DNA from: Anaerolineae bacterium
GTDB taxonomy: Bacteria > Chloroflexota > Anaerolineae > Promineifilales > Promineifilaceae
Assembly: GCA_023954475.1 (NCBI GenBank)
Contig: JAMLHW010000015.1
Location: forward strand, 1-64,000
Length of the DNA: 64,000 nucleotides
Direction: 5' to 3'
Every line of letters starts with the position of its first letter. The first letter of the stretch is position 1. The notes below the pieces were generated by a model. It was not told where the DNA came from. It made no database searches and saw only the letters and a program-made list of their open reading frames with translations. Both the position numbers and the translations under genes were made by a program. Positions 1 to 64,000 of the stretch are shown here, in pieces.

Positions 1-1
1 C

Positions 2-2398
<2,397 letters not shown>

Positions 2399-2416
2399 TT
2401 GCTGAGATAGTTTGTT

Positions 2417-2470
2417 AGTTTGATGGTTGGATAGTTTGATAGTGCAAATCAGTTGCCAAACCATCAAACT
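2417..2470. other. imperfect inverted repeat between the oxidoreductase and persulfide dioxygenase genes
   Basis: AGTTTGATGGTTGG (2417-2430) pairs with CCAAACCATCAAACT (2456-2470) apart from one bulged base; the loop is about 25 bases and AT-rich. There is no T-run after it, so it is not a classical terminator. It could be an mRNA processing or attenuation structure between two genes of one operon. The next gene has its own Shine-Dalgarno GGAGG at 2492-2496. Confidence 0.45.
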
Positions 2471-2501
2471 TTACCAACCAACTTGACCTCTGGAGGTTGT
2501 T

Positions 2502-3938
2502 ATGTGGTTTGAAACGATAATTCGAGAAGAGACCGGCTGTGCGGCCTATATGGTTGGGTGTCAGCGCACCGGCGAATGTATGGTGTTTGATCCGTTGTGG
2601 GATATTCAGCCTTACATTGACATGGCCGAAGAAAAGGAGTCGAAGATTCGTTACATCATCGATTCGCACAGTCATGCCGACCACGTGTCGGGCGCGCGTT
2701 TGCTCGCCGAAGCGACAGGTGGCGAACTGATTTTGCCGGAACTGGCTGAAATCACGTACGACGCAACCCGCGTCAAACATGGCGACTTGATTCGTATGGG
2801 CGGCGTTGGTATCGAAATCGTGCACGTGCCGGGCCATCGGCCGGAGCAAATCAATGCGCTGATCTACGACTATCCACGTGGTGACGAGCCGTGGTTTATC
2901 CTAACGGCCGATTTCGTGATGGTTGGCGACGTGGCGCGTCCGGACCTGGCGCAGGAGGGCGACGAAGGCGCGCCGGTTTTGTACGATGTGTCGATTCCGC
3001 GTTTTCTCGGTTTGCCCGATTACGTTGAGGTGTATCCCGGCCATTTGGCCGGGTCAACCTGAGGCCGTGTCACGAGTGGCAAGGTTGTCACTACCGTGGG
3101 TTATGAGCGGCGCTTCAATGATGCATTGTTGCAGCCGAGCCGTGAGCACTTTGTCGATTACATGCAGGATGACCAGCCGCTTAAGCCGGCCAATATCCTC
3201 AACATTGTAGCGACGAATCAGGGCAAGCGTCCGCTGACTGCTGCGCCACCGAAAGCCAAGCCGTTGTCGGCGAAGCAAGTGGCTCAGTTGCAAGCAGATG
3301 GGCATTACATCGTCGATTGCCGCAGTTCGGCCGAATTTGGGGCGGGCCATATTGCAGGGTCGATCAATGTTCAACTCTCCAGTTCCGAGTTTGAACAGCG
3401 CGTCGGTTGGATGGTTCCTGACGATGCACCTATTGTGTTGGTTACGGGCAAAGATGCCGACGCACAGCGAGCGATCTACAACATGGCTTTTATCGCGCTT
3501 GATTCGCAAGTCACCGGTTTCCTTAAAGGCGGTATGGATGCCTGGATGGAAGCGGGCAAGCCTTTGGCGACAGTTCCGCAAATCGACGTCCATACACTCA
3601 AGCACAAACTGAGCACCAACGGTTTGCAGGTACTCGATGTGCGCGACAGCGAAGAATGGGACGAAGGCCATATAGATGGCGCGCATTTCATGCCTTATAC
3701 GAGCATGGTGCAGCAGTTGACCAATCCGCCCCAACTTGACAAACTGGCGATACGCACTGATCAAAGCGTTGCTGTCACATGTGCGACCGGCAAGCGTTCC
3801 AGCACCGCAATCAGCATTCTGAAACGCAGTGGATACCACTCAGTCTATAATGTGACCGGTGGCATGAAAGCTTGGGAAGATGCCGGTTTTGAAATGCTCG
3901 ATGAAACGGGGTGTGTTGTTTGTAAAGTGGCAAGTTAG
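2502..3938 (+). CDS. CstB/Blh-type persulfide dioxygenase-rhodanese fusion, probable selenoprotein (Sec187 encoded by TGA 3060-3062)
   Basis: Read through the TGA, this is 478 residues in one uninterrupted frame. Residues 1-240 are a metallo-beta-lactamase-fold persulfide dioxygenase: HSHADH (His56, His58, Asp60, His61), His112 in VPGHRPEQ, Asp137 in TADFVMVGD, GDVARPDL and His181 in YPGHLAGS. A rhodanese-like domain without catalytic Cys follows (about 255-360), then a rhodanese with active Cys427 in CATGKRSS. The same order occurs in Staphylococcus CstB. Homologues read H-G-A-G-S-A-C-G; here the series is H-L-A-G-S-T-(TGA)-G, and the spacing of 13 residues to the conserved GYE is unchanged, so there is no frameshift. 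The enzyme should oxidise glutathione or CoA persulfide to sulfite/thiosulfate in the cytoplasm during sulfide detoxification. Start ATG is supported by GGAGG six bases upstream. Alternatives: a nonsense mutation or a base error. Confidence 0.8.
3060..3099 (+). promoter_or_regulatory. candidate bacterial SECIS element just after the in-frame UGA
   Basis: UGA is at 3060-3062. Bases 3071-3080 (CACGAGUGGC) pair with 3087-3092 (GUCACU) and, after a two-base bulge, 3095-3098 (CGUG); U3070-G3099 can extend it. The apical loop is AAGGUU (3081-3086), or AGGU if A3081 pairs with U3086, and starts about 18-19 bases after the UGA. The E. coli fdhF SECIS has a similar distance, a short apical stem and the loop AGGUCU. 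A G in the first loop positions and a loop 16-37 bases from UGA are the usual criteria for bacterial elements. Confidence 0.65.
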
Positions 3939-3952
3939 CCGTTTATCTTTGA

Positions 3953-3981
3953 GGAGATGCCGATAACCGATTGGCATCTCC
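3953..3981 (+). terminator. hairpin after the persulfide dioxygenase gene, possible weak terminator
   Basis: GGAGATGCC (3953-3961) and GGCATCTCC (3973-3981) form a perfect 9-base-pair stem with an 11-base loop, starting 15 bases after the stop codon. The following sequence is T-rich but has no unbroken T-run, so partial termination or mRNA stabilisation is more likely than a full stop before the transporter genes. Confidence 0.5.
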
Positions 3982-4046
3982 ATTTATCATTTTCAATTTC
4001 CGCAGATTGGCATTTTTCAATTTCATAGACAGTGAGGAATTATCCA

Positions 4047-4538
4047 ATGGAATGGATCATGGAACCGTGGCCGTGGTATATCAGTGGCCCGATGATCGGG
4101 CTGACTGTCCCTTTGCTATTGATCCTGACTGGAAAGACGTTTGGTATTTCCAGTAGTTTCCGCCACATCAATGCGATGTGCATGCCGCGCACAAAGATAC
4201 GATATTTTCGTGATTACGATTGGCGTAGCTGGTCTTGGCAACTGATTTTTGTTTTGGGCATTGTTATCGGGGGATTTATAGGTAACTATGTGCTTTCAAC
4301 GACACCAGTCGAATTCTTGCCTGAGGCTTACTATAGTTTGAGTGGTGTGTTCCGACTGACGATTGGCGGTCTGCTCGTCGGTTTTGGCACACGTTATGCC
4401 AACGGATGTACGTCGGGGCATACAATTATGGGGATTTCAAACTTGCGCTGGCCAAGTCTGGTCGCGTCGATTTGTTTTTTTGTCGGTGGCTTAATCGTTG
4501 TCTATATTTTCATGCCGATATTTTGGGGTGTGTCATGA
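4047..4538 (+). CDS. YeeE/YedE-family sulfur transport protein, first half (PmpA-like)
   Basis: A 163-residue polytopic membrane protein of COG2391 type. It has about four hydrophobic segments and the signature YANGCTSGH, whose Cys is the conserved sulfur-relay residue in YeeE-like transporters. Start ATG 4047 is preceded by GAGG at 4034-4037; an upstream GTG at 4032 overlaps that site and is less likely. The protein is half the length of E. coli YeeE; the other half is the next gene, with which it overlaps by four bases (ATGA). Paired half-size proteins next to a Blh/CstB-type enzyme are the arrangement of the bigR-blh-pmpAB operons for sulfide detoxification. The likely role is moving thiosulfate or another sulfur species across the membrane. 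Related YedE proteins are linked to selenium metabolism, of interest given the TGA next door. Confidence 0.85.
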   Translation: MEWIMEPWPWYISGPMIGLTVPLLLILTGKTFGISSSFRHINAMCMPRTKIRYFRDYDWRSWSWQLIFVLGIVIGGFIGNYVLSTTPVEFLPEAYYSLSGVFRLTIGGLLVGFGTRYANGCTSGHTIMGISNLRWPSLVASICFFVGGLIVVYIFMPIFWGVS

Positions 4539-4948
4539 TGCAGCGTTTGATTATCCTCACACTCGGTGCCATATTTGGCACAACTTTGGTGAAATCAGAA
4601 GTCGTTTCATGGTTTCGGATTCAACAAATGTTCCGCTTTGAAGAGCCGTATATGTATTTGGTGATCGGGTCTGCGATTGCGGTAGGTATGGTTTCGGTGG
4701 CGTTGATCAAATATTTTCGGCCGAAAACAATCACGGGCGAAGAAATCATAATCAGTGAAAAACCTTACCATAAAGGCATCATATTCGGTGGCATCCTGTT
4801 TGGTATGGGCTGGGCAATCACAGGCGCGTGCCCGGGCCCGATCTACGCTCAAATCGGGTCAGGTGCTTATATTGCTATCGTCACGTTCTTCGCTGCAATC
4901 GGTGGCGTATTCCTCTATGGATTAGTAAAGCCTTATTTGCCGAATTAA
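4535..4948 (+). CDS. YeeE/YedE-family sulfur transport protein, second half (PmpB-like)
   Basis: 137 residues with several membrane segments and the second YeeE-family signature, GMGWAITGACPGP, whose Cys sits in a re-entrant loop in the family. The ATG at 4535 overlaps the stop of the preceding gene (ATGA), so translation is coupled; a second ATG follows at 4538. Together the two genes rebuild one full YeeE-like fold with its two Cys motifs (GCTSGH and GACPGP). The gene ends the sulfur block and is followed by a hairpin facing a converging gene. Confidence 0.85.
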   Translation: MMQRLIILTLGAIFGTTLVKSEVVSWFRIQQMFRFEEPYMYLVIGSAIAVGMVSVALIKYFRPKTITGEEIIISEKPYHKGIIFGGILFGMGWAITGACPGPIYAQIGSGAYIAIVTFFAAIGGVFLYGLVKPYLPN

Positions 4949-4957
4949 GTGGGTAAA

Positions 4958-5000
4958 GTGACAGTCAATGCAAGCACATATTGTTTGCAGCGACTGTCAC
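4958..5000. terminator. hairpin between converging genes
   Basis: GTGACAGTC (4958-4966) and GACTGTCAC (4992-5000) are perfectly complementary; the loop between them also holds a short inner repeat (TGCAA / TTGCA). It lies between the stops of the PmpB-like gene and the converging secreted-protein gene, so it probably ends both transcripts. The same arm core, GTGACAG, recurs in a hairpin near 19206. Confidence 0.55.
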
Positions 5001-5010
5001 CATAAAGCGG

Positions 5011-5862
5011 TTATTTCAAAACGGCTGGTAGATAGACCTTACTTCCAGGCACGGGCGTTGCAGTTGGCGTTGGAGTTACACTCGGTGTCGTGGTCGGTGT
5101 TGGTGTTGTCGTTGCCGTCGGTGTAGGTGTTGTTGCGGTGATCGTGAAGGTTTTTTCGGCCGAAACCGCCGTATTCCCACTCCGATCCGTGCTCTCCACC
5201 CGATAATAGTACGTGTCCTCTGCCAAACCACTGAGCAAGATCTCATGCGCAAACTTGACGTCGGAGTCGAATTTCGTGTTGGGATAGCTGCCTGGCGAAG
5301 TACCATAGTTTACCCGTGAGTCTGCGTACTCGTTTGTGGTCCACAATATCGTCGCCGAATCACTGTCAATATCGGTCGCAACAATGTCGGTTACGATTGG
5401 TGGCTCCGTATCGATAGGGGGTAACCCAAGCGGATAGATCAACTCGACGCGTCGCATATCATTGGCAAAGCGTAGAACGATGCGATCTTGCAGCGCGTTG
5501 AGCAGATCGTCCAGTGCAGACGGTGTATCTTCCAGGGGCGATAGCCGTTTCGTATTGGCAAAGCGCAGTACGACACGATCCTCAACGGCATCCAGTTTTG
5601 CATCCAGAACGACCGGAATAGTTATCAGCGATTGTTCGCGCATCGAGTTGGCGAAGCGCAGTACAATTCGGTCGAGAACAGTGTCAAGCTTAATTTGCAG
5701 CCCGGATGATGGGACTGAGCCTTCTTCTCGTACTGTATCGGCATCCATGACGATGATATTGGACACTGACTGTGTTTGACCAAACATTGGACGAACGAAG
5801 CCAAGCGCTAATATCAAGCAGAGACCCGTTAGCCCAATAAGTGATAATTGCTTACGGTGCAT
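5011..5862 (-). CDS. secreted protein with three DRIVLRFAN repeats, a fibronectin-like domain and a PT-rich tail
   Basis: 283 residues. An N-terminal signal peptide (hydrophobic stretch around 8-25, cleavage near FGQ) precedes three copies of a short unit containing L-D/N-x-x-x-D-R-I/V-V-L-R-F-A-N, spaced about 40 residues apart. A beta-sandwich domain follows, of the kind seen at the N-terminus of purple acid phosphatases or in fibronectin type III (SATILWTTNEYADSRVNYG ... YYYRVESTDRSGN). Then come a Thr/Pro repeat linker and the last residues KVYLPAVLK. No catalytic motif is visible. The start overlaps the upstream gene stop by one base (TAATG), and a strong AAGGAGG lies inside that gene, so the two are translated together. 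Probably a surface or matrix protein; function unknown. Confidence 0.8.
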   Translation of the reverse strand: MHRKQLSLIGLTGLCLILALGFVRPMFGQTQSVSNIIVMDADTVREEGSVPSSGLQIKLDTVLDRIVLRFANSMREQSLITIPVVLDAKLDAVEDRVVLRFANTKRLSPLEDTPSALDDLLNALQDRIVLRFANDMRRVELIYPLGLPPIDTEPPIVTDIVATDIDSDSATILWTTNEYADSRVNYGTSPGSYPNTKFDSDVKFAHEILLSGLAEDTYYYRVESTDRSGNTAVSAEKTFTITATTPTPTATTTPTPTTTPSVTPTPTATPVPGSKVYLPAVLK

Positions 5863-6668
5863 TACCCCTCCTTGTATACAATCGCTAGCCCACCTGTTGT
5901 ATTGATCTCGATCAGATGCTCGTGATTTTCGGAGACATCAACGGATCCCCAACCAATATCTCCTGTATTGATCTCACTGCCGATAACAATAGTCCCATCA
6001 ATTTTCCAGAATGTCGCGAAGCAACATTGATATGGCCTGTATAGTCCCCAACTTGACTCATAATATGTGTTAGATGATGGTAGCTCAATACGAAATGAAT
6101 CGTAGTCTGCCGGCTCTGTGAAGTCGCCGATAAACATCATGTGTGTGGCATTGGGATACCGAAAGTCATAGTATGTTGGTTGTTCGTAGCCGACTCCGGC
6201 ATCACCTGCAACTTTGACCATCGCCAATTCCAGCAGAGTCGTGATGCTAGAACCACTTGAATTGACGTATGCTTTCCAGTCAATTATTTTGGATACAGGA
6301 GTATCATCCATGAAGTACACCAGCAGCCAGCCATCGGTCGAGACATATGCATGGACGTGAAATGTCTCGTCTTGCTGGTCTTCGTAGTCCGGTAGAGCGA
6401 CTGAGCCGATGATGTAATCGGCCGTTTGGTCCTCGATAATCTCAAATGTTCCGATCAAGTCATCGAGGTCAATCGTCTGACCGGTATCGAGGTAGGCTGA
6501 TACACCGACATCGCTGAGGCCGGCCGTTGGTACGGAAGCAAAAGCGGGTTGAGCGCCGAATGCGATCGTGCTATTGTGCGACGCATTCGTATCCAAACTC
6601 AAGATGAGCATGAGAAGCACGGCGGCAATCATACTGCTTGCAGCAAGAAATAGGTTTCGTCTGTTCAT
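5862..6668 (-). CDS. secreted protein of unknown function
   Basis: 268 residues with a clear signal peptide (MNRRNLFLAASSMIAAVLLM, cleavage near the Ala-Ser after residue 28). The mature part is acidic, rich in Tyr, Asp, Ser and Thr, and looks all-beta. It has two adjacent Cys (YQCCF) and segments such as HVHAYVSTDGWLLVYFMDD, but no motif I recognise. AGGAG lies eight bases before the ATG. It is first in a two-gene unit with the DRIVLRFAN-repeat protein, whose start codon overlaps this stop. The pair is presumably exported together and may form one surface structure. Confidence 0.75.
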   Translation of the reverse strand: MNRRNLFLAASSMIAAVLLMLILSLDTNASHNSTIAFGAQPAFASVPTAGLSDVGVSAYLDTGQTIDLDDLIGTFEIIEDQTADYIIGSVALPDYEDQQDETFHVHAYVSTDGWLLVYFMDDTPVSKIIDWKAYVNSSGSSITTLLELAMVKVAGDAGVGYEQPTYYDFRYPNATHMMFIGDFTEPADYDSFRIELPSSNTYYESSWGLYRPYQCCFATFWKIDGTIVIGSEINTGDIGWGSVDVSENHEHLIEINTTGGLAIVYKEG

Positions 6669-6905
6669 TGTCTACTCCTGTTGTGTTTTGATGTTGACTC
6701 AACGCGTGTGGAATCTGTCACTTTTTGGGGTACCCGCGTAGGCAGCATATGGAAAGTGTCCGCTATATCAGGTAGAATGGTCGTACCAACACCCCGACGA
6801 TTCACACGTATCAGTACTCTAGGACATCAGAACAGTTTTGTCGTGGTGCAATACTGCTCCTACTGTGCACCTGACCAGTAGGCATCTAGCCGGACCACAG
6901 TGATC
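6669..6905. promoter_or_regulatory. divergent intergenic region between the secreted-protein pair and the STAND regulator
   Basis: This 237-base gap must hold promoters in both directions. A short palindrome, GTTGACTCAAC (6693-6703), lies close to the start of the leftward gene and could be a regulator site. I see no confident -35/-10 pair and no RNA gene. Confidence 0.3.
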
Positions 6906-9716
6906 ATGTCAAGCGTTGAACCATTACGTCGTTCCAAATTGGCAGAAACTTTGTCCCGTTTCATGCAACGGGCCAACTTGGGCGATATGAAGTTGGCGAG
7001 CAACGTCAATGCACTTGGTGTCACCCGCATCCATCGCAGCACGATTCGCAACTGGCGTATTGGAACGTCAAAGCGTGCGCAAAGTTGTGATCAAATTGTC
7101 GCAATTGCAACTGTTCTGCATCTAAACGAAGAGGATGCGGATACTTTGCTTGCCGCTGCCGGGCATCCGTCCATAGCACAATTGCGTCTGCGACAGCAGC
7201 CGGAACAACTACGGCAAATGATCGCCGCACACTGGCAGGTTTCCATGCCATCTGTTGATGGGGCGGGTCTCAATGATTCACTGACGAAAAGGGCGTTTGA
7301 ACGGTGGGCAGAGATGCCGACTGCGACTACAGAATCTTTACCCCGGATAACATCATTACCCGAATTTTCCCGTGTTCCTTTTGCTCCAAATCCGCTGTTT
7401 GTCGGCCGAGAATACGAACTCAGGCAAATCGCAAGGGCATTGCAAAGCGACAATCACGCCGAAATTGGGCAGGCTGTTGTCGTCACCGGCCTGGGTGGCA
7501 TGGGCAAAACTCAGACCGCAAACGAGTTTCTGCATCGTTATGGTCAGTTCTTTGCCGGAGGTGTCTTCTGGATCAACTTTGCTGATCCGGATGGAATCGA
7601 GCAAGAAATGGCGGCATGTGCCATCGAATTGGGTCAGCCTGCGGTGGATACACCGACGCTGGCTGTCTGGTTCAAACGTCAACTCAAACGACCTATTCCC
7701 CGGCTGCTGATCTTCGATAACTGTGAGAGTAACGAGTTGGTAAGACAGTATAAGCCGGTGACCGGTGGATGTCGTGTTCTGATTACCAGTCGCCGCCAGA
7801 ACTGGTGGCCCAGTTTGGGATTGCAGAGGATTGCTTTGCAAACGTTGGCTTCGGCCGATAGTGTGCGCTTGTTAAAGAGCCTTGCACCGCACGTCCTGGA
7901 GCGCGAGGCCAGACTTTTGGTCGAAGCGCTGCATCGGTTGCCATTAGCCCTGCACGTCACCGGATGTTATTTACGGGAAAATGACAGGATACCGGTAGAT
8001 CGGTTTTTGCAGCGGCTAAAGGCACGTGGCCGTCTTGGTCATCCTGCATTACAGGGCGTCGACAGTGACATATCACCAACCGCACACGATCAACACATTG
8101 CTCGCACGTTCTCATTGAGTCTGGAACAGCTAAACCACAAAAATCCGGTCGATAATATAGCACGCATCATTTTGCAACAAGCGTCATTCTTTGCTCCGAA
8201 CGTTTCTATTCCTGACTATGTCTTGTGGCGCTCGGTAATCGGCCGAGAAGATGTCGTGCTGCCAAACAACGTGATCGATCGTGATCGAACGCACAGTCAG
8301 GCTCTCAAGCGCGTTGGTGATCTCGGCTTGGCAACATGGACAAGTGACGGATTGATCTTGCATGGCTTGGTAGCTGCGTTCTTGCAACAGTCTCTTGAAC
8401 AAGAAGCGGCATCTACAGCTCGCGACTGCGTAGAAACTGTGTTGCTGGAAGTAATTGATCCTGCTGAGTCTGTGCCGAGGACGGCATTACTGCCTCATCT
8501 ACGGCATTTGATCGAAAATTCGGCCGATACTAATACAAACCGGTATGCTGACCTTTGCTATACATTGGGTTGGCAAATCGATTTACAGGCTCACCATGAT
8601 GACGCGCGACAATTGTTGCAACGCGCATTGCAAGTCCAGAGGCGACTCTTTGGTAAGGAGCATCCTACCGTTGCACAGACCTATGATACGCTCGGCGTTT
8701 CATTTTTCCGCTCTGGAGACTATGAGACAGCACTACAGTACTACATGAATGCCCTGGAATTGCGCACAAAATTGTTCGGCGATGAGCATCCCCTTACTTT
8801 ACAGAGCCACAACAATCTGGGCTATGCTCTGCGTGCTGTTGGCAGGTATGTAGAGTCTCGCGATGTATTGCAAGCTGTTCTTGAAATGCGCTCAAGAGTC
8901 TTGGGTGAAAACCACATCGACACAATTAGTACCATGAGCTATCTTGGTCTTGTCCTGGATCATCTCGGCGAGCCGGAAGCTGGGAAGCAATTTCTGGAAC
9001 GCGTCTTCGAATGGCGTTTTGAAAAGTTTGGCATCGACCATCCGGAAACATCAATTGCCGCGAATTATCTGGGGTATGTTTTGCACACACTGGAAGATTA
9101 CGAAAACGCACGCTATTACTACGAACTTTCAATTGAAAGTGATAGGCGCACCATCGGAGACGATCATCCGCAGATTGCTCGAAATCTGAACAACATTGGC
9201 GTGCTGATGAATGAACAAGGTAAATATACTGAAGCTCTTGATTTTCTCAACCGCGCTATGGAGATAAATCGAAACTCATATGAGGAAAACAGTTATTACG
9301 TAGCTCAAACATCCTGCAATCTCGGCGTGTCTTTGCACGGCATCGGCCGATCAAAGGAAGCACAGACACATTTGCAGACAGCGCTCACTATTTGGGAAGA
9401 CATGCTGGATTTCGAACACCCCGATATTGCGAAAGCGCTGCACAGACTTGGCATCGTTCTGCATGACCGGGGCAAACTTGAAGAAGCCATGCATATTTTG
9501 GAGCGAGCGCTTAAAATTCGACAAACTGTGCTGGGCAATGATCACGAATACACAGCCAAAACATCGATGCATCTGGGTCATGTGTATGCGGCGCTTGGCG
9601 CTGATAAAAAAGCTCGACGCTGTCTGGAGGACGCTTTGTCCATATTGTCATTGAAAATGGATGCGAACAATCGTGATATAGTTGCAATGCGACAAACACT
9701 ATCCCGGTTGCAGTAG
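6906..9716 (+). CDS. STAND-type NTPase regulator: HTH, NB-ARC and TPR repeats
   Basis: 936 residues. The first about 90 residues resemble an XRE-like helix-turn-helix region. An NB-ARC/NACHT-type NTPase follows, with FVGREYELRQI, P-loop GLGGMGKTQTA (about residue 195), Walker B RLLIFDNCES (about 265) and an RVLITSRRQ sensor segment. From about residue 550 to the end there are some nine tetratricopeptide repeats of the kinesin-light-chain type (ALELRTKLFGDEHPLTLQS and similar every 42 residues). STAND proteins are ATP switches that oligomerise when the TPR end senses a ligand or partner; the output here is probably DNA binding by the N-terminal domain. There is no adjacent effector gene. GTG at 6900 is an alternative start; neither has a good ribosome site. 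Target unknown. Confidence 0.85.
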   Translation: MSSVEPLRRSKLAETLSRFMQRANLGDMKLASNVNALGVTRIHRSTIRNWRIGTSKRAQSCDQIVAIATVLHLNEEDADTLLAAAGHPSIAQLRLRQQPEQLRQMIAAHWQVSMPSVDGAGLNDSLTKRAFERWAEMPTATTESLPRITSLPEFSRVPFAPNPLFVGREYELRQIARALQSDNHAEIGQAVVVTGLGGMGKTQTANEFLHRYGQFFAGGVFWINFADPDGIEQEMAACAIELGQPAVDTPTLAVWFKRQLKRPIPRLLIFDNCESNELVRQYKPVTGGCRVLITSRRQNWWPSLGLQRIALQTLASADSVRLLKSLAPHVLEREARLLVEALHRLPLALHVTGCYLRENDRIPVDRFLQRLKARGRLGHPALQGVDSDISPTAHDQHIARTFSLSLEQLNHKNPVDNIARIILQQASFFAPNVSIPDYVLWRSVIGREDVVLPNNVIDRDRTHSQALKRVGDLGLATWTSDGLILHGLVAAFLQQSLEQEAASTARDCVETVLLEVIDPAESVPRTALLPHLRHLIENSADTNTNRYADLCYTLGWQIDLQAHHDDARQLLQRALQVQRRLFGKEHPTVAQTYDTLGVSFFRSGDYETALQYYMNALELRTKLFGDEHPLTLQSHNNLGYALRAVGRYVESRDVLQAVLEMRSRVLGENHIDTISTMSYLGLVLDHLGEPEAGKQFLERVFEWRFEKFGIDHPETSIAANYLGYVLHTLEDYENARYYYELSIESDRRTIGDDHPQIARNLNNIGVLMNEQGKYTEALDFLNRAMEINRNSYEENSYYVAQTSCNLGVSLHGIGRSKEAQTHLQTALTIWEDMLDFEHPDIAKALHRLGIVLHDRGKLEEAMHILERALKIRQTVLGNDHEYTAKTSMHLGHVYAALGADKKARRCLEDALSILSLKMDANNRDIVAMRQTLSRLQ

Positions 9717-10194
9717 TACAGAATGCAGTTTTGAGACGATTTGACTTATGTGTAAAGATACTCTTCTCGGTAATTGGATATTACAACCAGCAGTGCCATC
9801 TCCAAAAGGATGACTTCAAGAGCCTACTCGGCCGCAATACAGAAGATATATCATCCAAAACTGCAACTGAATACTTCGTAACGGGAATCAGGCCGATACT
9901 CGCCGAAAGCGAAACCCCAAGCGGTTCGCAGCAACAGTCTAAAATGGACATTGGCGCTGCTCGCCTCAACGATAAACCGGAAAGAGGTCAACTCAAGGTT
10001 GGACATGTGGGTCAAGGCCCAGGCACCTAACTGACGCGGGCTGATTTCCCTCAATTCATGCTGAATCAGCTTCAGGAGGTACCTGGTTGCGAAAAGCGCC
10101 CTGAGCACGTTATTCCGTTGGCACATCATCCCGTGTGCTCAACGGGACATGTGACCGGTTGTACAGGCTCAAGCCGGATAAAAATACAAGTGGA
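9717..10194. other. 478-base region without a supportable gene
   Basis: Both strands have modest open frames (+ 9731-10030, - 9851-10129), but neither has a ribosome site, a recognisable domain or an intact relative I know. The region may be decayed coding sequence or a mobile-element remnant; no terminal repeats or target duplication are visible. A sequence near 10146, ATGTGACCGGTTGTACA, resembles a weak LacI-type operator half, without clear context. Confidence 0.35.
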
Positions 10195-11376
10195 TCAAAC
10201 GGCACCGATCAGGTGACTGAAACTGCTGCCTTGCGGCGGCGGACCCACCTGAAGTTCGTCTGCGATAGTCGCCGCCAGGTCGGCAAACGATTCGCGGACG
10301 CCGATGTTGCTCCCCGAACGGACCGGTTTGCCGTAGAGCAGCACGGGTACATATTCGCGTGAATGATCGGTGCTGGGCGTCGTCGGATCGTTGCCGTGAT
10401 CGGCCGTCAGCACCAAAATATCGTCTTCCGCCAGTGCGGCGATGATCTCCGGCAGACGGGTGTCGAACTGTGCCAATGCATCGGCGTACCCTTGCGGATT
10501 GTTGCGATGGCCGAATTTGGCGTCGAAATCGACCAGATTCGTAAAAATTAGACCACGATCGCGCCGCTCCCGCATCGCCGCCAGCGTTTTGTCGACGCCG
10601 TCCATATTGCTGACCGTGTGAACGGCATCAGTGACGCCCTGACCGACAAAGATATCCTCGATTTTGCCGACGGCATAGACCATTTGGCTAGCTTCTTTAA
10701 TGGCATCGAGTAAAGTGGGCTGCGGCGGCACGACGGAATAATCACGGCGGTTGGCGGTACGCGTGAAACTGCCGGGTGAGCCGACGAATGGACGCGCAAT
10801 GACACGACTGACTTCGTGCTGTCCGCGCAAAATCCCGCGTGCCGTGCTACACATCGCATACAGTTCTTCGAGTGGGATAATCTCTTCGTGGGCGGCGATT
10901 TGGAAGACGCTGTCGCCGGATGTGTAGACAATGGATTTGCCGGTTGCGATATGTTCCGGGCCGAGTACGTCGATGATGACAGTGCCTGAAGCGGGGTAGT
11001 TGCCGAGCCAGCCACGTCCGGTTTCGGCCGAAAACCGATCCATCACTTCCGCCGGAAATCCATTCGGATACGTCGGGAAAGGTTGCAGCAGATGCAGCCC
11101 CATCAGCTCCCAGTGTCCCGTCGTCGTATCTTTCCCCGCCGAAACTTCAGCCATTTTGCCGTAGGCAGCGGTCGGCTGCGTTTGAGGGCGCACACCTTCA
11201 AGAATGGCGATATTTCCCAGTCCCATGCGTTCCATATTCGGCACACTGAGACCGCCGACAGCCCACGCCGTATTGCCCAGCGTGTGGCTGCCGACATCGC
11301 CATAGTTGGCCGCATCCGGTGTTTCACCGATGCCGACGCTATCGAGAACGATGACGATGAAGCGATTGACTGTCAT
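10195..11376 (-). CDS. deoB: phosphopentomutase
   Basis: 393 residues, the usual length. It interconverts (deoxy)ribose 1-phosphate and 5-phosphate, linking nucleoside breakdown to the pentose phosphate pathway. Alkaline-phosphatase-fold motifs are present: [18 protein letters not shown] (metal-binding Asp near the start), [13 protein letters not shown] (the Thr phosphorylated in the active enzyme), [13 protein letters not shown], and near the end [14 protein letters not shown] and [19 protein letters not shown] (metal-binding Asp/His). Start ATG 11376 has GAGGT upstream; a longer frame to 11403 lacks support. It stands alone here; the purine nucleoside phosphorylase that would supply its substrate is about 12 kb away. 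A TATAAT -10 element (complement of 11436-11441) lies about 60 bases upstream. Confidence 0.95.
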
Positions 11377-11469
11377 GGGAATACCTCGCGTTGTGTCACA
11401 CACCTTACCGTGCGTGGAGACAAGTTTGTCGGCCTATTATACTCGACAGCCATTTGGCATCGACAATTG

Positions 11470-12780
11470 TTAGCCCCAGCGCCAGAAGAACAGCCCGGCG
11501 ACCAGACGGAGCGCTGCAATGGTGAACAGCGCTTGGGTAAGGCCGATCACTTTGGCGATTTCCGGTCCCAGCAACGAGCCTGCCAGCACCGCAGTATAGA
11601 GGATCAGATTGTACCAGGCCAGGTAGGGTGGGCGGTTATGGGAAGGCGTCTGGTCGAGCAGATAATTGCTCAAAGTGCCGCTTACCAGCGCCCAGACCAA
11701 GCCGCCGACAAGCGATGTGACGAGATAAAGCGTGGTATCGTGGGACAGGCCGACCATGATGGGATACAAGCACATGCCGACTGTACCCACAGCAAGCGTG
11801 CGCCGATAGCCCCAGCGGGTACTCAGCGAGGCGATTTGTGTCGAGCCGATCAGTACAGAAACATAGAAAAAGACATTGCCGAGTCCATAGGTCTGGTCGG
11901 ACAGGTCGAGGACGCGCACGACTACCAGAGGGAACAAGGGAATGGCCAAATATTGCGTGAAATGAAAGCCGAACAACAGCGCCATTGACTTGCCGTAGTG
12001 GCCGCGCAATATAGTTGGCGTCAACCGCTCGCGCACTGTTCTGCCGTTGATGAAAAATCGCGTACCCACTGCCGTGCGGAGCCCACTCCAATGACGAGGT
12101 GCACCCGGATGCCCCCAATCCATGTGCCACGTTTTCTTTGCCGTCGGGTGCGTGGGCTGTTCGGCCGAATTCGGTCGAATCAGGTACAAATGCACACTGC
12201 TCATCAACGCACCAAAGAAACCGATAGCGAAAATCAAGGGATAGGCATCGGGCCAACGGTTGAGAATAGTGCCGCTCAGGAGCGAGACGATAATCATGGC
12301 AGCGGCGAGCACCGCGTTGCGCACGCCAACCACGTGACCGCGCCATTCATCAGGCACAGCCGTTGCGAACAGGCCATTAAAGCCCACCGCCAGTGCCACG
12401 CCAGGGATACTCATGATAAAAGTCAGCCCTATCAAGGCCCAGATTTGCTGGCTTGGTACGAGCAGCAGGGGAATGAATACCCACGGCAAATAGAAAATGC
12501 GGTGGCCGACCGATGTCCAGAAGACAGCCCGGTCAATCGGCCGATGTGCCAGCCAGCGACCGGCCGGCAGCGACATGGCCAGCGCGGTCAAGGCGGGCGC
12601 AGCGTTGAGCAGACCGATCTGGAAGCCGGTTGCACCCATGCGGGTCGCATAAATGGCGACAAAAGCGAGCGATGTGCCGCTGAGTACGCCGTACCAGCCG
12701 ATATCGGCGTAAAGATGGAAAAAGTTGCGCCGCAAATCGGCCGATACCGGCTCGCGAGTGCTCATTACTGAAGTAGCCAT
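11470..12780 (-). CDS. MFS transporter
   Basis: 436 residues with about 11-12 hydrophobic segments and a central cytoplasmic loop (about 205-265, HWSGLRTAVG region). The overall shape is that of the major facilitator superfamily, with a short charged loop after segment 2 (AGRWLAHRPIDRAVFW) in the place of the usual G-x-x-x-D-R motif. Substrate cannot be inferred. Start ATG 12780 is preceded by GAGGACGT; an internal ATG at 12765 is possible. The gene lies downstream of nothing obviously related and is divergent from the acyl-CoA synthetase gene. Confidence 0.8.
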   Translation of the reverse strand: MATSVMSTREPVSADLRRNFFHLYADIGWYGVLSGTSLAFVAIYATRMGATGFQIGLLNAAPALTALAMSLPAGRWLAHRPIDRAVFWTSVGHRIFYLPWVFIPLLLVPSQQIWALIGLTFIMSIPGVALAVGFNGLFATAVPDEWRGHVVGVRNAVLAAAMIIVSLLSGTILNRWPDAYPLIFAIGFFGALMSSVHLYLIRPNSAEQPTHPTAKKTWHMDWGHPGAPRHWSGLRTAVGTRFFINGRTVRERLTPTILRGHYGKSMALLFGFHFTQYLAIPLFPLVVVRVLDLSDQTYGLGNVFFYVSVLIGSTQIASLSTRWGYRRTLAVGTVGMCLYPIMVGLSHDTTLYLVTSLVGGLVWALVSGTLSNYLLDQTPSHNRPPYLAWYNLILYTAVLAGSLLGPEIAKVIGLTQALFTIAALRLVAGLFFWRWG

Positions 12781-13018
12781 ACGTCCTCAACTCCCACTCC
12801 GGCGTAGTTGGTAAGGTTTTGACTCCGGTGTGGTGAGCAGTTTGTATCAAACCGATCGAGTATGCCGCGATTATCTCACCGTGTCAAAATTCATCGGCGA
12901 GGCTGTGAATTGCGTGAGCGGTTGGGGTGAAATCCTTTCCCGCGTGCGGATTATTCCATGCTAAAATAGCAGCACAAATCAACAAAACCGGTGCAATCTG
13001 CCGTACTTGAGAACCGAT

Positions 13019-14548
13019 ATGCTTTTCCTCGACCACCTTCACACCCATTGCAGCCGACTCGCTCATAAAACCGCCATCGAATTTGTCGCGCCAGATTCGG
13101 CCGAAACGCACATGGTGACGTACCGACAACTGGAAGAGGCTATCCAACGCACCATGACATTGTTGCAATCGTATGGTGTCGAAGCAGGTGATCGGGTCGC
13201 TTTGCAACTGCCGAAATGTTTGCCGTTTCTCTACCTGCACCTGGCGATCATGCGTCTCGGCGCGATCAGCTTGCCGCTCAACCCCGGTTATCCACCACAT
13301 GAACTGCACTACTTTCTGGAAGACGCCGCTGCCAAACTATTTGTTGCTGATAGTGCCAACCGCAGCGCTATCGATCCCCTACAACCGACGCTAGCCGAGC
13401 TGCAACATATTCTTTACCTCGACCCTTTTTCCGACCAATTCGATGCGTTGATAGCCGGTAGGCCGGCAACGAATGCCCGACTCCCCGCCAATCCGGCTAC
13501 CATCGCTCTCATGATCTACACGTCTGGTACGACCGGTCGGCCGAAAGGGGCCACATTGACGCATGGCAACATCACTGCGAATCTGAACAGTTTGCACACA
13601 GCGTGGGGCTGGCAGGAACAGGATGTGCTATTGCATGTGCTGCCGATTTTTCACGTACATGGCTTGATTGTGGCGCTTCATGGGGCATTGAACGCCGGCG
13701 CGACGGCAGTGTTGCTGCCCAAATTCGATGGCGACGATGTGATCGACCGCCTCATTTCCGGCAAATACTCGGTGTTTATGGGCGTGCCGACAATGCACCG
13801 ACGACTGCTCGATGTAGCGCAGGGCAGGGACGTCGATTTCGGCCGAATGCGACTCATGACCTCCGGCTCCGACCGGCTACCGGACGATGTGTTTCAGGCG
13901 TATCAGGATCGCTTCGGCTACACGCTGCTGGAACGGTACGGCATGTCGGAAACCGGCATGTTGATCTCCAATCCGCTGCATGGTGAACGGCGTGTCGGTT
14001 CGGTCGGGTTGCCATTGCCAGGTGTGTCGGTACGAATCGTCGATCCCGAAATGGAACAGCAGTTGCCGGACGGCACAGTGGGTGCGGTGCAGGTCAAGGG
14101 GGACAACGTGTGTCCTGGTTATTGGCGCAAACCGGAAAAATCGGCCGAAGCATTCACACCGGACGGCTGGCTGCGTACCGGCGACATGGGTGTGCGTGCC
14201 CCGGATGGCTACTACACGCTCAAAGGCCGCGCCAAAGATTTGATCATTACCGGTGGATACAATGTTTATCCGCCCGAAGTCGAACTGGTTCTGGCTGACC
14301 ATCCCGCCGTAACGGCGAGTGCCGTGGTCGGTTGTCCCGACCGAGAGTGGGGCGAAACTGTCGCAGCATGTGTCGTCTTACAGCCGAACAGCAGGATTAC
14401 CGAGGATGAACTCATCGCCTATTGTCGCGAACGTCTGGTACATTACAAAGCCCCGCGCCGCGTTGTCTTCATGTCTGATTTTCCGCGCAATGCGTTGGGG
14501 AAAGTACAAAAAGCGGAACTGCGCCGGTTGTTAACGGCGGATGCGTAA
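13019..14548 (+). CDS. AMP-forming acyl-CoA synthetase, malonyl-CoA-synthetase-like
   Basis: 509 residues, ANL superfamily. It activates a carboxylic acid as acyl-AMP and then transfers it to CoA. The P-loop [16 protein letters not shown], the [17 protein letters not shown] segment, [10 protein letters not shown] (A5), WLRTGDMG (A7), [16 protein letters not shown] (A8) and the C-terminal Lys in [10 protein letters not shown] (A10) are all present. HVHGL resembles MatB-type malonyl-CoA synthetases, but medium-chain ligases share it, so the substrate is uncertain. ATG 13019 is preferred; the frame extends to a TTG at 13007. A 238-base divergent region separates it from an MFS gene. Confidence 0.85.
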
Positions 14549-14620
14549 GCGCGAAAAGTCAGACTATCCCGGTGTCACTTTTTACTTTCTCTCTGTGTTG
14601 GCGCAGGCAGGATATGTCGT

Positions 14621-15895
14621 TCAGGCGGCAGCCGTAGCCTGTGCCAGTTTGCGGTCACGGCTGACTAGCCACAACGTCGCTGCAATCATCAAAACTGATG
14701 CGACCAGCCCGACGACGCTGACCCCTAGATAACCCGTACCGGCAAAGACGATGCCGACCGAAAGGCTGGCCGATCCCGCACCAACTGCCACAATCGCTTC
14801 GCTGGCTCCCTGTGCCCGACCGCGTTCGTGCGCTGCCAGAGCGTTGAGCAGCAGCGAAGATCCGGCAACATAGCAGAAATTCCAGCCCAGACCGAGCAAA
14901 AACAGCGCCAGTCCGAGCACCGGCACGCGCAGCGAGAGCGGCGCGAGGATGCAAGATGCAATGAGGATGCCACTGCCGGAGAGGATGACGGCAATTCGGC
15001 CGATGCGATCAATCAGCCATCCCGTCAACGGTGCGAGGCCAAACATGCCCAATGTGTGCAGCATGATTACATTCGAAATGTTGGTCGTATTGTGTGCGTG
15101 ATGGCTCATGTGCAGCGGCGTGATCACCATCAGGAACGCCATCACGAAGTAGCCGATCGTCATCGACAGAATGGCGAGTTGCACCATTGGCGCGGCGAAA
15201 ATTTCGCGTAGCGGACGCCGATCAGCAACAATATTGTCAATACTTTCAGGATGCAGCGCAGCTTCCTCAATGGCGACCTGTTCGCCGATATCTTTGGGAT
15301 CGGGTCGCAGTAACAAGAAAACAATTAGTGTGCCGGCAAATGTCAGCAATCCGGCGATGACAAACGGGCCAACGTATTCAGAGATGCCGCGTGCTGCCAT
15401 CCAGGCACCGCTAATCGGCACGAGACGCGGCCCGAGGACAGCACCAATCGTTCCGGCAAAGACAATCAAACCGATGATACGGGCGCGGCGGGCGAGGGGG
15501 TACACTTCTGCGGCAACGTAGCGGCTTTGGTCACCGGAGGCACGCGCCATGCCGAGCAGCATCGCGCCGAATATAAAGCCGATAAAATTGTTGTTGAAGA
15601 TGGATAAAGCCGAGATCGCGGCTCCGATGACGGCGAGGCTGTAGCCAAATGAGAGTGATAAGCGGCGGCCGACCTGATCGAGCATTCGGCCGAAAGGATA
15701 GGCAAACGCCGCCCGTCCGATCAACCCAATCGTATTAGGCCAGCCGGCTGTCGCTTCTGTACCGCTCAATTCAGCGACAATGATCGGCGATAACGTGAAG
15801 GCGGCAATCGTGCTGGCTGAAAAAAAGCTCTGCGCGACAAAAAGAACGCTCGCAGTGCGTTGGCGCAGAGAATCCGGAATGGGTGTAGTTGACAT
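14621..15895 (-). CDS. MFS transporter, probably drug/metabolite efflux type
   Basis: 424 residues with about 12 membrane segments in two halves separated by a charged loop (LRPDPKDIGEQVAIEEAALHP). The motif AYPFGRMLDQVGRRLSLSFGY matches MFS motif A (G-x-x-x-D-x-x-G-R-R), and a weaker copy, TGWLIDRIGRIAVILSG, sits in the second half as usual. Start ATG 15895 has AAGGATT five bases upstream. That ribosome site lies in one arm of a perfect 13-base inverted repeat, so translation may be controlled by RNA structure. The frame extends upstream to 15937, but that part contains the hairpin. Converges with the acyl-CoA synthetase gene. Confidence 0.85.
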   Translation of the reverse strand: MSTTPIPDSLRQRTASVLFVAQSFFSASTIAAFTLSPIIVAELSGTEATAGWPNTIGLIGRAAFAYPFGRMLDQVGRRLSLSFGYSLAVIGAAISALSIFNNNFIGFIFGAMLLGMARASGDQSRYVAAEVYPLARRARIIGLIVFAGTIGAVLGPRLVPISGAWMAARGISEYVGPFVIAGLLTFAGTLIVFLLLRPDPKDIGEQVAIEEAALHPESIDNIVADRRPLREIFAAPMVQLAILSMTIGYFVMAFLMVITPLHMSHHAHNTTNISNVIMLHTLGMFGLAPLTGWLIDRIGRIAVILSGSGILIASCILAPLSLRVPVLGLALFLLGLGWNFCYVAGSSLLLNALAAHERGRAQGASEAIVAVGAGSASLSVGIVFAGTGYLGVSVVGLVASVLMIAATLWLVSRDRKLAQATAAA

Positions 15896-15898
15896 GAC

Positions 15899-15942
15899 AA
15901 TCCTTGTGCTCGTGACCAGATTTCCGGGTGAGCACAAGGATT
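15899..15942 (-). promoter_or_regulatory. 13-bp perfect inverted repeat hiding the MFS gene ribosome site
   Basis: AATCCTTGTGCTC (15899-15911) and GAGCACAAGGATT (15930-15942) are exact complements with an 18-base loop. On the minus strand the second arm ends in AAGGATT, the likely Shine-Dalgarno, just before GTC-ATG. There is no T-run after it. It may mask the ribosome site until transcription starts inside the loop or until something opens the stem; it would also block translation of read-through mRNA from the gene upstream. Confidence 0.6.
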
Positions 15943-15964
15943 TTACAACCGCAATCGAATCTGT

Positions 15965-16741
15965 CTACCGATTTTCCCACTTGGTGCCATTTTCCACTAC
16001 GCTGCCGTGCATTGGAACAGCATTTGCACCTTTTAGAATTGTTGCTTGTGCTGGTAATGGGCAATTGTGTGCGACAAACACAAAGTCATCGAAGCGGAGA
16101 TCTGCGTTATTTGAGAATGAATAGGCGTAAACGCCAACCCTGCCTGCCTGATTGGGAACATTGGTTATGAAAACCCCATTGACAGATGCACGCACATTGG
16201 TTCCGGAACGCGTGAGTGCAAGCGTGTTGCTGCCGGAAGTGATAGCGCTTGAACTGCCGTAATTGATCAAGGTCCATCCACTTGAAGTTGTGTATCTGAA
16301 AACGTACCATTCATCATAGTATGGTAGAACCTCGAACGTGTAGAAAGTGGACCAATCATCAGCGATGCCATAAACAATGCCAACATCGCCATCGCCGGCA
16401 GCAATACGGCCTTTGACTTGTACTTGCTGTGCATCTTCCCAACGGAAACCGGCTGTTGCAGCCACATCCCAATCCACTTCGTCGAAAAAGATGCGATATT
16501 CGTTGTTATAGTAGGACAGCGAAAACTCACTGAAATTCTCTATTGGCCATCCGCTGTTCGAGTCGCTGAAATCGTCGATGTAGGGACTACCGCAAACGTT
16601 GTTGAGGACGACCGGCAAATACACGGTCGCAGCGCTTTGAGATTCGGCCGATGAAGGACTCAAAGTAGCTGATGCGCCCAATGCGTACATAGTAGCAATG
16701 ACCGTCATTGCCACTGCAAAAAACAGTATACGGCTTTTCAT
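15965..16741 (-). CDS. secreted protein with VYLPVVLN motif and a concanavalin-like beta domain
   Basis: 258 residues. A signal peptide (MKSRILFFAVAMTVIATMYALGASA) is followed by a Ser-rich stretch, then ATVYLPVVLNNVCG, then a beta-rich domain (about 60-235). Its features (DDFSDSNSGWPIENF, FEVLPYYDEWYVFRY, LALTRSGTNVRASVNGVF, LRFDDFVFVAHNC) resemble LamG/DUF1080-type sugar-binding sandwiches. Two Cys, one at each end of the domain, may pair. ATG 16741 with AGGAG upstream fits the signal peptide; a longer frame to 16864 is unsupported. Possibly a surface carbohydrate-binding protein; no catalytic residues recognised. The C-terminus ends without a membrane anchor. Confidence 0.75.
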   Translation of the reverse strand: MKSRILFFAVAMTVIATMYALGASATLSPSSAESQSAATVYLPVVLNNVCGSPYIDDFSDSNSGWPIENFSEFSLSYYNNEYRIFFDEVDWDVAATAGFRWEDAQQVQVKGRIAAGDGDVGIVYGIADDWSTFYTFEVLPYYDEWYVFRYTTSSGWTLINYGSSSAITSGSNTLALTRSGTNVRASVNGVFITNVPNQAGRVGVYAYSFSNNADLRFDDFVFVAHNCPLPAQATILKGANAVPMHGSVVENGTKWENR

Positions 16742-16914
16742 GATTATTCTCCTGAATTGCACGATTCTACGCCGAATTGCAACTTCACTATTGTCAGTAT
16801 ACATGACAAATTGCAGGTTGTATAGTGTGTAAGGAATGGATTCGGCCGAATGCGTAGCCGCCAAATCGCCATAGCTGCCCAGAGTGAACGGCCGCCATGC
16901 AATCCATACAAGTC

Positions 16915-17036
16915 GTTTCGATTTTCCCGGCTTGTGATATACTTCGCAGTTGGTTGCGGACGGGTTGTAACCGGCCTGTTATCAGCCTCAACTACACTGG
17001 AACAACCAGACAGCACTTATCCCAAAGTTCAAGGAG
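16915..17036 (+). promoter_or_regulatory. probable promoter and leader of sucCD
   Basis: In the 302-base gap before sucC, an extended -10 (TG-A-TATACT, 16935-16943) lies about 100 bases before the start codon; the -35 region 17 bases upstream (GTTTCG) is weak. The leader ends in AAGGAG (17031-17036), seven bases before a GTG start. One TCGGCCGA octamer (16842-16849) lies in the same gap outside any gene. Confidence 0.4.
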
Positions 17037-17043
17037 AGCGTTT

Positions 17044-18189
17044 GTGAATCTCATCGAATATCATGCAAAACGGTTATTCGGGCAGCACGGCATTCCCGTA
17101 CCAGCCGGCGAATTGGCCTATACGCCGGAAGAGGCTCGCACTATTGCCGAGCGTCTCGGCGGTGGTACCGTTGTCGTCAAGGCGCAGGTATTGACCGGCG
17201 GTCGCGGTAAGGCAGGCGGCGTCAAGCTGGCCCACAATCCCGATGAAGCTGAGGCCCGTGCCCGCGACATTTTGGGCCTCGATATCAAAGGCTTCACCGT
17301 TCACAAAGTCCTCGTTGATCCCGGCGTCGTCATTCAAGATGAAATTTATCTGGCAATTCTGCTCGATCGGGCTGCTCGTCGGCCGATGATTATGGCGTCA
17401 GCGGCGGGTGGCATGGACATCGAAGCCGTGGCTGAAGAAACGCCGGAAAAAATCATCAAAGTCCACATCAATCCACAAATTGGCGTGCGTACCTTTCACT
17501 CGACTTATATTGCGTCGCGCATGGCATTGCCCCAAGAGTTGTGGGGCCAGTTCCACAACGTCGTGACGAATCTATACGACTGCTTCATCAGCAACGACGC
17601 GTCATTGACCGAGATCAACCCACTGATCATCGACGGCGACGGCAATTTGATGGCGGTTGACGGCAAAATGACGATTGACGACAACGGACTCGCGCGCCAT
17701 CCCGAACTCGCCGAACTGCGCGAGGCCGATGCAGAGACGGCATCAGAACGCGAAGCACGCAAGCACGGCATCAATTTCATCCAGCTCGACGGCAATATCG
17801 GTTGCATGGTCAACGGTGCCGGGTTGGCGATGACGTCGATGGATGTGATCAAGTTGTTCGGCGGTTCGCCGGCCAATTTCCTCGACATCGGCGGCGGCGC
17901 AAAAGCTGAACAGGTCACGGCAGCATTGCGCTTGATTTTGAGTGACAAAAACGTGGAAGCGGTGTTGATCAACATTTTTGGCGGTATCACGCGTGGTGAT
18001 GAAGTGGCGCGTGGCATTATCGCTGCCCTGGATCAGGTAGATACCAAAGTTCCCTTTGTCGTGCGACTCGCCGGTACCAATGCGACTGAAGGCCGTGCAA
18101 TTCTCGCTGACCAGAACATGACAACGGCGGTAACGTTGTCGGAAGCAGCCCAAAAAGCGATTGCAGCGGCCAAAGGTAGGGGAGTGTAA
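17044..18189 (+). CDS. sucC: succinate-CoA ligase (ADP-forming), beta subunit
   Basis: 381 residues, normal for SucC. With SucD it makes succinate and ATP (or GTP) from succinyl-CoA in the TCA cycle. The ATP-grasp domain shows [18 protein letters not shown] near residue 45, and [11 protein letters not shown] around 195-205 with the metal-binding Asn. The C-terminal CoA-ligase domain has [11 protein letters not shown] and [16 protein letters not shown]. The start is GTG 17044, chosen because AAGGAG lies seven bases upstream and MNLIEYHAK is the usual family start; the open frame continues upstream without support. sucD follows three bases after the stop. Confidence 0.95.
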
Positions 18190-18192
18190 TCA

Positions 18193-19053
18193 ATGAGTAT
18201 CTTAGCAGACAAAAACACACGAGTCGTTGTCCAGGGTATTACGGGACGTGAAGGGTCGTTTCACACTCGTCAAATGATGGCTTATGGGACGTCTATCGTA
18301 GCAGGGACCAACCCGCGCAAAGGCGGCCAGAAATTCGACGATCAGGTGCCGATTTTTGCGACGGTACGTGAAGCGGTAGAGCAAACGGGTGCCAATGCTG
18401 CGGTGGCGTTTGTGCCGCCACGGTTTGCACCGGACGCCATTCTCGAATCGGCCGATGCCGGTATCGCGCTTGTCGTTTGCCTCACCGAATACATTCCCGT
18501 CCTGGAAATGGTCAAGGTTCGCGCGTATCTCGACAGCACGAACACACGCCTTATCGGCCCCAATTGCCCCGGCTTGATTACACCCGAACAAGCCAAACTG
18601 GGCATCATTCCCGGCAATGTCGTCATGCCCGGCTCAGTCGGCATCGTTTCAAAAAGTGGGACATTGACCTACGAAGTGATTGGCGCATTGACACACAAAG
18701 GCGTCGGCCAGTCAACCTGTGTCGGTATCGGAGGCGATCCGATTCAAGGCACTGATTTCATCGATTGTTTGCGCCTGTTTCAGGCTGATGACGAAACTGA
18801 ACAGATCGTTTTGATGGGTGAGATAGGTGGCAATGCCGAAGAGTTGGCGGCAGCGTACATCAAAGAGCATGTGACCAAACCGGTTTACGCCTTCATCGCC
18901 GGGCGCACTGCGCCGCCCGGTCGCCGCATGGGTCATGCCGGTGCCATTGTCGAAGGCAATGTCGGTACGGCCGAAAGCAAAATGGAAGCGCTCACCGCTG
19001 CCGGCGTTGTCGTCGTCGATCATCCTGACCAATTTGCAGACGTTATCAGCTGA
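18193..19053 (+). CDS. sucD: succinate-CoA ligase (ADP-forming), alpha subunit
   Basis: 286 residues. It binds CoA through an N-terminal Rossmann fold ([15 protein letters not shown]) and carries the phosphorylated active-site His in [16 protein letters not shown] (about residue 245). [20 protein letters not shown] and SKSGTLTYE are standard. It starts three bases after sucC, and a strong factor-independent terminator lies about 100 bases after its stop, closing a two-gene operon. Confidence 0.96.
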
Positions 19054-19150
19054 TGTGCTCCCCGGAAGCCGGGTACTGTTGTACAGTGCAGTTATTCACG
19101 TCTGCGTAGTGTAAGCGTTAACCAGGCGTTCAGCTTCAGTTCACAATCGA

Positions 19151-19188
19151 CCGTGAAACGTGTTATAGTCGCGTTTCACGGTTTTTTT
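19151..19188 (+). terminator. factor-independent terminator of sucCD
   Basis: CCGTGAAACG (19151-19160) pairs perfectly with CGTTTCACGG (19172-19181), followed by seven T (19182-19188). This is the clearest terminator in the window. Confidence 0.9.
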
Positions 19189-19205
19189 GCTGTGGAAAAT
19201 TAAGG

Positions 19206-19232
19206 AGTGACAGTCATACACTGTCACTTTTT
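19206..19232 (+). terminator. second hairpin with T-run before the GT-C gene
   Basis: AGTGACAG (19206-19213) pairs with CTGTCACT (19221-19228), loop seven bases, and T follows to 19232. It backs up the sucCD terminator and shares its arm sequence with the hairpin at 4958-5000. Confidence 0.6.
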
Positions 19233-19249
19233 GTTGCGTAGATTGATTT

Positions 19250-21559
19250 ATGCGTGGGCAGTTAAAGCGATTTGATGCCGGGTTTCTCGTCGTCCTGTTG
19301 ATTTGTGGCGTGGCGTTGTGGCCGTTTATCGGCCGAACCAGTCTGCCGCAAGGCACTGACGCCGAATTACACGTGTTTCGTCTCGCCGAATTGTCCCGCC
19401 TCGTCTTGGACGGTTCATTTTATCCCCGTTGGGCACCTAACTTCTACTACGGTTTTGGCTATCCGATTTTTAATTATTACGCGCCGTTGACTTATTATCT
19501 GGCGCTGCCGATGACATGGCTGTTTGATCCGGTCTTCGGTGTCAAAGCGATGTTTATTGTCGGTTTGATTGGTGCGGCGCTGGGCATGTACGGTTTTGTG
19601 CGCGACAACTGGGGGCGACCGGGAGGCTACGTAGCTGCGGCTATTTTCGTCTACGCGCCGTACTTACAATACATCGATCCCCATGCGCGCGGTGTCATGC
19701 CCGAAACATTTAGCTTTGCCGTATTTGCGCTGACATTGTGGGCATTTGACCGCTTTCGGCGCAGTGGTTCGGCCGCATCCTGGCTGGCCATTACCTTCGG
19801 ATTGGCTGCTACTGTTCTGACCCATAATTTAATGGCGATGGTGTTTGGAGGGTTGCTGTTTGGTTGGTTTGCATGGCAAATTGTCACGTGGCAAACAGCA
19901 TCTGAACTGCGGCGACAATTCGGCCGATATGGGCTGCTGGCTTTTGTCCTGGGTGTCGGCCTGGCAGCGTTTTTCTGGCTACCACTGGGACTGGAACGCG
20001 ATGCCGTCAATCTGTCAACGCTGGTCGGAGAGGGCAGCCACTACGATTTTCGCAACCATTTCCTGACTGTACGTGACCTGCTGGAACCGTCACGCAGGCT
20101 TGATTGGGGCGCGTCTGAGCCGCTCTACAACTACAATCTCGGTGTTGTACAGTGGGTGTTAGGTGGCGTCGGTGTTGTGTTGTGGTTCGGCCGAAAAGTA
20201 CGCCATTGGCAGCACACGGCCTTTTTTGTCAGCGCATTGGCCGTCCTCATTTTTCTCATGCTCCCCGTATCAAACATCGTGTGGCAAGCTGTGCCGCTCT
20301 TGCCGTTCCTGCAGTTTCCGTGGCGCTTGCTCGGTGCAGCCGCTGCCATGCTGGCCGTATTGTCCGGCGTAGCGACGGATGCATTGCTGACGCACTCCTG
20401 GCTAGCGGACCGAGTCAAACTGTGGGTTGCGCCGGTCTTTGTCGGCGCGACACTGCTCGTTGCACTGCCGCTCAGCCAGGTGCGTCCGTGGCAGCCGTTT
20501 GGCGGCACAGAGCCGGTGGATGGTCTGAATATCGAATTGACCGGGCGCTGGCTGGGAACGACATCGACGGCCGATTTTGTGCCGTCTACAGTAGAGGTCG
20601 TGCCACGCGAGGAACCGCATGTTCTCGCCGGCTATTTCTGGAACGACGGTGTCATTGACCACCTGAATATCTTTACGATTCCTGAAGAGGCATCGGTGGA
20701 GAGCGAGATTGTGTCGCTGCTGCATACGCGCTTCACTGTCGATACGCCGGTGCCGTTTGCGCTGCGATTGTACATTTTTGCGTTTCCCGGCTGGGAGGTG
20801 CTGATCGACGGTGAACCGGTCGATTATGAACTGGGCACACCGGAAGGATTCATCGTCGTGCCGGTGGATGCAGGCCGGCATATCGTCGATGTGCGTTTTG
20901 GCACGACGCTGCCGCGTCAGGCGGGGTGGATAGTGGCGGGGCTGTCGTTGTTGGCGCTGCTGTGGGCGGGGTGGCGATTGCAAAAGAGTAAGGTGGGTAG
21001 GGAGGATTCGGCCGAAACTTACCCCCAATCTGTCCCGTTTGAACGCGGTATCGCCTGGCGGAATGTCGGTCTCGTTGCCGTTTTGACGATTTCATTGGTC
21101 GTTGTCCTTGAACCACTCGATCTGCTGCACGCCAATTCGACCGGTTTCACCGTTGCCGGTGCACAGCAAGACCTGGCGGTCAACTTTGGCGACCAAATCG
21201 CGTTGATTGGCGTTGACATGCCGACTGGACCTGTTGAACCGGGCGATACGCTTGATTTGACGTTATACTGGAAGGCCATGCAGCCACTGGCAGACAATTA
21301 TCGGGTATTTGTGCATGTGCTGCGACCCGATGACAATGTGACTGCTCAATCGGATAAGCTCAATCCGGGCGATTTCCCGACAGAGCGTTGGTCGGCCGAT
21401 GAATATGTGCGTGATCGGCATCGTCTGACAATACCCCAGACAATTCCGCCAGGCGACTATCGGCTCATTGTAGGCTTGTGGCAGCCGGAAACGGGGCGCT
21501 TGCCGGTTAGCACTGATCAAACCGATTATTATCAATTGCGCACGATCACAATCGACTGA
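19250..21559 (+). CDS. large GT-C-like polytopic membrane protein with C-terminal extracellular domain
   Basis: 769 residues. About 11-12 membrane segments fill the first 410 residues, with the early acidic loop QGTDAELHVFRLAEL characteristic of GT-C or O-antigen-ligase-like proteins. A soluble segment (about 410-560) is followed by more membrane segments and a C-terminal beta-rich domain (about 640-769: FGDQIALIGVDMP ... LDLTLYWKAMQPL ... YRVFVHVLRPDDN ... GDYRLIVGLWQPETGRLP). The same terminal domain ends three other membrane proteins in this window (33649, 37939 and 42728). Probably acts in transfer of sugars from a lipid carrier on the outer face of the membrane; no activity is proven by sequence. 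ATG 19250 follows two terminators, so it must have its own promoter. rsmD follows 15 bases downstream. Confidence 0.75.
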   Translation: MRGQLKRFDAGFLVVLLICGVALWPFIGRTSLPQGTDAELHVFRLAELSRLVLDGSFYPRWAPNFYYGFGYPIFNYYAPLTYYLALPMTWLFDPVFGVKAMFIVGLIGAALGMYGFVRDNWGRPGGYVAAAIFVYAPYLQYIDPHARGVMPETFSFAVFALTLWAFDRFRRSGSAASWLAITFGLAATVLTHNLMAMVFGGLLFGWFAWQIVTWQTASELRRQFGRYGLLAFVLGVGLAAFFWLPLGLERDAVNLSTLVGEGSHYDFRNHFLTVRDLLEPSRRLDWGASEPLYNYNLGVVQWVLGGVGVVLWFGRKVRHWQHTAFFVSALAVLIFLMLPVSNIVWQAVPLLPFLQFPWRLLGAAAAMLAVLSGVATDALLTHSWLADRVKLWVAPVFVGATLLVALPLSQVRPWQPFGGTEPVDGLNIELTGRWLGTTSTADFVPSTVEVVPREEPHVLAGYFWNDGVIDHLNIFTIPEEASVESEIVSLLHTRFTVDTPVPFALRLYIFAFPGWEVLIDGEPVDYELGTPEGFIVVPVDAGRHIVDVRFGTTLPRQAGWIVAGLSLLALLWAGWRLQKSKVGREDSAETYPQSVPFERGIAWRNVGLVAVLTISLVVVLEPLDLLHANSTGFTVAGAQQDLAVNFGDQIALIGVDMPTGPVEPGDTLDLTLYWKAMQPLADNYRVFVHVLRPDDNVTAQSDKLNPGDFPTERWSADEYVRDRHRLTIPQTIPPGDYRLIVGLWQPETGRLPVSTDQTDYYQLRTITID

Positions 21560-21574
21560 CCGTTCATCCAGATC

Positions 21575-22141
21575 ATGTCTAATATTCGTGTAGTCAGTGG
21601 AAAAGCAAGGGGAATTCGGCTCAAAACAGTGCCGGGTGACACAACCAGACCGATCATGGATCGCGTCAAGGAAAATCTGTTCAATATTCTGGGGCAGGCA
21701 TACGTACTCGACGCAGTCTGGCTCGACTTGTTCGGCGGCACAGGGCAGGTCGGCATTGAAGCGCTCAGTCGCGGTGCGCGTGAGGTCATTTTTCTCGACA
21801 CGGCGCGGGCAGCGATTCAAACCATTCATGCCAACCTGGCGGCAACCCGTTTGGCAGACAACGCTGCGGTATTGCGCATGGATGCGTTTGACTATCTGCA
21901 ACAGACGAAAAAACTGTTTGATGTGATCTTTATTGCGCCCCCACAGTACAAACGCATGTGGGTCGATGCACTGCTAATTGTAGACCGGCACGCGGATGAG
22001 TTGCTGCAGTCTGACGGCATCGTTGTAGTGCAGATTGACCCGAAAGAGGATGAGTTCTTAGAACTGCAACGGCTGCACCAATTCGACAAACGCACGTACG
22101 GCAATACGCTGCTCAGTTTTTACGAACTCGCAGCATTATAA
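21575..22141 (+). CDS. rsmD: RsmD-like 16S rRNA (guanine966-N2)-methyltransferase
   Basis: 188 residues. The start IRVVSGKARGIRLKTVPG and the TRPIMDRVKENLFNIL segment are diagnostic of RsmD. SAM-binding motif I is WLDLFGGTGQVGIEALSRGA. The usual catalytic [N/D]-P-P-[F/Y/W] motif reads FIAPPQY here, so the acidic or amide residue is Ala and the aromatic is shifted by one. This may be a lineage variant that keeps activity or a change in chemistry. It lies 15 bases after the GT-C gene, probably co-transcribed; often followed by coaD in other bacteria, but not here. Confidence 0.85.
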   Translation: MSNIRVVSGKARGIRLKTVPGDTTRPIMDRVKENLFNILGQAYVLDAVWLDLFGGTGQVGIEALSRGAREVIFLDTARAAIQTIHANLAATRLADNAAVLRMDAFDYLQQTKKLFDVIFIAPPQYKRMWVDALLIVDRHADELLQSDGIVVVQIDPKEDEFLELQRLHQFDKRTYGNTLLSFYELAAL

Positions 22142-22147
22142 GCCAAC

Positions 22148-22924
22148 CTACGAGTCGTTATTCAGTCCGATCTGGATGGTGCACTGCCCGGTTTGCACAT
22201 TGTTGCCGGCAATGACGCTCAGGCGTATCTGGTAGACGCCTGTTTCCCAATCCTCCAGATTGGCGCTGCCCAGGAAACCGTTGGGAACTGCCTGTGTGAT
22301 GGCGACCGGTGTGATCGGTGTCCATTCTCCCCCGGTTTCCGGTCCGTTGATCTCCAATACGTAGGATCGAAAACTGGTCGAATCGGCCGAACCAAAGACC
22401 GACACACCGCCTGAAATCGTACTGCCGCTCCGGGGCTGGACGATGTCAACGCCCGTATCGCATCCCTCCCGCAGCGGTTCAACATCCAGAATGACGACAT
22501 TGCTGTTGGTGCTTGCTTCAGTTGGTGTTGGTGTGAGCGGGGTGCGTAGGGTGGCGGTTGGTGCCAGGATTGATGTCGGTGTCGGCAATGCACGTCGCGT
22601 CGGTGTCGGCGCAGCGTTTTCGACAAACGGTGTGACAAAGGGGCGTGGCGTTGGCGTCGGTGGATTGAGCAATTCGTCGGGCAAAGTGGGTTGAATGCGC
22701 ACATCGACAAATGTGACGAACGCAGCGACCACAACAAAAAAGAGCAGAAACAGGAATGAGCCGTTGCGCCGTCGTGTGGCTCGTTCGCGTTCCAGGCTGA
22801 ATTGTGCCCGCTGCAATGATCCTGCGCCACGGATAAACTCGTAGCCATACCACAATGCGCCGAGACCACACAGGAAGTAAATCCAGACGTCATTTTTGAT
22901 CAGGAAAACGTAGAGTTGTTCCAT
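22148..22924 (-). CDS. membrane-anchored protein with PT-rich linker and extracellular beta domain
   Basis: 258 residues. Two N-terminal membrane segments (about 12-30 and 56-75) flank a charged cytoplasmic loop (LERERATRRR). A Pro/Thr linker (about 88-145, repeats such as PTPTP) leads to a C-terminal domain of about 115 residues: LREGCDTGVDIVQPRSGSTI ... VSVFGSADSTSFRSYVLEING ... VYQIRLSVIAG. The two Cys (GCDT and GQCTI) probably pair outside the cell. The domain looks like an Ig-like fold that presents a ligand; no enzyme motif. It lies 30 bases after the purine nucleoside phosphorylase gene and converges with rsmD with a six-base gap. Confidence 0.7.
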   Translation of the reverse strand: MEQLYVFLIKNDVWIYFLCGLGALWYGYEFIRGAGSLQRAQFSLERERATRRRNGSFLFLLFFVVVAAFVTFVDVRIQPTLPDELLNPPTPTPRPFVTPFVENAAPTPTRRALPTPTSILAPTATLRTPLTPTPTEASTNSNVVILDVEPLREGCDTGVDIVQPRSGSTISGGVSVFGSADSTSFRSYVLEINGPETGGEWTPITPVAITQAVPNGFLGSANLEDWETGVYQIRLSVIAGNNVQTGQCTIQIGLNNDS

Positions 22925-22954
22925 AACCTGACGAATACAGGCGTAGACGCGCGG

Positions 22955-23791
22955 CTAGATTTGGCGCAGAATGCCCCGCAGCAGAGCGGTGAGGCGTGGC
23001 ACAATCATTCGGCCGATTTCCAGCACTTCCTCATGGTTGGTTTCCGTTTCGGCCGATGGGGATAACGTATGTACATTGGTGATTGATGAAATGCCCAGCA
23101 CCCTCATGCCGGCGTGCCGCGCCACCATCACCGACGGGACAGTTGACATGCCAACTGCATCAGCGCCCATCATGTGGAAAAAGCGAATCTCAGCCGGTGT
23201 TTCAAATGCCGGGCCGCTCAGATGCAGGTAAGTTCCTTCGTGTAGTGAATAATTGAGATCAGCGGCAATAGCATGTGCCAATGCGCACAACTCGCTATCA
23301 TAAGGATGTGTCATATCGGGAAAGCGCGGACCAATGCTGTCGTCGTTGGGACCCAGCAACGGATTGATGCCGGTCATTTCAACTAATCCGATGTGATCAG
23401 TGATCAGCATCAAGTCGCCCGGCTTAAACTTCTGATTGATGCCGCCGGCCGCGTTGGTCAAAATCAGGGTCTCGATGCCGAAAACGTGGAAAACACGCAC
23501 AGGCAGGGTGATTTCGGCCATACTGTAGCCTTCATAAAAGTGTGCGCGGCCTTGCATCACCAGAACCGGTTGGTCTTCAATTCGGCCGATTACCAGCCGC
23601 CCCGCATGTCCGTGTACAGTCGCTGTCGGCCAATGCGGCAACTCCTCGTAAGGAATGCTGACAGCATCTGTCACACTATCGGCCAGGCCACTGAGGCCAG
23701 AGCCAAGCACGAGAGCAACTTTCGGCCGAAGATCAGTCTTACTCCGTATCACATCAGCCGTTTCTTCATAATGAGCACGCGTAAATGTCAT
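22955..23791 (-). CDS. punA: purine nucleoside phosphorylase
   Basis: 278 residues, trimeric (family 2, mammalian-like) type. It splits purine nucleosides with phosphate to base plus (deoxy)ribose 1-phosphate, which deoB (10195-11376) would process. Motifs: LGSGLSGLAD (phosphate site), HGHAGRLVIG, QGRAHFYEGY, TNAAGGINQKFKPGDLM, YLHLSGPAFETPAEIRFF (base site, Glu) and GMSTVPSVMVARHAGMRVLG. Close to the C-terminus, HTLSPSAETETNHEEVLE is normal for the family. ATG 23791 has GAGG 11 bases upstream, and a TATAAT element about 38 bases upstream. Confidence 0.95.
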   Translation of the reverse strand: MTFTRAHYEETADVIRSKTDLRPKVALVLGSGLSGLADSVTDAVSIPYEELPHWPTATVHGHAGRLVIGRIEDQPVLVMQGRAHFYEGYSMAEITLPVRVFHVFGIETLILTNAAGGINQKFKPGDLMLITDHIGLVEMTGINPLLGPNDDSIGPRFPDMTHPYDSELCALAHAIAADLNYSLHEGTYLHLSGPAFETPAEIRFFHMMGADAVGMSTVPSVMVARHAGMRVLGISSITNVHTLSPSAETETNHEEVLEIGRMIVPRLTALLRGILRQI

Positions 23792-23828
23792 GATAAATGC
23801 CTCGTATCACTGTTATTTGTGACGGCGC

Positions 23829-23857
23829 ATTATAGCATAAACGTAAACAGCCTCTAA
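23829..23857 (-). promoter_or_regulatory. probable promoter of punA
   Basis: On the minus strand, TATAAT (complement of 23829-23834) is preceded after 17 bases by TTAGAG (complement of 23852-23857). The start site would be about 30 bases before the punA ATG. The -10 is perfect; the -35 is partial. Confidence 0.5.
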
Positions 23858-24059
23858 TCAGATTAAGCGCTGCCTCAACTGCAAAACTGCAAAGTTACAG
23901 AGACGAAGCAACTCCAGGACAAGAAAGGCACTCAGTGCGTTCCCACTTCCATTCTTTGCGAATCTGTCGAAAAGTCGTTGCTGACGCAGCTTGCCAAAAT
24001 GGACACAATTCGATACCTTTGCAGCCTATCTTTAACACACAGCACACTTTGAGGTACAC

Positions 24060-25394
24060 ATGTCTAGCAACAAACCCAGACGAGTTATCATTGCCGGCGC
24101 TGCCGGTCGCGACTTCCATGATTTCAACACGGTGTTTCGTCACAACGATGCCTACGAAGTTGTCGGCTTCACGGCGACGCAGATCCCCAACATCGACGGG
24201 CGTCAGTATCCGCCGGAACTGTCAGGTGATTTATATCCTGACGGCTTGCCGATTTTGCCTGAATCGCGCCTGGCCGAACTGATTCGCTCACGCAACGTCG
24301 ATGAAGTTACGTTTTCCTACTCCGACGTGTCGCACGAATACGTCATGCATCTGGCATCGCTGGTGTTGGCTGCCGGAGCAGATTATCGGTTGATCAGCCC
24401 ACAGCACACGATGCTGACGTCCACAAAACCAGTTGTCGCCGTTTGCGCGGTCCGCACCGGCGTGGGCAAAAGCCAGACATCGCGTGAAGTTGTGCGCATT
24501 TTGCAGGAATTGGGTTACAGGCACATCATTGCTATCCGCCATCCGATGCCGTACGGTGATTTGGCCGCGCAACGTGTACAGCGGTTTGCTTCATTTGCCG
24601 ATATGGATCGTCACAAATGCACCATTGAGGAGCGTGAGGAATACGAGCCGTACGTGGCAATGGGCGCAGTGATTTATGCGGGCGTGGATTACGAAGCGAT
24701 TTTGCGCGAGGCAGAAAAAGAAGCCGACATCATCATTTGGGATGGCGGCAATAACGACGTTCCGTTCGTCAAGCCCGATTTGCACATTGTGCTCGTCGAT
24801 CCGCATCGTCCCGGTAACGAAGTTAGCTATCATCCGGGCGAAACCAATCTGCGAATGGCCGATGTGGTCGTGATCAACAAAGTGGACACAGCCGATCATG
24901 CAAACGTCGTTACCGTGCAGCGCAATGTACGCCGAGTGAATCCTACAGCGACGTTGATCAAGGCGGCATCACCGGTTTTTGTTGAAGATGCCGACGCTAT
25001 TCGCGGTAAGCGCGTACTGGTCGTCGAGGATGGGCCGACGTTGACACACGGCGAAATGGCATATGGTGCTGGTGTCATGGCGGCGCAGTACTGCGATGCA
25101 GCGGAAATCGTCGATCCGCATCCGTATGCAGTCGGGTCGATTGCTGCGACGTATGCTAAATATCCGACGACCGGAGCGGTGCTGCCGGCAATGGGATACG
25201 GCGATGCACAGATACGTGACCTGGAAGAGACGATCAATAATACGCCGTGCGATATGGTTTTGATTGCGACGCCGATTGATCTGAGTCGACTGGTTACGAT
25301 CAACAAACCGGCTCAGCGTGTCCGCTATGAATTGCAGGTAATCGGGCAACCCACACTGCGCGATCAGCTGCGGCAGGCTTTCGGCCGATCATAA
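24060..25394 (+). CDS. COG2403-type GTPase (cyclic 2,3-diphosphoglycerate synthetase-like)
   Basis: 444 residues. An N-terminal Rossmann-like part (RRVIIAGAAGRDFHDFN) is followed by a P-loop domain: VCAVRTGVGKSQTSREVVRIL (Walker A, about 130-150), DIIIWDGGNNDVPF (Walker B) and VVINKVDTAD, a GTPase-like N-K-x-D specificity motif. Archaeal relatives make cyclic 2,3-diphosphoglycerate; bacterial members have no settled function, so only the family is claimed. A TTGAGGT ribosome site lies seven bases before the ATG. The gene stands alone and converges with the flavoprotein gene; an 11-bp hairpin separates them. Confidence 0.8.
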   Translation: MSSNKPRRVIIAGAAGRDFHDFNTVFRHNDAYEVVGFTATQIPNIDGRQYPPELSGDLYPDGLPILPESRLAELIRSRNVDEVTFSYSDVSHEYVMHLASLVLAAGADYRLISPQHTMLTSTKPVVAVCAVRTGVGKSQTSREVVRILQELGYRHIIAIRHPMPYGDLAAQRVQRFASFADMDRHKCTIEEREEYEPYVAMGAVIYAGVDYEAILREAEKEADIIIWDGGNNDVPFVKPDLHIVLVDPHRPGNEVSYHPGETNLRMADVVVINKVDTADHANVVTVQRNVRRVNPTATLIKAASPVFVEDADAIRGKRVLVVEDGPTLTHGEMAYGAGVMAAQYCDAAEIVDPHPYAVGSIAATYAKYPTTGAVLPAMGYGDAQIRDLEETINNTPCDMVLIATPIDLSRLVTINKPAQRVRYELQVIGQPTLRDQLRQAFGRS

Positions 25395-25412
25395 TCGTTT
25401 GTATTGCTTTGC

Positions 25413-25447
25413 TTGAGCTTGCCGGGTTTCGGCTGCGGCAGGCTCAA
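25413..25447. terminator. hairpin between converging genes
   Basis: TTGAGCTTGCC (25413-25423) pairs with GGCAGGCTCAA (25437-25447) with one G-U pair and a 13-base loop. It lies between the stops of the COG2403 gene and the acyl-CoA dehydrogenase-like gene. There is no T-run, so strength is uncertain. Confidence 0.5.
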
Positions 25448-25457
25448 GTCAGTGTGG

Positions 25458-26585
25458 CTACAAATCGAGAGCAGCTCGGCCGATAATTTCTAACGCCGCA
25501 TCGCCCGACGGTGGCTGCATCAAACCGGCGCGCACATCGCGAAAGTATTGCTCCAGCGGCAGCGCATCGGTCAAACTGATGCCACCGGCCACACGCAGTG
25601 CTTTGTCGGTCACACTGTTTGCCGTTTCCGTCACCAATGTCTTGGCTGCGGCGACACGCGGGAAATAAGCTGCTCGTTTGTCATTGTCGCCTGTCCATTC
25701 GGCAGCGACTTCAAACAAAAGGGCTCGCGCAGCCTGTAACGCCAGGTCAATTTCACCGATTTGTCGTTGTATTTTAGGCAGGGTGGCAATCGGCCGACCA
25801 AGGGCAGTCGGCACACGCTCATGAGCATAGCGAATCAACGTGTTGCGTGCTGCCGTCGCTGCGCCGAGATAAACAGCACAAAGCACCATCGGGAACCAGA
25901 TGTTAGGCACTCTACTCTCGCCTGTGTGGACGGCGATCAGATTTTCTGCGGGTACCAGCACGTTTTCAAAATAGACATCGTGGCTGTCGCTGGCGCGCAA
26001 ACTGAGTGCGTTGTGCCAGGTGTATTCCCAGCGCACGCCCAACGTACCTTTTTCGACCAGAAATGTTGCCGCCTCGCCGTTCAAATCAGCACGGACCAGC
26101 AGATGCGTTAGAAATTCACCGCCGGTTACCCAATTTTTGTGTCCGTTGATGCGGAAGCCATCGCCTGTCGGTGTCGCCGTTGTCTGATAAAGTTGGCCGC
26201 GCGACGGACTGCCGAGAGCTGGTTCACTTGCGGCGGCGTTGAACAATGCGCCACCGACAGCGGCACGCGACAAATGCGCGTATTGTTCCGGATGCCACGT
26301 ACGCATTTCGCGCTCGTGGCCGAAGATTTGCAGTTGCATGGCGGCGACCAGGGCGGTTGACGGGCTGCCTTGCGCCAATTCGAGGTGGGCGGCGATTGTG
26401 TCGTACAGGCTGAGGCCACTGCCTCCGTATTGTTGCTCGACTGTCAGTCCGAGGTATCCGGAATGCTGCAAATCGGATATGTCTTCGGCCGATAGCTGTC
26501 CCAATCGGTTGGCTTCTGGTGCACGTTCGGCAAAACGTGAGGCCAGGTGTTGTGCTAGTTGAATAGGTGCATCAGGTGTGATCAT
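25458..26585 (-). CDS. acyl-CoA dehydrogenase-family flavoprotein
   Basis: 375 residues. The fold shows the family's N-terminal helix bundle (LSAEDISDLQHSGYLGLTVEQQYGGSGLSLYD), the FAD-contact region ALFNAAASEP and INGHKNWVTGG, and a C-terminal four-helix bundle ending RVAGGISLTDALPLEQYFRDVRAGLMQPPSGD. The catalytic Glu of canonical short-chain dehydrogenases is not evident at its usual place, so the protein may belong to the flavin monooxygenase-like branch (DszC/DnmZ type). ATG 26585 is the likely start; the frame extends to 26708 without support. There is no ribosome site, but a TATAAT box lies seven bases before the ATG, suggesting a leaderless mRNA. Confidence 0.8.
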   Translation of the reverse strand: MITPDAPIQLAQHLASRFAERAPEANRLGQLSAEDISDLQHSGYLGLTVEQQYGGSGLSLYDTIAAHLELAQGSPSTALVAAMQLQIFGHEREMRTWHPEQYAHLSRAAVGGALFNAAASEPALGSPSRGQLYQTTATPTGDGFRINGHKNWVTGGEFLTHLLVRADLNGEAATFLVEKGTLGVRWEYTWHNALSLRASDSHDVYFENVLVPAENLIAVHTGESRVPNIWFPMVLCAVYLGAATAARNTLIRYAHERVPTALGRPIATLPKIQRQIGEIDLALQAARALLFEVAAEWTGDNDKRAAYFPRVAAAKTLVTETANSVTDKALRVAGGISLTDALPLEQYFRDVRAGLMQPPSGDAALEIIGRAALDL

Positions 26586-26935
26586 ATCGTTGATTATACC
26601 GGAGTTCCGGTCGGCAATACCGGTCGATCCCGTTTGATTAAACGCTTGCTCTGTTCTATAATCCAGTCCAGCACTACCTGATGATAAAGTGAACACAATC
26701 CAATTCATGAATCCACAAGTTCAAGATATGCTAGCGTGCCATAACCGGTTGGAGGTGCAGAGCCGGTGATTGCCACAATGCTTGACGCCGATCTTCCTGA
26801 TAGCGAGCCTCACCCTTCGTTGCCAAACCAACTGAGAATACCGTTTGCCTGTTCCACAGCCATGTTTACTTCGCGTAGCGCTGATTTTGAGCAGCATCGT
26901 TTAACTGATGACAGCCGGGGTCTGTTTGACTGGCA

Positions 26936-28279
26936 ATGAACCTCCTGCTGGCGATTCCTGTTGTCGTCGCAACCCTGATCTTCATAAACGCTCTGTACGT
27001 AGCCGGTGAATTCGCTACGGTTTCGTCGCGGCGCACGCGTTTGCGCCAGATGGCGGGCAGTGGTGACCGTATGGCACGTCAATTGTTGCCCATTCTCGAA
27101 GACAAGGTTTTGCTTGATCGATACGTTGCCGCGTGCCAATTGGGTATTACGATTTCCTCGATTGTGATTGGCGCGTATGGCACTAGTACGGTTGCGCCGT
27201 TGTTGCAGCCGTTGCTGAGCTACGTCGGTCTGGGGCCGGAACTGACTGTGTCGGTGGCGGCAACGATTGTATTGCTGGGATTTACATTTTTACAGGTCAT
27301 TTTCGGCGAGCTTTTCCCTAAATCTGTTGCCGTTGAATATCCAGAGCGGGTAGCATTGGTGGTCGTGTTGCCGGTGCGTATCTCGATGGTCATTTTCCGG
27401 CCGCTAATCTGGGTGTTTAACGGTAGCGGGCGGTTGATCTTGCGTCTCATGGGTCAAAATGGGGTTGCTGAGCACGGGCAGTTTCATTCGGCCGAAGAGA
27501 TCGAAATTCTGGTTGCCGATAGTCACGAAGGCGGACTGCTTGATGACGAAGAACGGCAGATGCTGCGCAACGCGTTTCGACTCTATGACCTGACCGCACG
27601 ACAGGTTATGGTGCATCGAACGCGCATGATTTCGGCCGAATACGATAGCCCCATGCGGGAGATCATCGATTTGTCGCTGGCTGAAGGGTATACGCGTCTG
27701 CCTGTTTACAAAGACGACATTGACAACATCGTTGGCTTTGTACACATAAAAGACGTATTTCGTCGCTATGTTGAAGGGCGCAACGATATGGCGTCGATTT
27801 TGCGCAAAGTTATCTTCGTGCCGGAGGCAATGCCGGTTGTCGATGTTTGGCAGCGCCTCAATCACGAGCGGCAATATGTCGCCATTGTCTTCGATGAATA
27901 CGGTGGCACAGCCGGCATGATTACGCTGGAAGATTTGATCGAAGAGATTTTTGGTGAGTTGCAAGATGAGTACGATGACGAAGCGCCATTGGTGTCGCTT
28001 GATCACGATGGACGCTTGCATTTGCGCGGCGATTTGCTGCTGGCTGATGTCAACGAATATCTCGAACTGGATTTGCCTGATGACAGCGCCGATACCTTAG
28101 GTGGGCTGATTATCAGCGTGTTGGGTCGGCAGCCCGTGGAAGGGGATGAAATCAATGTCAACGGACGCCTGATTCAGGTTGAGAAAGTTGAGGATATTGG
28201 CGTCGCTGAAGTCTCATTGATGATGTCGGAAGGGTATCAATTGCCGAAAACGAGTGAGTGGGAGGTTGAAGATGAGTAA
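26936..28279 (+). CDS. CNNM/CorC (TlyC-like) membrane protein with CBS domains, copy 1
   Basis: 447 residues. The N-terminal DUF21 domain (three to four membrane segments, with VAGEFATVSSRRTRLRQMA and FTFLQVIFGELFPKSVAVEYPE) is followed by a CBS pair (VMVHRTRMISAEYDSPMREI ... GYTRLPVYKDDIDNIVGFVHIKD ... VFDEYGGTAGMITLEDLIEEIFGEL) and a C-terminal CorC_HlyC domain (ADTLGGLIISVLGRQP). Proteins of this type are Mg2+/Co2+ or Na+-coupled Mg2+ exporters (MpfA/CorC). The old 'hemolysin' name is misleading. The next gene is a paralogue overlapping by eight bases, so both are likely one heteromeric or redundant transport unit. No good ribosome site is visible before this ATG. Confidence 0.88.
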   Translation: MNLLLAIPVVVATLIFINALYVAGEFATVSSRRTRLRQMAGSGDRMARQLLPILEDKVLLDRYVAACQLGITISSIVIGAYGTSTVAPLLQPLLSYVGLGPELTVSVAATIVLLGFTFLQVIFGELFPKSVAVEYPERVALVVVLPVRISMVIFRPLIWVFNGSGRLILRLMGQNGVAEHGQFHSAEEIEILVADSHEGGLLDDEERQMLRNAFRLYDLTARQVMVHRTRMISAEYDSPMREIIDLSLAEGYTRLPVYKDDIDNIVGFVHIKDVFRRYVEGRNDMASILRKVIFVPEAMPVVDVWQRLNHERQYVAIVFDEYGGTAGMITLEDLIEEIFGELQDEYDDEAPLVSLDHDGRLHLRGDLLLADVNEYLELDLPDDSADTLGGLIISVLGRQPVEGDEINVNGRLIQVEKVEDIGVAEVSLMMSEGYQLPKTSEWEVEDE

Positions 28280-29690
28280 TCTTCTCCCGCTGATATCCAG
28301 CCTGTTTTTGGCAAGCGAAGTCAGTGAGCCGTTGTGGACGGCGTTGTGGCTGCCGTTGATCGTTATCATTGTTCTCGTGCTGATCAATGGGTTTTTTGTT
28401 TCGGCCGAATTTGCCATTCTCGGTGCCAGGGCAAGTCGCATGGAGCGGCTTGCTGCCGACGGCGACACCAACGCAGGCCATGTTCAAGGTATATTGGAAA
28501 GCTCGGAAAAGCAAAATAGTTATCTTGCCACAGCACAGCTTGGTATCACAGTTGTGACGTTAGCCCTGGCGATGTATGGTGAGCCACGCATTTCTCATTT
28601 TCTTGAACCGTACCTTGCGCAGGTCTTCAATGTCGAATTGTCAGATGAGCTTGTGCATACGTTGGGTTATTTGATTTCACTCGGTGTCTTGACGTATCTC
28701 CACGTCGTGATTGGTGAAATGGTGCCGAAGTCAATGGCATTGACGAATGCCAATGAATTGGTACTGCGCCTCGATCCGGGCATGCGCATTTTGCAGAAGG
28801 TATTCGACTGGCCGATACGGTTTCTCAACAGCATAGGCACGTTACTGCTGCGTATTTTCCGCATTCCGCCTGCCGGGGGTCACTCCCGCCTCTATTCGGC
28901 CGAAGAAATTGAGCAGCTCGTCAGCGAAAGCACTGAAGGTGGGCTGATTGCTGAAGAAGCTGAAGCGATGATCCGGCGCATTTTTGACTTTAGCGAGCGC
29001 ACGGTTGGCCAGTTGATGACGCCTCGGCGCAAGATTCAAGCCGTACCGACGGATATCGCTTACGACGAGCTGGTTAACCTGGTCGTTGAGAGCCGGCACA
29101 GTCGGTTGCCGGTGTACGAGCACGATCTCGATCATGTTGTCGGTACGCTCTATCTCAAGGATTTGATGCGGCAGCATGTGGAATCAGGCGAGCCGGTTCC
29201 AGTTACGATTTTGATGCGCCCGGAAGTGCCGATTGTCCCCGAAGATTTTTCGGCCGAAGAGATGTTGTTGCGTTTCAAAAGCGATCGCCTGCATCTGGCG
29301 ATGGTACTCGATGAGTTTGGCGGCATGGCCGGATTGGTAACGCTGGAAGATTTGGTGGAAGAAGTTGTCGGTGAGGTGCGCGACGAGTTCGATGTTGAAA
29401 ATGAGCCCTATGTCGTGATCAAGCCGGGTGTGGCGGAAATGTCCGGAGATTACTTGCTGGCCGAATTGCTGGAAAATGTGTATTTAGGGAAAGAAGAGTC
29501 ATTGCCCGAAGTCGATACGATTGGTGGTTTGATCGTGACTTTGTTGGGAAGGCCACCGCAAGTCGGCGACGTAGTACCCATGGGCAAAGAAATCGTTTTT
29601 ACCGTCATTGCAGTTGATGGTCGCGCCGTGAGTCGGGCTAAGGTAGAATATCCAGCGTTGGATTCGGCCGAAAATGACGCCGAATCATAA
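28272..29690 (+). CDS. CNNM/CorC (TlyC-like) membrane protein with CBS domains, copy 2
   Basis: 472 residues. It has the same DUF21-CBS-CBS-CorC_HlyC architecture as the gene before it: FVSAEFAILGARASRMERLA, YLHVVIGEMVPKSMALTNA, MTPRRKIQAVPTDIAYDEL, HSRLPVYEHDLDHVVGTLYLKD, VLDEFGGMAGLVTLEDLVEEVVGE and VDTIGGLIVTLLGRPP. The two are similar along their length but clearly diverged, so the duplication is old. ATG 28272 has GGAGG seven bases upstream, inside the preceding gene; a GTG at 28254 is less likely. Tandem pairs of such genes are common in many phyla. Confidence 0.88.
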   Translation: MSNLLPLISSLFLASEVSEPLWTALWLPLIVIIVLVLINGFFVSAEFAILGARASRMERLAADGDTNAGHVQGILESSEKQNSYLATAQLGITVVTLALAMYGEPRISHFLEPYLAQVFNVELSDELVHTLGYLISLGVLTYLHVVIGEMVPKSMALTNANELVLRLDPGMRILQKVFDWPIRFLNSIGTLLLRIFRIPPAGGHSRLYSAEEIEQLVSESTEGGLIAEEAEAMIRRIFDFSERTVGQLMTPRRKIQAVPTDIAYDELVNLVVESRHSRLPVYEHDLDHVVGTLYLKDLMRQHVESGEPVPVTILMRPEVPIVPEDFSAEEMLLRFKSDRLHLAMVLDEFGGMAGLVTLEDLVEEVVGEVRDEFDVENEPYVVIKPGVAEMSGDYLLAELLENVYLGKEESLPEVDTIGGLIVTLLGRPPQVGDVVPMGKEIVFTVIAVDGRAVSRAKVEYPALDSAENDAES

Positions 29691-29724
29691 CAAAGCAGGA
29701 ACACAGGAACAGAGGAGTTAAAGT

Positions 29725-30129
29725 ATGGATTTCTTGATTGGTTTGCACAGTGGCATTCGTTGGCTGGTTGTCGTTGTCTGGGTTGTCCTGGTATTGCGTT
29801 ACTTGCTTGCTTGGGCACTTAACCCCAGATATCGGCCGTTCGATCGCTATCTCTACACCGTATTCAGCGGTTTGCTTGATTTCAATGTAGCGATTGGCTT
29901 GCTCTTGCTCATTCTCAATATCCTCGAAGGTACATCCGACGTCATTTACTGGTTTCATATGGGTGTGATGCTGTTTGCGGCCGTCACAGCTCATTTAGCC
30001 AGCAGGCATATCAAGACATTGCTTGACAACGAGCCGAAAGAGAAATTCTTCATTGGTTGGGCTTCCGCCTTGTTTATTGGGGTACTCGTCGCTGTTGGCG
30101 TTGCTCTGGTAGGCGGCTGGGTAAGTTGA
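29725..30129 (+). CDS. small four-helix membrane protein of unknown function
   Basis: 134 residues with four membrane segments. Three carry His near the membrane surface (LHSGIRW, YWFHMGVML, TAHLASRH), a pattern that can ligate haem and is seen in small cytochrome b-like proteins of Bacteroidota. No other motif is present. GAGGAG before the ATG is strong. It follows the CorC pair by 34 bases and may be in the same operon. The haem idea is a guess from the His positions. Confidence 0.7.
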   Translation: MDFLIGLHSGIRWLVVVVWVVLVLRYLLAWALNPRYRPFDRYLYTVFSGLLDFNVAIGLLLLILNILEGTSDVIYWFHMGVMLFAAVTAHLASRHIKTLLDNEPKEKFFIGWASALFIGVLVAVGVALVGGWVS

Positions 30130-30250
30130 TCGTTTGCTACGAGTGTTTAGCACTCCAACTTTCTAACCAGGTAACTCTTGCAGAATCAAATGGACGTTCG
30201 TTCCAGGTGATTCAATAAGCTGTCTTGTAATGATCTGAACTGAGAAGTCG

Positions 30251-30277
30251 AGCCAGAGAGACTTGTGAACTCTGGCT
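30251..30277 (-). terminator. hairpin just after the GT-C gene stop
   Basis: AGCCAGAG (30251-30258) pairs perfectly with CTCTGGCT (30270-30277), abutting the TAA of the leftward gene. It sits in a 148-base gap facing the small membrane protein gene, so it may serve both directions. Confidence 0.55.
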
Positions 30278-31657
30278 TTACGGGCCCGGCATACCCCAAG
30301 CTACCGGTCCAACATGTGCGGCCATCACCTCGCGCAGTACCTGCCATCTATTGGGTTGCGACCAAAAATGGCGCAGCATAATCTCCGGTGATTCGATGAA
30401 TACGCCAAGTTGATTGGTCCATGTGAAGTCGATAAATGCTGTGAAGTAAACGGCAGTATAGACCAAAATAAGCGCAAACGCGCCGCGCGTGACAAGTTTC
30501 CAGTTATTCCGCCACCATGTTCTGACAGGCGTGTAGCTAAATAATGCTGCTGCCGTCAAAAGAAAAAATGGGTAAAGTTCTGACATACGGCGCATTCCGT
30601 AGGTTTCGCCACCCCACCAATCAAGCGTGCTGCCGTTGACAACGGCTTCAAGCAGAATCGCAGTTGTCGCGTAAATTGCCCAGGCACGGCTACGCTGCCA
30701 AAGGAACCATACTCCCACTACACTGAACAGCACGATGGGGCTGTGGCGCACAGTTTCGCGCAGCACCAGCCAACTGTTGACCGGTCGGCCGAAAAACGAT
30801 CCGCCCGTTGCCGCATCAAACGGCACAACGAACGGACTACCATATAATTCATTCCAAACAATTGGCAACGGCAGCATGACAATGGTCGTTGTCACAGCCG
30901 CGATAGCAATGCCACGCCATTGTTTGCGCCACGACAGCAAGCCAAAGCCCAGGATGACAATGATCAGCAACTGCCAGCGTGTCACGATCATCAGTCCGCC
31001 GGCTATGCCGAGGAGAATCCACTGCCAGCCATGCGTTTGCCTGCCATCGTTGCTGTGCTGCAGCGTGCCTTCACACCAGAGAAGCAGGGCGATAAAGGCG
31101 GTTGCAGCGAACGCACCAGGATTATGCGAGTTGAGTGGCGAGATAGACGCGTAATAAATGAGGGGTGTGCCCATATAGACACCCCAGGCGAGGAGTACGG
31201 CAGAATATCGGCCGACGAACTGTCGCGCCACCCACCAGCCGATGAGTATTGTGCCTACGGCAAGTACATTGGCTCCGATCATCATCCACAAGCTGTATGC
31301 CTGTGATACGCCCTGCATAGCGTAAAAATAGTCAGGGTTCGCATTCCAGATACCGTTTTGGGCAAACGCATGCCCGGCAGCATAAAATGGGCCTTGAAAA
31401 ATGGCAACACCAAACGGAAAAATGTTGACCGGCTTTTCCGTTTCAGCATTCCAGGCTATTTGATAGCTATTGACAGGCGCGAGTTTTTCCAGTTGATTGC
31501 TGAAATCGATGTCCTGATCGAGCACCAGCGTGTCGATCCACGCCAGATAGGCGACGCCGTCACCACGTATCAATGGTCGATCAAACCAGATCAGCGTTAT
31601 TACAGTTACTACAACGAGCAAGCCAATTGCTGCTAAGTCACGCGCACGTTCACTCAT
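30278..31657 (-). CDS. GT-C-like polytopic membrane protein
   Basis: 459 residues with about 11 membrane segments. The first external loop holds RGDGVAYLAWIDTLVLDQDID, an acidic arrangement like the metal/lipid-phosphosugar site of GT-C transferases. Later segments include LIYYASISPLNSHNPGAFAA and DWWGGETYGMRRMSELYPFF, patterns I associate with uncharacterised GT-C proteins of Chloroflexota and actinobacteria. It lacks the C-terminal beta domain found in four other such proteins here. Upstream is a 95-base gap with a terminator hairpin, so it probably has its own promoter. Donor and acceptor unknown. Confidence 0.7.
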   Translation of the reverse strand: MSERARDLAAIGLLVVVTVITLIWFDRPLIRGDGVAYLAWIDTLVLDQDIDFSNQLEKLAPVNSYQIAWNAETEKPVNIFPFGVAIFQGPFYAAGHAFAQNGIWNANPDYFYAMQGVSQAYSLWMMIGANVLAVGTILIGWWVARQFVGRYSAVLLAWGVYMGTPLIYYASISPLNSHNPGAFAATAFIALLLWCEGTLQHSNDGRQTHGWQWILLGIAGGLMIVTRWQLLIIVILGFGLLSWRKQWRGIAIAAVTTTIVMLPLPIVWNELYGSPFVVPFDAATGGSFFGRPVNSWLVLRETVRHSPIVLFSVVGVWFLWQRSRAWAIYATTAILLEAVVNGSTLDWWGGETYGMRRMSELYPFFLLTAAALFSYTPVRTWWRNNWKLVTRGAFALILVYTAVYFTAFIDFTWTNQLGVFIESPEIMLRHFWSQPNRWQVLREVMAAHVGPVAWGMPGP

Positions 31658-31673
31658 ACCGCGTCAAGCAAAT

Positions 31674-31698
31674 GTGGCAGGGTACTGTACCCTGCCAC
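31674..31698 (-). terminator. terminator of the secreted DUF11/FN3 protein gene
   Basis: GTGGCAGGGTA (31674-31684) and TACCCTGCCAC (31688-31698) form a perfect 11-bp stem with a three-base loop, about 55 bases after the stop codon on the minus strand. The following bases are ATTTGCTT, a weak T-tract. Confidence 0.65.
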
Positions 31699-31752
31699 AA
31701 CAATTTTCCAGACGACAACCATGCCTTTCGGCCGATTACAGCGGATTGCGAC

Positions 31753-33498
31753 TTAATTATCTAGTGGTGTCACCTGCATATAGTCTATGCGCCATGCCGA
31801 GTTATTGTACTCGTCCGTCGATACAAACAAGCCGAAGTACGGTTCGTCATTCCACGAACCGACCGGCGTTTGGGTGACATACACGCCATTCACATAAGAC
31901 GTGATGCCCGAATCGCGGACTTCATATCGGTAGACATTCCAACCATCGGCAGCCAGCGAGGTGAGCTGCTTTTCGTCGACGACGGCGTTGCCATAATTCT
32001 CGCTCAACCGCTTCATCGGGCTTTGCGTGCAGCCGGGATCACCAAAGCACCACACCAACTGTCCGACATTCTCAACAACGAGTTTCATGTGGACGTAGTC
32101 AAATATGCTCTGGTTGATGATGTTCATATTGTAGAATTGATTGAAACAATTGGTGTGCTGATACAATCCCACTTCGGAGCTGTAATCGGGACAGGCTTCA
32201 CCGTTCCAGTCAGCAGCAAAAACAGCGCCATGCGACAAAAGATTACCCAGATTGGCTGCCTGACTCCTGTATTCTACAGCATACGGGAGTGAAGGTGCCT
32301 GCTTGAGGGGACTAAAAATGCCCCAATCCCATTTGTCCTGTGTCTGGATGATGAGCCAGTCGTTATTCTCATAGAACATGCTGACTTCTTCGAGATTTGT
32401 CGTGCGTCGCATGCCCCAATCCCGGGGAATCGTGAAATTGTCGCGGTAGCCGGTGACGACTGAGTGGACATTTGACCAGCCGCTACTTAGCGAACCGGAA
32501 TTGGTGCGGACGCGATAGTAGTACACATTGTCTGCCGTCAATGGGTGTGACACATTGAGAGATGTTGCCGTAACGGTCGTCTCAGTGGGGTTGCCAAAGA
32601 ACATGTCCTGCGACTCTTGTACCGTGAAGGTTACGCCATCGCCACCACTGTACTGCCATGAAACGAGCCATTGATTGTTCGAGTTGGGTCGGCCGATCGG
32701 ATTCAATGTCGGTGCAGACAATGGTTTGTAGACGGCAGGCAAAAAGACAACGCTGTCCGTTGTTTCTGGCTCGACTACCACGGTAAATGTGGCATCGACC
32801 ATGACCATGCTGCTGGTGTCAGAGATCGTCGCCACATTCGTTATCATGGTTCCGTCAGTCAGCATCTCGTCCACCAATACATCAAAAGTCAGTGTCGCTG
32901 AGCCGAATGAGCCAATGTGTTGTGCTTCAAATGTGAGTACATTGTCGGTGAAGCCATAAACTGAGCCGCTCACAAGGCCAGTTGTTGCGAGTGACAATGT
33001 GCCTGAAATGTAGTCGATGCCGGTTGGTAACGGGTCTGTAAGGAAAACATCAGACGCAGTATTGACACCGGTATTGGAAATGATAAGCGTGTAACCGACT
33101 GTATCACCTGGTGCTGCTTCGCTGATTTCGGCCGATTTGCTCGATTGCGACAGATCGGCAGCCTGGATTTCATCTGGTGTCAGGTCGTCACTGTCCTCAC
33201 CTGCGTCTGCTTCCGGTGTAACTGAGGGCTCTGCTGTCGCCGTCGGCTCTGTGGTGGCTTCCGGTTCCGCTGTTTGGTCGGGGGCAGACGACGTGTCCGG
33301 GGCAGTCGGCTCTTCAGTAGGTGTCGTGTCACCCTGCGTCGGCAATGTGATGGGTAGCGATTCCGGTGTTGGCTCACTGCCGTTGTCTTCCTGCGCTGAC
33401 AATCCGCCGACACCTCCCAACAGAAGGGCGAACGCCATCGCAATGCTTAAAATGATTATCCATGTTCGGCCCGGATGGCCGACATTACTTGTACTCAT
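31753..33498 (-). CDS. secreted multidomain protein: PT/E-rich linker, DUF11-like domain, FLP motif, FN3-like and lectin-like domains
   Basis: 581 residues. Signal peptide (TWIIILSIAMAFALLLGG, cleavage near LSAQ). Residues about 37-105 are a low-complexity Thr/Pro/Glu linker. A DUF11-type beta domain (about 125-245) follows: APGDTVGYTLIISNTGVNTASDVFLTDPLPTGIDY. Then VVFLPAVYK, a fibronectin-like domain (TLNPIGRPNSNNQWLVSW ... NVYYYRVRTNSG) and a C-terminal beta domain with six Cys in three likely pairs and two Tyr/Trp-rich segments. The construction suggests a large adhesive or surface protein. AGGAGG lies nine bases before the ATG, and a TATAAT box (complement of 33560-33565) about 62 bases upstream. 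No enzyme motif recognised. Confidence 0.78.
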   Translation of the reverse strand: MSTSNVGHPGRTWIIILSIAMAFALLLGGVGGLSAQEDNGSEPTPESLPITLPTQGDTTPTEEPTAPDTSSAPDQTAEPEATTEPTATAEPSVTPEADAGEDSDDLTPDEIQAADLSQSSKSAEISEAAPGDTVGYTLIISNTGVNTASDVFLTDPLPTGIDYISGTLSLATTGLVSGSVYGFTDNVLTFEAQHIGSFGSATLTFDVLVDEMLTDGTMITNVATISDTSSMVMVDATFTVVVEPETTDSVVFLPAVYKPLSAPTLNPIGRPNSNNQWLVSWQYSGGDGVTFTVQESQDMFFGNPTETTVTATSLNVSHPLTADNVYYYRVRTNSGSLSSGWSNVHSVVTGYRDNFTIPRDWGMRRTTNLEEVSMFYENNDWLIIQTQDKWDWGIFSPLKQAPSLPYAVEYRSQAANLGNLLSHGAVFAADWNGEACPDYSSEVGLYQHTNCFNQFYNMNIINQSIFDYVHMKLVVENVGQLVWCFGDPGCTQSPMKRLSENYGNAVVDEKQLTSLAADGWNVYRYEVRDSGITSYVNGVYVTQTPVGSWNDEPYFGLFVSTDEYNNSAWRIDYMQVTPLDN

Positions 33499-33648
33499 AG
33501 TGTTCCTCCTGGAACATGCGATTCAAATCGTATGATTAGCTAGTCGTGAATTCGACAAAATTATACCGATTGTCCGGAATTCTAGATGGCGATTAGGCCA
33601 CTGTTTCCTGACGTTCTCATAGTTTCCTTTGTCCCCAGTCTAGCTAAT

Positions 33649-35565
33649 TCAGTTTGTGCCGGGTGGCAGAGGCAAAATGACGGTGTCGCTTGACGGTAAG
33701 CCGATTGTCAGACGCTGCCCATTCGTGGCCGTATAGACACCGATGTGAAGTGCTGCCGCATCGCTCGCCGTGATTATCTCCGGCAGGGAATGCCGTTGTA
33801 CGATGAGATCACCCGCTTGTAATGTGTCTGGGATAGCATCGAGTCCATCATACTGGCTCAGGATGTCGTTTTCGGCCGAAACCAGATGCACGAACAGCTT
33901 CAAATCGTCCGGCAACGCCTTTTCGGCACGCCACAGTGACAAGAGCGTCAGTGCCGCCCTATCGTCCGTCGGGACAATGTGATAACCGAGAAGCGTGATA
34001 GCGCCGCCATAGGTGTGCACTTCGGCCGAAAAATCAGTCGGCACGCTCTCCGGTAACGCGTAGACGGCAAAACCGGGCTTATCCAGGCTGCGGTACAGCG
34101 GCTCATGCAGTTCAAGCAGAGCTGCAAGCGTTGGATCGACCGGTGCAGCTTCCGGTACCAACCAGACTGCATTGCCATCCGGCAGAACCATTGCTTGACC
34201 GGCTTGCGTCCAACGTGCATCAGGATCGCTCCCCAGATTGCGTCGCACACTGTCGTCGTCAATCGGGTAGAAAAAACCGGTGTTGATCACCGGCGTTGCG
34301 TCAGGGTGCGCCGCCAGATAGGTTGCCATCTCCGCATACATTGTCTGATATTTCTCGCGCGCCTCAAATGTCTGCGGCCAGCGCACAAACCCGTTGCGAA
34401 CAGTCAGGGCGAGATTGAGAGACACAAGCACAATGGCGATAATCACAAAACCGACTGTAAAAAATCTACGTTTTTCATGGATCGCTGCCCGTTTTCGGCC
34501 GAAATGCCACGCCCAATTCACCGCCAGTCCGGGCAAGAGGTAGACGATCGGCAACGCCGCGATCATGCGAATGGTGCTAGGTGCGTCCGGCGTAATCATG
34601 CTTGGCAGGAGGCCGCACAACAGCCAGGCGAGGATGAAGGCGTACTTGTATCGGCCGATACGCACAATCGCCACGACCAGACCGCCATAAAACAGCAGCG
34701 CTGTCAGCGGATCAAACAGCGACCACCTCGGCAGCGAATAGGTCCAGCGCGGATCGCCCGTAAAGCTGAACACGCCCAGCGTCGCCGACGTCGTTTGCCA
34801 CAGCGGATGCCAATCACCGCTGATGAATGCTGCTATCGGTCCGCTGAGCTGGTTGCCGCGCTCGAGTAGTGTCGGATCGGCGCGCAGGGTGAGAAAGAGC
34901 GGCAAATAAACGAGCAGGGCGATGAGGAGGATGGTAATTTCGGGTTTTGGATTGCGGATTTCGGATGGGCTGCGCCGCTTGACGAGCATGTAGAGGATCA
35001 TCAGCAGCGGTAGTGCGAGCATGGTCACAGCGGGTGTGTAGGTGTAGAGCGAGAGGCCGAGTAAGAGGCCGGCGAGCCACGGGCGCTTAGGCCAGTTCCA
35101 CGCCATAAGTAGTAGCATGACGGGGAGGAAAATCGGCCGAATGCCCACACGACTGAACACAATCGGCCACCAACTGAGCGCCAGGCTGATGCCGGCGGTC
35201 AAGGCGGCAATGCTGCCAAATTCGCGTCGCGCCCACGCCAAAGTCAGAGCGATGGCGATTAAGCCCAGAAAGACAGCAGGTAGCCGTATTGACAAGACAT
35301 TGTCGCCGAGCAATAGTTGCAACGGCACGTCGAGGTAGTGAAACAACGGTTCATGGCCGAATCCTTCACGGAAAAACAGTTCTAGCCGTCCGCCGCGAAT
35401 GAATTCAACAATGTCGGCATTGAGCACTTCATCCTGTGACAATCCCGGCGGAACTTCGTGTAGCAACACAAGGCGCAACAATGCTGCACCCAGCAGCACG
35501 GCTACCGATGCCCACAAAGAGCGCAGATCGACACGGGTTTCGGTCGAATTGTCAGCAGTTGGCAT
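33649..35565 (-). CDS. GT-C-like (ArnT/PMT-type) membrane glycosyltransferase with C-terminal extracellular domain
   Basis: 638 residues. About 10-11 membrane segments are followed by a soluble part from about residue 430. The first external loop has PGLSQDEVLNADIVEFI and FGHEPLFHYLDVPLQ, the D-E and H-E-P-L arrangement of ArnT/PMT proteins that use polyprenyl-phosphate sugars. The C-terminal beta domain (about 525-638: GGAITLLGYHI ... LTLLSLWRAEKALPD ... LKLFVHLVSAEND) is shared with three other proteins here. A dispersed repeat inserted in frame gives SEIRNPKPEI in a loop near residue 200. The start overlaps the upstream gene stop by one base (TGATG), so the two GT-C genes are coupled. Substrate unknown. 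Confidence 0.78.
   Translation of the reverse strand: MPTADNSTETRVDLRSLWASVAVLLGAALLRLVLLHEVPPGLSQDEVLNADIVEFIRGGRLELFFREGFGHEPLFHYLDVPLQLLLGDNVLSIRLPAVFLGLIAIALTLAWARREFGSIAALTAGISLALSWWPIVFSRVGIRPIFLPVMLLLMAWNWPKRPWLAGLLLGLSLYTYTPAVTMLALPLLMILYMLVKRRSPSEIRNPKPEITILLIALLVYLPLFLTLRADPTLLERGNQLSGPIAAFISGDWHPLWQTTSATLGVFSFTGDPRWTYSLPRWSLFDPLTALLFYGGLVVAIVRIGRYKYAFILAWLLCGLLPSMITPDAPSTIRMIAALPIVYLLPGLAVNWAWHFGRKRAAIHEKRRFFTVGFVIIAIVLVSLNLALTVRNGFVRWPQTFEAREKYQTMYAEMATYLAAHPDATPVINTGFFYPIDDDSVRRNLGSDPDARWTQAGQAMVLPDGNAVWLVPEAAPVDPTLAALLELHEPLYRSLDKPGFAVYALPESVPTDFSAEVHTYGGAITLLGYHIVPTDDRAALTLLSLWRAEKALPDDLKLFVHLVSAENDILSQYDGLDAIPDTLQAGDLIVQRHSLPEIITASDAAALHIGVYTATNGQRLTIGLPSSDTVILPLPPGTN
34939..34968. 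repeat. short dispersed repeat inside the GT-C gene (second copy)
   Basis: The reverse complement begins TCCGAAATCC and ends AAAACCCGAAAT, differing at about four of 29 positions from 1466-1494 in the molybdopterin oxidoreductase gene. It is translated in frame as SEIRNPKPEI within a cytoplasmic-looking loop between membrane segments, so insertion was tolerated. Confidence 0.6.
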
Positions 35566-37280
35566 CAGGGAACCTCATAAATGGCAATCGAATTGCCGAT
35601 CCACTCATCAGGCTCGCGTGCCCGGAACCAGGCATAGACGGTTTTCTCTTCTGGCCGCAGTGGCATTTCCTGCAAATTGTGTACGCTGATAGCATATATG
35701 CCCGGCTCTGGATCGGTACGATTAAACGGCACAGCCCACCATAAATCGCGGTGTAGGGGGTCTCCTGGCAATGGCTCGTAGGTGATGCCAAGAGCCTGGG
35801 GATCGGCCGAACCGAAATACGATAGCTTGACCGACGCAACCTCGTTTTCGTCCATCCAGTGCTTCAACCGCAGCAAATCCTGTCCCCAATCGACATTGCT
35901 ATCGATCAGAATTTTGTAGCCATTACGCGATCCACCTGCAAGGAGATTAAATGTGCTAACAAAATGCGGGTAAATCCACATCGTTGTCAGGAGCAGCCAG
36001 CCGCACAGCCCAATGACAGCATAGCGTGCGGTTTGATGCTGCACCGACTGATGCGGCGTGATGACTAATGCCAGGCCACCAATCAAAACGTAAAGTAGTG
36101 GCAGCATGGGCAGTAGGTGGCGAAAGCCAATGTTTAGGCCACTCCACATGCTCAGTGTGAAATAGAGCAGTCCCGGAATGAGTAAAAATAATGCACGCCG
36201 TCGTGTTTTTCGTATAGCCATTAGGGTAAATACAGAAATTACAATCAAAACTAGAATGGCCAGTGGCATTTTAACTGCAAAAGCAACCGGAAAGTAGATG
36301 CGGAAACCGTCATCGGAGAACTGTCCAGCCAAAAAGCTCATCCGTCCACCTTCGGATGTCAAGAAAATGCGTTCAACACCAGCCCAAAAGGTGGGCATTG
36401 GGCCAGAACTCTGGCTCAAGCTGGAAAAAACTTCTGACTCAAAGGCAAATGGTCCCCACTGAAAAGCGAAAAGCGCCCACACAACCAGAATTGACATGGC
36501 TCCAGCGGTGATTAGTTGTGCTAATCGTCGCCAAGCGGCACGTCCTGACCACGCTTCCGGATAGAGTGGCAGCATCGCAACCACTGCCATGATTGGTGCA
36601 AACGTGAGAATCGACAGCTTCGCACTAAATGCCAATCCCAACCCCAAAGCGGCCGCGATCACCTTGCGCCACGCCCAACTATCGATTTGCCACATGCGCC
36701 AGAGCAAGTAGATTGCCAACAGTAAAAACGTTGTACCTCCGACATCAGTTGTGCTGTAGCGTCCATGGGCGAGAATGTTGGGATCGAAGAGCAAAAGAAA
36801 AAGTGCCAGTAATCCGGCTACGATTCCTACAGTATTTTTTGCGTCCGTTTCCATTGGCTTATCTGTGCCAAGTCCAGATCCCCACATTTCACGGGCAAAT
36901 CGATAGCCAATTATGCCAAGCGCAAGCGTTATGAAGACAATCGGTAATCGCGCGAGAAACACGATCTGCAGGACTCTATCAGCATTGTAATCCCATAGGA
37001 AGAGCCGAGCGAATTCATACCAGCCGTCCGGCAATGACCAACTGGGCTGATCGGTCGGCAGACGCAGGTCAGGCATTGTCAGCAACGGCAGGGCGCTCAG
37101 CGTGTTGACTAGAGGTGGGTGTTCCAGACTGAGACGTGGATCACCGGTGCGCAGCAGAGCAATGCCACGCGCAATATGGTTTTGCTCGTCCATGGTCGGG
37201 CTGTCATCTACCATGCTGCTGACAGCGAGCCAGAAGAAAAGCAAAATGAGCGGTATGGCGAGCCAGTTTAAACGCTGCAT
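35565..37280 (-). CDS. GT-C-like polytopic membrane protein
   Basis: 571 residues with about 12 membrane segments. The first external loop reads SPTMDEQNHIARGIALLRTGDPRLSLEHPPLVN: the D-E and later E-H-P-P-L are the GT-C signature residues of PMT/ArnT proteins. A second conserved stretch is FDPNILAHGRYSTTDVGGTTFLL. The C-terminal part (about 450-571: NGYKILIDSNVDWGQDLLRLKHWMDEN ... LSYFGSADPQALGITYEPL) is a soluble segment often found on these proteins and unrelated to the beta domain of its neighbours. It overlaps the next GT-C gene by one base, so both are co-expressed. Only one TCGGCCGA octamer is in this gene. Confidence 0.78.
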   Translation of the reverse strand: MQRLNWLAIPLILLFFWLAVSSMVDDSPTMDEQNHIARGIALLRTGDPRLSLEHPPLVNTLSALPLLTMPDLRLPTDQPSWSLPDGWYEFARLFLWDYNADRVLQIVFLARLPIVFITLALGIIGYRFAREMWGSGLGTDKPMETDAKNTVGIVAGLLALFLLLFDPNILAHGRYSTTDVGGTTFLLLAIYLLWRMWQIDSWAWRKVIAAALGLGLAFSAKLSILTFAPIMAVVAMLPLYPEAWSGRAAWRRLAQLITAGAMSILVVWALFAFQWGPFAFESEVFSSLSQSSGPMPTFWAGVERIFLTSEGGRMSFLAGQFSDDGFRIYFPVAFAVKMPLAILVLIVISVFTLMAIRKTRRRALFLLIPGLLYFTLSMWSGLNIGFRHLLPMLPLLYVLIGGLALVITPHQSVQHQTARYAVIGLCGWLLLTTMWIYPHFVSTFNLLAGGSRNGYKILIDSNVDWGQDLLRLKHWMDENEVASVKLSYFGSADPQALGITYEPLPGDPLHRDLWWAVPFNRTDPEPGIYAISVHNLQEMPLRPEEKTVYAWFRAREPDEWIGNSIAIYEVP

Positions 37281-37307
37281 ACTAGCCAGGGCAATAGCTG
37301 CGTGCAG

Positions 37308-37721
37308 CTACTTCGCTATCTCCCAAATATGGCCGCCGGGATCGACGAAGCTAGCAGTTCGCACACCCCATGGCCGATCCATTGGCCCATTCAGCAGCGA
37401 TACGCCGCGCGTAGTCAGTTTGGTGCACATCTCATCGACGTCATCTACTTCGATTGTAAAAACAAAGCGTGATCCGTCATCATGCTTGGCAACTGTTGCG
37501 GGCTCTATCAGTTCTCTGGCCTCAGTTGACCGCAACAGGTTAATGAGTGTGGTTCCGATCTTGAAAACGACTGAATTGTCATCCTCGAATACGACACGTA
37601 ACTCGAAAATCTCCCGGTAGAATTGCTTCGTTATTTCCAACTCATCGACAAATAATGTAATGGCTGCAATGTTTTTTGGCCAGGGTGTTCCTTCATTACC
37701 TTGTTCTGAGACCTGATTCAT
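37308..37721 (-). CDS. VOC (glyoxalase/bleomycin resistance) family protein
   Basis: 137 residues, one VOC module of two beta-alpha-beta-beta-beta units: AITLFVDELEITKQFYREIFELRVVFEDD and FVFTIEVDDVDEMCTKLTTRGV, ending ASFVDPGGHIWEI. The C-terminal H-I-W-E-I and the Glu are typical metal-site positions; the first-unit His is missing, so it may not be a metalloenzyme. ATG 37721 is chosen because AGGAGG lies seven bases upstream; the frame also extends to a TTG at 37724. It sits 27 bases upstream of the GT-C pair on the same strand, but probably has an unrelated job. Confidence 0.8.
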   Translation of the reverse strand: MNQVSEQGNEGTPWPKNIAAITLFVDELEITKQFYREIFELRVVFEDDNSVVFKIGTTLINLLRSTEARELIEPATVAKHDDGSRFVFTIEVDDVDEMCTKLTTRGVSLLNGPMDRPWGVRTASFVDPGGHIWEIAK

Positions 37722-37938
37722 CAATAACCTCCTGCGTCTGATACATTTAACTTTGGGTCATACGTGCCTAGGCAGCAAAGCTGGCGGAGGTCACTATGTC
37801 TCGGATTATACGGAAGGCAACGCACGCCAAGCAAACTGGTGCAAAATATGGTTGGGTGAGCGTGGGGTTGACGCTGTTTGGGCACAGGTGGGTGGGGCTG
37901 CGTTAGTTTGTTACAATCGCCGCATTATTGTGCGAGAA

Positions 37939-39852
37939 ATGTTTAGCGAAGTGCAGCGTTCACGTTTTGATTTGTTTATGCGCCGGTGGGGTATCTGGCT
38001 GGTACTGCTGCTGACGGTTGTGCTACTGGCAAGCAGTTTGCAGCGGGTGCTGCAATTTACAAATGGTGAACTCGGTGTGCCCCTCGATGATGCGTGGATC
38101 CATTTTCAATTTGCACGTAATTTGGGTAACGGCAACGGGTTTAGCTATATCGCCAATCGGCCGACTCCCGGTTCAACCGCGCCCTTATGGACCATTTTAC
38201 TAACGCCGGTAGGATGGTTTAGCGATCAGTTTGTCGGTCCGGCCATGTTGCTCAGTGCCTGTTTTTTGCTGCTCACCGTTTATTTGACCTACCGGCTGAC
38301 GTTGACACTGACGGGCGGGGATTTGTTCGCAGCGTTGCTTGCAGCGTTGGGTACATCGCTGGCAGGGCGGCTGCTGTGGGCGGGCTTGTCGGGAATGGAA
38401 GTGACCGCATTTGCAGCATGTTCGCTGGCAGCGTTGTGGGTTTATGCACGCGGTGGCTTGACGGCATGGGCAGCACTGCTGTTTGCGCTAGCCGGGCAGT
38501 TGCGACCGGAAGGGCATTTGCTGTTTGCGCTGGTTGTGGCGGATGGTTTGGTTAGTATGCGTTGGCCGCAGAATTCGGCCGAAAAACCCATCACAGTCCG
38601 CAATCTCATCGTCGCTGTGCTGATTTACGGCCTTGTGGCGCTGCCATACACGATTTTCAGCTTGAGCGTAACTGGCAAACCGCTGCCCAATACCTTTTAC
38701 GCTAAAACGGGCGGCAGTGCTCTATACAGCTTTGATACACTGCGCGGCATGGCCGCATTGCATTGGCAGGACAATATTATCGCGTCCATTCTCGCCTTGA
38801 TTGGCCTCGTCCCGTTGTGGCGGCGCAGCCGTATTATCGTTTTGTGGCTGCTTGTCCTGTTACTGGCAGTGCCGGCGCTGGTTGAAGTCGTCTGGCACCA
38901 CGGACGCTATACGATGCCGCTGATCCCGTTGCAAATGATCGCCGCTGTGTTTGGCGCACGCTGGCTGATAGCGCGGTTGCCACAGCGCCTGCGCGCGTTG
39001 GGGTGGGGCGTTGCGCTGGGATTGGTGCTGGTTTCCGGTGTGTATCGACTGTCGTATTGGTCAGGTATGCTCGGTTATAATGTGCGCGAAATCCGTGACA
39101 TCGACGCACGGATGGGGGAATGGCTGGCGACGAATACACCGGCTGATGCCGTCATTGCGGTAGACGACATTGGCGCAATTGGTTTCTTGTCAGAACGCGA
39201 GATTGTCGATTTGCTGGGGTTGGTAACGCCGGAAATGTGGCCGGTGCTGGCAGACGCCGATGTCGCTTCGGCCGAATTCAGGCTCATGCACACGTTAGGT
39301 GTCGATTACATGGCAATTTTCCCCGATTGGCACAACGGCATTACCGCTGCGCCCGGTGTAACGAACCAACTTCAACTATTCACAACGGAGTCGCATACCA
39401 TTGTCGGCCGACCGGAAGCCGGTATTTACACCATTGCCTGGCCGTACATGGCAGAAGCTACGCCGCAGCATCCCCGCGACACTGTGTTCGGTGAATCAAT
39501 CCGATTTAGCGGATTTGATTGGGACATTTCGGCCGAAATGCCTGAATTGACTATTTACTGGGAAAGCGTGCAGCCACTCGACAAGCGCCTGCACGTATTT
39601 CTCCACGTGGTCGATGCACAAGGCGCGATTGTGGCGCAAATTGACCGCGAACCCAACGACGGTCTGACGCCGGTCAACCGCTGGCAGACCGGTGACATCA
39701 TCACCGACAGTTACACCATTCCATTGCCCTCCGACCTGCCCGCAGCCGACCACACCATTCGCATGGGCATCTATTCGCAGGAAACCTCTTCGCGCTTGCT
39801 AACTGATACGGGTGCGGATTGGATCGAGGTGATGTCTTTTCGGCCGAAATAG
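37939..39852 (+). CDS. GT-C-like polytopic membrane protein with C-terminal extracellular domain
   Basis: 637 residues from ATG 37939. About 10-11 membrane segments; first external loop GVPLDDAWIHFQFARNLGNGNGFSY with the D-D of a GT-C site, and PGSTAPLWTILLTP. This pattern resembles the 'mannosyltransferase-like' proteins of Chloroflexota. After the membrane part, a soluble region (VREIRDIDARMGEWLATNTPADAVIAVDDIGAIGFLSE) precedes the shared beta domain (about 515-637: FGESIRFSGFDW ... LTIYWESVQPLDKRLHVFLHVVDAQG ... HTIRMGIYSQETSSRL). The open frame begins at 37753, but the first 62 codons look unlike protein and the ATG is a natural start; no strong ribosome site. ppc follows 56 bases downstream. 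Confidence 0.75.
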   Translation: MFSEVQRSRFDLFMRRWGIWLVLLLTVVLLASSLQRVLQFTNGELGVPLDDAWIHFQFARNLGNGNGFSYIANRPTPGSTAPLWTILLTPVGWFSDQFVGPAMLLSACFLLLTVYLTYRLTLTLTGGDLFAALLAALGTSLAGRLLWAGLSGMEVTAFAACSLAALWVYARGGLTAWAALLFALAGQLRPEGHLLFALVVADGLVSMRWPQNSAEKPITVRNLIVAVLIYGLVALPYTIFSLSVTGKPLPNTFYAKTGGSALYSFDTLRGMAALHWQDNIIASILALIGLVPLWRRSRIIVLWLLVLLLAVPALVEVVWHHGRYTMPLIPLQMIAAVFGARWLIARLPQRLRALGWGVALGLVLVSGVYRLSYWSGMLGYNVREIRDIDARMGEWLATNTPADAVIAVDDIGAIGFLSEREIVDLLGLVTPEMWPVLADADVASAEFRLMHTLGVDYMAIFPDWHNGITAAPGVTNQLQLFTTESHTIVGRPEAGIYTIAWPYMAEATPQHPRDTVFGESIRFSGFDWDISAEMPELTIYWESVQPLDKRLHVFLHVVDAQGAIVAQIDREPNDGLTPVNRWQTGDIITDSYTIPLPSDLPAADHTIRMGIYSQETSSRLLTDTGADWIEVMSFRPK

Positions 39853-39908
39853 CCTATTATCAGAATCGAACTGGTAACCAACTATCCAAACACTAAATCA
39901 ATATTTGT

Positions 39909-42689
39909 ATGTCTGATCCAACTTCAAACCAACAACTCAGCGACGACATTCATCTGCTCGGCGACGTACTCGGTCGCGTAATCCGCAAACAAGCCGGTAT
40001 TGACATCTACGAGATGGAAGAACGGCTGCGCGCGCTGACCAAAGTGCGACGCATCGACCATGATCCGGCTATCGACGACGCGGTGATGGACCGTGTCGCG
40101 CAATTGGATGCAGCATCGGCCGAATTGATTGCCCGCGCCTTCACCACCTATTTCGCACTGGTCAATCTCGCTGAGGAACATCATCGCATTCGCATCTTGC
40201 GCCAGCGAGAGCGCGACGCCTATCCTGCGCCGCGTAAAGAATCGATCGCCGATGCCGTGGCCACACTATGGCGCATGGGCGTCGATGAGCGTGACATGGC
40301 GAACTTGTTGCAACGCCTACAAATCGAACTGGTTTTTACGGCTCATCCGACCGAGGCCAAGCGCCGCAGTAACCTGTCGAAATTGCAGCGCATCGGACAG
40401 GCATTGTACGACCGTGAGTTGCAAGGCTTGTTACCGGCCGAACTGGAGGCTAATCGCGAGCAAATTCGCGCCGAAGTGACGGCATTGTGGGTGACAGAAT
40501 TCAGCCGCACACGCAAGCCGACCGTCACCGATGAGGTGCGTACGGGTTTATACTTCGTCGATCAGACATTGTGGGAAGTTATTCCACAGATCTATGAAGC
40601 AATGGCACACGCTTTGGCCGAATACTATCCCGGTCTGGAGCCGCCGCGTCGCTTCCTGACGTTTGGCTCATGGATCGGTGGCGACAGGGACGGCAATCCT
40701 TTTGTGACGGCCGCAGTGACGGCCGAAACATTGCGTTTGCATCGCGGTCTGGCGGTTGAAAAGCACCGTGCCGCGGCGATTCGGCTCAATCGGTTGCTGA
40801 CGATGTCACCACGATTGACAGAGGTCGATGACGCCCTGCTCAAGGCGCTTGAGCAGGCGGAACGGCGTGATCCCGTGCACTTGCGCTACATTCGTGATCG
40901 CTATCCCAATGAACCGTATCGTCTCCGTGCCGCCCTGTTGGCTGATGATCTGGGCCGTGCATCGGCCGATAATATGGTCGCACGCCTGCTGGGACAGGTC
41001 AGCGACGATGATTTGCCGCGCATTAACACCGCTGCCATCCTCAATGAAGCAGTTTCCCAAATGGATACCAGTCTGCTCAAAGGCGGTCTCGATGTTATCA
41101 GCGAGGTCAATCTCTCGCCGGTTCGTCGCCAGCTCGATGTGTTTGGTTTGCACGCGGCACGGCTCGACATTCGTCAGGAGAGCGAGTTCAACAGCGCCGT
41201 ATTGGCTGAATTGTTGGCAAAGCTGGGGATTCACGACGATTATGTGGCGCTCAATTCGGCCGAACGCACAGCCTTGCTCACCGATTTGTTGCAGCGCGAT
41301 AATCCCGATTTGACCCGATTGGAAGGGCTGAGTGACGAATCGGCCGAAACGGTGGCGCTTTTCCAACTGCTCAACCGTGCTGTTACGCTCTACGGCCCCG
41401 ACATCATTGGCCCATACATCATCAGCATGACGCGCGGCGTGGACGATATGCTCACGCCACTGTTGCTGGCAAAATGGGTCGGTCTGTGCATCGATGATGA
41501 CCGTGCCGGACTCGCTATCGCGCCACTGTTCGAGACACGTGCCGATCTCGATGCATCGGCCGATATAATGGCTGCTCTATTCACCCATCCAATTTACGCC
41601 CGGCATCTTGCCCGCCTGAATCAGCAGCAAATGATCATGATCGGCTACTCTGACAGCAACAAAGATGCCGGTTATCTCGCCGCGCAGTGGGAGCTGTATC
41701 AGGCGCAGGAACGACTGGCTGCTGTTTGTCGCGCTCATAGTGTCGTATTGACACTGTTTCACGGGCGTGGTGGCACTATTGCACGGGGTGGCGGTCCAGC
41801 CAACGAAGCAATTCTGGCACAACCGGCCGATTCCATCGCCGGGCGTATTCGCATCACGGAGCAGGGCGAGGTGATCAGCGAACGCTACAGTCAGGCCCCA
41901 ATTGCGCGGCGTCATTTAGAGCAGGTCGTCAACGCCGTTTTGCTTTCCGGCGCACCTGGCCGCGCCGATGTCGTTACCGATTCCTGGCGTGCCGCAATGG
42001 ACGAATTGGCCAATGCATCGTTCCGTGCCTATCGTCATCTCGTTTATGACACGCCGGAACTGCTGCAATATTGGAATCAGGCGACACCGATTCAGGAAAT
42101 CAGCCAGTTGCGCATCGGTTCACGCCCGGCACGCCGCTCACCCAATCGCGCGTTTTTCCGCAGTTTGCGCGCTATTCCGTGGGTTTTTAGTTGGATGCAA
42201 AGCCGCCATGTGCTGCCCGGTTGGTATGGGTTGGGCACGGCGCTGGCGCAATTTGCTACGGATGAAGCCCGGTTGACATTGCTCAGCGAAATGTACCGTG
42301 ACTGGCCGTTTTTCCAGACAGCGATTGACAATGCGCAGGTGTCGTTGGGCAAGGCGGACATGGGTATTGCGCGTCACTATGCCAATCTGGTAGAGGACGA
42401 GCGGGTGCGCGAGATGATTTACGGTGACATTTCGGCCGAATTTGAGCGTACGGTGCGCTGGATTTTACGCATAACGGGTCAAAATGAGTTGCTAAGTAAT
42501 GCGCCGACGCTGCGCCGCGCCATTCGTCTGCGCAACCCATATGTCGATCCGCTAAACTTTATTCAGATCGATTTGTTGCGCCGTTTGCGCGCGCTTGATG
42601 ATTTGGAAAGCGACGAGGCGCAGGCGTTGCTGCGTGCAGCGTTTATCACGATTAACGGCATTGCATCTGGACTCAAAAATACCGGTTAG
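39909..42689 (+). CDS. ppc: phosphoenolpyruvate carboxylase
   Basis: 926 residues, normal for bacterial PEPC. It adds bicarbonate to PEP to make oxaloacetate, refilling the TCA cycle. Signature 1 is VFTAHPTEAKRRS (catalytic His) and the active-site segment GSWIGGDRDGNPFVT follows. Signature 2 is MIGYSDSNKDAGYLAAQW, and HGRGGTIARGGGP is the mobile catalytic loop. The protein ends NGIASGLKNTG, as expected for the family C-terminus. The gene is isolated, with its ATG after an AT-rich leader and no strong ribosome site. Confidence 0.97.
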   Translation: MSDPTSNQQLSDDIHLLGDVLGRVIRKQAGIDIYEMEERLRALTKVRRIDHDPAIDDAVMDRVAQLDAASAELIARAFTTYFALVNLAEEHHRIRILRQRERDAYPAPRKESIADAVATLWRMGVDERDMANLLQRLQIELVFTAHPTEAKRRSNLSKLQRIGQALYDRELQGLLPAELEANREQIRAEVTALWVTEFSRTRKPTVTDEVRTGLYFVDQTLWEVIPQIYEAMAHALAEYYPGLEPPRRFLTFGSWIGGDRDGNPFVTAAVTAETLRLHRGLAVEKHRAAAIRLNRLLTMSPRLTEVDDALLKALEQAERRDPVHLRYIRDRYPNEPYRLRAALLADDLGRASADNMVARLLGQVSDDDLPRINTAAILNEAVSQMDTSLLKGGLDVISEVNLSPVRRQLDVFGLHAARLDIRQESEFNSAVLAELLAKLGIHDDYVALNSAERTALLTDLLQRDNPDLTRLEGLSDESAETVALFQLLNRAVTLYGPDIIGPYIISMTRGVDDMLTPLLLAKWVGLCIDDDRAGLAIAPLFETRADLDASADIMAALFTHPIYARHLARLNQQQMIMIGYSDSNKDAGYLAAQWELYQAQERLAAVCRAHSVVLTLFHGRGGTIARGGGPANEAILAQPADSIAGRIRITEQGEVISERYSQAPIARRHLEQVVNAVLLSGAPGRADVVTDSWRAAMDELANASFRAYRHLVYDTPELLQYWNQATPIQEISQLRIGSRPARRSPNRAFFRSLRAIPWVFSWMQSRHVLPGWYGLGTALAQFATDEARLTLLSEMYRDWPFFQTAIDNAQVSLGKADMGIARHYANLVEDERVREMIYGDISAEFERTVRWILRITGQNELLSNAPTLRRAIRLRNPYVDPLNFIQIDLLRRLRALDDLESDEAQALLRAAFITINGIASGLKNTG

Positions 42690-42727
42690 CGGTAAGCTCT
42701 AGGCGGCTGATGAGATTGCCATCAGTG

Positions 42728-44647
42728 CTATCGGCCGATTGTGACCATCCCCAGCTCGACAAAGTCAGAGCCGTCTGCTAACAGCAACCGCGTATTATCG
42801 CGTGCATCATAAAGGCCGACGCGAATGGCGTATTCGCCGTCTGTGATACTCGGCGGCACGTCGATGACGTGTTCGTCAATGACAATGGCGTCGTCTTGCC
42901 AGCATGTTGGTGGCCACGTGCCGTTGACGGCGATGCCGTCGTCCTGCGCGATGGGCGGCCCAACAGTGTCCGCATCGGCCAGATGCACAAAGATGGTGTA
43001 GGGGCGATCAACTTGTGTTTCGGCCGACCAGTAGAGTGTCACAGGCAGTGGCGAATCGGGATCGGCCGAAGTCGGCAAATCGAAGCCGAGCAATGTAATT
43101 TGTTCGTCGAATGTTGTCCCCAAAGATGTTTGTGGTGTTGCAGCGGCTGTAATAACTGGTGCCTGCGCCTCCACGATTTGCGCCACCATGGGACGCCATG
43201 CCAGCCCAATCGCCACCGCAAACGCGAGTTGCAGCGCGATCAGTCCCAGTTGCGGACGTGGTTGCCTCCAGAGCGTCTCAAACCAATTGCCGGCCGTGAT
43301 GGCCAGCAGCGGCATAAAGAAGAGCCACAGTCGCCCCGTTTCGCCACGCGTCGTGCCGCTCAAGCTTAAAATGACGAGAAAAATGAGCAACGCCAGCGCC
43401 AAACGCCCATTGGCAGTCATGGTTCTACCACGCCGACGCGATACGGCGTGGACAGCGGCGATCAGGAAACCGACTATGACCGGCAATCCGGCAAAAACCA
43501 GCAGATCGATCCAGTTGTAGCCCAGCCATGTCGTGTAGGACCGGAATTGATTGACCAAAACGACGTGCTGCGCCATCCCGCTCTGCACAATGGCCCATGG
43601 CGCGACGCCATATCCAACCCAATAGACAAGCCAAACAGCCGCCGCACCTGATGCAAATGCCACTGCCCAGCCTGTCTGGTGACGTGCCCAGCGCTGTCCG
43701 CTGCTGTGCCATTCCAGCAGGGCATAAAGCAGTGCGGGCACTATGAGAATGGCGTTGCCGATGCTGAGAAATGTGTTCAATGATAGTAGTAGTCCGCTGA
43801 GAAAAAAGCCCCATACACTTTTACGTCGCAATCCTTCGTGTAGTAATAAAACACTTAACAAAACTAATAATGCAAAAAGCTGATCAGGTGCAGGTGCAAA
43901 GATAAGCAGGGCAGGGATGGCGGCGACAAAAACAGTAGCGAGTTTAGCCGTGCCCACTGTCAAGCGCTGCGCCAGCAGGTAAGCGGGCACGACACAAAGA
44001 GCAGCAGCAAGAACGGGCAGCCATGTCCACACGCCAAGTGCAGCGGGAACGGCGTCCGGCTGGTCATATAACCAGTAATCGGCACATCGATTCGGCCGAA
44101 TCCAGTCGGCCAGCCAACCACTAATCGCGTCAGAACGCTCAAACCCACGCAGCGTCAGCCAATTGAGTACGATCAAGCCGGGAGGATGAGTACGGGCGTG
44201 ATCAGATTCAAACCGCGCCATCAACGCGGGATAATCGCGCAGCGCAGCGCCCATGTCATCGATCGACAACGCTGTGGAGAAGTAGCCGCTGCTGTTATTG
44301 GCCAGGGCGCGGTCAATCAATTCGGCCGAAGCGTCACCGCGATCAATGTGGACGACACTCACTTGAAAAACTACTGCCAGCGCAACCAAGCCGCTTAGTG
44401 CGCCGGCCACTACCCATTTACTGTCTGTTTTTAGCCAGAGCCACCAAAAACTTAACAGCAAATAGCCGAGAACTGTCAATCCGAGCAACCAGGCACGCCC
44501 AACACCACGCCAGCGGTATGGCCAGTACCATACGGGCGTATCCGGCGCTGGACCGCGCAAGAACGACGACAAATCCGTCAGGATAAAAAATACAAGGAGA
44601 ATGGAGGCCGCAGCCAACGAAATGCCAAAGAGACGCCGCTTGGTCAT
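42728..44647 (-). CDS. GT-C-like polytopic membrane protein with C-terminal extracellular domain
   Basis: 639 residues. About 12 membrane segments. A long external loop after segment 3 contains DYPALMARFESDHARTHPPGLIVLNWLTLRGFE: the H-P-P-G-L motif and acidic residues are typical of GT-C proteins that use polyprenyl-linked sugars. The end (about 515-639: FDEQITLLGFDLP ... LPVTLYWSAETQVDRPYTIFVHLADAD ... GEYAIRVGLYDARDNTRLLL) is the shared beta domain. A good promoter (TTGACA, 17 bases, TATCAT) ends eight bases before the ATG, so the mRNA is probably leaderless. Converges with ppc. Confidence 0.75.
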   Translation of the reverse strand: MTKRRLFGISLAAASILLVFFILTDLSSFLRGPAPDTPVWYWPYRWRGVGRAWLLGLTVLGYLLLSFWWLWLKTDSKWVVAGALSGLVALAVVFQVSVVHIDRGDASAELIDRALANNSSGYFSTALSIDDMGAALRDYPALMARFESDHARTHPPGLIVLNWLTLRGFERSDAISGWLADWIRPNRCADYWLYDQPDAVPAALGVWTWLPVLAAALCVVPAYLLAQRLTVGTAKLATVFVAAIPALLIFAPAPDQLFALLVLLSVLLLHEGLRRKSVWGFFLSGLLLSLNTFLSIGNAILIVPALLYALLEWHSSGQRWARHQTGWAVAFASGAAAVWLVYWVGYGVAPWAIVQSGMAQHVVLVNQFRSYTTWLGYNWIDLLVFAGLPVIVGFLIAAVHAVSRRRGRTMTANGRLALALLIFLVILSLSGTTRGETGRLWLFFMPLLAITAGNWFETLWRQPRPQLGLIALQLAFAVAIGLAWRPMVAQIVEAQAPVITAAATPQTSLGTTFDEQITLLGFDLPTSADPDSPLPVTLYWSAETQVDRPYTIFVHLADADTVGPPIAQDDGIAVNGTWPPTCWQDDAIVIDEHVIDVPPSITDGEYAIRVGLYDARDNTRLLLADGSDFVELGMVTIGR

Positions 44648-44655
44648 TGCAGAGA

Positions 44656-44684
44656 ATGATAATCACGCCTTCATGTGCTGTCAA
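44656..44684 (-). promoter_or_regulatory. sigma-70-type promoter giving a nearly leaderless mRNA
   Basis: On the minus strand TTGACA (complement of 44679-44684), a 17-base spacer, and TATCAT (complement of 44656-44661). The ATG follows eight bases later, so the expected start site lies one to three bases before the ATG and leaves no room for a ribosome site. Confidence 0.65.
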
Positions 44685-44821
44685 ACCCGCGCATTGTATT
44701 GGAGACGCTTTCGCAGTTGTCTCATCCGCAGAGGGGAGAAATCAGTGTTTATACTTAAGCTAACTTTTATTAGCTAAATCATTGGGTGCAGCGGAGCACA
44801 GCACGAAAGCACCGGATTTCG

Positions 44822-46828
44822 CTAGACTGGTGCACTGATAACTCGAACATCGCGTGGTGCAATAACAATCTGATCTTTGCCGACCTTGACAGTGTGGTGG
44901 CTGTCGGTAAAGTTAAGCAGGATGAGCTGTTGCCCACGACGCGATGCGTGGACACCCTCAGGTAATTCAGCAATCGGCCGAATTCCCTTCTCCTGCATCA
45001 GCGCCTGCAACAATGACGTCGCCTGCTCATGCGTCGGATACCAGCCAAGATAGAGTACCGACCCGGCACCCAGTGATCGGCATGTCAAGGCAGCGTTGTC
45101 CGGTTTCGGGAGATCGAGATAAGTGGCGAGAATCTCCGTGTCGTTCTTCGGCCGAATCCGCTCCATCCAGTACGATGCTGCGCCGGACAAGCCGGCAATT
45201 GGAGAGGTCACGGCCCATTCCACGCCAGGTGGCAGCGATTCCCACGTCACGATCATTACACCGGCCAAATCGCTCAATGCACCAGGCAAGGGTTGATCGG
45301 TGACGAGATTGCTTGGCGTCTTGAAGCCCGAGCGCACGCCGAGCAGCAGTGTCGCACCCTGCTCCACAGCGTCAGTAACCGCAGCTATCTTTAGCGCATC
45401 CGCAACGTGCAGAGTTGGCGCTATGAGCATTTTGTACCGCGACAAATCATTGCGATAGGAGACGAGATCGACAGGTACGCCCATTCGCTCGAGTGCCCGG
45501 TAGTAGACGAACAAATGCCGCATGAGATCAAAACCTGTGCGATGTGGCTGCAATTCAAGTGCCCACAAATCGTCCCAGTCAAACAAGAGCGCAATTTCGG
45601 CCGAATGTGGCTCAGACGTAACAACGTCAAACAATCTGCGTTCCGCCTGCATGGCCAGCAAATCCGCGTAACCGACATCGGTTGAGCCATCATGACGCAA
45701 CAAACCCGAATGATACTGTTCGTGAGCAAACAAGGTGCTGCGCCAGCGAAAAAAGACTATGACATCAGCACCTGCGGCGACTGATTGCCACGTCCACAAA
45801 CGCACTGTTCCACGTCGTGCTTGTGGATTGAGTCCTGCCCAATTGATGTGACCGCATTGCTGTTCCATGATCCAGAATGGCTGTTGCTTGAGTCCACGTG
45901 TTAGCGCATGCGCCATATTGATCATGACCGGCTCGCCGACATCGTAGGCGTAGACCGGATCGTTCCGGCTGAAATCAGCATCGGGTGCATAGAGGAAATT
46001 GCGCCAGCGCTCCGGAAAACCGGTCGGGTACGCATCCCAAGTCGCAAAATCGAGGGCTTTGGCCAGTGCATGCTGATCGAGATCGCGATACAAACCCATG
46101 AAGTTGTGTGTAATGAAATGGTTTGGGGCCAGATCGCGCAAGATGTCGATTTGTTCTTGCTGGTAGGCCACATACGATTCGGCCGAAAAACGATAGAAAT
46201 CGAGCACCTGACTCGGATTCTTGTAATTCACGCCCGCGTGCGGCGGCCGAATCTCGTCAAAGCCGGCATACGATTGCGACCAAAATACCGCACCCCATGC
46301 CTCGTTGAGTGTCTCGATCGATTTGTACCGCGCAGCCAACCATGCTGAGAATGCCGTAACGCAGTTGGGACAGTAACAACGGGCCGTCTTGCCGCCGCCA
46401 AATTCATTGTCGATTTGCCAACCGATGACATGCGGATGCGTCCCGTAGCGTTCGGCCATGGCACGCACAATTCGGCGACTGTACGCGCGATACGTAGTGC
46501 TGTTAGGACAGTAGTGACGGCGCGTACCGTGATCGCGCTGCAATTCGTCCGCATCGACGCGCAAAATGTCGGGATGGGCACGCGAAAGCCAGACAGGTGG
46601 CGTTGCCGTCGGGGTGCCCAGCACGACTTGCAGTCCTGCGCGACCGAGTACGTCAATGGCGCGGTCGAGCCATTCCCAATCGTAGACATCATACTGCGGC
46701 TCCATTTTCGACCACGCAAATTCGCCAATGCGGACAATGTCGATACCAGCCTCGCGCATCAACTGCACGTCGATCAACCAGCGCGATTCCGGCCAATGTT
46801 CGGGATAATAACAGACGCCAAATTTCAT
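44822..46828 (-). CDS. bgaB: beta-galactosidase, GH42
   Basis: 668 residues, usual length. It hydrolyses beta-galactosides (often galacto-oligosaccharides rather than lactose). N-terminal TIM barrel: KFGVCYYPEHWPESRW, acid/base Glu142 in GWQIDNEFGGG and nucleophile Glu322 in PFWIMEQQCGHINW. Cys107, Cys151, Cys153 and Cys156 form the trimer's zinc site, as in Thermus A4 beta-galactosidase. The beta-galactosidase trimerisation domain follows (from about 390) and a small C-terminal beta domain ends the protein. No signal peptide, so intracellular. The gene is third in a unit with a HAD phosphatase and an FGGY kinase (gap 22 bases to the kinase). Confidence 0.93.
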   Translation of the reverse strand: MKFGVCYYPEHWPESRWLIDVQLMREAGIDIVRIGEFAWSKMEPQYDVYDWEWLDRAIDVLGRAGLQVVLGTPTATPPVWLSRAHPDILRVDADELQRDHGTRRHYCPNSTTYRAYSRRIVRAMAERYGTHPHVIGWQIDNEFGGGKTARCYCPNCVTAFSAWLAARYKSIETLNEAWGAVFWSQSYAGFDEIRPPHAGVNYKNPSQVLDFYRFSAESYVAYQQEQIDILRDLAPNHFITHNFMGLYRDLDQHALAKALDFATWDAYPTGFPERWRNFLYAPDADFSRNDPVYAYDVGEPVMINMAHALTRGLKQQPFWIMEQQCGHINWAGLNPQARRGTVRLWTWQSVAAGADVIVFFRWRSTLFAHEQYHSGLLRHDGSTDVGYADLLAMQAERRLFDVVTSEPHSAEIALLFDWDDLWALELQPHRTGFDLMRHLFVYYRALERMGVPVDLVSYRNDLSRYKMLIAPTLHVADALKIAAVTDAVEQGATLLLGVRSGFKTPSNLVTDQPLPGALSDLAGVMIVTWESLPPGVEWAVTSPIAGLSGAASYWMERIRPKNDTEILATYLDLPKPDNAALTCRSLGAGSVLYLGWYPTHEQATSLLQALMQEKGIRPIAELPEGVHASRRGQQLILLNFTDSHHTVKVGKDQIVIAPRDVRVISAPV

Positions 46829-46850
46829 CGTGTTGCTTGGTCCCTGGTTA

Positions 46851-48350
46851 TTAAATGCGCCAGCGCCGCGTCAGTGCAACCGCTTCTTGCCAGCGTTCAA
46901 ATTGGGCCATCCGTTGCTCAGGTGCGAGTTGGGGCACAAAGATGTCTGACTCTCCGGGGATGGGTGGCAACGATTCGGCCGAATCCCACATGCCTGCTCC
47001 GAGCCCTGCCAACAAGGCCGCCGCATATGCCGTCGTCTCACGAAACACAGGCCGACGCACGCGCAATCCAGTCAAATCTGCCTGAATCTGACAGGCGAGA
47101 TCGCTGGCCGATACGCCACCGCCAACGAGCAATTCGTCATTTGACAAGCCGGTACTGGCTTGCATCGTGTCCATGATTGCCCGCATCTGCTGACCAAGTG
47201 CGTTGAGAAAAGCGCGCATAATGTGACCGCGCCGTGTGCCCAGCGTCATGCCAAATAGCGCCGCACGGGTGTGACGATCGTTGTACGGGACATTCAGACC
47301 GGTAAATGCGGGAACAAACATGACTGTGCCGCTATCTGGCACAGATTCGGCCAACGTCTCAATCTCATCATACGTGGCAAAGAGACCGAGTTCGTCGCGC
47401 ATCCAGCGAATCGCTGCCCCAGTCACAGTCGTCTGGGCTTCGAGACAATATGTCAGACCGTCGCCAATATCCCACGCGCAGAGGACATCGACTGTTTCGG
47501 CCGATGGCTGATGCGCGCCGGCGAACATCTTCACATACGATGCTGTTCCGTGTGTACTCTCCATTGCGCCGGGTTGGCGACACCCCTGCCCGAAGAGCGC
47601 CGCTTGTTGGTCACCGATCATCGCCAGTACAGGCACAGAAGCCACGCTCCCGTTCGCGCCATTGACGCAGATCGAGCCGTAGTCGAAAATGGTCGATTGT
47701 GGTTGGGGAAGTATTTCGGCTGATAATCCGATCCAGTCCAGCCATTCCGGCCAATACGCGTCAGCACGAATGTCGAATAAACCCATCGCCTGTGTCAACG
47801 ATCGATCCATCGCATACGCGTTCGCTTGGCCTAATCGCTGTATCAGCCACAGGGCTGACTGTCCGACACGCAAGGTGCCGGCTTGCGCAGCCGCACGAAC
47901 CACTTCCTCGTGCCGCATACGCCACGCAAGATGGAGTGACGACATGTAGGGTGCAACGGGATAACCAAGACGATTGCGCATTTCGGCCGAAAATGGCAAT
48001 GTTTCGATCTCGTCCAGCAAGGGCAGCGTGCGCAAATCCTGCCAAGTAATCGTATTCGCCAGCGGCAAACCTGTCCGCGCATCCCACACAAAATCACTGT
48101 TGCGCTGGCAGGCAATACCACAGGCTGCGATCCCGTCCGGTTGAGCCCCGGCGTCTGCAAGCGCCATCGTCATCGCCAGCGCGACCCCTTCAGCAACTGC
48201 AATGGGATCTTGCTCGACGCGATCCGGTTGCGGATAGAGGCGTTCCAACGGCACATGGGCGTAACCATGAATCTGGCCGTCGTGATCGATGATCAATGCG
48301 CGACTACCGCTTGTGCCTTGATCGATGCCGAGAAGGAATGGTTTAGACAT
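46851..48350 (-). CDS. FGGY-family carbohydrate kinase, glycerol-kinase-like
   Basis: 499 residues. The start LLGIDQGTSGSRALIIDHDG and motifs TITWQDLRT, GDQQAALFGQGCRQPGAMESTHGTASYVKM and LVGGGVSASDLACQIQADLTG match glycerol kinases and relatives. In E. coli GlpK an Arg-Glu pair in NQRETTVVWD contacts glycerol; here the segment reads CQRNSDFVWD, so the Arg is kept and the Glu is Asn. The substrate may therefore be another polyol or sugar, fitting the neighbouring beta-galactosidase. It lies between a HAD phosphatase (gap 17 bases) and the beta-galactosidase gene (gap 22). I give no symbol because specificity is open. Confidence 0.8.
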   Translation of the reverse strand: MSKPFLLGIDQGTSGSRALIIDHDGQIHGYAHVPLERLYPQPDRVEQDPIAVAEGVALAMTMALADAGAQPDGIAACGIACQRNSDFVWDARTGLPLANTITWQDLRTLPLLDEIETLPFSAEMRNRLGYPVAPYMSSLHLAWRMRHEEVVRAAAQAGTLRVGQSALWLIQRLGQANAYAMDRSLTQAMGLFDIRADAYWPEWLDWIGLSAEILPQPQSTIFDYGSICVNGANGSVASVPVLAMIGDQQAALFGQGCRQPGAMESTHGTASYVKMFAGAHQPSAETVDVLCAWDIGDGLTYCLEAQTTVTGAAIRWMRDELGLFATYDEIETLAESVPDSGTVMFVPAFTGLNVPYNDRHTRAALFGMTLGTRRGHIMRAFLNALGQQMRAIMDTMQASTGLSNDELLVGGGVSASDLACQIQADLTGLRVRRPVFRETTAYAAALLAGLGAGMWDSAESLPPIPGESDIFVPQLAPEQRMAQFERWQEAVALTRRWRI

Positions 48351-48367
48351 GGTTCTTGCGGCTTATG

Positions 48368-49156
48368 CTACTCAGGCAATAGATCACCGAGTTGTTCGAT
48401 CACGTAGGTCGGCGTCACCGTAGCATGGTCCAAATCGGTACGGGCCGTCGCACCGGTGAGAGTCAAGGCGGCGTCCATCCCGGCGTCGAGACCCATCTTG
48501 ACATCGGTTTCCCAGCGGTCACCGGTCATGAGACAGTTTTCGGCCGAAACGCCAACCACACCCAAAATCGCTTCCGCCATGAAGTGTGAGGGTTTCCCGA
48601 CAACCGCCTCGACGGTCGTATGGGTACACGCCTCAATCGCGGCGATCATCGCCGCTGCATCCGGTTCCCCACCACCCGGGGCCGGACAATAGCGATCTGC
48701 ATTGGTGGCGAAAAAGCGCGCACCGGCTCGAATCGCATCAAATGCAACTTGTAGTTTCCAGTAATCAAAGGTGCGATCAAAACTGGCAATCACAGCATCG
48801 ATCGCATCAGCTTTGTCGCTGATCGTGAAACCGCCGCGTTCCAATTCATCGATCAACGATTGTTCACCGACGACATGTAACGTGGCGCCCGGCATGCGCT
48901 TATTCAGGAATTGCACCATCACAAAGGATGAGTTTATCACATCTTCAGGTGATGAAGGCAAGCCAAGTCGTGTCAATTTATCGGCATATGCTTCGCGTGT
49001 TCGTGTTGGATTATTGGATAGAAAAACGGTCCGTTTGCCCAGCGCACGCAACTGCTGCAGCGTTTCTTGTGCCGTTGGCAAGAATGCATCACCGAGGTAA
49101 ACGGTGCCGTCGAGGTCGAAAATGTAAGCTTCGTAGAGTTTTGATAGTCGATTCAT
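48368..49156 (-). CDS. NagD-like HAD-superfamily sugar-phosphate phosphatase
   Basis: 262 residues, HAD subfamily IIA. Motif I is YIFDLDGTVYLGDAFLPTA (nucleophile and acid/base Asp), motif II is VFLSNNPTRTREAYADKLTRLG, the cap domain covers about 85-190, and motif IV is CLMTGDRWETDVKMGLDAGM. NAGPase and p-nitrophenylphosphatase-type enzymes share these features. It is the first gene of a three-gene unit; with the kinase it may run a phosphorylation/dephosphorylation step in sugar catabolism. TATAAT lies about 60 bases before the ATG, overlapping the LacI-type operator. Confidence 0.87.
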   Translation of the reverse strand: MNRLSKLYEAYIFDLDGTVYLGDAFLPTAQETLQQLRALGKRTVFLSNNPTRTREAYADKLTRLGLPSSPEDVINSSFVMVQFLNKRMPGATLHVVGEQSLIDELERGGFTISDKADAIDAVIASFDRTFDYWKLQVAFDAIRAGARFFATNADRYCPAPGGGEPDAAAMIAAIEACTHTTVEAVVGKPSHFMAEAILGVVGVSAENCLMTGDRWETDVKMGLDAGMDAALTLTGATARTDLDHATVTPTYVIEQLGDLLPE

Positions 49157-49200
49157 AACGAATTTTGGGCAAATTTAACCAAAACACTTGCTTTTTCAAA

Positions 49201-49243
49201 ATGTGACCGGTAACATTATAGCGTGAGTATCAGTTTTGCACAA
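49201..49243 (-). promoter_or_regulatory. LacI-type operator over the promoter of the HAD-kinase-galactosidase unit
   Basis: The near-perfect palindrome ATGTGACCGGTAACAT (49201-49216) has the central CG and 7+7 layout of LacI/GalR-family operators. On the minus strand TATAAT (complement of 49215-49220) abuts it, and TTGTGC (complement of 49238-49243) sits 17 bases further up. A bound repressor would cover the start site. The divergent LacI-family gene is the obvious candidate. Confidence 0.65.
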
Positions 49244-49357
49244 TACAAAACGCGGTGAAACGGGAACTGACTTTCAACATTTTTTCCACAATATTTTCGT
49301 TCAGACAGTTCTCCATAACCTCATTTCACAGATATTTACTACAGGCAGCGCGGCCTT

Positions 49358-50374
49358 ATGACCGATAACAGAGTGACATTACGCGATGTGGCGAGGCAAG
49401 CTGGTGTATCTCACCAAACGGTTTCACGCGTGATCAATGGGAGTGACAAAGTGCGACCTGCGACGAAAGCGCACGTCGAAGCAGTCATTGCTGAACTCGA
49501 TTATCGGCCGAATGCGATGGCGCGTTCAATGGCTCGTGGCCGCAGCGGCATTTTGGCCTGTATCGCCCCTAATCTGACCGACTATACGTTTGCCAGCATC
49601 ATCGAAGGTGCCCAAAGCGCGGCACGCGAACACGACTACTTCCTCCTGTCAGCTTCAGCACACGATGAAGCACAGTTCAGCAAACTCGTCGATCAGCTTG
49701 TCAACACGCGCCGAACCGAAGGCATCATTGTCATTAACCCGTATGTCAACGAACGCTATCGCCACCTACCTGACGACGTACCGGTTGTTTTTGCCGGTGC
49801 CCGACCACGCGAAGACAGCACAACTTCCGTCGCACTGGACGATGTTGTCGTGGCACGTGAGGCAACCGAACATCTGCTATCACTGGGGCATCGCACGATT
49901 GGCATGGTAACAGGCCCAATGGAAGAGGATTGCTGTCAGGATCGCCATTTAGGCTACTGCCAGGCACTACAAGCGGCGACTTTGCCGGTGGACGACGAAT
50001 TGATCATCGAGGGCGACTGGAGTCCTGAGTCAGGCTATAGCGGACTATGCACTTTGCTCGCGAAGGAAAATCGGCTGACTGCATTGTTCATGCAGAACGA
50101 CAGCATGGCAGTCGGCGCATTGCGTGCGGCACGCGATCTCGATTTGCGTGTCCCTGAAGATTTATCTGTCATTAGCGTAGACGATATTCCGTATTCATCC
50201 TTTTTTACGCCTCCGCTCACGACGTTTCGGCAGGACTTCGAGTTTATCGGTGCGGAAGCGACACGCTTGCTAGCGGAGGCAATCGAGAATCCAACTGACG
50301 AACGCACACATCTGTTGATTTCGGCCGAATTAGTACTGCGTCGCTCGACCGACGCACCCCCGGCAACAGTATAA
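49358..50374 (+). CDS. LacI-family transcriptional regulator
   Basis: 338 residues. N-terminal helix-turn-helix with hinge: VTLRDVARQAGVSHQTVSRVINGSDKVRPATKAHV ... LDYRPNAMARSM. The rest is the periplasmic-binding-protein-like effector domain with the usual GHRTIGMVTGP, LFMQNDSMAVGALRAARDLDLRVPEDLSVISVDDIPYSSFFTPPLTT and a C-terminal E-L-V-L-R-R-S-T stretch. It is divergent from the HAD-kinase-galactosidase genes and 85 bases upstream of a sugar ABC transporter. It very likely controls both and itself through the operator at 49201-49216, responding to a sugar or sugar phosphate. Confidence 0.93.
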   Translation: MTDNRVTLRDVARQAGVSHQTVSRVINGSDKVRPATKAHVEAVIAELDYRPNAMARSMARGRSGILACIAPNLTDYTFASIIEGAQSAAREHDYFLLSASAHDEAQFSKLVDQLVNTRRTEGIIVINPYVNERYRHLPDDVPVVFAGARPREDSTTSVALDDVVVAREATEHLLSLGHRTIGMVTGPMEEDCCQDRHLGYCQALQAATLPVDDELIIEGDWSPESGYSGLCTLLAKENRLTALFMQNDSMAVGALRAARDLDLRVPEDLSVISVDDIPYSSFFTPPLTTFRQDFEFIGAEATRLLAEAIENPTDERTHLLISAELVLRRSTDAPPATV

Positions 50375-50459
50375 CGGGAGGATTTATCGAGACGACCATT
50401 CGCATAAACCACCACTCAACATGCAGTTTTCAACCATGACACTTCACAAGGAGAAGATA

Positions 50460-51854
50460 ATGAAACACTCAAAATTCTGGTTACTATTTGTTTTGCTGTT
50501 CGGTTTAATGCTCACATTGGCTGCCTGCGGTTCTTCAGATGAAGAAGAACCAGCTACTGACGAGACGACAACGGAAACCGATTCGGCCGATGGATCTGAG
50601 GCAATGGATGAAGAGCCGGCTGCTGCAGAATCTGAGGCAACGGAAGAGGTAACACTGCGCTGGCGTACCCGCCCAGACAATCAGGCTGAGATCGACGTTT
50701 ACAGCAGCATTAGCGACGACTTGTCCGCAAGTCTCGAAGGCATCACCCTTGAATACGAAGCGGGTGGCAGCGAAACCTCAAGCTATCAGGACGTGCTAAA
50801 AACCGAATTAGCGGCAGGAACAGCGCCGGATGTCTTCTGGATTCCGGGCACTGACGTTGCTGACTTTGCTACCCGTGGCTTGATCCTGGACATGCGCGAA
50901 ATGGCTGACGCCACCGCAGGTTATGCCGACGGCGATTTCTACGAAGGTCCGATGTTCCACCTGACCTTCAATCCTGAAACGGGCAATACCGGTGAAACTT
51001 TGTGGGGGCTGCCACGTGACGTATCTGCGTTTGCCCTTTACCTCAATCTTGACTTGCTGGCTGAATCCGGTGCTGACGACCCGCGCGAACTGGCCGCCAA
51101 CGGCGAATGGGATTGGGACGCATTCATGGAAGTTGCCGCAGCAATCGATGCACTCGGCGATGATATTTCCGGTTACGGCCAGAGTGGATGGTGGGGCCCG
51201 TATGGCTACTGGATCAACGCTGCCGGCGGTAACTTCTTCAATGAAGATCGCACGGCATGTGGCTTGGATACGCCAGAAGCACTTGCCGGGCTCGAATTCC
51301 AAAAATCGATCTACGATGCCGGCTTAGCCATTCCATACGGTGAAGATCCTGAACCGCCATTCCTGGCTGGTCAGGTCGGTATGTTCCAGAATGGACGATG
51401 GGCAACGCCCGGTGCGCGTGCAAGCGCCGACTTCAACTGGGACGTCGTAAAATTGCCCGATGGTCCGACAGGTCCGAGCAACTGGCTTTTCTGGGGCGCT
51501 TACGTGGTGAATGCAGATACCGAGCATCCGGAAGCAGCCTGGGAATTGGTTCAGGCACTGACCACTGCCGAAACACAGGGCAAAATTGCTGAACTCGGTG
51601 CCAACATCCCGAGCCGTGTCAGTCAAGAAGCACTGGATGCATTTCTAACCTTTACCCCGCCCGCCAACAATCAGGCTTTCCTCGATGGTCTGGGTGAAAA
51701 TCCGGTTGCGGAAGGTCCTCTCTGGGCCGGCAATTGGCCTGAATATTCCGCCATCATGGATCCCGCTGTGTCCGCAGTCCTCAATGGTGATACATCTGTC
51801 GATGATTTCGGAGCGACCATCTGCGACGAAGCCAACAAAGCATTCACGCAGTAA
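50460..51854 (+). CDS. sugar ABC transporter substrate-binding lipoprotein
   Basis: 464 residues. The signal peptide ends in the lipobox LTLAAC (Cys near 22), followed by an acidic linker (EEEPATDETTTETDSADGSEAMDEE) that spaces the protein from the membrane. The rest is a family 1 binding-protein fold: LKTELAAGTAPDVFWIPGTDVADFATRG, WGLPRDVSAFALYLNLDLLAE, YGQSGWWGPYGYWINAAGG and AAWELVQALTTAETQGKIAE. Start ATG 50460 has AAGGAG nine bases upstream; an upstream ATG at 50421 would spoil the signal peptide. A hairpin after the stop probably sets its level above that of the permeases. Confidence 0.92.
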   Translation: MKHSKFWLLFVLLFGLMLTLAACGSSDEEEPATDETTTETDSADGSEAMDEEPAAAESEATEEVTLRWRTRPDNQAEIDVYSSISDDLSASLEGITLEYEAGGSETSSYQDVLKTELAAGTAPDVFWIPGTDVADFATRGLILDMREMADATAGYADGDFYEGPMFHLTFNPETGNTGETLWGLPRDVSAFALYLNLDLLAESGADDPRELAANGEWDWDAFMEVAAAIDALGDDISGYGQSGWWGPYGYWINAAGGNFFNEDRTACGLDTPEALAGLEFQKSIYDAGLAIPYGEDPEPPFLAGQVGMFQNGRWATPGARASADFNWDVVKLPDGPTGPSNWLFWGAYVVNADTEHPEAAWELVQALTTAETQGKIAELGANIPSRVSQEALDAFLTFTPPANNQAFLDGLGENPVAEGPLWAGNWPEYSAIMDPAVSAVLNGDTSVDDFGATICDEANKAFTQ

Positions 51855-51869
51855 TATCGACTGTTCATA

Positions 51870-51898
51870 GGCCGGTCAAGATAACCGGCCCTTTCGAT
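51870..51898 (+). terminator. intergenic hairpin between the binding-protein and permease genes
   Basis: GGCCGGT (51870-51876) pairs with ACCGGCC (51884-51890), followed by CTTTCGATTTT. Such structures after a substrate-binding gene typically allow partial termination or protect the upstream mRNA, raising binding protein relative to permease. Confidence 0.55.
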
Positions 51899-51914
51899 TT
51901 TATGGAGGTGACGC

Positions 51915-53603
51915 ATGAGCACAATGGCAGTTGAATCGCAGAGCAGTCCCCCACGCGTGAACAATGAACGGTTGTTGTCCTTAGCTGTACTGTGGCACAT
52001 CGTTCTTGCGCTTGGCGGTCTGGTCGGCGCTGTATTCGCATGGATTTCAGGTGAATCGCTACCAATCGTCGTGCGTATCAGTTTAACTACTGGCCTGGTT
52101 TTGCTGGGTATTCTCAGCGCAACGGCCGTCGTTATGATTCGACGCCGCGATCATCGTGGACGCGTCATCTCCCTCTTCATCAATTACCTCGGCTTTGTAT
52201 TTTGCGTCGTTGCCCTGATGCAATTACTAGGCATTTTCACTGGTCTTGATGCGTTTGGCGACACATTCGGCCGAGGTGTCGTTTTTCTTGCAACCGCATT
52301 CATCGGGTATCTGATCGGCGCATTTGGTGATCGCTACAACTACGCAGCGCAACAACGTTATAAGCGAATCGGCCGAATCATCATTATCCTATCGGCAATT
52401 GGTTTCCTGATTGCAGTCGGTATTTTTCAAGGCATGTGGGCAGTTCTGAGCAGTTATGACTCTCCAATGCCATTTGCATTATCACTCGGCGCAATCATCT
52501 TTGGCTGCATATTGTGGGTGATGTGGCGGCAAGCCTCTGCTGAGATCTTCAAAGCAACTAACGCACAAAAGGAAGCTTTAGAAGGGTATCTGTTCCTTTC
52601 GCCTAACCTGCTCGGTTTCATCGTCTTTTTTGCCGGCCCATTGCTGCTGTCGTTGTACGTCAGTTTCACCAACTCCGACGCATTCAATACTCCTGAATTC
52701 GTTGGATTGGACAACTACGCAACGATCCTCGACCTCGATTTTGCGGCGCTATCGTCACCGAACCAGTTGGCTAGCGAAGTACTCGATACAACCGTCTACG
52801 ACGAATTGACGCGCTTCACTATTTTGGGTCAATCCTATGTTGTCGGCGCGCAGGATAAACTGTTTTGGACAGCATTGGGCAACACGCTTTTATTCGTACT
52901 TATGGCGGTTCCTTTAAGTGTGATTCCGGCGCTCTTGCTGGCAAATTTGCTCAACACCAAGCTGCGCGGCATGAAAGTGTTTCGCGCCGTCTATTTTCTG
53001 CCAAGCGTTGCGGCGGTCGTCGGTATCGCCCTGGTCTGGCAGTGGCTGTTCAACTCGACTATCGGCTATATCAATTACGGCATTACGCTTTTGACAGATT
53101 TTCTGACCACAAATACGCCATTGACAGTCGACGATCCCCAAATTCAATGGCTGTCCCAAAGTGACACGGCGCTGCTCGCGGTTGTGCTTATGTCGTCGTG
53201 GCAATGGATCGGTTTCAACACGGTGCTATTTCTCGCCGGATTGCAGAGTATTCCCAAGGTGCTCTATGAAGCCGCCACGGTTGATGGTGCCGGCGCGTGG
53301 GCGCAATTCCGCAAAATCACGCTTCCCCTACTGGCGCCAACCACATTTTTTGTCATGATTACGGCCGTCATCCAGGCCATGCAGGTTTTTGAGCAGGTAT
53401 TTATTTTGATACCCGGCCAAAATCCTGCGGGGCCAAACAATTCGACATTGACGATGGTGCTGTACTTGTATCAGAAAGGTTTCCAGCGGTTTGAACAGGG
53501 ATATGCCTCTGCCATCGCGTGGGTGCTTTTCTTCTTGATTTTCGGCGCTACATTAGTGCAGTTTCGTCGCCAGCGCAGTGCCGGCACTGCTTACGACGCA
53601 TAG
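51915..53603 (+). CDS. sugar ABC transporter permease with extra N-terminal membrane region
   Basis: 562 residues, much longer than typical MalF/UgpA-like permeases (about 300). Residues 1-215 are an additional block of about six membrane segments with charged turns (MIRRRDHRGRVISL). The canonical permease domain starts near residue 219: LFLSPNLLGFIVFFAGPLLLSLYVSFTNSD, with the EAA loop YEAATVDGAGAWAQFRKITLPLLAP that docks the ATPase. Start ATG has GGAGG upstream. Followed nine bases later by the second permease. No ATPase gene is in the window, so the system presumably shares a distant MsmK-type ATPase. Confidence 0.9.
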   Translation: MSTMAVESQSSPPRVNNERLLSLAVLWHIVLALGGLVGAVFAWISGESLPIVVRISLTTGLVLLGILSATAVVMIRRRDHRGRVISLFINYLGFVFCVVALMQLLGIFTGLDAFGDTFGRGVVFLATAFIGYLIGAFGDRYNYAAQQRYKRIGRIIIILSAIGFLIAVGIFQGMWAVLSSYDSPMPFALSLGAIIFGCILWVMWRQASAEIFKATNAQKEALEGYLFLSPNLLGFIVFFAGPLLLSLYVSFTNSDAFNTPEFVGLDNYATILDLDFAALSSPNQLASEVLDTTVYDELTRFTILGQSYVVGAQDKLFWTALGNTLLFVLMAVPLSVIPALLLANLLNTKLRGMKVFRAVYFLPSVAAVVGIALVWQWLFNSTIGYINYGITLLTDFLTTNTPLTVDDPQIQWLSQSDTALLAVVLMSSWQWIGFNTVLFLAGLQSIPKVLYEAATVDGAGAWAQFRKITLPLLAPTTFFVMITAVIQAMQVFEQVFILIPGQNPAGPNNSTLTMVLYLYQKGFQRFEQGYASAIAWVLFFLIFGATLVQFRRQRSAGTAYDA

Positions 53604-53612
53604 GAGGCGGGC

Positions 53613-54812
53613 ATGCATTCTCAACGCCTACGGCGCATGTTCAACGGGACGCTGATCTACATCATTTTGATAGCGTTCGCGTTTATCATGTTGTTCCCGT
53701 TTTTCTACATGATGACGACATCGCTCAAGGAGCCGAAAGATACCTTTCGTTATCCGCCACGGTTGCTGCCGCGCGAGGCAGCTTCGGCCGAAATGGAAGG
53801 ATTTGAAGAGCCAGTTGAACTGTACCATATTGAAGTCAACGGCGAATTTCGGCCGATGGCGCTCGTTGAAGAAAACATCCGGATTGGGCAATTCGCCGAT
53901 CCTGCCACGCCAGAAAACATCATCACGGTGCCGCTTGCCGATGCCAGTGCAACCGGTGGTACGGTGACAATTGACGGAAATGAGGTCGATGTCTACATGG
54001 TTGCGGTTGACGATGAGGTGGTCGAGTTGGTGTTGATGGGCAGAACGGCTTTCGGCCGATTTATCGATCCTGATGACCCCTCCGTCGAAGCACTTGCCAA
54101 TGTACGTTTGAGCGAACCTGTCGAATCGTTGACCTTGCGCCCCGAAAACTACTCCGAAGTAGTTGAATTGCAAGGCATGGATCGCAGCTTGACCAACACG
54201 TTGATGATCACGATTCTCGTCGTGTCAGGCACACTGTTTACGTCATTACTCGGTGGTTATGCGTTTGCCCGTCTGCGTTTCCCCGGTCGCGACAAACTGT
54301 TTCTCCTCTATCTAGGCACAATCATGATTCCGTTTGTCGTCATTGTGACGCCGATGTACCAGTTGATGGTCGCGATTGGTTGGGTAGACCGCATGGTGTC
54401 ATTGATCGTTCCGTGGATTTTCAGTGCCTACGGCACATTCCTCATGCGCCAATTCTTCATCACAATTCCGCGTGAGATCGAAGAAGCAGCAACAATCGAC
54501 GGCGCTTCCCGTTGGCAAATTTTGTGGCGTATCTTTGTACCCGCGGCAACGCCTGCGTTGGCAACGCTGGGAACGTTTACATTCCTATATGCATGGAACA
54601 GCTTTTTCTGGCCGTTGGTCGCGATCAACACTGGCAACACAGACAATCACGTGTTGACCTTATCACTCTCAATCTTGCGCGGGCGTGCCTCAGATAGCCC
54701 CAACTTGATCCTGGCCGGTGCAGCCATTGCTATCATTCCGCCGATGCTCTTCTTCATTTTTGGACAACGTTTCTTTGTCGAAAGTGCGACGAGCAGTGCA
54801 GTAAAGGGCTAG
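53613..54812 (+). CDS. sugar ABC transporter permease with a large external insertion
   Basis: 399 residues. Membrane segment 1 (about 12-34) is followed by a soluble segment of about 130 residues (about 50-185), where relatives have 20-40. It contains beta-rich acidic sequence (YHIEVNGEFRPMALVEENIRIG ... GNEVDVYMVAVDDEVVELVLMGR). The MalG/UgpE-like core follows: RSLTNTLMITILVVSGTLFTSLLGGYAFARLRFPGR, and the EAA loop IEEAATIDGASRWQILWRIFVPAATPAL. The insertion would face outside next to the binding protein. Start ATG 53613, nine bases after the previous stop, with GGAGGCGGGC before it. Confidence 0.9.
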   Translation: MHSQRLRRMFNGTLIYIILIAFAFIMLFPFFYMMTTSLKEPKDTFRYPPRLLPREAASAEMEGFEEPVELYHIEVNGEFRPMALVEENIRIGQFADPATPENIITVPLADASATGGTVTIDGNEVDVYMVAVDDEVVELVLMGRTAFGRFIDPDDPSVEALANVRLSEPVESLTLRPENYSEVVELQGMDRSLTNTLMITILVVSGTLFTSLLGGYAFARLRFPGRDKLFLLYLGTIMIPFVVIVTPMYQLMVAIGWVDRMVSLIVPWIFSAYGTFLMRQFFITIPREIEEAATIDGASRWQILWRIFVPAATPALATLGTFTFLYAWNSFFWPLVAINTGNTDNHVLTLSLSILRGRASDSPNLILAGAAIAIIPPMLFFIFGQRFFVESATSSAVKG

Positions 54813-54928
54813 GATACCAGCATTCGCCACTCATGACAGCGGTCAACCGCCCTACCCAAACCAAATTGGCTAGTTGATCAGTTGGCAATTAGCTCTATAA
54901 TTGACTACACGAAATATTGTATTTCTAG

Positions 54929-55435
54929 CTACTCTGGTACATAAACGGCGGCAGACATGTCACCCACAAATTGCGGCAAATCACTGTGGCCCAGCATCTG
55001 CCGCACGGCCTGTGCCTCGCCATTGTGGAACCAGTAGTGGTAGATATTGCGCTGCAAACACGTTCCAATATTCTCCCGCCACGCCTTATCACCCCACGTC
55101 AAATGCTGCGTGAGCAATTCGGCCGATAAAGAGTCGAGATACAGATCAGCAGCAGCCGTAATATCGCGCCATGCCGTCCACATATCATCTAGAGGCGGTG
55201 TGCTGGCTGGTTGTCCAGTGGCAACCAGTTTCCATAAATCAGCATGCAGCTTTTTACCCTGTGCCATCCGTACCCAATAGAAATTCTCCTGAGCTGCCAG
55301 ATGCCCAATCATCCAGCTAATGCAATTCATTGGCTCAAAACGGTGCCGGGCATCGTCATCTGTGAGGCCAGCCATGCTGCGCACAAACTCACTACGCGCA
55401 AAATGTAGTTGTGTAACAAGGGGAAGTGTCATCAT
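54929..55435 (-). CDS. DinB-family protein
   Basis: 168 residues, four-helix DinB/YfiT fold. Three His in the metal positions are visible: WMIGHLAAQENFYW, and NIYHYWFHNGEAQAVRQMLGHSD. Members include thiol-dependent transferases that use bacillithiol or mycothiol; most are uncharacterised. ATG 55435 or 55432 (tandem ATG) follows AGGAG. It lies 17 bases after the glycogen phosphorylase gene on the same strand, so the two share a transcript; no functional link is evident. Confidence 0.82.
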   Translation of the reverse strand: MMTLPLVTQLHFARSEFVRSMAGLTDDDARHRFEPMNCISWMIGHLAAQENFYWVRMAQGKKLHADLWKLVATGQPASTPPLDDMWTAWRDITAAADLYLDSLSAELLTQHLTWGDKAWRENIGTCLQRNIYHYWFHNGEAQAVRQMLGHSDLPQFVGDMSAAVYVPE

Positions 55436-55452
55436 GTCTCCTGTAGCTTTTG

Positions 55453-57924
55453 CTATACTTCATCGACAGGAATGGGCTTGACGTGCCAGATATCGGCCGA
55501 ATATTGTCGCATTGACCGATCCGATGAGAAAAATCCGCAGCGTGCCGTATTCAGAATCGACATACGCGTCCACTGCTCCTGATTGCGATACATCGCCGCT
55601 GCCCGATCCTGACAGTCGATGTACGCTTGATAATCCGCCAGCAACAGATATTCATCTTTGTACAACAACGAATCGACAATCGGTTGGAACAATTCAGTCT
55701 GACCGAATGAAAAATCGCCACGCGCAATAGCATCAATCGCCCGCTTGAGCACCGGATTACTGCGATAATAATCCATGGGATTGTAACCCGAAGCCTTCAG
55801 CGCAAATACTTCTTCTGTTGACATACCAAACAAGAAGAAATTCTCGGCACCGACACGCTCGCGAATCTCGATGTTGGCACCATCCAGCGTGCCGGTCGTC
55901 AATGCCCCGTTAAGCGCAAACTTCATATTTCCAGTGCCCGATGCTTCCTTTCCAGCCAGCGAAATCTGCTCGGAAATATCAGCAGCCGGATAGATTTTCT
56001 GGGCAGCAGATACATTGAAATTGGGGATAAAAACGACACGCAATCTGCCATGCACGTCAGGATCGGTGTTGACGACATACGCAAGTGAGTTGATCAATTT
56101 GATGATCAGCTTTGCCATTTGATAACCGGGTGCGGCTTTAGCACCAAATATGAATGTGCGTGGTACGATATCAATCTGCGGGTCATCTTTAACACGATGA
56201 TACAGTGTAATGATGTGCAGAGCCTTTAACAATTGACGCTTGTATTCATGCAATCGCTTGACCATCACGTCGTACAGTGACTGGTGATCGACAGCAACCC
56301 CGACCGTCTCGGCAATGAAACCGGCCAGATCGCGCTTATTGCGCCGTTTGACGGCCCGCCACTCAGTACGGAAATCGGGATCATCGACAAACGGTTCCAA
56401 TTCACGCAGACGTTCTAAATCGCGCAGCCAGCCGGTGCCGATTTTTTCCGTAATTAAGTCAAAGAGACGTGGATTAGCAATGCGAATGAAGCGACGCGGC
56501 GTAACGCCATTTGTCTTGTTGTTGAAGCGTTCCGGCCACATTTCGGCAAAATCACGCAATGTACGTTCACGGAGCAAATGGGTGTGCAGCTCTGCCACGC
56601 CGTTGACCGAAAAACTGCCAACCGTAGCCAAATTCGCCATGCGCACACGTCGCTGCGGCCCTTCTTCGATTAACGACATACGCACCAATCGTGACGGATC
56701 GTACGGAAAGCGCTCACGCACATCGTCGAGGAATCGCTGATTGAGTTCGTAGATAATTTCGAGGTGGCGCGGTAAAATTCGGCCGATCAAATCCACCGGC
56801 CATTTTTCCAGCGCTTCCGGCAACAAAGTGTGGCACGTATAGGCAAACGTACGCCGTGTAATATCCCAGGCTTGATCCCATCCGAGATCATTGACATCCA
56901 TGAGAATACGCATCAGTTCCGGAATGGCAATGACCGGGTGGGTGTCATTGAGTTGAATAACAACCTTTTCGGGAAAGTCATCCCAATTATCATTGCGAAT
57001 GTGAAAGCGGCGGATGATGTCATGCAATGAGCAGGCGACAAAGAAATATTGCTGCTTGAGACGCAATTCTCGTCCTTGCGGTGCGTTGTCATTGGGGTAT
57101 AGCACCTTACTGATATTTTCGGTAGACACTTTCTCGGCAACGGCGCGTGTGTAGTCACCGGTGTCAAAAACCTGGAAATTAAAGGCGTGACTGGCACGTG
57201 CGCGCCACAAACGCAAGATGTTGACTGTACCGGTCTTGTAGCCGGGGACGAGTGTGTGGTAAGGCTCACCGCGCACTGTTTCGCCGGGAATCCAGCGCAC
57301 GCGGAAGTTGCCACCTGCGTCGTTATACTGTTCGGTATAACCGTACATCCCGATTTCGACCATGTCATCCGGCTGCGGGAATTCCCAGGGATTGTGGTAG
57401 GTTAGCCAGTCATCAGGCAGCTCAACTTGCCAACCATCGCGGAACGTCTGACGAAAAATGCCGAATTCGTAGCGGATACCGTAACCTACAGCAGGAATAT
57501 CAAGGGTCGCCAGAGAGTCGAGAAAGCAAGCTGCCAATCGGCCGAGTCCGCCATTGCCCAGACCTGGTTCAGGGTCATATGGCATTATCTGATCCAGATC
57601 GATGCCGAGTTCGGCACATGCTTCACGTGCAATGTGCTCTACATCAGCATAGAGCATGTTTTGTTCCAACTGGCGCCCTGGAAGATACTCGGCCGATAAA
57701 TAGTATACAAATTTCGGATTATCACGGAACTGAGCCTCAACAGTCTCTGTCCAGCGGTCGATCAAATAGTCACGCACGGTATGAGCAACCATAAAATAGA
57801 TGTCGCGCTGGCTTGCCGAGTGGATAGTCGTGCCCCGGCGACGATGAAGGTTTGCGAGCATTTTCTGCCGAAAGCCATCGACGGTACGTATCGGCCGATA
57901 TGTGATTGATTCACTATTATTCAT
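55453..57924 (-). CDS. glgP: glycogen/maltodextrin phosphorylase (GT35)
   Basis: 823 residues. It phosphorolyses alpha-1,4-glucans to glucose 1-phosphate. Typical stretches: [81 protein letters not shown], and the pyridoxal-phosphate Lys in [32 protein letters not shown]. The N-terminus lacks the phosphorylation segment of animal enzymes. DinB follows 17 bases downstream. It sits between two sugar ABC systems, consistent with a storage-glucan or oligosaccharide role. Confidence 0.96.
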
Positions 57925-58071
57925 GCAAAGCCTCCGGATAGTCGTCCACTTGCAATTAAGGCAAGAACAACCGCGATACTGTGATTATAACACCCGATAG
58001 GTGCTTTTGCTTTCTGAAAAGCTCACGCTGACAGCAGATTCGAGTTAGCCGCAACAATTGCACTTTCAAAT

Positions 58072-58107
58072 AAAAAACAGCGTCTCGTCACATCGACGAA
58101 ACGCTGT
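58072..58107 (-). terminator. factor-independent terminator of the lipoprotein gene
   Basis: ACAGCGTCTCGTC (58077-58089) pairs with GACGAAACGCTGT (58095-58107) with one mismatch and a five-base loop. On the minus strand it is followed by a run of T (complement of 58072-58077). It lies 47 bases after the lipoprotein stop codon. Confidence 0.8.
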
Positions 58108-58153
58108 CTTGCTCATTTTAGAAATGGAAAGGGACGCCTTAAAACCACACGAT

Positions 58154-58843
58154 TTATGTATCTGCGCCGCCGGCACTGGCGCCAGGAAGCGTGCCGGTTG
58201 CAACAGGGCCGTCATCACAAATCACGTATGAACTCAAGCCATTGGTATGCACTTCCACTTCATTGCCGACCACATTGAATGTGATGAGATACCCATCAAC
58301 CAGAGCTTGTGTATACATCATGCCTTCTTCGGGGCAACCCAGTGAGCCATCGTTCCACGTCACCGCTTCAATGCCGGTGACTTGAACGGCCGATGAAGGG
58401 GCTTCCATATCAGCGCCGAGTTGTTGAATCAAGGCGTCAATTGCCGGTTGGAGCGTCGGTGGCACACGTACCTCACCTGGTCGACCCGGTGCAGGCATTT
58501 CCTGCGGTGTCGCGTTGGGATCGGGTGCACTCGGTGTTATTTCGCTAAGAACAACGGTAGCAGCAGGTGCCACAGCGTTGGTCTCTGGAGTTGCCGCTTC
58601 CTGTGCAGCAGATGAGGATTCGGCCGAATCAGGCGTCATTGCGTCACTAGATGCCTGTTGCAGCGTAGGATAGCCGCTATCCGCCTGCCCTTCATCCGCT
58701 ACCGGTGCAAGCGCCGGCACACTCTCAGCGTCAGTTTCAACGGGAACACCATCATCAGCCGACTCATCAGGCTGCTCGGCCACTGGCGTACAAGCCGCGA
58801 CCACTAACAACGTTACCACGAGGATTAGTATCTTTTTGAACAT
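58154..58843 (-). CDS. lipoprotein with Ala/Ser/Pro-rich linker and a conserved C-terminal domain
   Basis: 229 residues. The signal peptide ends in the lipobox VVAAC (Cys17). A long disordered acidic stretch rich in Ala, Ser, Pro, Asp and Glu follows to about residue 130. The C-terminal 75 residues have a recurring pattern of cyanobacteria and Chloroflexota (SAVQVTGIEAVTWNDGSLGCPEEGMMYTQALVDGYLITF ... EVHTNGLSSYVIC), with two Cys that may pair. ATG 58843 with GAGG upstream fits the signal peptide. Function unknown; it is divergent from the second sugar ABC transporter. Confidence 0.75.
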   Translation of the reverse strand: MFKKILILVVTLLVVAACTPVAEQPDESADDGVPVETDAESVPALAPVADEGQADSGYPTLQQASSDAMTPDSAESSSAAQEAATPETNAVAPAATVVLSEITPSAPDPNATPQEMPAPGRPGEVRVPPTLQPAIDALIQQLGADMEAPSSAVQVTGIEAVTWNDGSLGCPEEGMMYTQALVDGYLITFNVVGNEVEVHTNGLSSYVICDDGPVATGTLPGASAGGADT

Positions 58844-58981
58844 ATGACACCTCACAAACTTTGGATTTCAGACTGCATCATCTGTGCAATCTGTATAATA
58901 AACGACTTCGAAACACAGTTTGTTCCCCTGCACAGAAACTAAATCGTTGATTGGCGGTCAAATTGTAACACGTTTAACATG

Positions 58982-59010
58982 TTGACATTCAATTACAGCA
59001 ACTATACACT
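58982..59010 (+). promoter_or_regulatory. promoter of the second sugar ABC operon, giving a nearly leaderless mRNA
   Basis: TTGACA (58982-58987), a 17-base spacer and TACACT (59005-59010). The ATG is nine bases later, so the transcript would start one to three bases before it, and no ribosome site is present. Confidence 0.55.
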
Positions 59011-59019
59011 ACCCGGCGC

Positions 59020-59922
59020 ATGCAGAAATACCTCCACCGAATACCACACCAGTCACGACTGCGTTTGCTGCTATTACCTTATCTGATCGGCATAGTTGTC
59101 CTCTATTTATTGCCTGCAATGCTCTCATTTGGGCTTGCTTTTTTCCAATACGATGCGCTCAACCCACCGCGATTTGTCGGGATACTTAATTTCAGATTAG
59201 CTTACACTGATGAACTGTTCCAGTTGAGCGTTCAGAATACACTTGCATACGTCATTCTCCCCGTACCGATTCGCATTTTCGGTGCATTTTTGTGTGCGCG
59301 TCTATTTTTACATGGGGGTCGCTTCATCAACTGGGCGCGAGGCGCCATCCTCTTACCAGGTATCATTCCCGGCACAGCATTTGCACTGGCATGGTTGTGG
59401 ATCCTCAATCCACTGTACGGCCCCTTAAACCTGACATTACGCGCTATCGGCATGGTACCGCCAAACTGGCTGGCCGATGCGCAATGGGCCAAACCAGGAA
59501 TCGTCCTCGCCACGCTCTGGCTGATCGGGGAAGGCTTTCTGGTCAGCCTGGCGGCATTGTACGACATTCCACCTCAGCTTGAGGAAGCGGCACAAGTGGA
59601 TGGCGCAACGAGCTGGGCAACGTTTTGGTATGTCATTTTGCCGATCATTGCGCCGATTCTGTTGATACTGATGTTTCGCGATGCTGTCTTGCTGTTGCAG
59701 GAATCGTTCACAACCGTATGGTTGATGACCCAGGGTGGCCCCTATTATGCTACCTATACGCTGCCGCAGTTCATCTATGAACAGGGATTTGGTCTGCTCT
59801 CCTTTGGGACCGCCAGTGCAGCACTGTGGGTATTGTATCTGTTGACGGGTGCGGTTGTGGTCGTACTGTATCTGGTGGCACGCCAATGGCGCATTGGTGC
59901 TACGGATAGTGTGCTGCTATGA
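59020..59922 (+). CDS. sugar ABC transporter permease (UgpA/MalF type)
   Basis: 300 residues, six membrane segments. N-terminal LLLLPYLIGIVVLYLLPAML and FFQYDALNPPRFVGILNFRLAY, then the EAA loop LEEAAQVDGATSWATFWYVILPIIAP for ATPase docking. Overlaps the next permease by four bases (ATGA). Start ATG without a ribosome site but right after a promoter. Member of a permease-permease-binding protein unit; unlike the first system it has no enlarged loops. Confidence 0.92.
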   Translation: MQKYLHRIPHQSRLRLLLLPYLIGIVVLYLLPAMLSFGLAFFQYDALNPPRFVGILNFRLAYTDELFQLSVQNTLAYVILPVPIRIFGAFLCARLFLHGGRFINWARGAILLPGIIPGTAFALAWLWILNPLYGPLNLTLRAIGMVPPNWLADAQWAKPGIVLATLWLIGEGFLVSLAALYDIPPQLEEAAQVDGATSWATFWYVILPIIAPILLILMFRDAVLLLQESFTTVWLMTQGGPYYATYTLPQFIYEQGFGLLSFGTASAALWVLYLLTGAVVVVLYLVARQWRIGATDSVLL

Positions 59923-60743
59923 CAAACTGGCTGCGCACGCTGTTGCAGGTGATTGTCGCCATGGTCTTTTTGTTACCGTTGGTGTGGATGACGGCAACGG
60001 CGTTCCATGCGCCGGCTACACCGCTGCCGACATCGCTACGGCTGGTGCCGGATAATCCGACCGTAGCCAATTTCGGCCGAATCTTTGCCATCATTCCCTT
60101 GTTACGCTTTACAATCAATTCACTGATCGTCGTCGCCCTGGCTGTGCCACTTACCCTCCTCACCGGTTCGTGGGCCGGTTTTGGCATGGCCCAGCTTCCC
60201 GAGCGCAGCCAGCGCCGTTGGGTCATCATATCGTTGATCGTTCTGATAATTCCCGGCATTGCACTCTGGTCAACGCGCTTTCTCCTTTACAAATGGTTGG
60301 GCTGGATCGACACGTATTGGGCGATTATCGCACCGGCATGGATGGGCACGTCGCCGTTTTTCGTGCTGATGTTTTACCGTGCGTTTCGACGCGTACCGGC
60401 CGGCTTGTACGATGCAGCCCGACTCGATGGCGCCGGTGTCTTGCGCACATGGGCATCGGTCGCTATGCCGCTGGCACGCTCAACCATCGTCGCCGTCGCC
60501 ATCCTTTCCTTTGTCCTTTATTGGGGCGACTTCATCAATCCGTTACTCTATCTGAGCAGCGAAAGCAACTACACACTGCCAATTGCATTGCAATCTTTAC
60601 AGCAAATGAATCGCTCGGATTGGCCGTTGTTGATGGCTGGTGCGGTATGGGCCACTCTGGTGCCGGTTGGGTTGTTCGTGATTGCGCTGGCATATTGGAA
60701 TCGTTTCACAAACAACACAAAAGAAACAGTGAGGCAAACATGA
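59919..60743 (+). CDS. sugar ABC transporter permease (UgpE/MalG type)
   Basis: 274 residues. MVFLLPLVWMTATAFHAPATPLP begins the core; the EAA-like loop reads LYDAARLDGAGVLRTWASVAMPLARST. Start ATG overlaps the previous stop (ATGA), and its own stop overlaps the start of the binding-protein gene in the same way, so all three are translationally coupled. The usual binding-protein-first order is reversed here. Confidence 0.92.
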   Translation: MTNWLRTLLQVIVAMVFLLPLVWMTATAFHAPATPLPTSLRLVPDNPTVANFGRIFAIIPLLRFTINSLIVVALAVPLTLLTGSWAGFGMAQLPERSQRRWVIISLIVLIIPGIALWSTRFLLYKWLGWIDTYWAIIAPAWMGTSPFFVLMFYRAFRRVPAGLYDAARLDGAGVLRTWASVAMPLARSTIVAVAILSFVLYWGDFINPLLYLSSESNYTLPIALQSLQQMNRSDWPLLMAGAVWATLVPVGLFVIALAYWNRFTNNTKETVRQT

Positions 60744-62020
60744 AAAGATTGGTTGTATTGATATTTTTGCTTGTTGGTTTCGGTGCTGCATGTGCTGATA
60801 GTCAATCGGCCGAAACGGTCTCTTTCATGGTATTTGGCGACCCGGCCGAACGTGAAGCGTACGAAACCCTCGTCGCGGCATTTGAAGAACAAAATCCCGA
60901 TGTGGACGTCGCCATCACCCATATTCCATCAGGAAGCGAATACCGCACCCGCCTGACAACAGAATTCGCGGCCGGCGACCCGCCCGATGTCTCGCTCATG
61001 AACTACAGACGCTACGCTGCATTTGCTGCCGCCGATCTGCTTGAACCACTGACACCTTATCTCGAAAAAAGCGAACTCATCAACGAGGAAGATTTCTATC
61101 CTATCACACTGGCAGGCTTCCGCTGGGGCGATGATTTACTCTGCATACCGCAAAATATCTCCAGTCTTGTCGTCTACTACAACCAAGATTTGTTTGACGC
61201 GGCCGGCGTGCCCTATCCGGCAGACGATTGGACGTGGGACGATTTTCTGGCAGCGGCCAAGGCATTGACTGCTGCTCCCAATGCGGATGGCGTAGTGGAA
61301 CAATACGGCTTGGGTGTCGAGCCATCGTTGTTCCGATTAGCCCCTTTTGTGTGGCAAAATGATGGTCGGATTGTCGACGATGTTGATTTTCCAACCCAAT
61401 TAGGCCTTACGCGTTTCCCGTCGCAAGAAGCCATGCAATGGTTCGTCGATTTACAGACTGTGCATGGCGTCGTGCCGGATCGCGTAGCAGAAGCGTCGCA
61501 AGATAGCGAGTCGCGCTTTGTCGCCGGCACAACGGCGATGTATCTCAACAGTAGACGCAGCACGCCAACCTATCGTGAAATTGACAGCTTCACCTGGGAT
61601 GTTGCTCCGCTGCCACGCGGCAAACAGGAGGCCGGTGTGCTCCACAGTGATGGGTATTGCATGGCGGCAACGACTGAAAACAAGGATGCTGCCTGGCGGT
61701 TTATTGAATTTGCCAATTCGGCCGAAGGTCAAACCATCATTGCACAATCAGGGCGCACCGTTCCGTCCAATATTGCCGTCGCCGAATCAGAAGCTTTTCT
61801 CGATCCCAATCAATTACCCAGTCGCGCTCGTGTCTGGCTCGATACCGTCGACACACTGCGGTTTGTACCCGTGATCAGCACATGGGAAGAAATCGAGAGT
61901 ACGGCAAGCGAAGAAATAGAACGCGCTTTTTACGGTGATATTACCGTAGCAGAAGCGGCACTGCTGGCAAAAAATCGTACTGAAGAATATTTCTTACTCG
62001 GCGTCAGGGGAAAGCAATAA
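60740..62020 (+). CDS. sugar ABC transporter substrate-binding lipoprotein
   Basis: 426 residues. The signal peptide ends in GFGAAC (lipobox, Cys near 18). Family 1 binding-protein features: LTTEFAAGDPPDVSLMNYRRYAAFAAADLLEPL, ISSLVVYYNQDLFDAAGVPYPADDWTWDDFLAAAKAL, and in the C-terminal half RSTPTYREIDSFTWDVAPLPRGK and WRFIEFANSAEGQTIIAQSGRTVPS. Only the gene order (third in the unit) is unusual. The open frame extends upstream to 60170, but that part overlaps the permease and is not coding. No ATPase gene is near. Confidence 0.92.
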   Translation: MKRLVVLIFLLVGFGAACADSQSAETVSFMVFGDPAEREAYETLVAAFEEQNPDVDVAITHIPSGSEYRTRLTTEFAAGDPPDVSLMNYRRYAAFAAADLLEPLTPYLEKSELINEEDFYPITLAGFRWGDDLLCIPQNISSLVVYYNQDLFDAAGVPYPADDWTWDDFLAAAKALTAAPNADGVVEQYGLGVEPSLFRLAPFVWQNDGRIVDDVDFPTQLGLTRFPSQEAMQWFVDLQTVHGVVPDRVAEASQDSESRFVAGTTAMYLNSRRSTPTYREIDSFTWDVAPLPRGKQEAGVLHSDGYCMAATTENKDAAWRFIEFANSAEGQTIIAQSGRTVPSNIAVAESEAFLDPNQLPSRARVWLDTVDTLRFVPVISTWEEIESTASEEIERAFYGDITVAEAALLAKNRTEEYFLLGVRGKQ

Positions 62021-62058
62021 TCGAAGATTACAGCAACCTGTTTGTGGCAACACAGTAA

Positions 62059-62088
62059 GCGACAACTCAGTTACAACTGACTTGTCGC
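62059..62088. terminator. hairpin between converging genes
   Basis: GCGACAA (62059-62065) pairs with TTGTCGC (62082-62088), and an inner TCAGT (62067-62071) with ACTGA (62076-62080), separated by one mismatch, loop TACA. It follows the ABC binding-protein stop by 38 bases and faces the leftward membrane protein gene. Confidence 0.6.
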
Positions 62089-62139
62089 GGTCTTTGTGCT
62101 ATGGCCTGCGCCTTTCCAGGGCATGTGGCACAAGAAAAT

Positions 62140-63024
62140 CTACTTGCGTGCTGACTGCTCCGCAGCAAACATTTCCGGCCACATGAGATAAGAACTGACG
62201 AAAAAGCAAACCGCCCCCAACAAGGTAGTAAGCGTCGCCCAAAAGAAAAGGTTATTGCCAATCGGATTAGGCCGTGAAAAGGCGGTAAAAGCAGAGATCA
62301 TAAAGAAAACACATCCCAAAAAGTTGCTGACCACAATCCACCAGGTAACATTTTTTAGCTGCCAGCACCAAAAATGATGACAGAATTCCAGCACACCGGC
62401 TATGCCGGCAATCAGGAAGAGAATTGAGCCGATGAAGTTAGGAATCCAGGTAAAAATGTCGTAAGCGTACCACTGGAGAGCAAAGAAGCCCATAAAGGTC
62501 AAGACGTTAAAGAACAACGTCCCGATAAAAAGGGGAAAAGTAACCCAGAAATCAATGCGATGAGGCTGCCAGGCAAAGTAACGTCGTTTTTTTGTCGGTG
62601 ACACACGGCCATTTTCATCCAACGTCTCTGGCGCATTGATTGACTGATAATACGAACAATATCCGGCCGACGTGAAAAATATCGACCCAGAAAAATAGAT
62701 AAAGTCGATCAAGTAACTATAAGAAACCCCAACCAAAAGCAGCAAACTGGCAAAGAAAAAATGCCAGGAACCGATCATAAACAATATGGCGATCCACCAG
62801 TTTAAAACATGTGGACGCCAAATAAGCAGAGGAGCTCGTTTCTTGTCCTCTGCCCCACTCAATGGGCCAAAGTGCTTGCGGTGCCGCCGTGATGTACGTA
62901 CATCCGTCATACCATCGGGCCGCCGATGCGTGATCTTGGTAACAAACGGACCTACATGCTGTGACTCAATATGCTCCCATTCGTCAGAAAAGTGAATGTA
63001 ACCTCGTTTTATCGTTGTCGTCAT
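62140..63024 (-). CDS. polytopic membrane protein of unknown function
   Basis: 294 residues. A hydrophilic N-terminus of about 70 residues, rich in His and Arg (HRRPDGMTDVRTSRRHRKHFG), precedes about seven membrane segments arranged as repeated pairs rich in Trp and Phe. The phrases RPHVLNWWIAILFMIGSWHFFFASLLLL and QPHRIDFWVTFPLFIGTLFFNVLTFM are alike, so the protein probably arose by internal duplication. No named family is recognised. It lies seven bases from the UPF0126 gene and is co-transcribed with it. A role with the nearby glutamate decarboxylase in acid response is possible but unproven. Confidence 0.6.
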   Translation of the reverse strand: MTTTIKRGYIHFSDEWEHIESQHVGPFVTKITHRRPDGMTDVRTSRRHRKHFGPLSGAEDKKRAPLLIWRPHVLNWWIAILFMIGSWHFFFASLLLLVGVSYSYLIDFIYFSGSIFFTSAGYCSYYQSINAPETLDENGRVSPTKKRRYFAWQPHRIDFWVTFPLFIGTLFFNVLTFMGFFALQWYAYDIFTWIPNFIGSILFLIAGIAGVLEFCHHFWCWQLKNVTWWIVVSNFLGCVFFMISAFTAFSRPNPIGNNLFFWATLTTLLGAVCFFVSSYLMWPEMFAAEQSARK

Positions 63025-63031
63025 AACGTTA

Positions 63032-63652
63032 TCATCCTACCGGCTTTGTAGTGAGCCAACCCGGCATTCGTAAATCCCAATAGATAGCCGCAGCTCTTAA
63101 ACCAAATATGATAATCATTGCTATCAGCCAGGCAAGCTCAAAGGTCGGTGCAAAAGTTAGCAATACTAGATAGACAAGACTGCCCAGCAAAATAGGCGTT
63201 GCATACAAATCTCTAGTCATCAATAACGTCGGCCTGTCCGTCATAATGTCACGTACCAAACCACCTCCGATACCCGTAATAATCCCCATTATGACAGCAA
63301 TGACCGGCGCATAGCCAAGTCCCAACACTTTGTCAATCGCCTGTATCGTAAATAGTGCAACACCGACCGCATCCAGATACAACAACAATTTCTGAACTTG
63401 AAAAAACGCGCGATAAACAAAAAAAGCAATGAAAGATGCAGCCAATGCCACCCATACATAAATCAATTCACTGACCCAAAAAACAGGGATATTGAGCATC
63501 ATGTCGCGGATCGTGCCGCCCCCGAGCGCTGTCACCACCCCAAACACCATCAGACTGAAAATATCTGCATCTTCACGCAGACCAGCCAACACACCGGTAA
63601 CGGCAAATACGCCAATAGCGGTTAATGTAATCGCATCGCCAAATTCGGTCAT
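63032..63652 (-). CDS. UPF0126 / TRIC-like membrane channel protein
   Basis: 206 residues, about seven membrane segments in two related halves, each with G-G-G-x-x-R-D: ALGGGTIRDMMLN (about residue 50) and GIGGGLVRDIMTDRP (about 130). Homologous archaeal and bacterial TRIC proteins are homotrimeric cation channels; E. coli YadS/YicG are relatives, so a small-solute or ion channel is likely. ATG 63652 starts the family-typical sequence MTEFGDAITLTAIGVFAVTGV; the longer frame overlaps the glutamate decarboxylase gene. A terminator separates it from that gene. Confidence 0.85.
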   Translation of the reverse strand: MTEFGDAITLTAIGVFAVTGVLAGLREDADIFSLMVFGVVTALGGGTIRDMMLNIPVFWVSELIYVWVALAASFIAFFVYRAFFQVQKLLLYLDAVGVALFTIQAIDKVLGLGYAPVIAVIMGIITGIGGGLVRDIMTDRPTLLMTRDLYATPILLGSLVYLVLLTFAPTFELAWLIAMIIIFGLRAAAIYWDLRMPGWLTTKPVG

Positions 63653-63687
63653 TTTTGGGAGCCAATTCCGATCAAGTTGAATGCCCG

Positions 63688-63726
63688 AAAAAGGTATGGG
63701 GACGCAACATAAAGCGCCCCCACACC
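63688..63726 (-). terminator. factor-independent terminator of the glutamate decarboxylase gene
   Basis: On the minus strand a 13-bp stem (63714-63726 with 63693-63705, two G-U pairs) with an eight-base loop is followed by five T (complement of 63688-63692). It starts nine bases after the decarboxylase stop codon. Confidence 0.8.
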
Positions 63727-63734
63727 TCTCTAAT

Positions 63735-64000
63735 TTAATGCTTAAAGCCGCCGCTTTCCTCTTCGGTGAGCGGCACAGAGACCGGGTGCTTGGTGAAGTG
63801 ATTGACCGCATCGACGTAGTCGTTCATCATCAATTGGGCTAAATCCTTACTGAAGCCATGCTTTACCAGGATGCGCTGGATAGCCAGGTCTTGCCGGTTA
63901 GCGGGTAAGGTATAGGCAGGCACCAACCAACCCCTTGTGCGCAGCCGGTCGGCCAGGTCAAACAGGGTGAAGTTGTGATCGACTCCTTCCTTTAGCTTCC
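63735..64000 (-). CDS. gadB: glutamate decarboxylase, C-terminal end; gene runs off the right edge
   Basis: 88 residues of the C-terminus are visible. GVDHNFTLFDLADRLRTRGW and LVPAYTLPANRQDLAIQRIL, then HPVSVPLTEEESGGFKH, match the end of bacterial glutamate decarboxylases. The last segment is the pH-responsive tail whose His and Lys plug the active site at neutral pH in E. coli GadB. The enzyme makes GABA from glutamate and consumes a proton. The pyridoxal-phosphate Lys lies outside the window. No antiporter gene follows it. Confidence 0.88.
   Translation of the reverse strand, partial: KLKEGVDHNFTLFDLADRLRTRGWLVPAYTLPANRQDLAIQRILVKHGFSKDLAQLMMNDYVDAVNHFTKHPVSVPLTEEESGGFKH

Follow-up and report, generated by a model that had tools for sequence, protein, structure and literature searches.

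Does an in-frame TGA that interrupts an otherwise intact enzyme gene of an Anaerolineae bacterium (Chloroflexota) end translation, or is it read as selenocysteine (Sec)? The gene lies in a 64,000-nucleotide stretch of contig JAMLHW010000015.1, hereafter the window, in which an initial annotation made from the sequence alone had proposed a selenocysteine persulfide dioxygenase resembling CstB. The conserved TGA, the Sec machinery of the genome and a SECIS-like hairpin support this proposal, with Sec insertion and activity remaining predictions. We put a probability of about 0.92 on a Sec form of a CstB-like persulfide dioxygenase-sulfurtransferase whose UGA is decoded by SelB and Sec-tRNA with the aid of the hairpin.

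Results and Discussion

A single TGA at a conserved cysteine position

The frame opens at ATG 2502, about 8 nt downstream of a GGAGG, and closes at TAG 3936-3938. Translation of 2502-3938 confirmed the claim of one frame broken only by a TGA at 3060-3062, which is codon 187 and the sole internal stop. Without recoding, the open reading frame listing gives this frame as two separate ORFs.

2502..3938, + strand: complete gene for the predicted Sec-containing persulfide dioxygenase-rhodanese, 478 codons from ATG to TAG, with TGA 3060-3062 translated as U
3060..3062, + strand: in-frame TGA aligned with CstB Cys201 and predicted to encode selenocysteine 187; TGA in 32/32 clade members

In the window protein the codon falls within the motif GHLAGST-U-GR. 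Alignment places it, as had been claimed, at a conserved cysteine of CstB-like proteins, namely the Cys of HGAGSPCG in 3r2u (chain position 225) and of HGAGSACG in 3tp9. We take 3r2u to be Staphylococcus aureus CstB; the PDB entry title is metallo-beta-lactamase from S. aureus COL. The number Cys201, given in the initial annotation, is used here as alignment position 225 minus an assumed 24-residue tag, and it is consistent with 3r2u provided that the tag has this length. The 13-residue spacing to GYE, described as intact, is present in the window protein.

Conservation and distribution of the TGA codon

A search of 98 genomes, the window's own and 97 relatives, found a close homologue in 14 further genomes (58-89% identity), and each of the 14 has a single in-frame TGA, located at the corresponding codon. 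We also scanned 84,980 species genomes with patterns derived from the Sec clade, which were not meant to find Cys members elsewhere; this yielded 31 loci, distributed over Chloroflexota, Gemmatimonadota and Acidobacteriota, again all with TGA at this position. These loci are partly the same genes as those of the 14 relatives; counted once each and together with the window's own gene they amount to 32 distinct loci, with TGA in 32/32, Cys in none and another stop codon in none. Outgroup homologues (34-42% identity) carry Cys at this column in 15/15 sampled cases, encoded by TGC in 11 and TGT in 4. The comparison of Cys and TGA at this column, suggested as a check by the initial annotation, gives TGA throughout the clade members found and Cys in all sampled outgroup homologues. 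Unrelated stops or frameshifts in close relatives, which would have spoken against its reading, were not found; the relatives carry the same TGA.

When 29 Sec and 15 Cys proteins were placed in one tree, a single branch (support 100/100) separated the Sec forms from the Cys forms. Three Gemmatimonadota sequences nest among those of Chloroflexota, and this nesting suggests lateral transfer of a selenoprotein gene. Gemmatimonadota (loci L064, L065, L067 and L083) carry the Sec form only sporadically, in 3/39 genomes around genome G100. Sec and Cys forms coexist in some genomes, for example G038 and G100. A scan of viral contigs detected no relative, and the best plasmid matches were below 60% identity (top match 40.9%).

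Comparisons of eight sequence pairs gave pN/pS values of 0.05-0.20 before the TGA and of 0.15-0.32 over the 288 codons after it. Judged by these ratios, purifying selection acts on both sides of the TGA, which bears out the earlier impression that coding character continues across it. A pseudogene or a one-base sequencing error could be imagined in an assembly where stops interrupt the 5' half of another gene, the FdhA-like one. These comparative data refute it and leave it practically no credence: the same codon is found in 32 separate assemblies, selection is strong on both sides, and there is no other stop or frameshift.

The same data bear on whether the UGA is a true stop, with the gene split into a short dioxygenase and an adjacent, separate rhodanese protein. 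The second protein could start at GTG 3096 or at codon +34, which is an invariant ATG. However, the stop is UGA in 32/32 loci, never UAA or UAG, and lies exactly at the Cys column, while conservation in the stretch from the UGA to the first possible start ranks among the highest in the protein. Gap, overlap and frame change are all absent, the downstream starts lack a Shine-Dalgarno sequence in 24/28 members, and the metallo-beta-lactamase domain would be deprived of its C-terminal part. We regard a split gene as very improbable, and UGA 3060-3062 is very probably read as selenocysteine and not as a stop, Sec incorporation itself being a prediction.

Synonymous constraint and a SECIS-like hairpin

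3076..3091, + strand: bSECIS-like hairpin in the consensus fold, stem 3076-3081 with 3086-3091, loop AGGU 3082-3085

Synonymous variation was tested in 28 sequences over 307 testable codon columns. Codons +5 to +9 from the TGA (AGT GGC AAG GTT GTC in the window) show none at all, with a same-codon frequency of 1.00 and a mean excess of 0.66, compared with 0.03 (sd 0.09) for 281 other columns, making them the block of the gene under the strongest synonymous constraint. In Cys homologues, codons at these positions vary freely. On the upstream side, codons -11 to -3 (3027-3053 in the window; GAG, CCC GGC, GCC) are also unusually constrained synonymously; CCCGGC-CAYNNN-GCCGGG could fold into a hairpin that stops about 7 nt short of the UGA and lies outside the published bSECIS model.

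The published model requires a loop of 3-9 nt, an upper stem of 4-16 bp, a G within the first two loop positions, a distance of 16-37 nt from the UGA and a minimum free energy of at most -7.5 kcal/mol (PMC13188914). The window hairpin meets these criteria with a 4-nt loop, 6 bp (nt 17-22 with 27-32, the U of UGA being 1), G as the second loop base, 19 nt from UGA to loop and a minimum free energy of -13.7 kcal/mol (nt 4-45). The loop reads AGGU, AGUU or AGGC among the sequences, and the core helix is present in the minimum free energy fold of 27/30, another fold being preferred by 3/30. Covariation gives no support since the helix is nearly invariant: no pair has changed on both sides, and shuffles do as well. 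Nor does the 45-nt stretch by itself have an exceptional folding energy (z -1.0). A role of the hairpin in decoding may be proposed from the synonymous constraint and the fit to the model, without support from covariation.

Selenocysteine machinery

The initial annotation had named selA, selB, selD and tRNA-Sec as genes to look for, and all four are present in the genome: selA (546 bits), selB (354 bits), selD (370 bits) and a tRNA-Sec with anticodon UCA. The selD gene (L010:1501-2436) is itself a predicted selenoprotein gene, with an in-frame TGA at the U of its N-terminal loop CAGUASK. Among the genomes carrying the Sec enzyme, 28/32 have selA and/or selB above the curated cut-off; the four exceptions (G038, G043, G107 and G110) are all metagenome-assembled genomes, for which completeness is given only for G038 (78%) and G043 (82%). 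Since selA is common across the group (above cut-off in 81/98 genomes searched), the Sec machinery is necessary but not discriminating.

We also examined fdhA as a second selenoprotein gene. The 5' half of the FdhA-like gene (G000:C1:172413-174395, L105) is interrupted, with two TGA and one TAA codons in the matched stretch, which may reflect either a pseudogene or a fault in the assembly. FdhA may therefore not be what maintains the Sec trait in this genome.

Downstream stem-loops can also be needed for programmed read-through, and the UGA could be read through with an ordinary amino acid, by Trp or Gly recoding or by a leaky near-cognate tRNA, giving a mixture of short and long forms. Yet UGA has not simply been reassigned, since other genes end at it and several relatives even use it to terminate the gene in question. 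The homologous residue is Cys, neither Trp nor Gly, the genome has a tRNA-Sec UCA, its selD also contains an in-frame UGA, and the hairpin fits the SECIS model. Ordinary read-through is as improbable in our estimate as the split gene; both were tested and rejected.

Domain architecture and predicted structure

2502..3236, + strand: metallo-beta-lactamase-fold persulfide dioxygenase domain (Pfam Lactamase_B, alignment and fold match)
2667-2684, + strand: ligand motif H56xHxDH
2835-2837, + strand: H112 codon, metal-ligand motif
2910-2912, + strand: D137 codon, metal-ligand motif
3042-3044, + strand: H181 codon, metal-ligand motif
3264..3551, + strand: pseudo-rhodanese domain without catalytic Cys (two Pfam Rhodanese stretches; loop LVTGKDAD lacks Cys)
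3573..3905, + strand: catalytic rhodanese domain (PF00581)
3780-3782, + strand: active-site Cys427 codon (CATGKRSS) of the catalytic rhodanese domain

Pfam, alignment and model agree on the CstB-like order of metallo-beta-lactamase, pseudo-rhodanese and rhodanese domains. The metal ligands and rhodanese Cys that the initial annotation had listed as kept are present as motifs and nearly all invariant, with H56, H58, D60, H112, D137, H181 and C427 unchanged across 32 homologues in the alignment; the ligand roles are presumed from the known family. A thiol or selenol is likewise available at the CstB Cys201 column, in the form of UGA (Sec) in the clade and Cys elsewhere. The invariant ligand motifs and rhodanese Cys427 support CstB-like persulfide dioxygenase and sulfurtransferase chemistry, the Fe(II)-dependent activity being inferred.

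An AlphaFold2 model built from 32 sequences has pLDDT 89 and pTM 0.85. In VIA-align its best PDB match is 3tp9 (Z 42.1, rmsd 3.3 over 451 residues), 3r2u gives Z 38.4 with rmsd 2.0 over 328 residues, and ETHE1-type proteins rank lower at about Z 30. The region around the Sec loop came out poorly in an earlier AlphaFold model based on 14 sequences, and in the 32-sequence model residues 188-193, the loop directly after Sec, have pLDDT below 50. We therefore claim no Sec-Fe distance.

Gene neighborhood

2..2398, + strand: 3' part of a molybdopterin oxidoreductase, a conserved neighbor; frame open toward the contig start
4032..4538, + strand: YeeE/YedE-type sulfur transport protein, half 1 (PF04143; same position in relatives)
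4532..4948, + strand: YeeE/YedE-type sulfur transport protein, half 2 (PF04143 and DUF6691; same position in relatives)

The oxidoreductase is truncated by the contig end at base 1 in the window. A complete homologue (L062:827-3862) carries PF04879, PF00384 and PF01568; its nearest NCBIfam model is thiosulfate reductase PhsA, and as this match is far under the cut-off a substrate cannot be assigned. At most Chloroflexota loci that reach far enough, a 4Fe-4S/NrfD protein and a molybdopterin oxidoreductase of about 1000 residues precede the Sec enzyme, which is followed by two Sulf_transp (YeeE/YedE-type) proteins and a TorD/NarJ-like chaperone. This operon is absent at the Gemmatimonadota (two) and Acidobacteriota loci examined. 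The transporters together with the persulfide dioxygenase/rhodanese suggest handling of persulfide, sulfite and thiosulfate.

Relation to known enzymes

The window enzyme shares with S. aureus CstB (3r2u) the order of persulfide dioxygenase, pseudo-rhodanese and rhodanese domains, the metal-ligand motifs and the rhodanese Cys. It differs in having Sec in place of Cys201, in overall sequence (about 30% identity), in an operon that includes a molybdopterin oxidoreductase and in the motif GHxAGSTUGRVxSGK, which is specific to the Sec clade. The metallo-beta-lactamase/rhodanese protein of Alicyclobacillus acidocaldarius (3tp9) has the same full-length architecture at 34% identity, but is a Cys form (HGAGSACG). 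ETHE1, BpPRF and Blh share the metallo-beta-lactamase dioxygenase domain, in some cases fused to rhodanese. Since the loop with Cys/Sec is missing from Myxococcus ETHE1 (4ysb) in the alignment, this residue looks like a feature of the CstB branch. The Blh model NF040641 scores 41.8 bits against a cut-off of 625, and no model of NCBIfam release 20.0 fits the window protein above its cut-off.

Known sulfur-related bacterial selenoproteins include rhodanese forms 1-5, YeeE/YedE with GUxSG and a selenoprotein type III sulfide:quinone reductase (PMC13188914, Table 1). They too have Sec in a protein handling sulfur compounds, but in other proteins or domains, and the list gives no metallo-beta-lactamase or dioxygenase domain for any of them. 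A May 2026 review counts 119 prokaryotic selenoprotein families, none of them a metallo-beta-lactamase, persulfide dioxygenase or other dioxygenase (PMC13188914). Our literature search found no description of the Sec form; most subscription papers were outside this search and a prior report is not excluded. We class the clade as a new branch, carrying Sec, within an enzyme family that is already known.

Proposed function and significance

In the proposed mechanism, SelB and Sec-tRNA(UCA) would decode UGA 3060-3062, aided by the hairpin at 3076-3091, and the product would be an enzyme of 478 residues in which Sec187 lies next to a mononuclear iron-site motif. Sulfane sulfur would arrive as a thiol persulfide or from rhodanese Cys427 and be oxidized with O2 at the iron to sulfite, from which the rhodanese domain would then form thiosulfate. 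CstB is known to convert two persulfides into thiosulfate (PMC9774590), and cysteines of other persulfide dioxygenases are glutathionylated, some being essential for activity (PMC6060420). Sec187 may be a better acceptor of sulfane sulfur, taking it up or positioning it as Se-S, or it may withstand irreversible over-oxidation close to the Fe/O2 site, a place at which CstB has Cys. Sec insertion, the iron, the substrate, the products and the role of selenium are all inferred, as there is no protein, 75Se or mass-spectrometry evidence.

A more specific possibility, which we advance only tentatively and consider rather doubtful, is that Sec187 is directly catalytic at a mononuclear non-haem iron, with a Se-S adduct coordinating or feeding the iron. 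If true, this would be a selenium-dependent dioxygenase, of which we know no example, and selenium would tune the sulfite versus thiosulfate product or protect against over-oxidation.

Most selenoproteins so far listed are thioredoxin-like redox proteins; on the Sec reading they are joined by a family that has a metallo-beta-lactamase fold and is predicted to be an iron dioxygenase. Ordinary gene calling splits these genes in two. The finding puts selenium into oxygen-dependent sulfane-sulfur oxidation, and the Sec clade and CstB form a natural Sec/Cys pair for asking what selenium buys near an Fe/O2 site.
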